The notes under the pieces: model-generated | Told to the model about the DNA's origin: nothing | The model's input: only the letters and a program-made list of their open reading frames with translations | The model's database searches: none | Program-made: the position numbers and the translations under genes | Part shown: positions 1 through 43,821 of the stretch, in pieces | Layout: every line of letters starts with the position of its first letter | How positions within the stretch are numbered: the stretch's first letter is position 1 | NCBI GenBank assembly: GCA_039111535.1 | Contig: JBCCIM010000025.1 | Location: 1 to 43,821, forward strand | Source of the DNA: Bacteroidota bacterium | Lineage (GTDB): Bacteria > Bacteroidota > Rhodothermia > Rhodothermales > JAHQVL01 | Direction of reading: 5' to 3' | Length of the DNA: 43,821 nucleotides

Positions 1-91
1 ATCACACCGAGCACGAGATCCGAAGATCGTTTCTTTTGCATGTTTATTACTACTTTCTAGTGCAATTCGAAGTCTGCCTTAGACCGCGCTA

Positions 92-1339
92 TCAACCACC
101 AGAGATAAGTTGTTTGAACCTTCTCTTGTTGTTGGAATAATGCATAGCCGTTTCGGGCGTAATGAAGCGTTGCTGCATTAACCTATACAAATCTTGCTCC
201 ATAGTTATCTGCCCCTGGCTACCACCTTCCCACATCATCTGATAAATTTCGCCAACGTTGTTATTTTTGATAGCGGCACGTGTTGAAGGTGTCATCCAGA
301 GTACTTCTTTCGATAGTATTCGTCCCCCTCCAACTTTCGGGCAGAGCTTCTGCGAAATAATACAGCGCAAAACGTCAGCCAGACGGTTTCTTACGCGATC
401 CTGTTCATCTGTTGGATATTCAGCAATAATACGGTCGATGCTCTCCACAGCAGAACTGGTATGAAGCGTGGAAAACACTTTGTGACCAGAGTCAGTCACT
501 TCAAGTGCCGCCGAGATGGTTGTCGGATCACGCATCTCACCAATTACAATCATATCCGGGTCCTGGCGAAGGGCCTGAACCACGCCGTCTTTAAATGTTG
601 CAACGTCTCGCCCTACTTCACGATGTCGTACAATACAGTGTTTAGACTCATGCATATACTCAATCGGATTACCGATGATTACAACATGGGCGTGCACATC
701 CTGATTGTTCGCATCAATGATGGCGTCGAGCGTGGTACTTTTACCAGAACCGGTAACTCCGGTGACAAGCGTAAGCCCATCTCGAACGTTTCGGAACATC
801 AATCCATTTTCTATTATCGGATGAAACTTCAAAGAACTAAGCGTTCTGAGTTTATCCTCAATAGCACGAACGTTAAGTGCAAGATGCCCGTAATCGAAAT
901 AAACGGTTACACGAAAGCGTCGGTCGCGCTTGCCTTCAACGTAAAGGGCGTAGGAGAAGTCTGCAGCTGAATGTGTAAAGAGGTGATCAATCTGGGCTTC
1001 AGATAACATATTGAGGAAGAGGATATCAGCCAGGTCCTCATCAATGCGCCCCATTTCTTTATGGGGGCCTTTGTTACCGTCAACGCGGTACCAGATGTAC
1101 CCATTACACGCAGTGCCGCCGGCGTCGATATCACTCGCGCCAATTTTCAACATGTGTTTCACGTAATGGTCAACATGCTGCCGCAGAATCGCGCGGTCTT
1201 TGTCCAGCAAGGCCATTACATGCTCACTCAAGAATCGTACACGATCAATTCCTTTGACCGCACGTGGCACAGAATCAATAATGATCTGGCAAACCTTTGG
1301 AGGTTGGGGTGCTAAAGGAACCTGAACACGGGCTTTCAT
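92..1339 (-). CDS. pilT: PilT-like filament retraction ATPase
   Basis: This is a hexameric secretion-superfamily ATPase of the PilT/GspE type, expected at the cytoplasmic base of a type IV filament where it drives subunit disassembly. Numbering from the ATG at 1339, the Walker A motif (GVTGSGKST) is at about residues 194-202, the Walker B motif with its glutamate (DMIVIGEMRD) at 262-271 and the His box (STLHT) at 290-294. A C-terminal AIKNNNVGEI resembles the AIRNLIRE retraction motif of PilT. The Asp box reads GNPIEY where PilT normally has EDPIE, so both acidic residues are replaced. A TTG at 1396 would add 19 residues, but the ATG at 1339 has AAGAAGG about 6 bases upstream and is preferred. 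It is the last gene of the locus, 444 bases after the previous one, so it may have its own promoter. PilT-like assignment is firm; true retraction activity is inferred. Confidence 0.85.
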   Translation of the reverse strand: MKARVQVPLAPQPPKVCQIIIDSVPRAVKGIDRVRFLSEHVMALLDKDRAILRQHVDHYVKHMLKIGASDIDAGGTACNGYIWYRVDGNKGPHKEMGRIDEDLADILFLNMLSEAQIDHLFTHSAADFSYALYVEGKRDRRFRVTVYFDYGHLALNVRAIEDKLRTLSSLKFHPIIENGLMFRNVRDGLTLVTGVTGSGKSTTLDAIIDANNQDVHAHVVIIGNPIEYMHESKHCIVRHREVGRDVATFKDGVVQALRQDPDMIVIGEMRDPTTISAALEVTDSGHKVFSTLHTSSAVESIDRIIAEYPTDEQDRVRNRLADVLRCIISQKLCPKVGGGRILSKEVLWMTPSTRAAIKNNNVGEIYQMMWEGGSQGQITMEQDLYRLMQQRFITPETAMHYSNNKRRFKQLISGG

Positions 1340-1783
1340 GGCGCCTTCTTTACGAGGCCCACGATCCCAACGGATTTCGTTACTTTGAGGATTCAAGATA
1401 TACTTCGCGTTGGTAGTGAGAAAAAACTACGATTCTCCAAGCGGCGATAGGCGATTGATGTCTAACTGCACGAATTTCCCCGTCTGCTGTGTTTTCTATT
1501 GTGGATCAAGAAAACCAGTATGATGATTCCAGTTTCTGCGACGCTCACACGGGAACGCCCTGAAACTGTTCCTCTGATAAGGACAGCGCGCGACAGTTAA
1601 TATAAAGACATGTAACATTAAAGCTCCATTTGCGAACGGACTACATCCTGTGGAGCAAGTAATATTAGATAATTCGCTTGATTCAACTATGTTTCCCGCG
1701 GAGGGAAACCCGACAGTTTATCTAACTGCTTTTTTAAAAGTACGCATATTCAAGCAAAAACTAAAACGAACTGCTATTTCTGG
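1340..1783. other. 444-base non-coding gap before the PilT-like gene
   Basis: No convincing gene is seen on either strand. The stretch holds a 7-bp perfect stem (1691-1697 with 1703-1709, 5-base loop). It lies downstream of the minus-strand gene ending at 1784 and upstream of the PilT-like gene. The stem has no U-tract on the minus strand, so it is not a clear terminator. It could be a 5' leader or processing site for the PilT-like mRNA. Confidence 0.4.
1691..1709 (-). repeat. 7-bp perfect stem-loop in the gap before pilT
   Basis: GTTTCCC pairs with GGGAAAC around a 5-base loop. It is short and has no T-tract on either side, so its role is unknown. It sits 75 bases after the stop of the gene ending at 1784. 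Confidence 0.4.
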
Positions 1784-2383
1784 TCAATTTGCGGCAAGTA
1801 GACCAAAAGTTGTGCCCCAGTGCGTTTCGGGAATATAAGCATCTTCTCCATAGGGCATGGCCATCGCAACTTCTATGCTAATCTGCTCTGCATCAGCCAC
1901 AGCAAATACATTCTGTCCCCGATCGTTTTCGAGGAGTATGTTAAAATGGGTAACATATGGCGCACTCTCTCCTGTTACGGTCCCTCCTACAAGGCGCTGA
2001 ACCTGCCAAAGCGGTACATCTGTACCATTGATTTCCATAAACACTTGCTGACCAGAAGTCGTTACCGGAATCACCTGATATTGCACAGTGGCGACGCCTG
2101 TTGTATCGCTCTGTTTGCGATCGAAGGTAAACTGTCTTGTCAAAGTTGGAATCGTATCATTCTGGGCAATACCTGATATACCATTTCCCGTTGTAACTCC
2201 CCAACCAACATTTACCATATCCTCTTCCACCCATTTGCCAAAATCCAGGATATTCTGGTTCGCAGCGTACATCATCACCTGTTCTGCTGATACACGCTGC
2301 ACACGCTGTTGCATGATAACAAGCAGCAAAAGAACAGCTATACCTATCAGTGTGGCAGAAAGATTATCGAAAATAAGAAACAT
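1784..2383 (-). CDS. Membrane-anchored filament-locus protein, unknown family (minor-pilin-like)
   Basis: I do not recognise the family. The 199-residue product begins with a short N-terminal tract, then a hydrophobic helix (about residues 9-24, NLSATLIGIAVLLLLVIM), then a charged amphipathic helix with QQRVQRV, and a soluble domain that looks rich in beta-strands. That is the general shape of a minor pilin or pseudopilin. There is no typical prepilin leader (G followed by a hydrophobic run with Glu at +5). It starts 24 bases after the stop of the gene above it (2407-2937) and belongs to the same transcript as the ATPase and platform genes, so a structural or initiating role in the filament is a reasonable guess. 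Coding status is well supported by length, context and a clean ATG. Confidence 0.7.
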   Translation of the reverse strand: MFLIFDNLSATLIGIAVLLLLVIMQQRVQRVSAEQVMMYAANQNILDFGKWVEEDMVNVGWGVTTGNGISGIAQNDTIPTLTRQFTFDRKQSDTTGVATVQYQVIPVTTSGQQVFMEINGTDVPLWQVQRLVGGTVTGESAPYVTHFNILLENDRGQNVFAVADAEQISIEVAMAMPYGEDAYIPETHWGTTFGLLAAN

Positions 2384-2406
2384 GTCATTTCCTCAGGAGC
2401 AGATTG

Positions 2407-2937
2407 CTACAAACAACCATCTGCTGGTTCGCAAACTACAAGACGCGTAATGCGAATGGGTTTTAGCATAATGCCTATTAAATCCTGTGCTTCTACAGCA
2501 ATTAATTTGGAATAAGTCTCATATGTAACAGAGGAATCCGGATTGACAGTATCATCCACGTAGAACACCTCTGCTGATACTGCAAAGGCAAACGTATCAT
2601 CCCGCCCAGAAAAAGACATGGTATCTACCGTCATACTATGGTAGTCGTCTACATCCAAACAATTCAGATCCAAACCCTGCAAAAGGCAGTCATTACCCTG
2701 TACAAATGGCAGATCTTGCAACTCAGAAGGATTAGAGACGGTTGCGGTACCAGAAACGGCATTATCAAATTCACGCTGACTGATGTATTCGATGGACCGC
2801 AGCGCAACAGCAGATGCCATGAATTCCATCTCATCATTCAACATCAACTCATAAGCCAACAACATCGACTGCTGCTGGTTTAAAGACAGCATGGTAACGA
2901 TCATCATTGCCAGAAAGGCTAGAACGGTCTGCGGCAT
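2407..2937 (-). CDS. Membrane-anchored filament-locus protein, unknown family
   Basis: This 176-residue product has no family I can name. A hydrophobic N-terminal segment (about residues 4-18, TVLAFLAMMIVTMLSL) is followed by NQQQSMLLAYELMLNDEME, a probable continuous helix, and then a soluble domain with four cysteines: two close together in the middle (NDCLLQGLDLNCLD) and two near the C-terminus (VVCEPADGC). The pattern suggests disulphide bonds outside the cytoplasm. Like its neighbour at 1784-2383 it looks like a pilin-type stalk without a recognisable prepilin peptidase site. It lies between the PilB gene (72 bases upstream) and 1784-2383 (23 bases downstream). It may be a minor pilin or an alignment component; this is inference from position and shape. 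Confidence 0.7.
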   Translation of the reverse strand: MPQTVLAFLAMMIVTMLSLNQQQSMLLAYELMLNDEMEFMASAVALRSIEYISQREFDNAVSGTATVSNPSELQDLPFVQGNDCLLQGLDLNCLDVDDYHSMTVDTMSFSGRDDTFAFAVSAEVFYVDDTVNPDSSVTYETYSKLIAVEAQDLIGIMLKPIRITRLVVCEPADGCL

Positions 2938-3009
2938 AGTAAATACCCAGTAATACAGGTACCTAGCCGGGGGTTCTAGGGCAATTTAAGAACTAAGAAT
3001 GAGGGGGGA

Positions 3010-5817
3010 TCAACCTTCAGCAGTCACAACGCGAATCATCTCGCGAACAGACGTTTCGCCCAACTTCACAATTTCACGTGCCGAGTCGCGCAACGTAAGC
3101 ATGCCTTCTTTTACGGCTTGCTCTTTGATGGCGCCTTCGTCGATCATTTTGTCCGCCTCAACAATCATGTGCCGGATTTCGCGGGAGAAAAAGAGCGCTT
3201 CACAAATGGCGCGACGTCCTTTGTATCCAACCCCTTTACAGGTTGGACAACTGGAATCGTTGCCTGGCTCGTAAAACGTGAGGTTGGCTACTTCTTCTCT
3301 CGTAAACCCAAGCTTTTCAAGCATAATGCCATCTGGATCCAGGTCGGGCTGCTTACAGGTTGGGCAGAGCTTTCTGATCAGTCGCTGGGCAACAATCAGG
3401 TTGATCGCGTAAGCGATCAGGAAGGGTTCGATACCCATTTTGTAGAGTCGGCTGATCGCGCTCGGGGCATCGTTGGTATGGAGCGTGGAGAAGGTAAGGT
3501 GACCCGTATTGGCAAGCTTGATAGCAAGCTCAGCCGTTTTCTTGTCACGCATCTCACCCACCATAACAATGTCGGGGTCATGACGCAGGATAGCGCGCAG
3601 TGCGTTTTCGAGCTCCAGCTTGAAATTCAGCTTAATCTGCCTCACGCCTGGGATGATATACTCCACAGGATCCTCAACCGTGAGCACATTCACTTCACCA
3701 TTGATTACGTGGTGCAGCGCAGCTACAAGCGAGGTACTTTTACCCGAACCGGTTGGACCTGTAAGAATGACCATACCATGCGGCTGCGAGATTGCAGACT
3801 CAAACGTCTCCATCGCGCTATCAAGCAAACCGAGTTTGCGCAAATCACGGATTACTTTACGGTCATCGAGTACACGAATTACAATACTTTCAGAGCGAAT
3901 TTCCTGGCTGGCATTGGCAATCGGCAATACCGACACACGAAAACGGATGAGTACGTCATCAATCCAACGCTGGATGTAACCATCCTGTGCGGCATCCCGC
4001 TCGAAGCGGTCGACGTTCATTGCGTTGTCTTTGATAACGGCTAGCAATGCTTCCGGGTGCACTTTGTGCTCGGTATGCCAGAGCGAAAGCCGGCCGTCGA
4101 TACGGAAGTGAATTTCTACACGCTTCTTGGCATTCGGATAAATATGAACGTCCGATGCGCCCTGACGCACAGATTCAACGAGCGTTGCCTCAAAGAGGTT
4201 AATGAGCGACGAGCGACTAATTTCAGCCTCAAGCGCATCTTCGTCGATGATCTCGGTGCCTTCTTCGTAGGTCATGCCAAGATCAAACGCCATGGGATCT
4301 TCCAGAACGCGCTCCATGAACTCGTTCTTACGCGGGAAGGCCTCAACAATCACAGCTTCCACTGCAGATTTCGGCGCATAATACAGGTCAAAGCGATCCA
4401 GCTTCAACTCTTTCATGACCTTACGAACTTCGGTGCGCATTGGGTCATGGGTAATGAAGACGAGCTTAACGGTACCCGACTGCTCTGTTTCGCATTCAAA
4501 CGGTACCAGATGCAGGTTTAAGAGGCGATCTCGATTTTCCTCGGAAAGCGTCTCCATCACAGAACGCACAAACTTGGCATCCAGCTTATCTTTGGTATCT
4601 GCGATTGGGAATGCGTAGATACGCGCAGCTTCTTCAAAGACTGCATCGCTGTCAACAGACTCCATCGCAACGAGAATACGCCACAGCGTTTCTCTGGAGC
4701 TCTCACGCTCCTTAACCTTTTGCGCTTCGTAGACCTGCGTAGCTGTCACAATCTGCTTTTTGAGCAGAATGCCGACAACGCGGTCTTTTGTACGAAGGGC
4801 TTCAATATCAATTGATCGAGGCTGGGCTTCCAGTTCCTCCGTCTGACGCTTGGCTGGCAATTGCGAGCCGGGTGCTGGCGGCTGCGGAGGGATTGCCGCG
4901 GGGCCACCAAAATGTGGCGGCACTTGCTCGTCAGGCACAATTTGTTCAGGCTGCTGCGGGCCACGTGGCTCCTGGACAACTTCGTCAAAGAAAGCACTGG
5001 CAAGATCATCAATACCGCCGCCGTCTTGGGGGCTGGCATCCTGTACACCGATATTTCCAAAGCCGTCGCCCATAATGGCATCAGCATCAAGGGGAATACC
5101 AGCGTCAGGTTTCTGACCGGGACGCGGCACAAGTTCTATGTCTTCTGGGCCAAGTCCATTGCCGGCAGGCCCAGGCGTCTGATGTACATCAGCCCGATAA
5201 TCATTTACTTCTTGAGAATGTGTATATCCTTTAGCACTTGCAGTGTCTTGAGGCGCGGGCTGGTCATCGTCAGAAATGAAATCTACCAACCAATCCAGCC
5301 GTGGACCGCGATCATCCTCATCATCAAACTCAAATCCATCAGCCATCTGGTCTTCCAGACGCTGCGCAGGAGAAGCAGGCGGCGGCGGTGTTGGCGGCGC
5401 AGCCTGGTTGCCTTTTGCTTTGCGCGCAGCAATGGCACGACGTACAGATTCTAGATCGTTGTCAGCACCACCAGCCGGCGCATTGTCTGCATCTTTACCA
5501 AAGAGTGCAGTAATTTCATCACGTGCGGCAACATCCCAGTCAATTGAAGACATTTTTTTGGATGCGCGGCGTTGTGCAACAGCACGGCGTGTACCTTCAA
5601 GGTCTTTGCCGTTCTGGTTATCCTTTTTAGACCGACTAAAAATTGAGGCCATCTCCTCTTTCGCCTTTGCATCCCATCCACCAGCAGGTTGCTTTGGTGC
5701 AGGTTGATTTGCGGCCGGCTTAGGGGGCACACCATTCCCATGACGCATCTCATCCTGGTGAGATCGCCTTGCTTGCTGATCCTTTTTCTTATTTCCGCCT
5801 TTCCGTTTAAACAACAT
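3010..5817 (-). CDS. pilB: PilB/GspE-type assembly ATPase with long disordered N-terminus
   Basis: This is the extension ATPase that powers filament assembly at the inner membrane with the PilC platform. The 935-residue chain is much longer than usual (about 560-600). Residues 1-340 are low-complexity, rich in Pro, Gly, Asp and Gln, and carry two related copies of a motif starting WDAKAKEEMASIF (about 48-85) and WDVAARDEITALF (about 94-134). A GspE/MshE N-terminal domain covers about 340-500. The ATPase core has Walker A GPTGSGKS at 687-694, Asp box VEDPVEY at 714-720, Walker B DPDIVMVGEMRD at 747-758 and the His box STLHT at 777-781. Two CPTC pairs (818/821 and 857/860) form the usual zinc site. 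All catalytic motifs are intact. It follows the PilC gene by 42 bases and starts with a clean ATG. Confidence 0.95.
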   Translation of the reverse strand: MLFKRKGGNKKKDQQARRSHQDEMRHGNGVPPKPAANQPAPKQPAGGWDAKAKEEMASIFSRSKKDNQNGKDLEGTRRAVAQRRASKKMSSIDWDVAARDEITALFGKDADNAPAGGADNDLESVRRAIAARKAKGNQAAPPTPPPPASPAQRLEDQMADGFEFDDEDDRGPRLDWLVDFISDDDQPAPQDTASAKGYTHSQEVNDYRADVHQTPGPAGNGLGPEDIELVPRPGQKPDAGIPLDADAIMGDGFGNIGVQDASPQDGGGIDDLASAFFDEVVQEPRGPQQPEQIVPDEQVPPHFGGPAAIPPQPPAPGSQLPAKRQTEELEAQPRSIDIEALRTKDRVVGILLKKQIVTATQVYEAQKVKERESSRETLWRILVAMESVDSDAVFEEAARIYAFPIADTKDKLDAKFVRSVMETLSEENRDRLLNLHLVPFECETEQSGTVKLVFITHDPMRTEVRKVMKELKLDRFDLYYAPKSAVEAVIVEAFPRKNEFMERVLEDPMAFDLGMTYEEGTEIIDEDALEAEISRSSLINLFEATLVESVRQGASDVHIYPNAKKRVEIHFRIDGRLSLWHTEHKVHPEALLAVIKDNAMNVDRFERDAAQDGYIQRWIDDVLIRFRVSVLPIANASQEIRSESIVIRVLDDRKVIRDLRKLGLLDSAMETFESAISQPHGMVILTGPTGSGKSTSLVAALHHVINGEVNVLTVEDPVEYIIPGVRQIKLNFKLELENALRAILRHDPDIVMVGEMRDKKTAELAIKLANTGHLTFSTLHTNDAPSAISRLYKMGIEPFLIAYAINLIVAQRLIRKLCPTCKQPDLDPDGIMLEKLGFTREEVANLTFYEPGNDSSCPTCKGVGYKGRRAICEALFFSREIRHMIVEADKMIDEGAIKEQAVKEGMLTLRDSAREIVKLGETSVREMIRVVTAEG

Positions 5818-5859
5818 GCTGATACTGCCTTTAGATCAGAGCGATTATCTAAGTAGCAC

Positions 5860-7221
5860 CTAGCCGCCAATACCCATAATATCCTGGGTATTTGGCTGAA
5901 TGAGCGCAATCTCAGAAGAGATTATTGTAAGGAAACAGATGGCTATTGTGATTAGTACGGCAACCATGGTTTGAATACCTTCCACAGCTGTTCTCAACTT
6001 GAGCGTAGTTTCTTTTTCGTAATAATCAGCCATTTGCTGCGAGCTTTTACGGACATTACCCGTCTCAGAGCCACTTCTAAATCGAGCAATAGCCATAGGC
6101 GTAAACACACCACTGGCCTCCATGGCTCTTACAAGCTCAGCACCCTGTGCCACCATCATAGGCACAGTTATGGTCTTTATACGATGTTCCAGATAAGCGT
6201 TCCCGCTTGCTTCAGCGGCAACCTTGATCACACTGATATTTTCACCGCTACCAGAGTACAAGATAGCAAATGTGCGACAAAAAATCTCAATGTTCAATTT
6301 GTGCAAAAGTGACCCAATTACGGGAATCTGGATCATGTATCTATGCAAAATGAACTTACCCTTCGTCGTTTTTGCAAAGACAAAAAAACCACCGACCAGT
6401 AAAAAGGTGAGGGTAAAGACCCAGCCGTAGTTGTGGTCAAACCAGTCAGCAAACTTGAGTGTTGCTGTGGTCATTGGGGGCAGTTCGATATTGTATGAAG
6501 AGAACAGGCCAGCGGTTGCAGGGAAAATGTACCATACATACCATACAAACGCGGCAATGAGCACAAGCACGGTAATCGCCGGCGTAATCATAGCGCTGCG
6601 AACGCTTTTATTGAACTCTTGCTGTCGTTCAAGAAATCGGGCTGTTGATTCGTAAATATCAGCCATGTTACCGCTTCGTGATGCAATGCCAAGCATATAC
6701 GCGGTAAACTTGCCCAGCATGTGCTGGTGCTTCATAAACGCTTGCTGGGCTTCCATCCCGCCTTTAAGGTCGGCATTCAAGTCACGAATAACCTGCTTGA
6801 GGCTTTTGGACGAAACGTCCCCCACAAGCAGATTAAGAATTTCGTCAAACGGCAGATGTTCACGAAGGAGGTTGGCAGACAACCGCACAAACATAATAAC
6901 ATCCTGTCGTGGCGGCTTAATTTGGAAATCGAGTAATTTTTTCTCTACCCGAATAACCTCAAGGCCCATTTTGGTAAGCGCCTTGACAATTTCTTCCTGA
7001 GAAAAAGCTTTTTGCTCACCACTGGCAACTTCGCCATTCGGATGCCGAACTTTGTATAGAAAGGCTTGGCGTTTCTGGATACTCTGCGGGCGAAAATGAT
7101 GCTTTTCAGAAAGGCTGGTTACTTTCTTTTCAGCTGCGCGCTTGGAGGGAGCAAAAATAGTCCCTTGCACTGGCTGCCCTGCTGCGCTGATTCCATTGAA
7201 TTTAAATTCTTTGACAGCCAT
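5860..7221 (-). CDS. pilC: PilC/GspF-type inner-membrane platform protein
   Basis: This polytopic protein is the membrane platform on which the PilB and PilT ATPases act. Two T2SSF domains are visible: one around residues 110-235, ending in a membrane segment (AITVLVLIAAFVWYVWYIF), and one around 310-435, ending in MVAVLITIAICFLTIISS. A further membrane segment (WVFTLTFLLVGGFFVF) lies between them. At 453 residues it is longer than the usual 400 or so. The extra length is at the N-terminus, where the short motif normally present once (F/Y-K-x-x-x-x-x-G-x-x-x-x-G) appears twice, at about residues 6-20 and 55-68. It lies 141 bases after the second pilin and 42 bases before the ATPase, all on one strand, so it is probably co-transcribed with them. 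Confidence 0.92.
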   Translation of the reverse strand: MAVKEFKFNGISAAGQPVQGTIFAPSKRAAEKKVTSLSEKHHFRPQSIQKRQAFLYKVRHPNGEVASGEQKAFSQEEIVKALTKMGLEVIRVEKKLLDFQIKPPRQDVIMFVRLSANLLREHLPFDEILNLLVGDVSSKSLKQVIRDLNADLKGGMEAQQAFMKHQHMLGKFTAYMLGIASRSGNMADIYESTARFLERQQEFNKSVRSAMITPAITVLVLIAAFVWYVWYIFPATAGLFSSYNIELPPMTTATLKFADWFDHNYGWVFTLTFLLVGGFFVFAKTTKGKFILHRYMIQIPVIGSLLHKLNIEIFCRTFAILYSGSGENISVIKVAAEASGNAYLEHRIKTITVPMMVAQGAELVRAMEASGVFTPMAIARFRSGSETGNVRKSSQQMADYYEKETTLKLRTAVEGIQTMVAVLITIAICFLTIISSEIALIQPNTQDIMGIGG

Positions 7222-7362
7222 GAAAAATTTGATGCAGGTGGTTTACTGAAACAGTTCGGAGTTGCCGGAGAAATAGACAAAGGCACCCCTAAAGTACAAA
7301 ATAAGAAATTATTTATATAGCAAAAACAGCGCCAGACCTAAACGAGAATGCCTGACCAGGCT

Positions 7363-7773
7363 TTAATCCAGGGTAATTCCCCCGTTGTAGTCAATATCTG
7401 TATCGACAATTTCTTCGCCGGCTACACTTACCCGCACGCCAACATCCGGAAAGCGTTTACTGACAGCAATGATGACGAGAGAATCAGAAGTGGCCGTAAT
7501 AATTTTAAACTCTCCCCCTTCTGTCTGATCGCCTATAAAGAGGCGGTCAAACCCTCCTTCGGTCAATCCAGCGTAGCTGGCATTACCGCCTTCAAAAGGA
7601 TCTGTTTTCGCTTTCCAGAATACGGCTTCTTGGGCAATGCTTAAACATCTGTTAATGAGGGCATCAGCATCATGCTGCTTAAAGCTAATCTCAGACGCCG
7701 CATATCCGGCAAGGATAGCTACGCCAACAATGACAATCCCCATTACAAGCAATAATAGCTGCTGCTGCCCCAT
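7363..7773 (-). CDS. Short pilin-like protein 2, MGQQQ type
   Basis: This is a 136-residue protein with an N-terminal hydrophobic helix starting MGQQQLLLLVMGIVIVG, followed by a soluble domain. It is read as a structural subunit or pseudopilin of the filament built by the PilB/PilC genes downstream. The first 17 residues are almost identical to those of the protein at 7991-8470, although the codons differ at many third positions, so the N-terminus is under selection at protein level. The soluble parts of the two proteins share no obvious similarity. There is no usual prepilin leader: only MG precedes the helix, and no Glu is found at position +5. Hairpins and a candidate terminator lie between the two pilin genes, so this gene may be expressed less than the first. 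Confidence 0.8.
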   Translation of the reverse strand: MGQQQLLLLVMGIVIVGVAILAGYAASEISFKQHDADALINRCLSIAQEAVFWKAKTDPFEGGNASYAGLTEGGFDRLFIGDQTEGGEFKIITATSDSLVIIAVSKRFPDVGVRVSVAGEEIVDTDIDYNGGITLD

Positions 7774-7804
7774 GGTACCTTACAAATTCGCAACTTAGCA
7801 AACT

Positions 7805-7828
7805 AAGGTTGCCCTTGAGAGCAACCTT
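7805..7828 (-). promoter_or_regulatory. Third hairpin, upstream of pilin 2
   Basis: AAGGTTGC (7805-7812) pairs with GCAACCTT (7821-7828), an 8-bp perfect stem with an 8-base loop, about 32 bases before the pilin 2 start codon in the minus-strand transcript. It may shield the mRNA 5' of pilin 2 or act with the other stems in the gap. Confidence 0.45.
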
Positions 7829-7834
7829 GCGAAG

Positions 7835-7855
7835 AAAACCCCTAAAGCCGGGGGG
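7835..7855 (-). terminator. Possible weak terminator between the two pilin genes
   Basis: On the minus strand a CCCC (within a run of C) can pair with GGGG (7839-7842) around a short loop, followed at once by TTTT (7835-7838). It sits between pilin 1 and pilin 2, where partial termination would give excess pilin 1 mRNA. The stem is short. A very similar CCCC-loop-GGGG-TTTT arrangement follows the metallophosphoesterase gene at 32892-32915. Confidence 0.4.
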
Positions 7856-7885
7856 AATTATAAGGGGAAACACTAGCGCATATAG

Positions 7886-7940
7886 ATGAGCATTGGTGTT
7901 GCTGAGAGAAGCCATGTTGTCTCACAACACCAATACTCAT
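7886..7940 (-). promoter_or_regulatory. Long RNA hairpin after the first pilin gene
   Basis: Bases 7886-7901 and 7925-7940 form a 16-bp stem. The single mismatch on the plus strand (C with A) becomes a G-U pair in the minus-strand RNA, so the stem is complete in the pilin transcript. A further 5 bp (7903-7907 with 7920-7924) close the inner part after a one-base bulge, leaving a 12-base loop. It lies 50 bases downstream of the pilin 1 stop and has no T-tract, so an mRNA-stabilising or processing role fits better than termination. Confidence 0.65.
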
Positions 7941-7957
7941 CATTATGCAATATGGAA

Positions 7958-7979
7958 TGGCTTCAAAAAATCGAAGCCA
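7958..7979 (-). promoter_or_regulatory. Second small hairpin just after the pilin 1 stop
   Basis: TGGCTTC (7958-7964) pairs with GAAGCCA (7973-7979) around an 8-base loop. The hairpin starts 11 bases past the stop codon of the pilin 1 gene and precedes the longer stem at 7886-7940 in the transcript. Confidence 0.45.
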
Positions 7980-7990
7980 AACGCTACTCC

Positions 7991-8470
7991 TTACGGAGTT
8001 GTACAGCCAGCAGGCGCCGTTGCCGGGTTGATGGCTGTAGTAATGTTTTCAACCAAGACGCCGGCAACCGTCACACAAATGAGGTTGTTGTCACCAGCAC
8101 CACTCGTAGCAGCGCTACCAGCAGAAATAACAAGGTTGTTGCCATTTACTGAAATAGCATACTCACCGTTTACATCGGCATAGTTACCATCGCCGTTCAG
8201 CGGGTATCCCAATCCTTCAAGCGTAATCTCTGTAGAAAGACCGTTAAAGTTAGTCCGACGGTCACCATTCGTGTCTAGGCTTGCTCCACCAAACTGGACT
8301 GGTTTACGCAAAAATGCCTGCGCGTCTGACGCAATACGCATAGCTGTCATTACCATTGCGTCTGCATTTGCTTTTTTCTGGTTCTCACTAAACGCCTGAA
8401 TACCAACGACAACCGCCAAACCGACGATTACGATACCCAGTACGAGAAGTAGGAGTTGTTGCTGACCCAT
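7991..8470 (-). CDS. Pilin-like protein 1, MGQQQ type, likely major subunit
   Basis: This is the first gene of the filament locus. The 159-residue product starts MGQQQLLLLVLGIVIVG, continues as a helix into a polar stretch (SENQKKANADAM), then has a Gly/Asn/Thr-rich domain with two cysteines near the C-terminus (ICVTVAG and AGCTTP) that could form the disulphide loop typical of pilins. Position at the head of the operon, small size and the strong stem-loops just after its stop suggest it is the major subunit. The leader is at most two residues and Glu+5 is absent, unlike type IVa, IVb, Flp or T2SS major pilins. A GGAG lies about 11 bases before the ATG and a TATAAT about 30 bases before it. 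Pilin-like identity is inferred from shape and neighbours. Confidence 0.82.
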   Translation of the reverse strand: MGQQQLLLLVLGIVIVGLAVVVGIQAFSENQKKANADAMVMTAMRIASDAQAFLRKPVQFGGASLDTNGDRRTNFNGLSTEITLEGLGYPLNGDGNYADVNGEYAISVNGNNLVISAGSAATSGAGDNNLICVTVAGVLVENITTAINPATAPAGCTTP

Positions 8471-8498
8471 AGCAGAATCTCCGTGTTTTGTTTAGGTT

Positions 8499-8504
8499 AT
8501 TATA
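8499..8504 (-). promoter_or_regulatory. Candidate -10 box of the pilin operon promoter
   Basis: The minus strand reads TATAAT, ending 28 bases before the ATG of pilin 1, which would give a short 5' leader of about 20 bases. The matching -35 region (around ACATTA, 17 bases upstream) is poor, and I see no sigma-54-type GG/GC pair or the Bacteroidota TAnnTTTG motif. Confidence 0.35.
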
Positions 8505-8536
8505 TTGAAAGATGATGCGGCTTAATGTCCCAGGCA

Positions 8537-8553
8537 CATGGGTCTATCCCATG
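8537..8553. promoter_or_regulatory. Hyphenated palindrome upstream of the pilin operon
   Basis: CATGGG and CCCATG flank a 5-base spacer, about 33 bases upstream of the TATAAT at 8499-8504. This is the right size and place for an activator or repressor site. No regulator gene is adjacent. Confidence 0.35.
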
Positions 8554-8780
8554 GTGGGGTATCAACTTGTCTCCATAGCGTACGAGTTGTACAAGGTTTA
8601 TCGACACAATAAATACATCTCTTAAGCCAACGAACTGCACCTACCTGATGTGAAAACGCTCATTAAACGCCCATACAGTATAAGACAGCGTAAGGGGGCA
8701 ATTTTCAGTTATTTCGCTGATAGCACCTCCCTTTTAAACAAAGGGACTTGATCAGGAACAGTTAACATTTTTTCTCACAA

Positions 8781-8799
8781 TGAATCTCATATAGATTCA
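8781..8799. promoter_or_regulatory. Hyphenated palindrome TGAATCT-N5-AGATTCA
   Basis: Seven-base perfect arms around CATAT. It lies 311 bases upstream of the pilin start and 456 bases upstream of the DUF4342 gene. It looks like a dimeric regulator's operator, but no T-tract or gene end is nearby and the regulator is unknown. Confidence 0.35.
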
Positions 8800-9254
8800 A
8801 GGCTCGTCCTCCTATTCTTGTATTGATAAGGCACAAGTCCGTGTTCTTCAAGCAACCTGTTTAAAAAATGCATCAAATTCTGAAGCATTCGCTTACGGGT
8901 TCCAACACCGTGAGAACAACAAGTAACTTTGATACAGACACCAATTATGCCAAAAAATCAAGTTTGAGCAGGAATTTACGTAAAGAACAAAAAACGAACG
9001 TATTGATTTCTTTTTGAGTAGTTAATCCAAGTCCTTTTGAATTCACTCATCCTGATCGTTACACACATGTTACCATGCGAAAAAACAGGATTACAAATAG
9101 TAATCATTCACACCTACGCTAAAGCAGACAATCTAACCACACTGCCTCTATTTCGTTCAACGCAACAACATGTCGCGCATCGCGTAACTTTTTAAGACGC
9201 ATTATTCGACATGCCGTCTTATTTTCTGACTTCTCCCAAACCTAACCCTGTGCT

Positions 9255-9581
9255 ATGTCTGCTACCAACACATCCGAAAGTTCATTCGAACACATGAAAG
9301 TCAAAGGCAACCAACTCAAGGAAAAAATCAGGGAAATTATTGAAGAAGGCACTGCGCGGCGTGTCATCATACAAAAAGATGGACGAACCTTGCTTGAATT
9401 CCCGCTTGCCATCGGCCTCGGTGGCGCTGCAGCTGCTATTTTGCTCCATGCACCACTTACGGCAGTTGGTGCCATCGCAGCACTTGTTACTGATGTTCAG
9501 ATCATCATCGAACGCGATACAGTTACGGCTGAATCTGCAGATGAAACAACTGAATCATCAGACAACGAAGAGGAAGACTAA
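9255..9581 (+). CDS. DUF4342 domain protein
   Basis: The 108-residue protein matches the DUF4342 layout: an N-terminal helix with KGNQLKEKIREIIEEG, a short strand pair (ARRVIIQKDGRTLLEFPL), a Gly/Ala-rich hydrophobic segment (about 54-80) and a last strand with VQIIIERD. An acidic tail (ESADETTESSDNEEED) follows. The family is small, widespread and of unknown function; the hydrophobic segment may be a membrane-associated hairpin. The gene stands alone on the plus strand after the long non-coding stretch and is followed by the convergent HTTM gene. Confidence 0.8.
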   Translation: MSATNTSESSFEHMKVKGNQLKEKIREIIEEGTARRVIIQKDGRTLLEFPLAIGLGGAAAAILLHAPLTAVGAIAALVTDVQIIIERDTVTAESADETTESSDNEEED

Positions 9582-9768
9582 TACCAATATCTATCTTTCA
9601 GTCTTGTTAAGAACAAAGTCCAGCTCTTTTACCTACAACATATAAGCCATTGCAAGTACAAAAGAGCTACGGGCAATAAACATCAATAAACAGGGCCAGT
9701 TGTCACAAAGCTGTGTTGTTTCAGTTTATTACCTCGGTGTATTCTATACAAGAGTGTTGCATAAGTAT

Positions 9769-11253
9769 TCATTCAACTTTCAGCCGGCGCACAGGCGTAC
9801 TCCCCCCATCATCTCGGGTCCTCTCCTGCATAAAGTACACCGCCACGTTTTCTATTCCTTGCCGCCGGCCTTCCCTCTCATAGTATGCGAGCATATAGCT
9901 TCCATGTATCGCACCCTTGTTCATCACCCACTCCATATACTTGCGCCAGCGCTGGTTACCATAGGTGTTTGCGATATTCGCCGGCCGATCCCACTGCAAA
10001 GCCTCGTTTTTAGCGCGTAAATCAATACCCTCCCCTCCTGGCCTGTAGCCGGCAACCACAAACCAACCATCTCTACGCGGCGGCTCGGGTGAAAACATAT
10101 CCCAACGCTGCCGCAAATTTATTGTATTCACAACCGGCTCCACATGCACATACAACCCGTCGTAATACGATTCATCCATCATACCAGCATACAGCATTGC
10201 ACTCGAAACTACCCCAAACAGTGCTAACACCGCAATCAACGTCTCTGAGACGCCAGGTAACACATTTACAGTTTTTTCTTTTATGGAAACCCATGCTTCC
10301 CACCGCTTGCGTAGCTGCCCCCCCAACTGCCTCACCGTACCTATCTGTGTCACTTTATCCCAAAACCCAGCAGGCAACACAAGAATCCAGGCAGTAATAC
10401 AGATATAAGGAAAAACCCCAAGCTCAAAAGAAATCGCCAATCCTACATGAAACAACATGAACGTAATAGCCAATACCGTGCGAACCGCTCCTGTAAAAAA
10501 TGGGACCACGAGCAAGAGCGGCCCCCACTTTTCTAAATGCAACGTTGCAAGCGTCAACATGCGCAACACCTCATCTGGCAGTAACAGCAACTGCTGACCA
10601 AGGGGCGAGACTATTCGATCCAGACTTAGGGCGAACGCAATGGCCGTACCGTCGATCTGCCAAACAGGGCTAATTTTATGGTGACCAGCCAACACATAGA
10701 ACAACCCTATCTGTAGTAGAATACCCAACGTTGCCAGCGAAACTACGCGAATTGGCAGTTGCTGACCAGCCGGCTTTTGCATACCATCCCATGCATAACG
10801 CGCACCTAATGGGAGGAAAATTCCCCAAAACAATAAATCTACAAGCAGCCAATCACCCAGGTTGTTTACAAACGGATTTCGGACATGCAGGGACAATAAC
10901 AATAGCCAGCACACAAAACACGACACCCGGCTTCTATATCCGATCAACAATGCGACCGCAGCAACCCCAGTGGCTAAAAACAGAAGCACTTGCAGCAAAG
11001 CACCACCACTCAACATATGAAATGACATGAGCCACGGCTGCTCTGCGTGTGCAATAACCAATTCACGGGGTACAACACCGGCATCTGTGTAGTGTGCAAC
11101 CAGATCAAATGAGCGATTGAGTAGGTCGACCAACACCATCCAGGCAATCATGATGCGAAACGCGCCGAGCGCACGCAAATCAATACCGAGCAATTCTTCG
11201 ATCTTTAGATACAAACCAGACGTAGATGCTGTATTTTCCGCTTGCTCACTCAT
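9769..11253 (-). CDS. HTTM-domain integral membrane protein
   Basis: The 494-residue protein begins with a region typical of HTTM (horizontally transferred transmembrane) proteins, a family related to the membrane part of vitamin-K-dependent gamma-glutamyl carboxylase: DLRALGAFRIMIAWMVLVDL, then YTDAGVVPREL. At least eight hydrophobic segments follow to about residue 370. The last 120 residues are soluble (RQRWDMFSPEPPRRDGWFVV onward), as in other members. No carboxylase activity can be claimed for bacterial members; their role is unknown. The start codon is only 20 bases from the start of the divergent threonine dehydratase gene, so the two promoters must lie inside each other's leader or coding sequence. 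Confidence 0.85.
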   Translation of the reverse strand: MSEQAENTASTSGLYLKIEELLGIDLRALGAFRIMIAWMVLVDLLNRSFDLVAHYTDAGVVPRELVIAHAEQPWLMSFHMLSGGALLQVLLFLATGVAAVALLIGYRSRVSCFVCWLLLLSLHVRNPFVNNLGDWLLVDLLFWGIFLPLGARYAWDGMQKPAGQQLPIRVVSLATLGILLQIGLFYVLAGHHKISPVWQIDGTAIAFALSLDRIVSPLGQQLLLLPDEVLRMLTLATLHLEKWGPLLLVVPFFTGAVRTVLAITFMLFHVGLAISFELGVFPYICITAWILVLPAGFWDKVTQIGTVRQLGGQLRKRWEAWVSIKEKTVNVLPGVSETLIAVLALFGVVSSAMLYAGMMDESYYDGLYVHVEPVVNTINLRQRWDMFSPEPPRRDGWFVVAGYRPGGEGIDLRAKNEALQWDRPANIANTYGNQRWRKYMEWVMNKGAIHGSYMLAYYEREGRRQGIENVAVYFMQERTRDDGGSTPVRRLKVE

Positions 11254-11273
11254 TTACACTAAAGTTTTAACGT

Positions 11274-12257
11274 ATGCACCCGGCCTTCCACGCCAATCTT
11301 ACTTCCGTCGTTTCGTTTGGTACCATACAAAGAGCAGCACAGGTGCTTCAAGGTGTGGCAAACCGCACGCCTGTCATGACTTCGCGCACTATAAACAAAC
11401 GCACAAGAGCTTCTGTTTTCTTCAAATGCGAGAATTATCAACGCATCGGCGCATTCAAATTCCGAGGTGCATACTTTGCGCTTTCAGAGCTTGGTGCAAA
11501 AGAAAAAAACCAAGGTGTGATTACCTACTCGTCAGGCAATCACGCACAGGCTGTAGCCCTTTCAGGTAACTTGCTAGAGATACCTACCACGATTGTTATG
11601 CCTGAGGATGCGCCGGCTGTAAAAATTAGCGCAACAAGGGGCTATGGTGCCGAAGTTGTTTTGTACAATAAGGAAGAAATCACCAGAGAAAAACTGGCCA
11701 ACGAAATTGCGGCGCAACGTGGTCTCACCATCATCCCGCCCTACGATCATCCCGATGTAATCGCCGGCCAAGGTACAACTGCCCTAGAGCTCTTTGATGA
11801 AACTGGCCCCCTCGACGCCCTCCTTGTATGCTGCGGCGGAGGCGGCCTCCTTTCTGGGTGCGCAATCACAACTAAAAATATTTTACCATGCTGCGAAGTA
11901 ATTGGCGTAGAACCTGCTGCTGGAAACGACGCCAGGCGGACTTTTCTTTCGGGAGTATTACAGCAAGTACACAATCCGGATACCATCGCCGACGGTGCGC
12001 GTACGCCTTACCTCGGCAAATACACACACCCGATTATCTCTAATTATGTTGACGAGATATTGACCGCAAACGACCATGACATCCGAAAAACCATGTTTTT
12101 GCTTTGGGAACGTATGAAAATTGTAGTTGAGCCTACAGGTGTACTCGCAGCAACGGCGTTTCTGAATAATGCTGAACGATTTAGAGGGAAACGCGTTGGA
12201 GTCGTCCTCACAGGAGGCAATGTAGATTTGAAGAAATTGCACCTCTTTTTTAAATGA
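11274..12257 (+). CDS. Threonine/serine dehydratase, catabolic type (no ACT domain)
   Basis: This is a fold-type II PLP enzyme that deaminates threonine to 2-oxobutyrate, and often serine to pyruvate. The Schiff-base lysine is in GAFKFRGA (K62), the substrate loop is SSGNHAQ (about 86-92) and the phosphate-binding Gly-rich loop is CGGGGLLSG. The 327-residue length and the lack of a C-terminal regulatory ACT domain fit the TdcB/serine racemase branch and not the long biosynthetic IlvA. A racemase or hydroxyaspartate dehydratase activity cannot be excluded from sequence alone. The ATG at 11274 lies 20 bases from the divergent HTTM start. No RBS is obvious. Confidence 0.88.
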   Translation: MHPAFHANLTSVVSFGTIQRAAQVLQGVANRTPVMTSRTINKRTRASVFFKCENYQRIGAFKFRGAYFALSELGAKEKNQGVITYSSGNHAQAVALSGNLLEIPTTIVMPEDAPAVKISATRGYGAEVVLYNKEEITREKLANEIAAQRGLTIIPPYDHPDVIAGQGTTALELFDETGPLDALLVCCGGGGLLSGCAITTKNILPCCEVIGVEPAAGNDARRTFLSGVLQQVHNPDTIADGARTPYLGKYTHPIISNYVDEILTANDHDIRKTMFLLWERMKIVVEPTGVLAATAFLNNAERFRGKRVGVVLTGGNVDLKKLHLFFK

Positions 12258-12434
12258 TTGCCCATTTCCTTATATCAACTATATACAATTGTTACGCATT
12301 GCTATTTTCCTCAACGACAATAAACTAGGCAGGTTTGTAAAGATCCACATTATCCAGCCGGCACATTGTACTATCTTAGCCGGTTGAAATCAGGTATTGA
12401 ATAGCAGTATTTTCCCCTCTATGTATAGAGCTCT

Positions 12435-13853
12435 ATGAAAGTAGGAATTATTGGAGCAGGACCGGCAGGTATCACCGCAGCCTATCAACTTTCGAAAGCC
12501 GGCATAGACGTTGACCTGTACGAAGCCGGCCCTGCTGTAGGCGGATTGGCAAAAACCATCACCCTCTGGAATCAACAGGTTGACCTTGGCCCGCACCGCT
12601 TCTTCAGCACCGACCGACGCGTCAACGAGCTCTGGCTTGAAGTTGTTGGTCAGAACTATGCGATGGTTGACCGCCTTACTCGGATCTACTACAACAAAGA
12701 TTTTTTCAATTACCCGCTCCGTGTTGGCAATGCCCTCAAAAACCTCGGACCATTTGAAGCGGCGCACTGCCTGCTTAGCTATTTCCAGCAAAAAGTTAAC
12801 CCCATCGAGCAAGATGGGTCTTTTGAAGACTGGGTTGTCAACCAGTTTGGCCGACGCCTTTTCGACATCTTCTTCAAAACCTACAGCGAAAAGCTCTGGG
12901 GTATCACCTGCAAAGAACTCGATTCTGACTTTGCGTCGCAGCGAATCAAAAAGCTTTCACTCACTGAAGCTATCAAAAACGCTGTGGTTGGTGGCCGGGG
13001 TAACAAACACAAAACCCTCGTTGATCGCTTTGCCTATCCACACCTCGGCAGTGGCGTCGTATATGAGCGCATGGCAGAGAAAATAACTGCCCTGGGCAAC
13101 GTAGTCCACCTAAACACGCCTGTTGAACGCGTCGTTCTTGAAGATGGACAAGCCCGCGCCCTGGCGCTTACAAGCGGGCAAACGGTTGCTTACGATCATA
13201 TCATCTCTTCAATGCCGCTCACGTTGCTTGTACAGCGACTCGAGAACACCCCGCAGCAATTACTCGATCACATAAACGAGCTCAAATTTAGAAACACAAC
13301 GCTCGTTTATCTCAATGTTGACCATAGCGACCTGTTTCCCGACAACTGGATTTACGTACACGACCCGTCACTACAATTTGGGCGCATCACCAATTTCAGG
13401 AACTGGACACCGCAAATCAACAACAACGAGACGACAACCATTTTAGCGCTTGAGTACTGGAGCTACGACGAAGATCCTATGTGGAAAGCAGACGATGAAA
13501 CCCTCATCGCGCTTGGCAAAAAAGAAATCAGGCAAACTGGCCTCATCGGAAGTGCTGATATCCTAGATGGAAAAGCAATCAAAATCCGCCGTTGCTACCC
13601 TGTCTATAATAAAGACTACAAGGTACATCTCAAGCCTGTAGAAGCTTATCTCTCCTCGATAGAGGGGCTGTCAGTAATTGGTCGGTATGGTGCCTTCAAG
13701 TACAACAACCAGGACCACAGCATTCTGATGGGTATTCTTGCCGCAGAGAAATTAACTCAAAATGCCGACCACAGCCTGTGGGATATCAATACCAATTACG
13801 ACACCTATCAGGAAACTGCATTGATTACTGAGACGGGACTAACCAAGGCATGA
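12435..13853 (+). CDS. FAD-dependent amine-oxidase/UDP-galactopyranose-mutase-like protein
   Basis: The 472-residue protein opens with a dinucleotide-binding motif, VGIIGAGPAGITAAYQL, closes that fold with an acidic residue (VDLYEA, about 26-31) and continues with VGGLA, as in NAD_binding_8/amine oxidase proteins. It lacks a signal peptide. Members with this layout sit in cell-surface polysaccharide loci and resemble UDP-galactopyranose mutase and protoporphyrinogen oxidase; the exact reaction is not known. Its stop overlaps the start of the next gene (ATGA at 13850-13853), so translation is coupled to the polytopic protein downstream. With two such membrane proteins and glycosyltransferases nearby, a role in modifying a lipid-linked sugar is a fair guess. 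Confidence 0.85.
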   Translation: MKVGIIGAGPAGITAAYQLSKAGIDVDLYEAGPAVGGLAKTITLWNQQVDLGPHRFFSTDRRVNELWLEVVGQNYAMVDRLTRIYYNKDFFNYPLRVGNALKNLGPFEAAHCLLSYFQQKVNPIEQDGSFEDWVVNQFGRRLFDIFFKTYSEKLWGITCKELDSDFASQRIKKLSLTEAIKNAVVGGRGNKHKTLVDRFAYPHLGSGVVYERMAEKITALGNVVHLNTPVERVVLEDGQARALALTSGQTVAYDHIISSMPLTLLVQRLENTPQQLLDHINELKFRNTTLVYLNVDHSDLFPDNWIYVHDPSLQFGRITNFRNWTPQINNNETTTILALEYWSYDEDPMWKADDETLIALGKKEIRQTGLIGSADILDGKAIKIRRCYPVYNKDYKVHLKPVEAYLSSIEGLSVIGRYGAFKYNNQDHSILMGILAAEKLTQNADHSLWDINTNYDTYQETALITETGLTKA

Positions 13854-15469
13854 GCACCTCGCCCAACATCCCGCAGCCAAAGCCGGCCGTCGGATTTAAA
13901 GCACCCATTATTATCTTCTTCCTCTTCCTATGCTCTGTTCTCCTGCGTACACACGCATTTGAAGAGTCTATCAGGGGCGGGCACGTTTGGCTCACCGCGC
14001 ACACCGTCATGACCATGCAGATCTGGTTTGAAGACGGACTCCAGGCACACCACTACAGCCCAGTCTACACCTACAACAACGACGCAGATCGAAATATCAG
14101 GAGCTTGACCAGCGGCATTCCGGACGAAAACGGCAACTACTACTACGTTTCATACGGTCCAGTCAGTTTTCTTTTAGCCTACCTGGTCTTGAAAACTACC
14201 GGGATGGAGCCTTCGCTTTTCGCCCTCCAATTCCTGAACTTGATCATTCATTTCCTCACCTCGCTGCTCATCTACATCATTCTGTGCAGGTTTTACCGCA
14301 AACGGGTCCGCGATGCCGTTTGGGTGCCGGCGCTGGTTGGAAGCATCATTTACCTCTTTTCGATGCATCCGCTGTGGTGCCACACGTACGTATATTTTGC
14401 AGATACCTTGATCCAACTCCTTTGGGCCAGCGGCATTTACATGGTGATTCAACTTTTCCTCTATAACAAAATTCAGAATTGGCGCTACGTATTGGGTTTT
14501 GGAGTACTGGTATTTGTGTCCATTCAAACGGAATGGATCGGGTTGCTCTTTGCTGCCATCGTATTCTGTTTTGCAACCCTGTACGCCTTTAAAGACAAAC
14601 ATTTCTTTGGCCTCATGGGAGCGATTGCGCTGGCTACTTGCCTTGCCCTGGGCTTGTTCGTGTATCAGTATGCGTCAATCAATGGACTCGATGAGTTCCT
14701 GGAAGCTTCGTTTCAAAAGTATTTCCAGCGTAGCGGCTATGACAAAGAAAGCTGGTACTTTACCCAGATCGAGCTTATGCATGTGCTCAAACATTACCGC
14801 CGGCTCTACTACCCTATTGCCGGCATGATTCTGTTTCTTCTTCTTGCCTCTTTTACCATCAAAAGAACCCGCATGGAGAAAACGAGGAAGCAAGAATTCA
14901 CCCTGTTTTTGAGTATTCTGATTGTCCCAATCTTGCTCCACCACAGCCTTTTTCTTGGCTTCACAAAAATCCACGACTTTGCGCTACTCAAGTCTTCCTT
15001 GCTCGCAGCCTTTGTGATTGGTATGCTGTATAACCGGTGCACCTTCCATGCTGAACCAGATCAGAAGAAATTCTACCATATCGTTTCATCCGCTATCATC
15101 AGCTTGATGCTGATGCTGAGCTTGCTTTCTTTTTATGATTTTGACCGGTTTGAATACAAATACATCTATGAACGGGTGGCCAGCATGGTGAAAGCAACTG
15201 CAGCCGACGATGAGGCGCTATTCATTATAAGCGAACGCGACCGCGAAAATGGCATTATGGTGTATATCGATGAACACCGCTCCATCAGTCCACAGGTTCA
15301 GATGATCGCCAGGCGGAATTTACTTGGTATCGCTCATAAATCAGATGCTTTTGCGCATCTGCAACGATACAACCTGCAAAAAGGGCGCATATACACGATC
15401 AGCACGGAAGGGCATATTATTACCATAGAGCCCATAACTATAGACGAGGCAAAACGCCCCCAACATTGA
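13850..15469 (+). CDS. Polytopic membrane protein A, GT-C-like, tandem paralogue
   Basis: The 539-residue protein has a short N-terminal tail, a first membrane segment (about 20-34), a long extracytoplasmic loop with WLTAHTVMTMQIWFEDG and NYYYVSYGP, and then about eight more hydrophobic segments. The final 100 residues are soluble. This layout, with an acidic first loop, resembles GT-C glycosyltransferases that use polyprenyl-phosphate sugars, but I cannot name a GT family. The same loop motifs recur in the next gene (15474-17045): TAHT-x-x-T-x-Q-I-W, NYYYVSY, and SLNLL/FLNLI-x-HFL. It is coupled by ATGA overlap to the flavoprotein gene. Role is inferred as sugar transfer at the periplasmic face. 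Confidence 0.75.
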   Translation: MSTSPNIPQPKPAVGFKAPIIIFFLFLCSVLLRTHAFEESIRGGHVWLTAHTVMTMQIWFEDGLQAHHYSPVYTYNNDADRNIRSLTSGIPDENGNYYYVSYGPVSFLLAYLVLKTTGMEPSLFALQFLNLIIHFLTSLLIYIILCRFYRKRVRDAVWVPALVGSIIYLFSMHPLWCHTYVYFADTLIQLLWASGIYMVIQLFLYNKIQNWRYVLGFGVLVFVSIQTEWIGLLFAAIVFCFATLYAFKDKHFFGLMGAIALATCLALGLFVYQYASINGLDEFLEASFQKYFQRSGYDKESWYFTQIELMHVLKHYRRLYYPIAGMILFLLLASFTIKRTRMEKTRKQEFTLFLSILIVPILLHHSLFLGFTKIHDFALLKSSLLAAFVIGMLYNRCTFHAEPDQKKFYHIVSSAIISLMLMLSLLSFYDFDRFEYKYIYERVASMVKATAADDEALFIISERDRENGIMVYIDEHRSISPQVQMIARRNLLGIAHKSDAFAHLQRYNLQKGRIYTISTEGHIITIEPITIDEAKRPQH

Positions 15470-15473
15470 AGCC

Positions 15474-17045
15474 ATGCGTCTGTCTACGTTGTCTTTTGCC
15501 TGCCTCCTAGGCCTTTTTGCACTATCGATTGCGGTTCGCAGCCCACACATCAATAGGCCTTTGTCTACCAATTACGAATGGGTTACTGCCCATACGTTGG
15601 TAACCTTACAAATCTGGCAAGAAGAAGGTATGTTTGCGCACGGCATGCGCCCTATCTACACCTTTTCGAATCCGAATGATCACTATATAAAGTGTCCGAT
15701 CAGCGGTATTTCAGACGATACAGGTAACTACTATTATGTATCATACCCGCCCTTTGCCTTCATCTTTCCACACGTGATCTTCAATACCCTCGGAATAGAT
15801 CCAGATGTCCTTTCGCTGGAATCACTCAATCTGCTGTTGCACTTTCTGTGTGCGGTGATGCTTTATTTGCTGATTGGCAACCTGCTGCCGGCAGACAGTA
15901 ACCGGCGGGCAATCTCGATACCTGCGCTCATCGCTGCGGCCATCTACATATTTTCGCCCCTGCCCCTATGGCACCACGCAAATGTGTACTTCGCCGACAT
16001 TCTTGTCCAATTGTTTTTCATCATTGGACTCTATCTAAGTCACCGTCTCCTCTTTGCCCCCGGCAACCAATCGGACCGCCGGCTCTCAGCATTGCTATTT
16101 CTCACTCTTTTTCTGATGGCTTACACAGAATGGATTGGCTTTCTATTTGGCATCTGTCTGGCTGCGCTGGCACTTCTTTTCAGAAAACACGTCCGGCATG
16201 GTGTACGCGTGATATGGATTTCTTTCTTTGCGTTGCTCTTCAGTGGTCTGCTTACATTTTTTCAGTATAGCACAATTAGTGGGATTACAGATTTTATTGA
16301 TATTGTACTCAATCGCTACACTGAGCGCAGTGGCCATCTCGGCAAAAATGAGTTTTATCAGCTCAACGCCCATTTGTATCTGAGCAAAGTATACCTCCGC
16401 AACTACTTCCCTCAGTTTGTGATTATTGGCTTCCTGGGGTTGATGATGTGGATCGTCAAACCGCTAAAAGTCCGGCTTTCAACTGAGGAGAAGGTGTTTT
16501 TATTGCTCGCCTTACTGCCGGCATTACTACACCATGTAGTACTTTTTGAGTTTACCCTCGTTCATGACATGGCCCTGGTAAAAACCTGCGTCTTTATCAG
16601 CTTGCTATCCGGCATACTGCTTTACCGGGTACAATCTGCAAAAATAAGCCAGGAAGGCATTGCGTTTAAAATTGTCCCTCACTTTGTGATTGTATCGATG
16701 CTTGCCTTTTCAGCATTTCTCTATCACGCGCACGTGATTGAACCAGACGGATTTTCCTTCAAAGCCCTTGGAGAAGAAATCAGGGCAAACGCCGGCCCTG
16801 ACGATACTGTCTTCTTCAAAACGACCCGTACCCTCGGCGATTTTCTAATACAGGCACCGGAAAACTTTGTTATCGCACCCCAAATACAATATTATTCGGG
16901 AAGATGCATTCAGGTTGTGCCAGACGCAGCTTCAGCCAGAGTGCATTTACAAAAATACAACAAGCCCCAAGGTGTGATATTTACGATTGAAAACAATCGG
17001 TATCAGATCGAACAGATGGAGCGAATTGCTATTGATTCGCCGTAA
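15474..17045 (+). CDS. Polytopic membrane protein B, GT-C-like, tandem paralogue
   Basis: The 523-residue product is a paralogue of the preceding gene. Shared landmarks are an early membrane segment, WVTAHTLVTLQIWQEEG, GNYYYVSYPP and a second half with several membrane helices. A TEWIG motif in the middle (AYTEWIGFLFG here, QTEWIGLLF in A) is also shared. It starts four bases after the stop of A. The soluble C-terminal part is diverged. The two may act on different sugars or as partners. No family assignment beyond GT-C-like can be made. Confidence 0.75.
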   Translation: MRLSTLSFACLLGLFALSIAVRSPHINRPLSTNYEWVTAHTLVTLQIWQEEGMFAHGMRPIYTFSNPNDHYIKCPISGISDDTGNYYYVSYPPFAFIFPHVIFNTLGIDPDVLSLESLNLLLHFLCAVMLYLLIGNLLPADSNRRAISIPALIAAAIYIFSPLPLWHHANVYFADILVQLFFIIGLYLSHRLLFAPGNQSDRRLSALLFLTLFLMAYTEWIGFLFGICLAALALLFRKHVRHGVRVIWISFFALLFSGLLTFFQYSTISGITDFIDIVLNRYTERSGHLGKNEFYQLNAHLYLSKVYLRNYFPQFVIIGFLGLMMWIVKPLKVRLSTEEKVFLLLALLPALLHHVVLFEFTLVHDMALVKTCVFISLLSGILLYRVQSAKISQEGIAFKIVPHFVIVSMLAFSAFLYHAHVIEPDGFSFKALGEEIRANAGPDDTVFFKTTRTLGDFLIQAPENFVIAPQIQYYSGRCIQVVPDAASARVHLQKYNKPQGVIFTIENNRYQIEQMERIAIDSP

Positions 17046-17059
17046 GAGCAAACCGCTAC

Positions 17060-17875
17060 ATGGATCACAATACAGCGCGCAAAGCCTACCTGGATGGACT
17101 CGTAACCAAATACGAAACGCAGGCATTCATCCAACTTGATCCTATATCTGTGCCACATGGCTTTGACGATCCAGCTGATCAAGAAATCATTGGCCTTTTT
17201 GCCGCGCTGCTCGCCTGGGGACAACGAAAAACGGTACTTAGCAAACTTGCCGATTTGTGCGAGCGCATGGACTTCAAACCCCATGCTTTTGTATACAACT
17301 TCAACGCAATCCAACACGAATCAGTACTTGCAGGCTTCAAGCACCGCACTTTTCAACCATCAGACGCTGTCTGGCTGATTCAAAACCTGTCTTCGATACT
17401 TAAGCGCTACCAGACCATTGAGCGGGCTTTTGCCGCTTTCGACGATTCATCGGAACCACATGTTGGGCCGGCCATACAGGGATTTAGTGACTTGCTATTC
17501 TCCATACACCCGGAAACACCCCGCCGGCTAAGAAAACACCTTGCGCGTCCATCCACAGGTAGCGCGTGCAAACGCTTGTGCATGTATCTCCGCTGGATGG
17601 TACGCCCCGGGCCTGTTGACCTTGGCATCTGGACGCAGATTGCTCAGCACAAACTTGTACTCCCTCTCGATGTACACTCCGGCCGGCAAGCCCGTGCGCT
17701 CGGATTTCTTACGAGGAAACAAGACGACTGGCGCGCTGCACTGGAATTAACGGAAGCTTGCAAATTACTCTGCGCCCAAGACCCTGCAAAATACGATTAT
17801 GCGTTCTTTGGCGTTGGCGCCTACAAAGAACCGCTCGACGCCCGGTTTATCGTCAATCCCACGCCAGCTAAATGA
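17060..17875 (+). CDS. TIGR02757 family protein, function unknown
   Basis: The 271-residue protein matches the TIGR02757/DUF2400 layout, which is common in Bacteroidota and delta-like proteobacteria. Landmarks are IGLFAALLAWGQRKTVL, FKHRTFQPSDAVWLI, and the central RLCMYLRWMVR followed by KLVLPLDVHSGRQARALG. No catalytic motif is established for this family; some members are annotated as iron-sulphur or DNA glycosylase-like, but I do not assert that. It starts 14 bases after polytopic protein B, probably as the last gene of that operon. Its end overlaps by 8 bases with the end of the convergent glycosyltransferase gene. Confidence 0.82.
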   Translation: MDHNTARKAYLDGLVTKYETQAFIQLDPISVPHGFDDPADQEIIGLFAALLAWGQRKTVLSKLADLCERMDFKPHAFVYNFNAIQHESVLAGFKHRTFQPSDAVWLIQNLSSILKRYQTIERAFAAFDDSSEPHVGPAIQGFSDLLFSIHPETPRRLRKHLARPSTGSACKRLCMYLRWMVRPGPVDLGIWTQIAQHKLVLPLDVHSGRQARALGFLTRKQDDWRAALELTEACKLLCAQDPAKYDYAFFGVGAYKEPLDARFIVNPTPAK

Positions 17876-18593
17876 CCTTTCGGTTGCGCATCACAAAAGA
17901 GATTGACTCTTTGAATGAGCGCATTGCCACTTTAAAAAGTTTGAAATGTTTGATTGAGACAGTGCCCGTCTGCCGAAACTGATTCTTTATGGGCATCTCT
18001 TTACAGCGAAGTTTTTTTGCGCCAGCTGCCATCCCGGTAATCAGAACATTAGGCGCAAACGTATCAACAGGAATACGCTGAATAAGCGGACTCAAAGCTG
18101 CGCTTCTGAACAAGCGAAAGGGAGAATTAACATCAACCAACCTACTCCCAAACCCTAAACGGACAACCAGCCAGGCGATGTATGAAATAAACTGTCGGGA
18201 AATCGGGAAGTCTTTATGCGAGCGCTGCCCGAGTAAAAAGTCATAAGAATCGCGAAGCTCCCAGAAAGCCTCAAACTGGTCTGCCCGTATTTCATTGTCT
18301 GAGTCGATCTGAAAAATCCAATCTGCATGCCGCGACTCAGCATATCCCCGCAAGATCGTCGGGCCGTGTCCCGTATTCGGCTTGTTGACTACAACGAGAT
18401 GGGGGTAGGTAGCATCTAGCTGTGACAGGATATCAAGCGTATTGTCTTTAGAGCCGTCATTATAACACCTGATTTCGAAATCCACACCCATCCCGGAGAG
18501 CGTATCATGCCAGTCCTGCACCACAGTTTCAATGATTTCTTCCTCATTGTAAACGGGCATTACTATCGATAATCGGTCTTTTGTTTTATTCAT
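17868..18593 (-). CDS. Family 2 glycosyltransferase (polyprenol-phosphate type)
   Basis: This is a GT-A-fold glycosyltransferase of 241 residues. It has IVMPVYNEEE near the N-terminus, CYNDGSKDNT for nucleotide binding, IDSDNE as the metal-binding DxD motif and LLGQRSHK where related enzymes have a GxR motif. The layout is similar to dolichol-phosphate mannose synthase or other polyprenol-phosphate sugar synthases, which supply sugars to GT-C enzymes. There is no C-terminal membrane pair. It lies 28 bases after the large polytopic protein gene (18621-20684), so both are probably on one transcript. Substrate is unknown. Confidence 0.88.
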   Translation of the reverse strand: MNKTKDRLSIVMPVYNEEEIIETVVQDWHDTLSGMGVDFEIRCYNDGSKDNTLDILSQLDATYPHLVVVNKPNTGHGPTILRGYAESRHADWIFQIDSDNEIRADQFEAFWELRDSYDFLLGQRSHKDFPISRQFISYIAWLVVRLGFGSRLVDVNSPFRLFRSAALSPLIQRIPVDTFAPNVLITGMAAGAKKLRCKEMPIKNQFRQTGTVSIKHFKLFKVAMRSFKESISFVMRNRKVI

Positions 18594-18620
18594 CTTCGCA
18601 ATTGACCCTGAACGTCAGGC

Positions 18621-20684
18621 TTAAGGGGATGTACGCCGGGAGACTAGCTGACGGGTAGAAAAGACCTTGCAGTATGCATTTTGGAATATTGGCTCGGACT
18701 GCCAAACCCAAGATGCACTATTTCCCCAAACGGGATCGGCTTTTTTAACTACAAGCAAATCGATGTTATATAAATTGGTCATCGCCTGAACTTCCGCAGG
18801 CGTATTCTGATCCTCAAAAATGCGCGCTATCGCATCATAATGGGTATAAAACGTGTCACGGTTCACGCCATACAGTTGCCCCAATGTCGTATCGGCTATC
18901 GCAACCTGTCGGTTACCGTATAACGCATGGAAATATTCAATCTCAATTTTCGGGTTATGCTGCAGCACAGCTTCTTGTGGTGCAGTTTGATCAATCCACT
19001 CGTAGGTCTCCCTGATTGCATAGCCATAGGCGCCCTGCTCCGCGTAGGAAAACTGCCGGATAACAAATGCTTCATAGACATTGGACCCTATACCAAGCGC
19101 CAGCATGCCAATGAGCACATACCGCATCGCCGGCTCAAGCTTAAGCGTTGGGTACGCTTTACTCCCAAAACACGCTGCGCAAACAGGAATCCCATATACA
19201 AGCATGGCAAACTGGGCAAACATAAAGCCCCGCCAACCCAGATCGTTATTTTTAATATTGGACTTGACAAAGGTGCATAATAGCAACGATACCAAAAACA
19301 TCACCAGCATGAACTGCTCTTCCCGCTCCAGGGGCCGGGCCTCCTTTTTCCTAAAATCCCAAAACAGCCAGGTTGCCATCAGGAAAAAACCCAATTCAAG
19401 TATATAATTGATCGGCAATGCCAGCAGGCGCAATAGCAACATCCCCACACCAGAAACCCCCAAACGCATCTGCTCCAGAATGGGAAACGGGCGCACAGTG
19501 AATGCAAGTGGCGACCGGCTAAGGCTTTGCGATCCGTACAAATCGAGAATGTATGGCACAAGAAGCAAGGCCGTTGTCAAACCAACCAATAACAAGGGAA
19601 AGAGCTCATTCTTTCTGTCAATGGTCAATACAACGATCATCCAGACCATTAAAATCACAGCCGCTGCAAACGCGATCCAAATGGACATCCCCACCGCAGA
19701 TGCCAGAGCCAGTACAGCGAAAAGAAGCAATAGATTGCTGCCGGCTCCTGTCTCTTCGTTAAACCGTTCATTAATCAGTAAAAAAGCAAACAAACAGCAA
19801 ACAAAAGCGCCAACGTAATGTGGCACCCAAAGTATTGCGCTAATCCAGGCGCTGACCTGCTCATTCCACCACTCAATCGAAGGAATTAACAGACCATCAG
19901 CTCCCTGTGTTGAATGCGTGAGATAACCACTGTATGCCGGTATAAAATCCAGGCCTGTTACAAGTAACAACAGCAGGCCCCGGACGATATGCCGTGGTGA
20001 AAGGCCCAGCTTGATGCGTTGCCGCTTCATCCAAAACAGCATCACAACAACCAGCGATATCCCGCCCCACATAATACTACCCATGACGGCATGGCGGGCT
20101 GTTACAATGCTTCCCCCCACAATATCTACAATGCTGCAGAGCTGAAACCAGAAGTAATAATAAAACAGCTCTACCGGTGCTGTCGGGTAAAAGCTGGGAT
20201 TGACGGGCGGAATGCCGGTCATAGAAATGGCATTGGTTACTGCAGTGTGTTTCGTATAGTCGTAAGATACAAGCGGCCGCACCAGTTCCCCATCAAGAAC
20301 CAGATCGACCATATAACCCATGGCAACAAGCAGCGCAATACCCAGACCCAACAAGAGGCGAAGGTGTTGCTTTACCATGGCACGCAAGCGGTCCATTGCA
20401 AACGATCGCCCGACAAATGAGGTAGTGAAGAAACCCATCCAGCTTACCGCCAAGAGCGTCCATACAGCCGCTATACCGCTGGTTTTGCCTATGAGGTAAA
20501 TAGCAATGGGGCAACAGGCAAGCGACAACAACAACGCGACGCTGAGTTGATAGCCTAAACCGCGAGATCTGAATTGCAGAATATCTGAGAAGTAGCCAAG
20601 AGCAAATCCTGGCAGGATGATCACCAGAGGAAAGAGCGCAAATGCGCTTGATGCCCCCAGTAAATCAGAAACAGTAAAATGCAC
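18621..20684 (-). CDS. Large polytopic membrane protein, GT-C-like
   Basis: The 687-residue product has about 12-14 hydrophobic segments, a loop after the third or fourth segment (DYTKHTAVTNAISMTGIPPV, then NPSFYP and ELFYYYFWF), and a soluble tail of about 130 residues. The loop with IPPVNPSFYP and an aromatic run is typical of bacterial membrane proteins that carry YfhO/PMT-like features, but I cannot fix a family. The start codon is GTG (20682-20684); no better one is in frame upstream, and the first hydrophobic segment follows directly. It is 22 bases downstream of the flavin reductase gene and just ahead of the glycosyltransferase, which points to glycan or lipid-linked sugar work at the membrane. 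Confidence 0.72.
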   Translation of the reverse strand: MHFTVSDLLGASSAFALFPLVIILPGFALGYFSDILQFRSRGLGYQLSVALLLSLACCPIAIYLIGKTSGIAAVWTLLAVSWMGFFTTSFVGRSFAMDRLRAMVKQHLRLLLGLGIALLVAMGYMVDLVLDGELVRPLVSYDYTKHTAVTNAISMTGIPPVNPSFYPTAPVELFYYYFWFQLCSIVDIVGGSIVTARHAVMGSIMWGGISLVVVMLFWMKRQRIKLGLSPRHIVRGLLLLLVTGLDFIPAYSGYLTHSTQGADGLLIPSIEWWNEQVSAWISAILWVPHYVGAFVCCLFAFLLINERFNEETGAGSNLLLLFAVLALASAVGMSIWIAFAAAVILMVWMIVVLTIDRKNELFPLLLVGLTTALLLVPYILDLYGSQSLSRSPLAFTVRPFPILEQMRLGVSGVGMLLLRLLALPINYILELGFFLMATWLFWDFRKKEARPLEREEQFMLVMFLVSLLLCTFVKSNIKNNDLGWRGFMFAQFAMLVYGIPVCAACFGSKAYPTLKLEPAMRYVLIGMLALGIGSNVYEAFVIRQFSYAEQGAYGYAIRETYEWIDQTAPQEAVLQHNPKIEIEYFHALYGNRQVAIADTTLGQLYGVNRDTFYTHYDAIARIFEDQNTPAEVQAMTNLYNIDLLVVKKADPVWGNSASWVWQSEPIFQNAYCKVFSTRQLVSRRTSP

Positions 20685-20706
20685 TAAACAATGGATTAGA
20701 AGTCAG

Positions 20707-21204
20707 CTAGGCAGTACCGCCTACTTTTCGATAGGACTGCTGATAATAGAGCAGCGGCTTGCCCAGAGAAACAGCATTGGCTTCCAGTACTTCGCCAATT
20801 ATGAGAGAATGATCGCCGGCTGGCACAACATTAAATGGCCGGCAAAACAAGATGGCCAATACATCATCCAACAAGGGCAAGTCATCCCCATCAAGATGGT
20901 GCAACACACCCTCAAACTGCTGTTTGCTGGATTGATGAGGAATAGAGAAACGCTCACTTAATGCAGCCTGGTGTTCAGACAAGATCTGTACAGCAAATCG
21001 GTCTGACGCCATCAACACATCATGCATTGATGACTCATGCATTACATTAAATGAAATGAGCGGCGGATCCAGTGACACGCTGGTAAACGAACCAATGGTT
21101 ATACCCTTGGCGCCTTCTGGCGTATCAACCGTAACAATCGTTACAGGGGAAGCAACATGCCGCATAACAGCACGCAAATCTTCACCAGTAAGTAGTGCAG
21201 ACAT
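20707..21204 (-). CDS. Flavin reductase-like FMN-binding protein
   Basis: The 165-residue protein is a single flavin-reductase-like domain. It begins with LRAVMRHVASPVTIVTVDT, followed by GITIGSFTSVSLDPPLISFN, the conserved flavin-binding segment, and DRFAVQILSEHQAALSERF. Such proteins reduce FMN or FAD with NAD(P)H and often feed a two-component monooxygenase. No partner oxygenase is in the window. It starts 57 bases after dnaJ ends, on the same strand, so it may share the heat-shock transcript. Confidence 0.88.
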   Translation of the reverse strand: MSALLTGEDLRAVMRHVASPVTIVTVDTPEGAKGITIGSFTSVSLDPPLISFNVMHESSMHDVLMASDRFAVQILSEHQAALSERFSIPHQSSKQQFEGVLHHLDGDDLPLLDDVLAILFCRPFNVVPAGDHSLIIGEVLEANAVSLGKPLLYYQQSYRKVGGTA

Positions 21205-21261
21205 TGAATTAAGGTTTAAAAAACCTGGTAGGAATAATTAAAGCTGCTGCCGGCCAGTAGA

Positions 21262-22428
21262 TCAGGTAAAGACGTCTTTAACCTTGCTAAAAAACGATTT
21301 TTTATCATCATCTTTCTCTGGCTGCGGGATAAAGGAAGGAGATTCTCTGTACTTTTCAAAGAAGTCCCGCTCTTCATCGGTCAGGGTCTTTGGTGTCCAT
21401 ACATTGATACGGACCATCTGATCTCCCCGCCGATTGCCATTTAACTCAGGCAATCCGCGACTGCGCATACGCAGTATTTTGCCAGATTGCATCCCAGGAT
21501 CGATATCCAACCGGGCGCGTCCTTTCAATGTAGGCACTTCAACTTCAGTACCCAAAGCCGCCTCTGGGAAAGAAATGTGCAAATCATAATAGATGTCTAA
21601 TCCCTCGCGGGTGAAATCTTTGTTTGCAACTTCTTCAATTTCAACGCGAAGGTCTCCGGTTGTACCGCCTCGGATACCGGCATTACCTGCCCCACGTAAC
21701 GTCAGGTAATTGCCTTCCAATACACCTGGAGGCACCGTAATTGTAATGGTCTCCTCCCCTTTCTTCCGCCCATCACCATTACAGCTTTTGCACCGATCGT
21801 TGATGATTCGTCCTTCTCCCTGGCAAGTTGGGCAGGTTTGCACGTTCACAAACTGTCCGAACACCGAACGTGTGACCTGGCGCACCTCTCCACTTCCCTG
21901 ACAGGTCGGGCAAGGTGAATAACCTTCTTTTCCTGCTTCTGCACCTGACCCAGAACAAGGCTCACACTTCACAAACTTGCGCACCTTGATTTTTTTCTCG
22001 GTGCCCTCGCTTATTTCAGCCAGTGTGAGGGGTAACTTGATGCGCAGGTCTCCACCGGGGCGGCCGCTCCGTCGTCGGCCACGCGGCCGGCCACCAGCTG
22101 CGCCACCAAACACCTCATCGAAGATGCTCCCGCTGTTACCAAAAATATCGCTAAACGCGCTGAAGATATCATTGATGTCCTGAAAGCCCGCTGCGCCGGC
22201 ACCATTGCCACGAACGCCAGAATGCCCAAAGCGGTCGTATCGCTGACGCTTGTCAGCATTCGACAGGACTTCGTAGGCCTCCGCAGCTTCTTTGAACTTA
22301 GTTTCAGCTTCTTTATCGTCCGGGTTACGATCAGGATGATATTTCAGGGCAAGCTTGCGGTATGCTCGCTTGATATCGGCATCTGAAGCGTTACGTTGGA
22401 CACCTAGTATTTCGTAATAATCGCGCAT
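21262..22428 (-). CDS. dnaJ: Chaperone DnaJ (type I Hsp40)
   Basis: This co-chaperone stimulates DnaK ATPase and delivers unfolded clients. The J domain at the N-terminus has the HPD triad (YHPDRNPDD), and a Gly/Phe/Gly-Arg-rich linker follows (about 70-125). All four zinc-finger repeats are present: [24 protein letters not shown] and CKSCNGDG. The C-terminal substrate-binding domains end at residue 388, of normal length. It is 26 bases after grpE. dnaK is not in this window, so the chaperone genes are split between loci. Confidence 0.97.
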
Positions 22429-22454
22429 GTACGTTCAGGTCAGTACTGGTCACA

Positions 22455-23057
22455 TCAGGCTGCTACAACAACCCGGGTGTGACGCAGTACACGATCCCCC
22501 ATCCGATATCCTTTCTGGATCTCTTCGAGCACAGTGCCCGGTTCAGTATCTTCAGGGGCGGGTTGCTGCATTAATGCTTCGTGTTCTTGTTCGTTGAAGG
22601 GCTGACCTTTGGCTTCAATGGGCTCAACACCCAGCCGGGCCAACTCATTCTGGAATTTGTCAAATACCAACTCTACCCCCTGCTTCAACTGCTCGTATCC
22701 TTCCTGGAGTTGGTCTTCTTTTTCCTCAAGTTGCTTCACGGCATCAACCGAACGCGTAAAGTCGTCGAGGATTTCCAGCATTTGCTGGACAACTTTTGCT
22801 TTGCCGGCTTCAAAGAGCATGGTTTTCTCCTGCTCAGTTCGCCGCTTGTAATTCTGAAACTCTGCAACCTGCCGCAACAGCCGGTCTTTCGTTTCTTTAA
22901 GTTCTGTTTTTAAGTCGGTTACTTCTGAGACTGACTCAGGTACTTCTTCAGTGCTCTCCTCCTCCTCTTTTACTGCTTCCTTTTCATCAGCCTGCGACTC
23001 AGCAGCTTTTGCTGCACCTTCTCCAGAAATCTCTACTGTATCTTCCATATCATTCAT
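22455..23057 (-). CDS. grpE: Nucleotide exchange factor GrpE
   Basis: GrpE releases ADP from DnaK and acts as a dimer. The 200-residue protein has an acidic, disordered N-terminus (about 1-45), a long coiled coil (LKTELKETKDRLLRQVAEFQ, then NYKRR) and a C-terminal beta domain ending in GYRMGDRVLRHTRVVVA, the family signature. It starts 71 bases after hrcA ends and is followed by dnaJ, a typical hrcA-grpE-dnaJ order. Confidence 0.96.
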   Translation of the reverse strand: MNDMEDTVEISGEGAAKAAESQADEKEAVKEEEESTEEVPESVSEVTDLKTELKETKDRLLRQVAEFQNYKRRTEQEKTMLFEAGKAKVVQQMLEILDDFTRSVDAVKQLEEKEDQLQEGYEQLKQGVELVFDKFQNELARLGVEPIEAKGQPFNEQEHEALMQQPAPEDTEPGTVLEEIQKGYRMGDRVLRHTRVVVAA

Positions 23058-23128
23058 AATTCCAAAATGCGCAACCGGTTAACTGGGTACTGTTCAGAGG
23101 GCTTCCAGGGAAAATGGTTAAATCTAAA

Positions 23129-24205
23129 TCAATTGCGTTCGCCTTCTTGTTTGCTGAGGATTACAGAAACCCCTTCAACAAGGGAAAAGACATGCGAATA
23201 GTGCATTCTTTTGGGGCCAATGACACCAAGTGTACCTTCTGTATTCCCAAAGCGATAGCGCGCTGTTACAATAGAATATTGGTTTACTGTCCCATCATTG
23301 ATTTCACTGCCTATCCGGATATTAACCTGGCCAGGCTTCACAATGGGTTCGTTTTCGAGTAATTCTACAATGAAATTTTCATTCTCGAGCAGTTGCACGA
23401 GGTCTTTGAGGTCTTCTGGTTGCTCCAAAAACTCAGGTTGGGCAACAATGTTTTGTGCGCCGGCATAACTAACGCGTCCGTCTTCCTGTTCGCTGAAGAT
23501 ATTATCAGAAGATTGCAATACGAGCTTCACAAGCCCGGTCGGCTCGTTCTGAACATCCCGCATGCGATCCGCATACGTTTTGCGAATTTCGTCGATGGAT
23601 AACCCAGCGAGCCTGCTGTTGAGCAATGCCACCACATCATCCAATTCCCGCCGACCCAGCGTAGTATGCAATTCGAGTACAACAGTTTTCACCAACCCGC
23701 CTTCCAGGCTGATGACGAACATAATCCGGGATGACGAAAGCGGCACAACTTCCAGCCTTTCAAGAATCCCGCTGCTCAACTTTGGACTGAGCACAACGCC
23801 AAGCAAGTTTGAAAGCCGGCCCAGGATTCGAGAGCATTCGCGTAACAACACATCAGGTTGATCTTCCAATCCACCCAGCTTGGCCTGAAGGTATGCCTGG
23901 TCATTCATAGACATGCCCTGCGGCTGCATCAATTGGTTGACAAAGGTACGATACCCTAATTCCGTAGGAATCCGACCAGCTGATGTGTAGGGATGATCAA
24001 GCAAGCCACGATCTTCCAAATCACTCATCGTGTTCCGTATTGACGCGGCACTAAGCCCGCCAGGAAAACGCTTTGACAAAAAGCGTGAACCAACCGGGCC
24101 GGCAGTATCAACAAAGCTCCGTACAACCAGACGTAAAATTTCGCCTTCCCGTACGGACAGTTTTTCGTTGAATGATGGGCTATATGTCTGTTGCTGATCA
24201 CTCAT
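23129..24205 (-). CDS. hrcA: Heat-inducible transcription repressor HrcA
   Basis: HrcA represses class I heat-shock operons by binding CIRCE. The 358-residue protein has the N-terminal winged helix (LSVREGEILRLVVRSFVDTA, then GPVGSRFLSK and AASIRNTMSDLEDRGLL) and a C-terminal dimer/GAF-like region ending in RYRFGNTEGTLGVIGPKRMHY, the family signature. It is the first gene of the operon. I found no CIRCE (TTAGCACTC-N9-GAGTGCTAA) in the 95 bases upstream; a shorter dyad is present at 24230-24251. Confidence 0.96.
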   Translation of the reverse strand: MSDQQQTYSPSFNEKLSVREGEILRLVVRSFVDTAGPVGSRFLSKRFPGGLSAASIRNTMSDLEDRGLLDHPYTSAGRIPTELGYRTFVNQLMQPQGMSMNDQAYLQAKLGGLEDQPDVLLRECSRILGRLSNLLGVVLSPKLSSGILERLEVVPLSSSRIMFVISLEGGLVKTVVLELHTTLGRRELDDVVALLNSRLAGLSIDEIRKTYADRMRDVQNEPTGLVKLVLQSSDNIFSEQEDGRVSYAGAQNIVAQPEFLEQPEDLKDLVQLLENENFIVELLENEPIVKPGQVNIRIGSEINDGTVNQYSIVTARYRFGNTEGTLGVIGPKRMHYSHVFSLVEGVSVILSKQEGERN

Positions 24206-24616
24206 GTTAGATACCTAAATCGAGCAAAAGCCTTGCCGATCAGTTCAAGGCAGAGCAATATAGGTCGAATCGGCAGATACTTATACTTACCAGCACCATT
24301 TTGGTTGATCCAACGCGCAGGATAACTGCCAATATTACCTATCACGTTCAGGGGCCTGCCACGCTGACACACACATTACTGCGTATTTCCTATAAATCCC
24401 ACACCTTCTCGCCTGTTTTTTGTGTCTTTTCTGCCCCAATATTGATAGCGTATACTGATATATTCGTTGCTTTCTATGGGGTTCTCGAACACTTTTGGCA
24501 ATGGTATGGCTAGCGGGTTGCGCAATTTATGATAAAGGTACGCAATCTCATCATTTCGAATCAGGTAATACGCGCATGCCCCGCTCGTACAGCCAGGCAA
24601 TAACCAGCTCAATATG
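24206..24616. other. 411-base region between hrcA and the nitroreductase gene
   Basis: It holds the promoter region of hrcA near 24206-24330 and, on the minus strand, a candidate small reading frame directly after the nitroreductase (24376-24627), described separately. No other feature is clear. Confidence 0.4.
24230..24251. promoter_or_regulatory. Short dyad upstream of hrcA
   Basis: GCCTTG and CAAGGC, perfect 6-base arms with a 10-base spacer, lie 25 bases upstream of the hrcA ATG. The spacing is close to CIRCE (9-base spacer) but the bases do not match. It may be a degenerate HrcA site, an RNA stem or chance. Confidence 0.25.
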
Positions 24617-24627
24617 CTAAGGCTCAA
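24376..24627 (-). CDS. Possible small exported protein, unsure
   Basis: An 83-codon frame starts with TTG at 24625-24627, overlapping the nitroreductase stop by 11 bases, which would allow translational coupling. The translation has a short hydrophobic N-terminus ending in SWLLPGCTSGACA, a possible but short lipobox (Cys at residue 13), and a polar, Tyr/Arg/Asn-rich remainder without internal stops or odd codons. A lipoprotein signal normally has a basic start and a longer hydrophobic run, and both are missing. I do not recognise it. It may be real, a remnant, or chance. Confidence 0.3.
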   Translation of the reverse strand: MSLSILSWLLPGCTSGACAYYLIRNDEIAYLYHKLRNPLAIPLPKVFENPIESNEYISIRYQYWGRKDTKNRREGVGFIGNTQ

Positions 24628-25288
24628 ACCACGTAGAGACGTCTTTTAAATCTTTGCGACCGATGTCAGGTACCGTGGCATCACTCGCGGGGTAACCTAT
24701 AGGAAAGAGGATAAAAGGCTTTTCATTCTTGGGCCGGCCCAGAATTTCGTTCAGAAACTTCATCGGGCTGGGTGTGTGCGTGAGCGTAGCAAGGCCCATG
24801 TTGTGGACTGCAGAAATGAACATGCCACACGCGATACCACAGCTTTCCTGAACGTAGTAATGCTTCCGCCGGCTTTCGTCTTCGTTGAACCCGTAACTCT
24901 GCGCAAAACACACAACGATCCAGGGCACCGTTTCGAGGAAAGGTTTTTCCCAATTTGTACCAAACGGAGCCAGAGCCTCAAGCCATTCATCAGACATGCG
25001 GCCGCCATAACTCTCTTTCTCTTCCTTCTCAGCCGCAATCCGTATTTCGCGCTTAACTGCGGGATCACTGATTGCTACGAACGTCCAGGGCTGCATATGG
25101 GCGCCACTTGGAGCCGTACTTGCGGTCTGGATGGCACGCTCGATCAAGTGCTTCGGAACGGGTTCATCACTAAAAAAGCGAATAGACCGGCGCATGTCCA
25201 TCATTTCGTAAAAGGTGTCAGCGCGGTCGACCATCGTGTCTTCTGGATATCGATGGTGTTTAAACGGAATATGGAGGGAGTCCTGCAT
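24617..25288 (-). CDS. Nitroreductase-family protein, iodotyrosine deiodinase-like
   Basis: The 223-residue FMN enzyme starts MRRSIRFF, the FMN phosphate-binding region, followed by APSGAHMQPWTFV. The lid region carries the three residues that bind the zwitterion of halotyrosine in iodotyrosine deiodinase, with the correct spacing: Glu90, Tyr94 and Lys115 (matching human Glu157, Tyr161 and Lys182). The C-terminal part (IACGMFISAVHNMGLATLTHT, read as two adjoining stretches, and GRPKNEKPFILFPIGYP) also follows that subfamily. Such proteins reductively remove halogen from halotyrosines; bacterial members have been shown to do so in vitro, but the cellular substrate is unknown. It is a solitary minus-strand gene after the terminator at 25359-25410. 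Confidence 0.85.
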   Translation of the reverse strand: MQDSLHIPFKHHRYPEDTMVDRADTFYEMMDMRRSIRFFSDEPVPKHLIERAIQTASTAPSGAHMQPWTFVAISDPAVKREIRIAAEKEEKESYGGRMSDEWLEALAPFGTNWEKPFLETVPWIVVCFAQSYGFNEDESRRKHYYVQESCGIACGMFISAVHNMGLATLTHTPSPMKFLNEILGRPKNEKPFILFPIGYPASDATVPDIGRKDLKDVSTWFEP

Positions 25289-25358
25289 AATGTCGGTTGG
25301 CTATGCGATCGCCAATTAATACTGGGCAAACTGGGCCCACCTGTAGAAATTGAACGCA

Positions 25359-25410
25359 AAAAAACAGGGGATTGTGAATGCAACAGGTTCTTTACATTCA
25401 CAATCCCCCG
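25359..25410 (-). terminator. Rho-independent terminator of the SIMPL gene
   Basis: Bases 25367-25380 and 25395-25408 form a perfect 14-bp stem around a 14-base loop. On the minus strand the stem is followed after two bases by seven T. It lies about 52 bases past the stop of the SIMPL-domain gene and 107 bases ahead of the nitroreductase start. Confidence 0.85.
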
Positions 25411-25461
25411 AAGAGATTCAACAGGAGCCGGGAAGTCCCAAATTATTTCACGGTAATCGTG

Positions 25462-26193
25462 CTACTTGATCAAAAAAGTAACTTGTACAACAGCACGTAC
25501 TTCCATTTCGCCGGCAGCATAAGCCTCTGGCTCAGGCGCAGCTTCTGCTTTGGCAAGCCGCACATTGTGGTCGGCCATATGCACTACAGGCCTTGGCATC
25601 GAGAAGCTCTGCTCCGTTATTTTCCAGACACCACCCAGTTCTGCATCCAGGCTTGCAGCCATCAGCGTGGCTTTCGACTTCGCGCGCGTCATTGCCATCA
25701 CAAGCGCCTTATCCCGTACATTTTCGCGATCTTGCAAACCATATGAAATCCCATTGAGACGGTTGGCGCCTTCCTGCACAATACCTGCGATGAGCGCCGG
25801 CAACATTTCAAGATCCTCTATTTCAACCACCAGTTCCCGCGTAGCTTCAAACCCTTTATCTTCCGGCTTCCTTGTTTGTGGATTGTATTCGCGAATGGGC
25901 TGCAATCGAAGGGTCGCCAGTCGAATTTTCCGTTCCTCGATGCCCAAATCACGCACAACATTCAACGCATTTTTTGATACTTCAGCGTTTTTTGCACGCG
26001 CTTTCTCGGGGTTCCAATTTTTGGTAGAAATGCCAAAGCGCACAGTTGCCATGTCCGGAATGGCATCTACAATGCCCTCACCAGAAACCGTTATCGATCT
26101 GTATTCTTCAAAAGCCTGCGCAGTAACGGTACCAGAAGGCACAACTGCGCTAATAAGCAAAAGGGTCGTTAGAAAAAGATTAATGTATTTCAT
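25462..26193 (-). CDS. Periplasmic SIMPL-domain (DUF541) protein
   Basis: The 243-residue protein has an N-terminal signal peptide (LFLTTLLLISAVVPSGTVTAQA, seen as a hydrophobic run from about residue 5 to an AQA cleavage site near 26) and the SIMPL domain start SITVSGEGIVDAIPDMATV. The family forms ring-shaped oligomers in the periplasm or outer-membrane space; functions are unclear, with links to oxidative stress in some members. The C-terminal stretch ends with VRAVVQVTFLIK, the normal last strand. It is preceded by asnS, 92 bases upstream on the same strand, and followed by a strong terminator. Confidence 0.88.
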   Translation of the reverse strand: MKYINLFLTTLLLISAVVPSGTVTAQAFEEYRSITVSGEGIVDAIPDMATVRFGISTKNWNPEKARAKNAEVSKNALNVVRDLGIEERKIRLATLRLQPIREYNPQTRKPEDKGFEATRELVVEIEDLEMLPALIAGIVQEGANRLNGISYGLQDRENVRDKALVMAMTRAKSKATLMAASLDAELGGVWKITEQSFSMPRPVVHMADHNVRLAKAEAAPEPEAYAAGEMEVRAVVQVTFLIK

Positions 26194-26285
26194 ACCTGTA
26201 CAATAAGATTAGATGGCGAAGCACCAGTAGGTGCAAAAGCCGCGCCCTTGCTCTATTAACGCACTACAGTGCTGATTATTACCCA

Positions 26286-27785
26286 CTATGGGTGTAGCCG
26301 ACCCAAAAGGCGTGGGAATGGAATGGTTTCCCGTACGTGCTGGATGCCGCAAATCCAGGTTACTGCGCGCTCCAACCCGAGGCCAAATCCACTGTGCGGC
26401 ACCGAACCAAAGCGGCGTAGGTCAAAATACCACTCGAACACTTCGGCCGGCAAGTTATGTGCTGCAACTTGCTCTTCCAGGAAGGCAAGGTCTGTTGCCC
26501 GCTCACCACCACCAATAATTTCGCCGTACCCTTCTGGTGCCAGCACGTCCATGCCAAGTGCAAGCCTGTCATCTTCAGGATCGCGTTTCATGTAGAATGC
26601 CTTGATCACGGCAGGAAAACGGTGTACGATGATCGGCTGGTCGTAATGCCGCGTAATCAAGGTTTCATCGCTACCTCCAAAATCGTTGCCCCACTCGAAG
26701 TTACGGGCAGACTCACGCCATTGCGGCAAATTACGCAGCTGCTCTTCAATTTCTTCGAGTCGCTGGTTTATTTCAATCGCCCGCGCATCGATACGCCGCT
26801 TCTCCCCTTTCTTCACCTGTCCGTAACGCTTCTGGTTGTCAGCAAGCTCCTGCTTCAACCGCGGCCCTTCTTCTTCGAGCGCTGCGATCTCCTCGGTCAC
26901 CATGTTGTACGTTTTATCGCTACGCAGCAGGTCTACCGCATCTGAATAATGCAGGCGAGGGAAAGGCGTCTTTATTTTTTCGAGCTTGGCAACGTCGCGT
27001 CCGACAATTTCCAATTCAGGCCGGCAATTGGCAAGAACGGCCTCCACAATGGCTGCCAGAAAATCTTCTGCCAACGCCATGTTCATCTCTAAATCGTAAA
27101 ACGCCATCTCCGGCTCGATCATCCAAAACTCAGTAAGGTGCCGGCGGGTTTTTGACTTCTCTGCCCGAAATGTAGGGCCAAACGTATAAATCTTCCCCAT
27201 CGCCATGGCCATTGCTTCCCCATACAACTGGCCACTTTGGGTCAGGTATGCGGGCTCGCCAAAGTAGTCGATTTCAAAGAGGGTTGATGTGCCCTCTACT
27301 GCATTGCCCGTCAAAATCGGTGCATCCGCCTGGATAAATCCACGGCCCTGGAAAAAGTTATGGATGGCCATCGTAATCTGGTTACGGATGCGCATGATGG
27401 CCCACTGCCGCCGGCTACGCAACCACAAATGGCGCTTGTTCATCAGGAAATCGATGCCATGCGACTTCGGCGTAATCGGGTAATCTTCAGAAGCGCCAAT
27501 CAGCACAACTTTCTGGGCCTGCACTTCTACCCCACCAATTTGCCGCTCATCAAGGGAGACGGTGCCATGAATTTCCACAGCACTCTCCTGGGTAAGTCCG
27601 TCAGCTGCTTCCCAACTGGCGGCATCCACTTCTTCCTGATTCACAACACATTGCACCATCCCGCTTCCGTCGCGCAACACCAAAAACTGCAGGCTCTTCG
27701 ACCCACGTTTATTGTACAGCCACCCTTTTAATTGAACCGTCTTACCTTCAAGAGATGCCAGTTTATCTATCGTTGTATAGTCCAT
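26286..27785 (-). CDS. asnS: Asparaginyl-tRNA synthetase
   Basis: This class IIb enzyme charges tRNA-Asn. The N-terminal OB fold (VQLKGWLYNKRGSKSLQFLV) is followed by the catalytic core, with motif 2 FRAEKSKTRRHLTEFWMIEPE (about 207-227, given here as a span) and motif 3 GFGLGLERAV near the C-terminus. At 499 residues it is 35-65 longer than common bacterial forms. The extra residues are a charged, helical insertion at about 294-363, with heptad-like EEIAALEEEGPRLKQEL. Everything else is intact, so the enzyme should be active. SIMPL follows 92 bases later. Confidence 0.95.
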   Translation of the reverse strand: MDYTTIDKLASLEGKTVQLKGWLYNKRGSKSLQFLVLRDGSGMVQCVVNQEEVDAASWEAADGLTQESAVEIHGTVSLDERQIGGVEVQAQKVVLIGASEDYPITPKSHGIDFLMNKRHLWLRSRRQWAIMRIRNQITMAIHNFFQGRGFIQADAPILTGNAVEGTSTLFEIDYFGEPAYLTQSGQLYGEAMAMAMGKIYTFGPTFRAEKSKTRRHLTEFWMIEPEMAFYDLEMNMALAEDFLAAIVEAVLANCRPELEIVGRDVAKLEKIKTPFPRLHYSDAVDLLRSDKTYNMVTEEIAALEEEGPRLKQELADNQKRYGQVKKGEKRRIDARAIEINQRLEEIEEQLRNLPQWRESARNFEWGNDFGGSDETLITRHYDQPIIVHRFPAVIKAFYMKRDPEDDRLALGMDVLAPEGYGEIIGGGERATDLAFLEEQVAAHNLPAEVFEWYFDLRRFGSVPHSGFGLGLERAVTWICGIQHVRETIPFPRLLGRLHP

Positions 27786-27925
27786 CTACGCCGTTCAGAT
27801 TTGAAATTATTCCTGATAAAAACGCTTTTGCCGGCAGTATACGCACGAAAACCCAGAAATGATCGGTCTTCATAACATCTTGCGTTTCGCTGTTGTTAAA
27901 CAGCAGATATAGTACACGCAATCGC

Positions 27926-28804
27926 TTACCAATTGTATACCAAGAGTGTTGTAATCAAGGGCCATGCAACCAGCAAATCAAGCAGCAATCCATACACCAA
28001 ATACGATGCATGCAGTGGCCGCAAGCACAATAATAGCATGAGCAGCGGTCCCGCAAGATCTATAAAAAAGAGCGCCGACCACCCCAGCAAAACACCACAC
28101 CATCCCCCCAGCATAATCGCTACCAGCGCGCTACCTGCAGCCATGAGGCGCAACATCCGTTCATCAACAAGCATCGCCAGAGAATGCAAACCGGCTTGTT
28201 CATCGCCAAGCCTGTCTTGCCAGTCAGCCAGCAAGACATTGGGCAGAATAAAAAAGAACCGATACCCCAGAAAAATCAGCACAACTGGCGCCATCGCAAA
28301 GTTCATCTCGACAAGCGGTAGTGCTACCCCGCCAAGTGCCCAGGCACCTGCAATGGCTACAGGTTTGACGTACCAGATACGCTTAAGCCGTTTTCTCAGC
28401 GGCAATACATACGCAAAGCCACAGCCAGCCAATAATGCTCCTGCAAGCAGCGCTGCACCCGAGAGAAAAGCCGTTCCAATCAATCCTGCAAGCAGCGCAA
28501 ATGCGCACGACGACCAGACATACATGTGATGTCGTGCAATCCACGCAACCCGTTCTGGCTGATTGGCGCCGTCTTCTTTGCCCGGCAACCAGCCCCGATC
28601 GAGTTGATAGAGTAGAAAAGCCCCGCAGCAGCCGGCCAACACGACCGGCACACTGAAACCTGTGCCAAAGAGCGTAGATGTGCCAGACAATAAACCAAGC
28701 GCAACAACAACAATATGCAAATTGCTGTACTGCAGGAAAGCCAATAGCCGGCGTGCTTGGTCAGCAACCGGCCTGGCGTGTTCTACTGAAGAAGGGATTG
28801 GCAT
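27926..28804 (-). CDS. UbiA-like membrane prenyltransferase homologue
   Basis: The 292-residue protein has about eight membrane segments and two motifs where UbiA enzymes bind the prenyl diphosphate: YQLDRGW (about 46-52) at the place of the first Asp-rich motif, and DWQDRLGDEQAGLHSLA (about 194-210) at the second. The first motif lacks the usual N/DxxxD, so catalysis is uncertain. Members of this diverged group occur in many Bacteroidota and are not assigned to a pathway. It lies 140 bases upstream of asnS on the same strand. Confidence 0.7.
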   Translation of the reverse strand: MPIPSSVEHARPVADQARRLLAFLQYSNLHIVVVALGLLSGTSTLFGTGFSVPVVLAGCCGAFLLYQLDRGWLPGKEDGANQPERVAWIARHHMYVWSSCAFALLAGLIGTAFLSGAALLAGALLAGCGFAYVLPLRKRLKRIWYVKPVAIAGAWALGGVALPLVEMNFAMAPVVLIFLGYRFFFILPNVLLADWQDRLGDEQAGLHSLAMLVDERMLRLMAAGSALVAIMLGGWCGVLLGWSALFFIDLAGPLLMLLLCLRPLHASYLVYGLLLDLLVAWPLITTLLVYNW

Positions 28805-28871
28805 GTAATACGAGCGGCATGATACCGAAAGAACAGGCTGTTCAAGTCTCGTATGTATGAAGGGATCCTAT

Positions 28872-28896
28872 GCCGTCAAAAATTTGATCAGACGGC
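28872..28896 (-). repeat. Small stem-loop after the large cohesin gene
   Basis: GCCGTC pairs with GACGGC around a 13-base loop, 12 bases beyond the stop of the gene ending at 28908. There is no T-tract after the stem on the minus strand, so termination is doubtful. Confidence 0.3.
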
Positions 28897-28907
28897 TCCG
28901 GCGCTGC

Positions 28908-31520
28908 CTATTTCAACAACGTCATGGTTTTGCTTTGTGTGTACGAACGCTGATGCCCACGGGCAATCACACGGTACACGTAAGTGCCTGACGAAAGGGA
29001 TGAGGCATCGATCTGGATCGCGTGGTCCGAACCCGCCTGAAACGTCGTAACCGGTGTCTGCATAACGGCGCGGCCGAGCATATCAAATATTTCAATGCTC
29101 ACGTCAGCTGTTTCCGGCAAGCTAAACTCAACAGATGTTGTTGGATTAAATGGATTCGGATAGTTGCCGGCTAGGTCAAATGCACCCGGCAACGCGTCTT
29201 CTCCCTCATTGTTTGTAGCAAGCGGCAAAAATATCGCCTGACCATCTGGCGCGTAGGCGGTTATCGATAGATCGGGTTGCCCAATAACAGGGTTTACAAA
29301 TCCCTGCAGAATGAAGAGCAAAGCCGCACCGCCTGTCCGGCTCAGGTCCGCACGGTAAATACCAATGCGTTCACCGCTGTTCTCGGTAATCTCGATATTG
29401 TACAAACCGGGCTCAAACTCGCGGGTTAGAAAAGATTCCCCAAAAGAAAGTCCCTTCGCCAAGGTCATGATTCGGTTGTACGATTCGCTATCGTCTACAA
29501 TGTAGGCGTTCACAGGCGGCGCATCTGGTGAGCCCTGAAACACATTCAAGCCCACCGTATTTTCGTCTGTCGATTCCTGCTGAGAATCTTGCACAACCAG
29601 GCCAATTGCCTGCTTACCAGATCCGGTGTAGAGTCCGTTGATAACGGCTACATAGTCTTTATCGCTTTCCAACGACACGTTTGTCGTCGTGATCGGGCTT
29701 GCATTACTCGTAGCATCACCGCGTACCACATCCAGTTTCACAATGGGTGAAGTAAGCTCAAGAAATGCCGTAGCGCTGCCGTAAGACAACCCATCAATCT
29801 GCAATATATCATTCAGATAGATATCAACTACGGGCGCATCAGACGAGTTGTGCACAATCTGCAAGTAGGTTGCAAAACCCTGTACGGTGACGCTGCCATC
29901 GATTGTAGTTACAGATGGACTGCCGTTGTTGTACTGGAAAGAGGAAAAGGTCACGTCGCTTGTACCCGGTCCCACGAGAGTGCCACTAAGGTTTACAAGC
30001 GTGCCGGCACCCGACAAGGGCGTGCCTGTACTCATGCTAACAACAGCTTGTCCGGGTACAGAGGTGTCAACCGTCACACTGTTGCCGGCAGAAAGGGTAC
30101 CGTTTACCGTCGCACCCGTGATGGTAAAGTCCTGCGCATCGTAGGCGATCGAGAACACATAAGACAGTACATTCTCTCCTGTTAAATCCCCAGTATTAAT
30201 AGGCACAGTTACCTGCTGACCAATTTCGCCAACAATGCCAGTTGGGATGGAAACGGTGATTTCCCCTGAGGCCTGAATGGTGATGCTCCCATTGGTCGTA
30301 TTGGCTGGTACGGCGCCACCGTTAAACAAAAAAGAGTCAAACCCGAGTACGCTTGTTCCGCCGGCAATCAGGTTGAAATTAAGATTAAACAGGGTACCTG
30401 TTCCTGACAAAGCCCCTCCGTTCCAGGTCACGCCAACTTTCCCAGGCGTACTGAGATCCAGTGTTGCGGCATTGCCGGCTGAGAGGGTACCCGACTGCCC
30501 GATACTCGCTACCTGCAACAGGCTGGCATCATAATCAATGACCGTACTAAACGATGTGATACCGCTGCCTGTAAGGTCGCCTACGGTCACAGGTACCGTG
30601 AGCGTTTCGCCCGAATTTCCACTCGCTGCCGGCAGAGTAACCGGAATCGGGTCATTTGCACCGTTAATGGTCACGCTACCATTGGTCACATTGGCTATCG
30701 GATCGCCACTGTTAAACTGGAAAGCAGAAAAATTGAGGGCTGAAATGCCACTCGCAACCGGGTTTACTAACAAATTGCCCAAAACGCCGGCGCCTGAAAT
30801 TGGCGTGCCGTTCGACCAGGTTACTGTTACCTGGCCGGGCGTACCCGTATTTACGATAGGTGCAGCTGCACCTGAGAGCGTACCAGCAGTGGCGTAACTT
30901 GCGACGTTTACCGTGGCCGCATCGTACGTCAGCGTAAACGAATAGCTTGTGGCATTCTTACCCGTCATATCGCTGACGGAAATGGGAATACTGAGCTGGC
31001 TTCCGCCGACTGTACCGGTAGAAGAAGCCGGCAGGTTAACATCTACAGATCCCGTAGATCCGCCGCTCACATTTACGCTGCCATTGGTTGTAGAAGCTGC
31101 AGGTGCACCTTCGTTAAAACGAAAAGAATCAAAGGCCAGACTGCTGGTCCCTTCTTGCAGGAAACTGGCCTGCAGATTGACCAACACGCCGCCCCCTTCC
31201 AGGGCAAAAGCATCCGCCCAGGCAATTGAGACTTTGCCAGAAGTTGTTGTATTCACAATCGGCGATACAGACTCGGTAAGCGTACCGGTACTGCTCACAC
31301 CTGTGATTTCGACGATCGTCGGGTCATATGAAATGGCAAACTCAAATGACTTGACCTCAGACCCAGTGAGATCTCCGACGGTAATTGGGATGAGGGATGA
31401 AGCACCTGATGCAACCTCCAGGGTTGGCAGGGTGACGGTTACCTGTGCGGTAGCCGTACGTTGTGTGCTGATGAGCATCAGCAAAAAAACTGGAAAAACC
31501 CGTAGTAATAGTCTCCACAT
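28908..31520 (-). CDS. Secreted multi-cohesin DUF4397 protein with T9SS sorting tail
   Basis: The 870-residue protein is exported and probably anchored or released by T9SS. A signal peptide (MWRLLLRVFPVFLLMLISTQ then RTATA, residues 1-25) precedes four cohesin-like domains of about 130 residues, each starting with a strand such as VTVTLPT and containing DLTG and F-x-F-N-x-G/G-x-P landmarks and ending in TNGSVT-like strands (about 25-155, 155-290, 290-415, 415-545). A DUF4397 region follows (about 548-760, YLQIVHNSSDAPVVDIYLND). The type A sorting domain at the end has NYPNPFNPTT and SGTYVYRVIA. The longer start at 31580 (TTG) is rejected because the ATG at 31520 places the signal peptide at the N-terminus. 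Cohesins here need not bind dockerins; no dockerin is visible nearby. Confidence 0.9.
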   Translation of the reverse strand: MWRLLLRVFPVFLLMLISTQRTATAQVTVTLPTLEVASGASSLIPITVGDLTGSEVKSFEFAISYDPTIVEITGVSSTGTLTESVSPIVNTTTSGKVSIAWADAFALEGGGVLVNLQASFLQEGTSSLAFDSFRFNEGAPAASTTNGSVNVSGGSTGSVDVNLPASSTGTVGGSQLSIPISVSDMTGKNATSYSFTLTYDAATVNVASYATAGTLSGAAAPIVNTGTPGQVTVTWSNGTPISGAGVLGNLLVNPVASGISALNFSAFQFNSGDPIANVTNGSVTINGANDPIPVTLPAASGNSGETLTVPVTVGDLTGSGITSFSTVIDYDASLLQVASIGQSGTLSAGNAATLDLSTPGKVGVTWNGGALSGTGTLFNLNFNLIAGGTSVLGFDSFLFNGGAVPANTTNGSITIQASGEITVSIPTGIVGEIGQQVTVPINTGDLTGENVLSYVFSIAYDAQDFTITGATVNGTLSAGNSVTVDTSVPGQAVVSMSTGTPLSGAGTLVNLSGTLVGPGTSDVTFSSFQYNNGSPSVTTIDGSVTVQGFATYLQIVHNSSDAPVVDIYLNDILQIDGLSYGSATAFLELTSPIVKLDVVRGDATSNASPITTTNVSLESDKDYVAVINGLYTGSGKQAIGLVVQDSQQESTDENTVGLNVFQGSPDAPPVNAYIVDDSESYNRIMTLAKGLSFGESFLTREFEPGLYNIEITENSGERIGIYRADLSRTGGAALLFILQGFVNPVIGQPDLSITAYAPDGQAIFLPLATNNEGEDALPGAFDLAGNYPNPFNPTTSVEFSLPETADVSIEIFDMLGRAVMQTPVTTFQAGSDHAIQIDASSLSSGTYVYRVIARGHQRSYTQSKTMTLLK

Positions 31521-31825
31521 AGCTTTACGGAAAGAAAACAATTCCTTGGTTCGTCTTTGCTGAAGTAATCCTTCAGTCAAATAAGAACAGAGTTATTAGT
31601 GCGATTGCGCTTCCTACAGGTCCGTTTACATGGTATGCAAGCGAGATCTTGGGGGACGTTTACCTGGTGCAATAATACCATGCAAAACGGGAGCCAAAAT
31701 GCATTCACAAACACGATTGAGGACTTCGCAGAAGCAAGAACGAGAGAATAGACAGGCGATAGAAGAGAGCCAGTAGAGCATCGGCAGAGCCGGCTGACAA
31801 TCTTTCATTTCGAAAGGCAAGCCTA
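31521..31825. other. Non-coding gap between the two cohesin genes
   Basis: About 305 bases. No gene, clear terminator or repeat is seen. It holds the leader of the larger gene (minus strand) and the end of the smaller one. Confidence 0.4.
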
Positions 31826-32593
31826 CTATTTGATGAGCGTCATGGTAGCAGATTTGACGTAGGTACTGGAGGCACCCCTGGCGCGAACCTGGTAGACATA
31901 AACGCCTGAAGCGAGTGAGGAGGCGTCTAGTTCAACCCGCTGCTTGGCGCCGGCCTGATATACTTGAGATGGAATCGTCAACGCCTCACGCCCCAACACA
32001 TCTACAAGTGTAATCGTTACCTCAGCTGACTCCGGCAGATCAAATTGGATGGTTGTTGTTGGATTAAAGGGATTTGGATAATTCCCGAGCAACTCGAAGT
32101 CTTGCGGCAAGCCGGCTTCATCTTCATTGCTTACCTGAACAGTATTGGAAATTTCGCCATTTTGTGTTGCAACAACCGGGCTTCCTTCATTAAAGGAAAA
32201 GGTATCAATGGCAAGGCTCGTTGTCCCTTTTTTGACAAACTTACCGACGATGCGCAGGAGCACACCATCACCCTGAAGTGGTTCAAAATGTGCGCCGCCG
32301 ACGGTAACCTCGCCTGGCACATCAGTATTTAGGATAAGGGAGAAATTCTCCGCCAGATCACCCTGCGCCTCAACGCCGGTGATTTCGATAACTGAAGCAT
32401 CATACTTCATCGTAAGCAAAAAGGCCTTTACATCCTGGCCAGAAACATCTCCGACTGTTAGCGGCAGCGAAATATCGCGTGCGTTGTAATATTCAGTTGG
32501 AAGGGCAACCGGGATTTGGGCATACACAGAATTGCTTACGAAAAGTACTACCCCCAAGGCCATAAGAAAAACCTTTGGCAATAATTTGGACAT
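31826..32593 (-). CDS. Secreted single-cohesin protein with T9SS sorting tail
   Basis: The 255-residue protein has a signal peptide (about 1-25, ending SVYAQ), one cohesin-like domain (about 27-150; SLPLTVGDVSGQDVKAFLLT, then FSFNEGSPV), a short acidic linker and a type A T9SS sorting domain (NYPNPFNPTTTIQFDLP, then SGVYVYQVRA and TMTLIK). It lies upstream of the larger cohesin gene on the same strand and shares the same domain plan, so the two are probably paralogues. T9SS machinery is not in this window. Function is unknown; a surface scaffold or adhesion role is inferred. Confidence 0.88.
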   Translation of the reverse strand: MSKLLPKVFLMALGVVLFVSNSVYAQIPVALPTEYYNARDISLPLTVGDVSGQDVKAFLLTMKYDASVIEITGVEAQGDLAENFSLILNTDVPGEVTVGGAHFEPLQGDGVLLRIVGKFVKKGTTSLAIDTFSFNEGSPVVATQNGEISNTVQVSNEDEAGLPQDFELLGNYPNPFNPTTTIQFDLPESAEVTITLVDVLGREALTIPSQVYQAGAKQRVELDASSLASGVYVYQVRARGASSTYVKSATMTLIK

Positions 32594-32927
32594 TTTCTCT
32601 ATTCTGTGGTTTGTTGCAGAAATGTGTCTTTCGAAACAGAATCTTCATGACATCATCCGGGGGGCGAAAGATAATTCTTTCAGATTCTGTTGTGATATTA
32701 TGCTGACAATTTTGCTCGAGAAGGGGATCAAGGCCGTTTTGCCAACATGACTGACGCCAAAACAAAACCCATGCCAACAGGAAGATATCACGGGAAAGGA
32801 TTGCTCCTTCTGGCAATGGAAATCATGACATTTCTGCGACAATACCAAACGACCGCATAGAGATGAAAGCACAAAAAATGACTTATCGCCTAACAAGAAA
32901 ACCCCTTTTCCGGGGCAGCAGCGCAGA
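32594..32927. other. Non-coding gap upstream of the small cohesin gene
   Basis: About 334 bases holding the terminator of the metallophosphoesterase gene (32892-32915) and, nearer to 32593, the leader of the small cohesin gene. The sequence near 32668-32684 has a short GAAAG/CTTTC dyad. No gene is seen. Confidence 0.4.
32892..32915 (-). terminator. Weak rho-independent terminator after the metallophosphoesterase
   Basis: CCCC and GGGG (32902-32905 with 32912-32915) enclose a 6-base loop and are followed on the minus strand by TTTTCTTGTT. It lies 12 bases past the stop at 32928. Short, but the place and T-rich tail fit. The pilin locus has a similar element at 7835-7855. Confidence 0.5.
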
Positions 32928-33716
32928 TCAGCGGTTAAAATGGAAAGTGCGTGATTGGGCAAAACATTGATCATCCGGCTTGTATGTGCGCTCGTGAATT
33001 GAGTAGGCACCGGGCAGGATTTCGATCAGATTATAAAAATTGCGGTGCCGGTTTGAGCGCCGGCCGCGGCTACTTGTGGCCGTCCCGGCACTTGCAACCA
33101 CAGGTCCTTTCTCATTGTCGATCTCAAGAGACTCAACATGGGATACATGCGCATGGCCGCACAAGATCAGATCAACCTGGCTAGCCTGAGCCGCTGCGAG
33201 AGCTTCCGTACCGTTTATCGAAATATCGTGAGGAATAAGTCCTTCGAGGGTGGTGAGGTGGTGGTGCAGCATCAAGACCTTAAAGGCACCCGCCGGCTGC
33301 CGATCGAAGAAGTCCGAAATACCCCGGACAATCGCACTTGTCACTTTGCCCCCTTTTATGGTTAGGCCGTGGGCTGAATTGAAGCCCATAACTGCAAGAC
33401 CCTCTTGTTCGTGTGTCCGAACCAGATCAGCACCAAAATAGGTCTGAAACCGAGCCACGGGTTTTACCAGCCGCATCCAGGGGCTCCACCACGGATATAC
33501 GTCGTGGTTTCCGGGGACCACCATGTAGGGTGCGGTAAAACGATTCAGGAAGGCCAAGGCCTCCCTGAATTGTTTATGCAAAGCTCTTTGTGTAAGGTCA
33601 CCACTGACCGCAACCATATCCACATTCGCCTGGGCTACATCTTCGATTAATGCATCGAGAATGTGCGGAAACGCTATACGGCCAAAGTGGATATCCGAGA
33701 CATGCGCTATTTTCAA
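32928..33716 (-). CDS. Metallophosphoesterase, class III phosphodiesterase-like
   Basis: The 262-residue calcineurin-like phosphoesterase has all metal-binding motifs: DIHFG at 8-12, GDLTQR (about 40-45), PGNHD (about 69-73) and the C-terminal GHAHVSH. This family hydrolyses phosphodiesters or phosphomonoesters with two metal ions; the substrate (cyclic nucleotide, lipid or nucleic acid) is not determined by sequence. The start codon is TTG at 33714-33716: the reading begins LKIAHVSDIHFG, exactly where homologues start, and no ATG is near. It lies 35 bases after the E2 gene of pyruvate dehydrogenase and is probably on that transcript. Confidence 0.88.
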   Translation of the reverse strand: MKIAHVSDIHFGRIAFPHILDALIEDVAQANVDMVAVSGDLTQRALHKQFREALAFLNRFTAPYMVVPGNHDVYPWWSPWMRLVKPVARFQTYFGADLVRTHEQEGLAVMGFNSAHGLTIKGGKVTSAIVRGISDFFDRQPAGAFKVLMLHHHLTTLEGLIPHDISINGTEALAAAQASQVDLILCGHAHVSHVESLEIDNEKGPVVASAGTATSSRGRRSNRHRNFYNLIEILPGAYSIHERTYKPDDQCFAQSRTFHFNR

Positions 33717-33751
33717 CGCTAACGTACCGGGAAAGTGATTACAATCATCCC

Positions 33752-35047
33752 CTAAAGCATCATGTTCATCGGCTGCTCGAGGTATTGCTTGACGGTATTC
33801 AGGAATTGGGCTCCTGTAGCACCATCAACAACACGATGATCGCATGAGAGGCTTAGCTTCATCCGTTTACCCGGTACAATGGCACCGTCTTTTACAACGG
33901 GCACGTCGCGAATACCTCCAATTGCCAGGATACAGGCATTGGGTGGATTGATGATCGCTGTAAAGTTCTCGATGCCAAACATACCGAGGTTGCTGGTTGA
34001 AAACGTAGAGCCTTCAAATTCGTGCGGCTGCAATTTGCGATCACGCGCCTTGCCGGCCAGTTCACGCGTTTCAGCAGCTATCTGAGAAAGCCCTTTGTTG
34101 TCAGCATTGCGAACAACTGGCGTAATCAAGCCCTCGTCAATTGCTACGGCAATCGCAACATGCACCTCATTGTGGAGCCGGATTTCTCCTTCGTTCTCCA
34201 TGTAGGAAGCATTCACGTAAGGATGCTCACGCAGCGCGAGCGCACAAGCTTTCGTGATCAAGTCGTTATACGAGACCTTTTGCTTGTCCTGAGACAACGC
34301 AAGCTCGTTCAGCTGCTGGCGGAACGCCACAGCGCCGTCCATATCCACATCGATCTGCAGATAGAAATGGGGGGACGTGAATTTGCTTTCCGAGAGCCTG
34401 CGCGAAATTGCTTTTCTCATCTGAGAAAGCGGGATAGCATCATATGCTGCGCCAGCCACAGGTGCAGGCTGCTGCGCAACGGCCTGCTGTACAGGTTCTT
34501 GAACAGGTGCTGCAGGATGGCTCGTTCCGATAAGGCTTTCGATATCCCGACGTACGATACGGCCATCAGGACCAGAACCGCTTACCGAAGCAAGGTTAAC
34601 CCCATGCTCCTGGGCCATACGGCGTGCTAGCGGCGACGCCTTTGTGCGCCCGTTAGGCGCACTTCCAACGGGGGCAGCAACAGGAGCGGCAGCACCATCA
34701 CCAGAAGCTGCCGGAACAGCTGCAGGTTCTGCAGCAGGCTCAACTGCCGGCTTAGCTGCTGCAGGAGCCCCACTTCCATAGCGGGCGAGCACACTTGAAA
34801 CGTCTTCACCAGCTTTACCAAGGACGGCAATCAGGCCGCCGATAGGAATCGAATCCCCTTCACCTGCAACACGCTTGAGCAACACCCCATCATCATACAC
34901 TTCAAGATCCATGGTTGCTTTATCCGTCTCAACCTGCGCAATAACATCGCCGGCAGCGACAGGCGCACCTTCATCAGCCAACCACGCTACAAGGACCCCC
35001 TCCTCCATCGTGTCGCTCATCTTCGGCATTTCTACTGGAATAGCCAT
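33752..35047 (-). CDS. pdhC: Pyruvate dehydrogenase E2 (dihydrolipoamide acetyltransferase)
   Basis: E2 forms the core of the complex and transfers acetyl from lipoyl to CoA. Its 431 residues hold one lipoyl domain (1-80; lipoyl Lys43 in ETDKATM), an Ala/Pro-rich linker (about 92-130), a peripheral-subunit-binding domain (about 137-172, ASPLARRMAQEHGVNLASVS) and the catalytic domain with DHRVVDG at about 403-409. Only one lipoyl domain is present, as in Gram-positive and many Bacteroidota forms. The E3 gene is not in view. It is 99 bases after E1 beta. Confidence 0.95.
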   Translation of the reverse strand: MAIPVEMPKMSDTMEEGVLVAWLADEGAPVAAGDVIAQVETDKATMDLEVYDDGVLLKRVAGEGDSIPIGGLIAVLGKAGEDVSSVLARYGSGAPAAAKPAVEPAAEPAAVPAASGDGAAAPVAAPVGSAPNGRTKASPLARRMAQEHGVNLASVSGSGPDGRIVRRDIESLIGTSHPAAPVQEPVQQAVAQQPAPVAGAAYDAIPLSQMRKAISRRLSESKFTSPHFYLQIDVDMDGAVAFRQQLNELALSQDKQKVSYNDLITKACALALREHPYVNASYMENEGEIRLHNEVHVAIAVAIDEGLITPVVRNADNKGLSQIAAETRELAGKARDRKLQPHEFEGSTFSTSNLGMFGIENFTAIINPPNACILAIGGIRDVPVVKDGAIVPGKRMKLSLSCDHRVVDGATGAQFLNTVKQYLEQPMNMML

Positions 35048-35146
35048 TCTCTCTTTCTTTTCAATTTTCAGGGTTCAGATGCCGTGCCGGCTGCAAAACG
35101 CGTTATTTATTTCTCCTTGCGATACAGCCCGGGGTGCGGCAAACAA

Positions 35147-36130
35147 TCAGTTAGCGTACATTACCTGGCGGCATGCTTTATACGTATCTTCAGCGCTAGG
35201 CATGTAGTATTCAATCAGATTCTTCGCGTAAGGCGCCGGCACATCTTTGGCGTTTACACGGAGCACGGGAGCATCGAGGTAATCAAATGCTTCACGTTGA
35301 ATCTGGAAGCCAATTTCTGAAGCAATACTTGCAAACGGGTTGCTTTCATCGACAATCACACACCGGTTGGTTTTCTTGACAGAAGCCAAAATGGTTTCCA
35401 TGTCAAGTGGCCGGATTGTGCGCGGATCGATCACTTCAGGATCAAACCCTTCCTGCACCAGCATTTCTGCGGCCTTCATGGCAACCCAGTAGCTTTTGTT
35501 ATGGGCGATGATGGTTACGTCTTTGCCTTCGCGTGCAATGCGTGCCTTGCCAATCGGGATGAGGTAGTCTTTTGCATCAGACACTTCTCCTTTCATGCCG
35601 TACATCACTTCGCTTTCCATGAACAACACTGGGTCGTCATCGCGAATAGCAGACTTCAAGAGGCCTTTGGCATCGTCCGGGTTTGAAATCGAAATAACTT
35701 TCAAACCAGGGATGGTTGAGAAAATAGACTCAAAGGAGGTGTTGTGCGTAGCAGCAAGCTGCCCGGCAGCACCGTTAGGACCGCGAAATACGATCGGGAA
35801 TTTGAACTGCCCACCCGACATGTAGCGTACTTTGGCTGCATTGTTGATCAGTTGGTCCATTGCTACCATCGAGAAATTCCAGGTCATGAACTCGATGATT
35901 GGGCGGAGGCCATTCATTGCAGCGCCAATGCCGAGGCCGGCAAATCCGTTTTCTGCAATCGGGGTGTCGATGACGCGTTTCGCGCCAAACTGCTTCAACA
36001 TCCCCTCACTTACCTTGTATGCGCCATTATACTCGGACACTTCCTCACCCATGAGGAAAATTGACTCGTCGCGCTCCATCTCTTCGACCATCGCCGCGCG
36101 AATTGCTTCTCTTAATTGTAATTCTGCCAT
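35147..36130 (-). CDS. pdhB: Pyruvate dehydrogenase E1 component, beta subunit
   Basis: The 327-residue protein is the beta half of the thiamine-diphosphate-dependent E1 heterotetramer. Visible are LREAIRAAMVEEMERDE at the start, the conserved EEVSEYNGAYKVSEG, DTPIAENGFAGLGIGAAM and FPIVFRGPNGAAGQLAATHN. The C-terminal half is the transketolase C domain (GKDVTIIAHNKSYWVAMKAA, then VIDPRTIRPLD). Length is normal. It follows E1 alpha by 76 bases. Confidence 0.95.
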   Translation of the reverse strand: MAELQLREAIRAAMVEEMERDESIFLMGEEVSEYNGAYKVSEGMLKQFGAKRVIDTPIAENGFAGLGIGAAMNGLRPIIEFMTWNFSMVAMDQLINNAAKVRYMSGGQFKFPIVFRGPNGAAGQLAATHNTSFESIFSTIPGLKVISISNPDDAKGLLKSAIRDDDPVLFMESEVMYGMKGEVSDAKDYLIPIGKARIAREGKDVTIIAHNKSYWVAMKAAEMLVQEGFDPEVIDPRTIRPLDMETILASVKKTNRCVIVDESNPFASIASEIGFQIQREAFDYLDAPVLRVNAKDVPAPYAKNLIEYYMPSAEDTYKACRQVMYAN

Positions 36131-36206
36131 TTTAAAAACTTGGTTCTTTATACACGTCGCCGGGACGCGTGATAACGGGTTGCAAGAAACTCAGAAGGAT
36201 GCGCGA

Positions 36207-37349
36207 CTACGTGGTAAACGGGTAATCCTTATCAGAGTAAATGTCTTCGTAGATCGTTTCCAGGCCAGGTGCTGGACTGTTTTCAGCAAACTCTACTGAC
36301 TCCATCACTTCTTGCTTAACTTCATCGTCAACTTTGTCGAGCTGCGCGTTTGTTGCCATTTTGTGCTCAAGCAAGTAGGCTTTCAAGCGCAGAATCGGAT
36401 CTTCATCCTTTTTGGCATCCAGTTCTTCTTTCGTCCGGTATTTCTGTGGGTCACTCATGGAGTGGCCGCGGTAGCGATACGTCCGGATTTCAATCAGGGA
36501 TGGTTTACCTTCACGCGCCATGGCAACGTGGTGCTGCATGGCTTCGTAGACACTAAACACATCCATGCCGCTGACAAGCGAGCTTGGCATGTCGTAGCTG
36601 AGCGCCTGTTTGTACAGATCGGGCTCAGCAGCAGCGCGGTCAACAGCGGTGCCCATTGCGTACTGGTTGTTTTCCACAACAAATATTACGGGCAGATCGT
36701 AGAGGCCGGCGAGATTAGCGGCTTCGTGGAACGCACCCTGGTGGATAGCCCCATCACCAAAAAAGGCGAGACAAACCGTGTCTTCACCTTTATACTTATT
36801 TGCAAATGCGATGCCTGTACCTACTGGAATATGGGCGCCCACGATACCGTGTCCCCCCATCATTTTCAATTCCTTGCTAAAATAGTGCATCGAACCGCCT
36901 TTACCGCGCGAGCAGCCGTCAATTTTACCAAACAGCTCAGCCATGCACTCGTTCGACGTCATCCCCATGGCAAGCGCGTGACCGTGATCCCGGTATGCAG
37001 TGATCACTGAGTCTTCTCCAATCCGAATGGCCTGGGCTGTTCCTGTCGAAATGGCTTCCTGTCCAATATAGAGATGAAGGAAACCGCCAATCTTCTGCTT
37101 CCCGTACATCTGAGCAGCCCGCTCTTCAAAACGACGCTGAAGTAACATGCTACGGTACATGTCCAATACATCAGCCTTGGTAAGGCCCAGTTGCCGGTGT
37201 GTTTTGTTGCTCGGCGGATAAGTATTGAATGTAACTGAAAGCGGTTCAGCTTTAAGTCCATCAAGCGCATGACCGTTAACACTAGATGTCGCCGCGCTTT
37301 TCCGCGGTGACTTTTTCTTTACTGTCTTTTTTCCTGTTTCGCTTGCCAT
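36207..37349 (-). CDS. pdhA: Pyruvate dehydrogenase E1 component, alpha subunit
   Basis: E1 alpha decarboxylates pyruvate with thiamine diphosphate. The 380-residue protein has a Lys/Ser-rich leader (about 1-45, not part of the fold), the YGKQKIGGFLHLYIGQEA segment, the ThDP/Mg motif GDG-x(n)-NN at 198-228, and RYRGHSMSDP in the phosphorylation-loop position. The order alpha, beta, E2 is the usual heterotetrameric arrangement. The leader length is unusual and may be disordered. Confidence 0.95.
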   Translation of the reverse strand: MASETGKKTVKKKSPRKSAATSSVNGHALDGLKAEPLSVTFNTYPPSNKTHRQLGLTKADVLDMYRSMLLQRRFEERAAQMYGKQKIGGFLHLYIGQEAISTGTAQAIRIGEDSVITAYRDHGHALAMGMTSNECMAELFGKIDGCSRGKGGSMHYFSKELKMMGGHGIVGAHIPVGTGIAFANKYKGEDTVCLAFFGDGAIHQGAFHEAANLAGLYDLPVIFVVENNQYAMGTAVDRAAAEPDLYKQALSYDMPSSLVSGMDVFSVYEAMQHHVAMAREGKPSLIEIRTYRYRGHSMSDPQKYRTKEELDAKKDEDPILRLKAYLLEHKMATNAQLDKVDDEVKQEVMESVEFAENSPAPGLETIYEDIYSDKDYPFTT

Positions 37350-37981
37350 TAGAATAAGTATGTGAATTTGAAATTCTATCTCGTCTTCACGCCGAAGAAT
37401 TTATATACATTGAAAGCAGTTATTGACCCCTGATAAGACGCCAGTCACCTTTCATTCGCATCACCGCAAATTGCATGCGAAAGATGCATCAATTCTGTGC
37501 GATTGTTTCAGCACGAACACCAAGCCTCATTTCGGCATACAGCCAGGCTTGTAAATTTAAGCGCATCGCATTTTTAACCAGCGGGGTAACCGGGCCCTTC
37601 TTCACTTCAGCGACACGATTCGAGGGCGCTGCATGCACACGTTATCCGGGGCCACACGGCCGGGCCAAAATTTCATTCAGCATATTAATTTATGAAATCT
37701 GCCTTTTAAAATTTGGCTCTTATGTAAGAACTTCTTGAGTAACTTGTGAAGTTATTGCCGGTTGAAATCGCTTTTTTCATTATTTTAACAAAAAGCACAG
37801 ATTGAAGAGGTCTAGCCCAGATTAGATCCCTCCCCTTCCGGGCTCTCACAAAATTTTGACAATCTGGCAGGCTACAAAACAGCCCAATCGAAACAGGATC
37901 GCCCGTGAAAGGTTTTGTATTTTCTTTGGATAGACAAAGGCTGTAACACTCTTGGTAAGGCACGCACTAAATCCCTAAAGC
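37350..37981. other. 632-base divergent intergenic region between pdhA and the ECF sigma gene
   Basis: Both flanking genes read outwards, so promoters for both are expected here. I see a 6-bp hairpin (TAACTT/AAGTTA, 37740-37754) and an AGCCC/GGGCT pair near 37810-37850. A TTGACA occurs at about 37856, but no -10 at the right spacing follows. No tRNA or small gene could be supported. Length is high for this window. Confidence 0.45.
37740..37754. repeat. Short perfect stem-loop in the pdhA-sigma gap
   Basis: TAACTT pairs with AAGTTA around a 3-base loop. It may be chance or an operator in the divergent promoter region. Confidence 0.3.
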
Positions 37982-38575
37982 ATGCAAGTCCAACCTAAAG
38001 ATACTTCAGGTGACATAGATCTGGATGCCCTTTTAAAAGGAGATGCCGTTGCATTTGAGCGGCTTGTCCAAAAAGAAAGTCCCAGGCTCTTTCGTATGAT
38101 CATGCGCATAGTGCAGGATGAAGACGAAGCACGGAGTGTCATGCAGGAAACGTACCTCCAGGCCTATAAAAGGTTGGATACGTTCCGGCGTGAATCCAAG
38201 TTTTCTACCTGGTTATATGCCATTGGCCTCAATTTAGCGCGCGCTTCATTGCGTAAAATGAAGCGTTTTGACGCATTAGAAGAGGACAAGATGGATCGAT
38301 TGCAACCCAGTTTTACGGGAGGCATGTTTTCGGAAAGCCCTGAGGTATGGAATCCTCAAAAAATGGCTGAGCGCGCAGAACGTAAACAGCTCGTTCACGA
38401 TGCCATTAAAGAACTACCGGTAGACTACCGCACCGTTCTGACCCTGAGAGACATTGAAGAGCTATCGACTACTGAAGTAGCACAAACGCTTGACATAAGT
38501 GAGGGCGCTGTGCGTGTGCGGCTCCATCGGGCCCGACAGGCATTACGCGGGATACTTGACCGGTATTTCCGTTAA
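37982..38575 (+). CDS. ECF-type RNA polymerase sigma factor
   Basis: The 197-residue protein has sigma region 2 (AFERLVQKESPRLFRMIMRI, then SVMQETYLQAYKRL and FSTWLYAIGLNLA) and region 4 (IKELPVDYRTVLTLRDIEEL, then ISEGAVRVRLHRARQALR), with no region 1 or 3. It redirects RNA polymerase to an unknown set of promoters in response to a signal. The next gene, 31 bases on, is its probable anti-sigma factor. No autoregulatory promoter could be fixed upstream. Confidence 0.93.
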   Translation: MQVQPKDTSGDIDLDALLKGDAVAFERLVQKESPRLFRMIMRIVQDEDEARSVMQETYLQAYKRLDTFRRESKFSTWLYAIGLNLARASLRKMKRFDALEEDKMDRLQPSFTGGMFSESPEVWNPQKMAERAERKQLVHDAIKELPVDYRTVLTLRDIEELSTTEVAQTLDISEGAVRVRLHRARQALRGILDRYFR

Positions 38576-38606
38576 TCGATGACTGGATATTCAAACGTGT
38601 AACTAC

Positions 38607-38888
38607 ATGAAATTGCTCCACAAAATAATGCACCTGTTCCGGCCCATGATGTCGTGCGAAGAGGTCAATGATTTTATTCTTGATTACCTCGAAGGCCGAC
38701 TCCCACGGGAGACAAAACTAAAGTTTGAAAAGCACCTGGAAATGTGCCCGTGCTGTGTACCGTTCCTCGACCAGTACAAACAGACGGTAGAAATGGTAGC
38801 AACGGAAGGCCAAATCGAAGTGCCTGCCGACCTTGCTGAACATACCCTGTCCTTTCTGCGCGAACAACTGCCCAGCCTGCAAAAATAA
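38607..38888 (+). CDS. Zinc-binding anti-sigma factor (zf-HC2/ZAS domain)
   Basis: The 93-residue soluble protein carries the ZAS metal site H43-x3-C47-x2-C50 in KHLEMCPCC, with an upstream Cys17 (MMSCEEVNDFILDYLEG) as likely fourth ligand. It has no membrane helix, unlike many anti-sigma factors, so signal sensing is cytoplasmic, for instance by redox or metal change; this is inference from the family. It directly follows the sigma gene. Confidence 0.88.
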   Translation: MKLLHKIMHLFRPMMSCEEVNDFILDYLEGRLPRETKLKFEKHLEMCPCCVPFLDQYKQTVEMVATEGQIEVPADLAEHTLSFLREQLPSLQK

Positions 38889-39191
38889 TTCTGACAGCTA
38901 TTCGATAAGAGCGTTACCACACCAAGCCACCAGCGTTTCTTTCTTCCCGCCTATCTTTTGCAGTTTATGCTGCATCAAGCGTATCTTTCTCCCGCTTGCC
39001 GCAACCAACTTGCGTGAGCGCGAGGCACGCCACCTCCTCCAAAGCCGCCTGCTCCAGGCACTTAATTCAATGGGCGCTGTAGTATATACCACCACCGTAC
39101 TGCACCGTGTGAACGACACCGTACGCGTATAACCGCATTGCTTTCTGTCGACAAGCGGTTTATAGCAAAGGAAAATATTGAGGTTGAGGGC
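38889..39191. other. 303-base stretch between anti-sigma gene and glycosyltransferase
   Basis: No gene can be supported. A 40-codon tail in one plus-strand frame (from a TTG at 39010 to the stop ending at 39132) has coding-like codons, but lacks a ribosome site or known relatives. It might be a small peptide or a remnant. Confidence 0.3.
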
Positions 39192-39920
39192 ATGACAGGA
39201 CGTTCCCTGGTACTGATTCCCACCTATAACGAAGCTGCCAACATATTGCTTGTCATCCAGGCTGTATTGGGACTGGATGAAGACATTGCTATGCTTGTTA
39301 TTGACGATGGCTCTTCGGACGGCACAGCAGAGCTCGTCCATGACATGCGCAGCAAGTATCCAGACAAAATCGACATCCTTGAACGCGAAAGTAAACTAGG
39401 CCTGGGCACGGCCTACCTCGCCGGCTTCCGCTATGCACTGGAAAACAACTTCGATTTTGTGTGCGAGATGGATGCAGACTTCTCCCACAATCCAACTGAT
39501 TTGCCCCAGTTGATTGCCCCTGTTAAAAACGATACAGCCGACCTTGCCGTAGGCTCACGGTATATCAATGGTGTTCGAGTAATGAACTGGCCACTTAGCC
39601 GGCTTATTCTTTCTTATGGCGCCGGCATCTACACACGTGCCATCACTCGCCTTCCGGTTCACGACGTGACAGCCGGCTTCAAATGTTATCACCGACGTGT
39701 ACTCGAAGCTATTGATTTGCACCGTGTCAAATCAAATGGCTACTCGTTTCAAATAGAAATGAAGTACCGTGCCTGGCGAAAAGGCTACCGGCTGACAGAA
39801 GTCCCGATTGTCTTTACCGAACGTACCGAAGGACAATCCAAGATGAGCAAGAAAATTGTGTGGGAAGCCATGCATAAAGTCTGGGAGCTGCGGTTTAGAG
39901 ACCTGATCAAAAAACTTTAG
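39192..39920 (+). CDS. Polyprenol-phosphate mannosyltransferase-like GT2 enzyme
   Basis: The 242-residue enzyme is similar to dolichol-phosphate mannose synthase. It has LIPTYNEAANI, the nucleotide-binding DDGSSDGTAELV, the metal motif DADFSHNP, VGSRYINGV and TAGFKCYHR. It makes a polyprenol-phosphate sugar that membrane GT-C enzymes can use, and so may serve the polytopic proteins elsewhere in the window. The TTG at 39138 would add 18 residues, but the ATG at 39192 follows a purine-rich GAGGTTGAGGG and is the position where the family starts. No membrane tail. Confidence 0.9.
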   Translation: MTGRSLVLIPTYNEAANILLVIQAVLGLDEDIAMLVIDDGSSDGTAELVHDMRSKYPDKIDILERESKLGLGTAYLAGFRYALENNFDFVCEMDADFSHNPTDLPQLIAPVKNDTADLAVGSRYINGVRVMNWPLSRLILSYGAGIYTRAITRLPVHDVTAGFKCYHRRVLEAIDLHRVKSNGYSFQIEMKYRAWRKGYRLTEVPIVFTERTEGQSKMSKKIVWEAMHKVWELRFRDLIKKL

Positions 39921-40008
39921 CAGCCGTCACAATCACCAATCACCATCACACAGGTGCCATCGGAGGCACCAAAAGGTGTGCGCTTTGGGCCTTTTTCGCA
40001 AATTTAGC

Positions 40009-40045
40009 GCAAAAAACGTTTCTCAATGGAACGTTTTTGCTTTTT
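40009..40045 (+). terminator. Rho-independent terminator after the mannosyltransferase gene
   Basis: GCAAAAAACGTT (40009-40020) pairs with AACGTTTTTGC (40030-40040) with one bulged A, around a 9-base loop, followed by TTTTT. It ends about 70 bases before the icd start, on the same strand. A weaker GGTGCC/GGCACC stem lies at 39953-39970. Confidence 0.7.
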
Positions 40046-40054
40046 CTAAACTAT

Positions 40055-40069
40055 CTGTTGGCCCAACAG
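40055..40069. promoter_or_regulatory. 15-base palindrome upstream of icd
   Basis: CTGTTGG and CCAACAG flank a single C. It lies 45 bases before the icd ATG, after the upstream terminator, where a regulator could act on icd. No regulator is known. Confidence 0.4.
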
Positions 40070-40114
40070 CACTACGATTTTTAAATACCCATTACCCTAA
40101 AGCTAGCTTTTGCA

Positions 40115-41356
40115 ATGCCTGAATACACAAAATTAGTTACGCCGACCGACGGAGCGCGCATCACACTTGAAGATGGCAACCTGGTTGTCCCAAACAACCC
40201 GATTGTACCTTTCATCGAAGGAGACGGCATTGGGCCTGACATCTGGCGTGCTGCTCAGCATGTTTTTGATTCTGCAGTTGCAAAAGCCTACGGTGGCAAT
40301 CGCAAAATCTCGTGGTTTGAAGTATATGCCGGCGAAAAAGCCTTTGCCAAATACGATGAGTGGCTGCCGAACGATACGCTGGAAGCCATCCGGCACCACC
40401 TCGTGTCCATCAAAGGCCCGCTAACAACCCCGGTTGGCGGCGGTATCCGCTCGCTGAACGTGGCCCTGCGGCAGAAGCTTGATCTTTTCGCTTGCGTCCG
40501 CCCTATCCAGTACTTCACCGGCGTACCATCACCCGTTCGCGCGCCAGAGAAGGTCAACATGGTCATCTTCCGCGAAAACTCGGAAGACATTTATGCCGGC
40601 ATCGAGTACGAACATGGCTCTGATGACAACGCCAAGCTGATCAAATTCCTCCAGGAAGAAATGGGCGTAACGTCTATTCGCTTCCCGGAAACGAGTGGTA
40701 TTGGTATCAAGCCTATTTCAAAAGAAGGCACGTACCGCCTCGTTCGGTCTGCCATCAAATACGCTATTGCTGAAGGACTGCCAAGTGTTACCCTCGTCCA
40801 CAAAGGCAACATCATGAAGTTCACCGAAGGTGGCTTCCGCGACTGGGGATATCAGATTGCCAAAGAAGAGTTTGGCGCTGAAGTAATTGGTGAAGGCCCG
40901 TGGTGTAAACTGCCAAATGGTATTATCATCAAGGATGTAATTGCAGATGCGTTCTTGCAGCAGATTCTCACGCGTCCTGCTGAGTACAGTGTGATTGCAA
41001 CCATGAACCTGAATGGCGACTACATCTCTGACGCCCTCGCGGCACAGGTAGGCGGCATCGGTATTGCACCGGGCGCAAACATCAACTACGATACAGGACT
41101 GGCCATTTTTGAGGCCACGCACGGCACAGCACCAAAATACACCGGGCAGGACAAGGTTAATCCTGGATCCGTTATTCTATCTGGTGAAATGATGCTTCGC
41201 TACATGGGTTGGAAAGAAGCAGCAGACCTGATCATTTCGTCCCTTGAAAAGACCATCAGTCAGAAGCGTGTCACGTACGACTTCGAACGACTGATGGAAG
41301 GCGCCACGCTGCTCAAGTGTAGCGAGTTTGGCAATGCCATGGTCGAAAACATGTAG
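40115..41356 (+). CDS. icd: NADP-dependent isocitrate dehydrogenase
   Basis: This TCA-cycle enzyme oxidises isocitrate to 2-oxoglutarate with NADP. The 413-residue protein is very close to the E. coli type. The substrate serine is in [10 protein letters not shown] at Ser113, identical in number to E. coli, where AceK phosphorylates it. The NADP-type signature [17 protein letters not shown] is present with the Lys-Tyr pair that binds the 2'-phosphate. [15 protein letters not shown] and [17 protein letters not shown] are intact. No aceK is in view. A bidirectional terminator follows at 41376-41409. Confidence 0.97.
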
Positions 41357-41375
41357 TTGATCCGACAAAAAGTAG

Positions 41376-41409
41376 AAAAGGGAGTGCTGAGGTTCAGCAC
41401 TCCCTTTTT
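41376..41409. terminator. Bidirectional rho-independent terminator between icd and the GT4 gene
   Basis: An 11-bp core (GGGAGTGCTGA/TCAGCACTCCC, 41380-41390 with 41394-41404) is extended by AAAA and TTTT on the outside, with a 3-base loop. It has a T-tract in both directions and lies between two genes that converge. Confidence 0.9.
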
Positions 41410-41443
41410 AATTTGTCTATGTTTTTTAACGCCTCAATGCTTG

Positions 41444-42697
41444 CTAGACATTTGAGTCACTCACTAACTGGGGCTTGATTGCCTCGGGCATTCTTGCGGT
41501 CTTGAACCCCAACACGTTGATGTACGCATCAACCAGCTTGGGCACGGAATATTCCCACGCAATCGACTGCTCAACGCGCTGCCGGCCAATTAAACCCATT
41601 TCATTTCGGCGCGCCTCATCGTCCATCAATTGGGCAAGGGCCTCGCCAAATTTTTCTGTATTGTTGTCCGGCACATACATGGCTGCATCTTTCGACGTAA
41701 ACCGGTGCTCAGGCAGATCAAACGCAATGATCGGCTTGGAAAAAGCCATGTACTCTGTCATTTTGATCATCGTGCACTTGTCATTGAAGTCGTTTGACGG
41801 ATCCGGATCCACTCCGATATCAATCGAAGTCAGGTACCGCATCAGCTTTTCTTTTTTGAGCCAGCCGGTAAACTGAACGTGGTCTTCAAGTCCATACTCA
41901 CGCGTCATTGCCTTGATGCGCGGTACATCGTCGCCATCTCCCATGATAATGGCAAGAAAGTCGTCCCGATTAAGGCTGGTCTTGAGATGATGGAGTGCTT
42001 TGATAAAGTAATCGAGCCCATCCTGGATGCCAATAGAGCCGGCATAGCCAAAAATGGACTTCGGCATGTTGACCAGTTCAGGGTAAGGCTGCACGTAATC
42101 CATGAAACTCAGCGGCGGCCCGTTACGGACAATTTTAACTTTCGACTCAGCAACTCCACCACGTGTTAGTGCTATTTTTTTATACGACTCATTGGTTGCT
42201 ATAACGAGATCGGCCGTACGAAATGACCACCGCTCCAGCAGCCTGAGTACGTTGTAAACCAGTTTATTGCCCTTCCCACCGGTTCTTGCCATGTACAATT
42301 CAGGAGCAAGATCGTGGTGATCAAAGACAAATTTCTTCCCGAACAGCTTGTAAAAAAGCCCAATTGCAAAGAGGGTATCAGGTGGATTGTGGGCATGGAT
42401 TACGTCAAACCCTTCTTTCCTCCAAACCGAAAACGACACAATGAATGCGACAATGGTAGAATACAGAAACTCCCATACGAACCCCCAAAACGAATCGCGT
42501 TCCGTGGGTTCGGGATACCTGTATACATGGACATCATCCACTACATCCCGTTTAGGCTGCCCCAAAGCGCGTGGCGCAATAACTGTTACGTGGAAACCCG
42601 CGTCTACAAGCGCCAATGCTTCTCTCCGGACCCGGGTATCACCAGGATAGGAATTGTTTTCCACCAGCATTAGAATGCTGTTTTTTAACGCTGCCAT
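41444..42697 (-). CDS. Family 4 glycosyltransferase
   Basis: The 417-residue GT-B enzyme has an N-terminal GT4 domain (SYPGDTRVRREALALVDAGF, then VIHAHNPPDTLFA and DHHDLAPELY), and a C-terminal Rossmann domain (FGYAGSIGIQDGLDYFIKAL, then the EYMAFSKPIIAFDLPEHRF donor-binding loop). The layout is similar to WbuB-type enzymes that build cell-wall or exopolysaccharide chains. A hydrophobic stretch in the first domain (FLYSTIVAFIVSFSVW) may attach it to the membrane. The ATG at 42697 is preferred over the TTG three bases upstream. Confidence 0.92.
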   Translation of the reverse strand: MAALKNSILMLVENNSYPGDTRVRREALALVDAGFHVTVIAPRALGQPKRDVVDDVHVYRYPEPTERDSFWGFVWEFLYSTIVAFIVSFSVWRKEGFDVIHAHNPPDTLFAIGLFYKLFGKKFVFDHHDLAPELYMARTGGKGNKLVYNVLRLLERWSFRTADLVIATNESYKKIALTRGGVAESKVKIVRNGPPLSFMDYVQPYPELVNMPKSIFGYAGSIGIQDGLDYFIKALHHLKTSLNRDDFLAIIMGDGDDVPRIKAMTREYGLEDHVQFTGWLKKEKLMRYLTSIDIGVDPDPSNDFNDKCTMIKMTEYMAFSKPIIAFDLPEHRFTSKDAAMYVPDNNTEKFGEALAQLMDDEARRNEMGLIGRQRVEQSIAWEYSVPKLVDAYINVLGFKTARMPEAIKPQLVSDSNV

Positions 42698-43014
42698 CAA
42701 TAATCTGCAGTTCTTTTAATGACTCGGGTGGTATCATCAGGACACCACACTGATATAGAGAAATGAGCCACTCACCTGGGGTAAGACAATAAAATCCACT
42801 TTCCTCAGTGCATATACACTGATTTGCAGCACTGCGGCCCTGGCTTATTCAGCCAAGATCGAATTATCTTCAGTAAGGGCTGTGGATCTTAGTCTCTCCA
42901 CTCATTCATCACGGTGCGACGTGTCTACGGGTAAAAAAACATCTTTGCTATTTCTTTACCGAAGGGTATCAAATGACGTGCCTGTATGCCGAATAGTCTT
43001 AAGAAGGGGCTAAA
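42698..43014. other. Non-coding gap upstream of the GT4 gene
   Basis: About 317 bases. It holds the leader of the GT4 gene and, near the start of the next gene's end, a GGTAAA/TTTACC pair (42931-42960) without a clear T-tract. No gene is seen. Confidence 0.35.
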
Positions 43015-43731
43015 TTACTGCTTTTTTGTGGCTACCGACTCAAAAAGCGCATCGTAATGCTTTACGTGCCGGCGCCAGTCCAGGTGTTTCCCAACCTCCC
43101 GAAGCGATTCAACGGGCAGCGGTTTTTCTTCGCGCTTCAGAATCTTAAACATCGTCTTGAACAACGCCTCCTCATCCTCATAGAGTGTAGGCGAGTGCAG
43201 CAAGGGGCGATGTAACGAATCAGGAATCAATTCCGGGTAACTCAACCGGTTAGGCAGCAAGGGATGGCAGCCACAATAAATGGCCTCCATCACAGCGATC
43301 CCGAAAAACTCGTGGATGGCAGTGGATACAATGATGTCAGCCCGGTGAAGCAGCGATGAGTACTCTTCAAAGTCTTCTGCGTACCCGTAATGCAGAATAC
43401 GCTCCGCATAGCGTTCAAACGCGCGCTCAAACTCGTAAGGCTGTTCTTCAAAGTGTTCGCCGGCAAGAATGAGCCGGAAAGCACATCCTGCGTCATCGAG
43501 CCGGTTCATCAGCCGAAAAAAGGCCTCAGGATTCTTATCGTATTCCCAACGCTGATTCCATAGCACCACGGGCATATCCATGAGCTGACCACGGGTACGG
43601 GGCGTGGCACTCTGCGCATGCTGATCGTGCGCATTGAGATCCATGCCAAGGTGTAGTACAGAACTGCGCTCTCTGATTTTCTGGACGCTATGCAGGTGGT
43701 TATAATCTGGAAACGCCCGCAACATCACAGG
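43015..43731 (-). CDS. Homologue of tRNA-queuosine mannosyltransferase (GTDC1/QTMAN), 5'-truncated
   Basis: The 238 residues are the C-terminal part of a GT-B enzyme of the GTDC1 (DUF3524) type. They include PVVLWNQRWEYDKNPEAFF, FRLILAGEHF, YGYAEDFEEY, ADIIVSTAIHEFFGIAVMEA with an EX7E spacing, and CGCHPLLPNRLSYPELIP. Human GTDC1 mannosylates queuosine in tRNA-Asp; the function of bacterial homologues is not settled. Full members are about 370 residues, so about a third is missing. The reading is cut where the inverted copy of 43582-43671 begins at 43732: the copied bases bring an in-frame stop (TAG) and are not the true upstream coding sequence. The GTG at 43728 is not the real start. Confidence 0.75.
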   Translation of the reverse strand, partial: PVMLRAFPDYNHLHSVQKIRERSSVLHLGMDLNAHDQHAQSATPRTRGQLMDMPVVLWNQRWEYDKNPEAFFRLMNRLDDAGCAFRLILAGEHFEEQPYEFERAFERYAERILHYGYAEDFEEYSSLLHRADIIVSTAIHEFFGIAVMEAIYCGCHPLLPNRLSYPELIPDSLHRPLLHSPTLYEDEEALFKTMFKILKREEKPLPVESLREVGKHLDWRRHVKHYDALFESVATKKQ

Positions 43732-43821
43732 GAGCGCAGTTCTGTACTACACCTTGGCATGGATCTCAATGCGCACGATCAGCATGCGCAGAGTGCCACG
43801 CCCCGTACCCGTGGTCAGCTC
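43582..43821. repeat. 90-bp perfect inverted repeat at the end of the sequence
   Basis: Bases 43582-43671 and 43732-43821 are exact reverse complements over 90 bases with a 60-base spacer; the next base pair outside does not match. One arm codes for the glycosyltransferase, the other replaces its expected upstream coding sequence. This looks like a fold-back chimera or assembly error and not natural DNA. Confidence 0.9.

Follow-up and report, generated by a model that had tools for sequence, protein, structure and literature searches.

A putative type IV filament with leaderless subunits, encoded beside PilC, PilB and PilT in Rhodothermales and related lineages

The window analysed here, 43,821 nucleotides long, is an entire contig (C25) of a 97.6% complete, 6.6-Mb draft genome of a Rhodothermales bacterium. 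Its minus strand encodes, in the 5' to 3' direction, MGQQQ protein 1, MGQQQ protein 2 (both named after their first residues), PilC, PilB, proteins of 176 and 199 aa, and PilT (Table 1). These genes probably specify a type IV filament that can be retracted and is built from subunits synthesised almost in mature form, with no leader cleaved by PilD; the filament, its N-terminus, its export and its function are inferred. This reading rests on leaderless frames, gene neighbourhood and the lack of a detectable peptidase, all read from the sequence, and on pilin and GspI-like folds which are predicted only. The machinery is homologous to that of the type IV pilus and, on this reading, works like it; however, the requirements for a class III leader and a prepilin peptidase are not met, and for this reason the system is placed as a variant of the type IV filament, without assignment to any named class.

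Table 1. Features of the window, with positions numbered along the whole stretch.
Feature	Position	Strand	Basis
MGQQQ protein 1, leaderless, 159 aa, probable major pilin	7991-8470	minus	start analysis, AlphaFold2 model, VIA-align
MGQQQ protein 2, 136 aa, same family, second, probably minor pilin	7363-7773	minus	start analysis, profile search
Two strong stem-loops between both pilin genes	7840-7990	minus	z -7.3 vs shuffles
PilC/GspF inner-membrane platform	5860-7221	minus	Pfam T2SSF 4e-28
PilB extension ATPase, 935 aa, N-terminal extension	3010-5817	minus	Pfam T2SSE 2e-99; tree
176-aa leaderless minor pilin-like protein (MPQTVLAFL...), predicted GspI-like fold	2407-2937	minus	profile family, model
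199-aa leaderless minor pilin-like protein (MFLIFDNL...), GspJ-like by position only	1784-2383	minus	profile family
PilT-family retraction ATPase, at contig end	92-1396	minus	TIGR01420 4e-93, slightly under curated cut-off

The preliminary description of this DNA had pointed to two tandem genes alike at the N-terminus, located just upstream of PilC, PilB and, further on, PilT. The genes lie at the positions given there, and both observations hold: 16 of the first 17 residues are identical (position 11 is L or M) while synonymous codons differ, and the machinery was identified with Pfam and NCBIfam. A PilB/GspE-type ATPase and a PilC/GspF platform in the same locus are expected of the type IV filament superfamily, and a PilT retraction ATPase of type IVa pili; both criteria are met. 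The outer-membrane secretin, also a type IVa criterion, is present on a contig other than the window. It is the only secretin (PF00263) of the genome, maps to C41, and is preceded by a pair of proteins whose positions resemble those of PilM/N and PilO but which have no accepted Pfam match (L094:11299-14104). For the PilM/N/O alignment complex, a further type IVa criterion, the candidates are the conserved proteins found ahead of secretins, with sizes of 510-590 aa and ~290 aa and only sub-threshold Pfam matches; a secretin is linked to the MGQQQ operon in locus L074, and in other loci by size and position. The rest of the genome contains a further, solitary PilB-like ATPase (C1), two additional PilT-like ATPases (C185 and C44; three PilT-family members in all) and four extra MGQQQ-family genes (on C4, C14 and C162, plus the variant MAQHQ on C69).

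One of the stem-loops located between the two pilin genes contains a nearly perfect 22-bp inverted repeat; they could possibly act as an mRNA stabiliser or a partial terminator, which may favour the upstream, probably major, pilin. The PilB of the window has a long Pro/Ala-rich N-terminal extension and totals 935 aa; outside Rhodothermales, most relatives have ~595 aa. The profile family of the 199-aa protein is conserved between PilB and PilT.

Type IV prepilins are cut by PilD after a Gly, and major pilins have Glu at position +5. A leader of MG only and a missing Glu+5 had been proposed for the two tandem proteins; the lack of any longer leader and of Glu+5 was confirmed. The nearest in-frame stops are 8 codons (protein 1) and 3 codons (protein 2) upstream, with no ATG, GTG or TTG between, so that a longer leader is impossible for either protein. 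Among 252 distinct MGQQQ genes the median upstream open stretch was 4 codons, and an earlier start codon was absent in 237, being possible in only 15. A wrongly chosen start with a normal leader upstream, which would have refuted the proposal, is excluded by the in-frame stops, which both genes and most relatives have. Relatives were also sought with a profile that omitted residues 1-5, which recovered 62 family members from 22 genomes, nearly all of them starting with MGQQQ; the off-pattern members that were readable are leaderless as well (MGHQQ, MSQSQ, MAQHQ and one MGQQQ). The minor families encoded between PilB and PilT begin directly at the hydrophobic helix (MNTGQ... and MPQT...; M..LDIIG...; MGK.ALL...), and translation of both the MGQQQ and the minor pilin-like proteins starts within a few residues of the transmembrane helix. 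Searches of the window's genome detected neither an N_methyl prepilin motif (PF07963) nor a class III prepilin. Given the upstream stops and the lack of PF07963, the class III signal peptide expected of type IV filaments is not met.

The initial MG could still act as a leader of two residues, removed after Gly by a peptidase that has escaped recognition, with a dedicated maturation step being kept. Gly is the canonical -1 residue in prepilins, Gly2 is nearly invariant in the family, and the G-Q pair recurs in many GspI-like relatives (MNTGQ, MGTGQ, MHTGQ). However, there are family members without Gly at this place (MSQSQ, MAQHQ) and minor subunits without it (MPQT in the window; MAQS and MSQT elsewhere), the operon has no recurrent peptidase gene, and the A24 prepilin peptidase is missing from most carriers, so that we regard this explanation as improbable. 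If the subunits are instead made near-mature, as we favour, methionine aminopeptidase would probably remove only Met1, leaving GQQQ.... This enzyme prefers small second residues, and removal of Met1 is plausible because residue 2 is Gly, or Ser or Ala in the variants; some minor subunits (MN..., MP...) fit such processing less well.

In 207 of 207 proteins the first 24 residues include no acidic residue and are without net charge. Glu5 is therefore missing, and no shift of register brings it back; the type IVa major pilin criterion of Glu at mature position 5 is not met by these proteins, and docking would have to proceed without the salt bridge from Glu5 to the N-terminus. Polar contacts of Gln3-5 may replace it. 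The subunits are inferred to lie in the membrane with a cytoplasmic N-terminus and an external head; without a positive leader this N-in topology is not obvious by the positive-inside rule. PilC and PilB would then add subunits and PilT would remove them, while the GspI-like protein and its neighbours could form a tip complex.

A genome search for a prepilin peptidase had been suggested as a check, and no A24 peptidase was found in the window's genome, either with Pfam PF01478 or with a profile built from same-phylum peptidases. Absence of PilD refers here to profile searches, mostly of draft genomes. The sample comprised 394 phylum genomes with 126 true MGQQQ carriers (127 by pattern, one of them a known chance match). 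A24 was found in 15 of the 126 carriers vs 36 of the 268 genomes without MGQQQ, at about equal rates (p 0.75), and this criterion of the type IV filament superfamily is not met in the window's own genome and in 111 of the 126 carriers. Among named carriers, 36/50 have no A24, including the finished chromosomes CP053447, CP070637 and CP070707, and none was detected in the finished genome of Salinibacter ruber DSM 13855. PF07963 motifs were present in 15/15 carriers with A24 and in 2/111 without (p 1e-17). These p-values assume independent genomes, which related species are not.

Twelve A24 loci from MGQQQ carriers were read, none of them from Calditrichota, KSB1 or Zixibacteria, the groups in which A24 is commoner. 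Canonical prepilin motifs (GFTLVE, GFSLTELL and similar) were found in 11 of the 12, most of which adjoin a divergent PilB (37-42% identity to that of the window) or PilC (18-25%), and an MGQQQ gene was absent from all 12. Since these loci hold canonical prepilins and no MGQQQ gene, the peptidase, judged by gene content, most likely serves a separate, T2SS-like system. These T2SS-like clusters may correspond to the divergent, Cytophaga-type T2SS of Bacteroidetes described by Denise et al. (PMC6668835), an inference on our part; that system shares some lineages with the MGQQQ system, as well as PilB, PilC and secretin homologues, whereas the A24-locus clusters differ from the MGQQQ system in that they encode an A24 peptidase of their own together with GFTLVE/GFSLTELL prepilins. 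Clusters of this T2SS-like kind, which stand beside the MGQQQ system as a second one in some of the same species, lie in L232, L233, L234, L236, L237, L238 and L242 and combine canonical GFSLTEL prepilins with A24 and secretin-like genes.

Dependence of the MGQQQ proteins on a PilD from another system in the cell would have a parallel in MSHA pili, whose loci also have no prepilin peptidase gene and are thought to borrow one (PMC6668835), and the 15 carriers with A24 could accommodate it. In contrast, MSHA species always carry a peptidase of another system (PMC6668835), while most MGQQQ species carry none: 111 carriers, finished genomes among them, were without any A24, and there is no leader to cut. 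Borrowing was rejected for most carriers given the absence of A24, and we give it hardly any credence as an explanation.

The preliminary description had also called for an HMM search against pilin classes, in which membership of a known class with a defined peptidase would have counted as refutation; no such class was found. Pfam and NCBIfam returned no accepted family for the MGQQQ proteins. Weak matches to the type IV minor pilin ComP were obtained for 8 members, and known families such as Oxidored_q2, holin_LLH, MacB_PCD and others were discarded, their matches being below the cut-off or inconsistent.

The AlphaFold2 model of protein 1, computed from an alignment of 98 sequences (mean pLDDT 91, pTM 0.82), shows a 54-residue N-terminal helix (2-55) and four strands at 102-147. 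With VIA-align the top 20 rows were all type IV pilins or pseudopilins, with Z from 7.6 to 4.9, including Neisseria PilV and PilX, Pseudomonas PAK and K122-4, Dichelobacter FimA and XcpG; the first non-pilin fold appeared at Z 4.4. Values of 5-8 are moderate and can come from a common arrangement, and Foldseek alone gave nothing significant for protein 1 (best E 0.73), with unrelated folds beside pilins. The claim of a pilin fold therefore rests on the consistent VIA-align ranking together with the predicted architecture. The model of the 176-aa protein was of lower quality (pLDDT 77), and its first four structural matches (Z 8.8-8.1) were GspI-type pseudopilins (EpsI, XcpV/XcpW) and a Thermus type IV-like pilin, so that a resemblance to the minor pseudopilin GspI is predicted. 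The type IV pilin fold, a long N-terminal helix on a beta-sheet, is thus met in predicted models of two subunits, with moderate Z. The family profile gave four matches to PDB sequences with E no higher than 1; each is a type IV pilin, but none is significant (E 0.13 and worse); these alignments place Gly17 on the conserved Gly14 of mature pilins, with about three residues preceding the canonical mature N-terminus. Cysteine counts were even in 39 proteins and odd in 35 (Poisson expectation 21 and 73), which fits exported proteins with disulfides but is only suggestive.

The lack of an accepted Pfam or NCBIfam pilin match would be expected if these were small membrane proteins unrelated to pilins, located beside pil genes by chance. 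This seems very improbable in view of the fold matches, the weak ComP matches and an operon conserved across several phyla.

The MGQQQLL codon pattern matched 127 of the 394 phylum genomes vs a handful of matches for the backwards control, indicating that MGQQQ is not due to chance. About a third of the sampled phylum genomes carry MGQQQ genes, as a rule accompanied by PilC/PilB/PilT of their own, and such genes are also present in related phyla (Calditrichota, KSB1, Marinimicrobia). Scanning the GTDB genome set for the pattern gave at least 119 loci, at least 96 of them with a complete, real MGQQQ gene; the carriers among the matches listed belong to Rhodothermales, Balneolales, Ignavibacteria, Melioribacter, Kryptonia, KSB1, Calditrichota, Marinimicrobia, Zixibacteria and one Cloacimonadota. 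Matches in Shewanella, Lachnospiraceae and similar were short chance ORFs. Also dropped as chance were the pattern matches of L002 and L023, where the protein is an unrelated one of 370 aa, those of L007 and L035, and some 15 short ORFs.

A genomic-context search for PilB together with MGQQQ proteins had been recommended, and the association proved to be kept across several phyla. A PilC homologue was present within at most 8 kb of sequence in 64 of 96 MGQQQ loci, among the matches listed. The operon MGQQQ-PilC-PilB-(minor)-PilT is kept across Rhodothermia, Ignavibacteria and Marinimicrobia, and the order MGQQQ-PilC-PilB is also present in KSB1. In the PilB tree, the proteins from MGQQQ loci and the second PilB of the window's genome form one group (SH-aLRT 80), separate from the ATPases of A24 loci and of E. 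coli (97); the grouping is moderately supported, and the exact rooting is uncertain owing to the long E. coli branches.

The locus has features in common with the pseudopili of T2SS (GspG-K, GspE, GspF), namely the predicted GspI-like minor subunit and, between PilB and PilT, two more subunits without a leader, reminiscent of a tip complex, and it differs from them in having PilT and in the absence of GspO/PilD and class III leaders. The GspI-like subunit and the single secretin of the genome would also suit a short pseudopilus confined to the periplasm and driving protein secretion, with no surface pilus. We consider this unlikely, though still possible: most of the loci read have a conserved PilT-family ATPase beside the pilins, the window's genome has three such ATPases, and to our knowledge T2SS normally have no PilT. 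Moreover, some of the same species have a separate T2SS-like cluster with canonical prepilins. With type IVa pili (PilA, PilB, PilC, PilT, PilQ) the MGQQQ system shares the pilin-type fold, extension and retraction ATPases, platform and secretin; in contrast, it has no class III signal peptide, Glu+5, or PilD and N-methylation, and its GQQQ N-terminus is very conserved.

It had been inferred initially that processing and subunit docking must differ, or that there is no cleavage, and that a separate class of type IV filament was possible. Both inferences gain support from the predicted fold, the missing A24 and N_methyl motifs, and the conserved, widespread operon. On balance, we lean towards a distinct class spanning Rhodothermia, Ignavibacteria, Calditrichota, KSB1 and Marinimicrobia, with no leader, peptidase or Glu5 docking, in which maturation would involve methionine aminopeptidase only and docking the Gln triad, and which would be either ancestral or widely spread. 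According to Denise et al. 2019 (PMC6668835) and a 2023 review (PMC10191384), the prepilin peptidase belongs to the ancestral core and prepilins are defined by the class III signal; the ancestral type IV filament machine had five parts, the peptidase among them (PMC10191384). No prior description of MGQQQ, leaderless or unprocessed pilins was found in the literature, with preprints and most subscription journals being outside the scope of the search. If the proposal is true, leader cleavage is dispensable for assembly, and motor and pilin fold are kept in a widespread system that offers a natural test of the roles of the leader, N-methylation and Glu5. It would also account for 'incomplete' pili in genome surveys of these lineages, as in Melioribacter roseus, where an MGQQQ pair is located directly upstream of pilC-pilB-pilT and no A24 was found in the genome.

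Plasmid pSR35 of S. ruber DSM 13855 carries a similar MGQQQ gene pair between recombinase fragments (L067/L280, 9991-11018), annotated as 'hypothetical protein', suggesting that pilin variants spread in a mobile or cassette-like manner. Two genomes have a gene for a DUF4342 protein close to their MGQQQ genes (window, 9255-9581; L071:8641-9012), possibly as mere synteny. In L078:8316-10463 four tandem MGQQQ genes stand ahead of PilC, three of them nearly identical over the N-terminal half, a possible case of amplification or antigenic variation.
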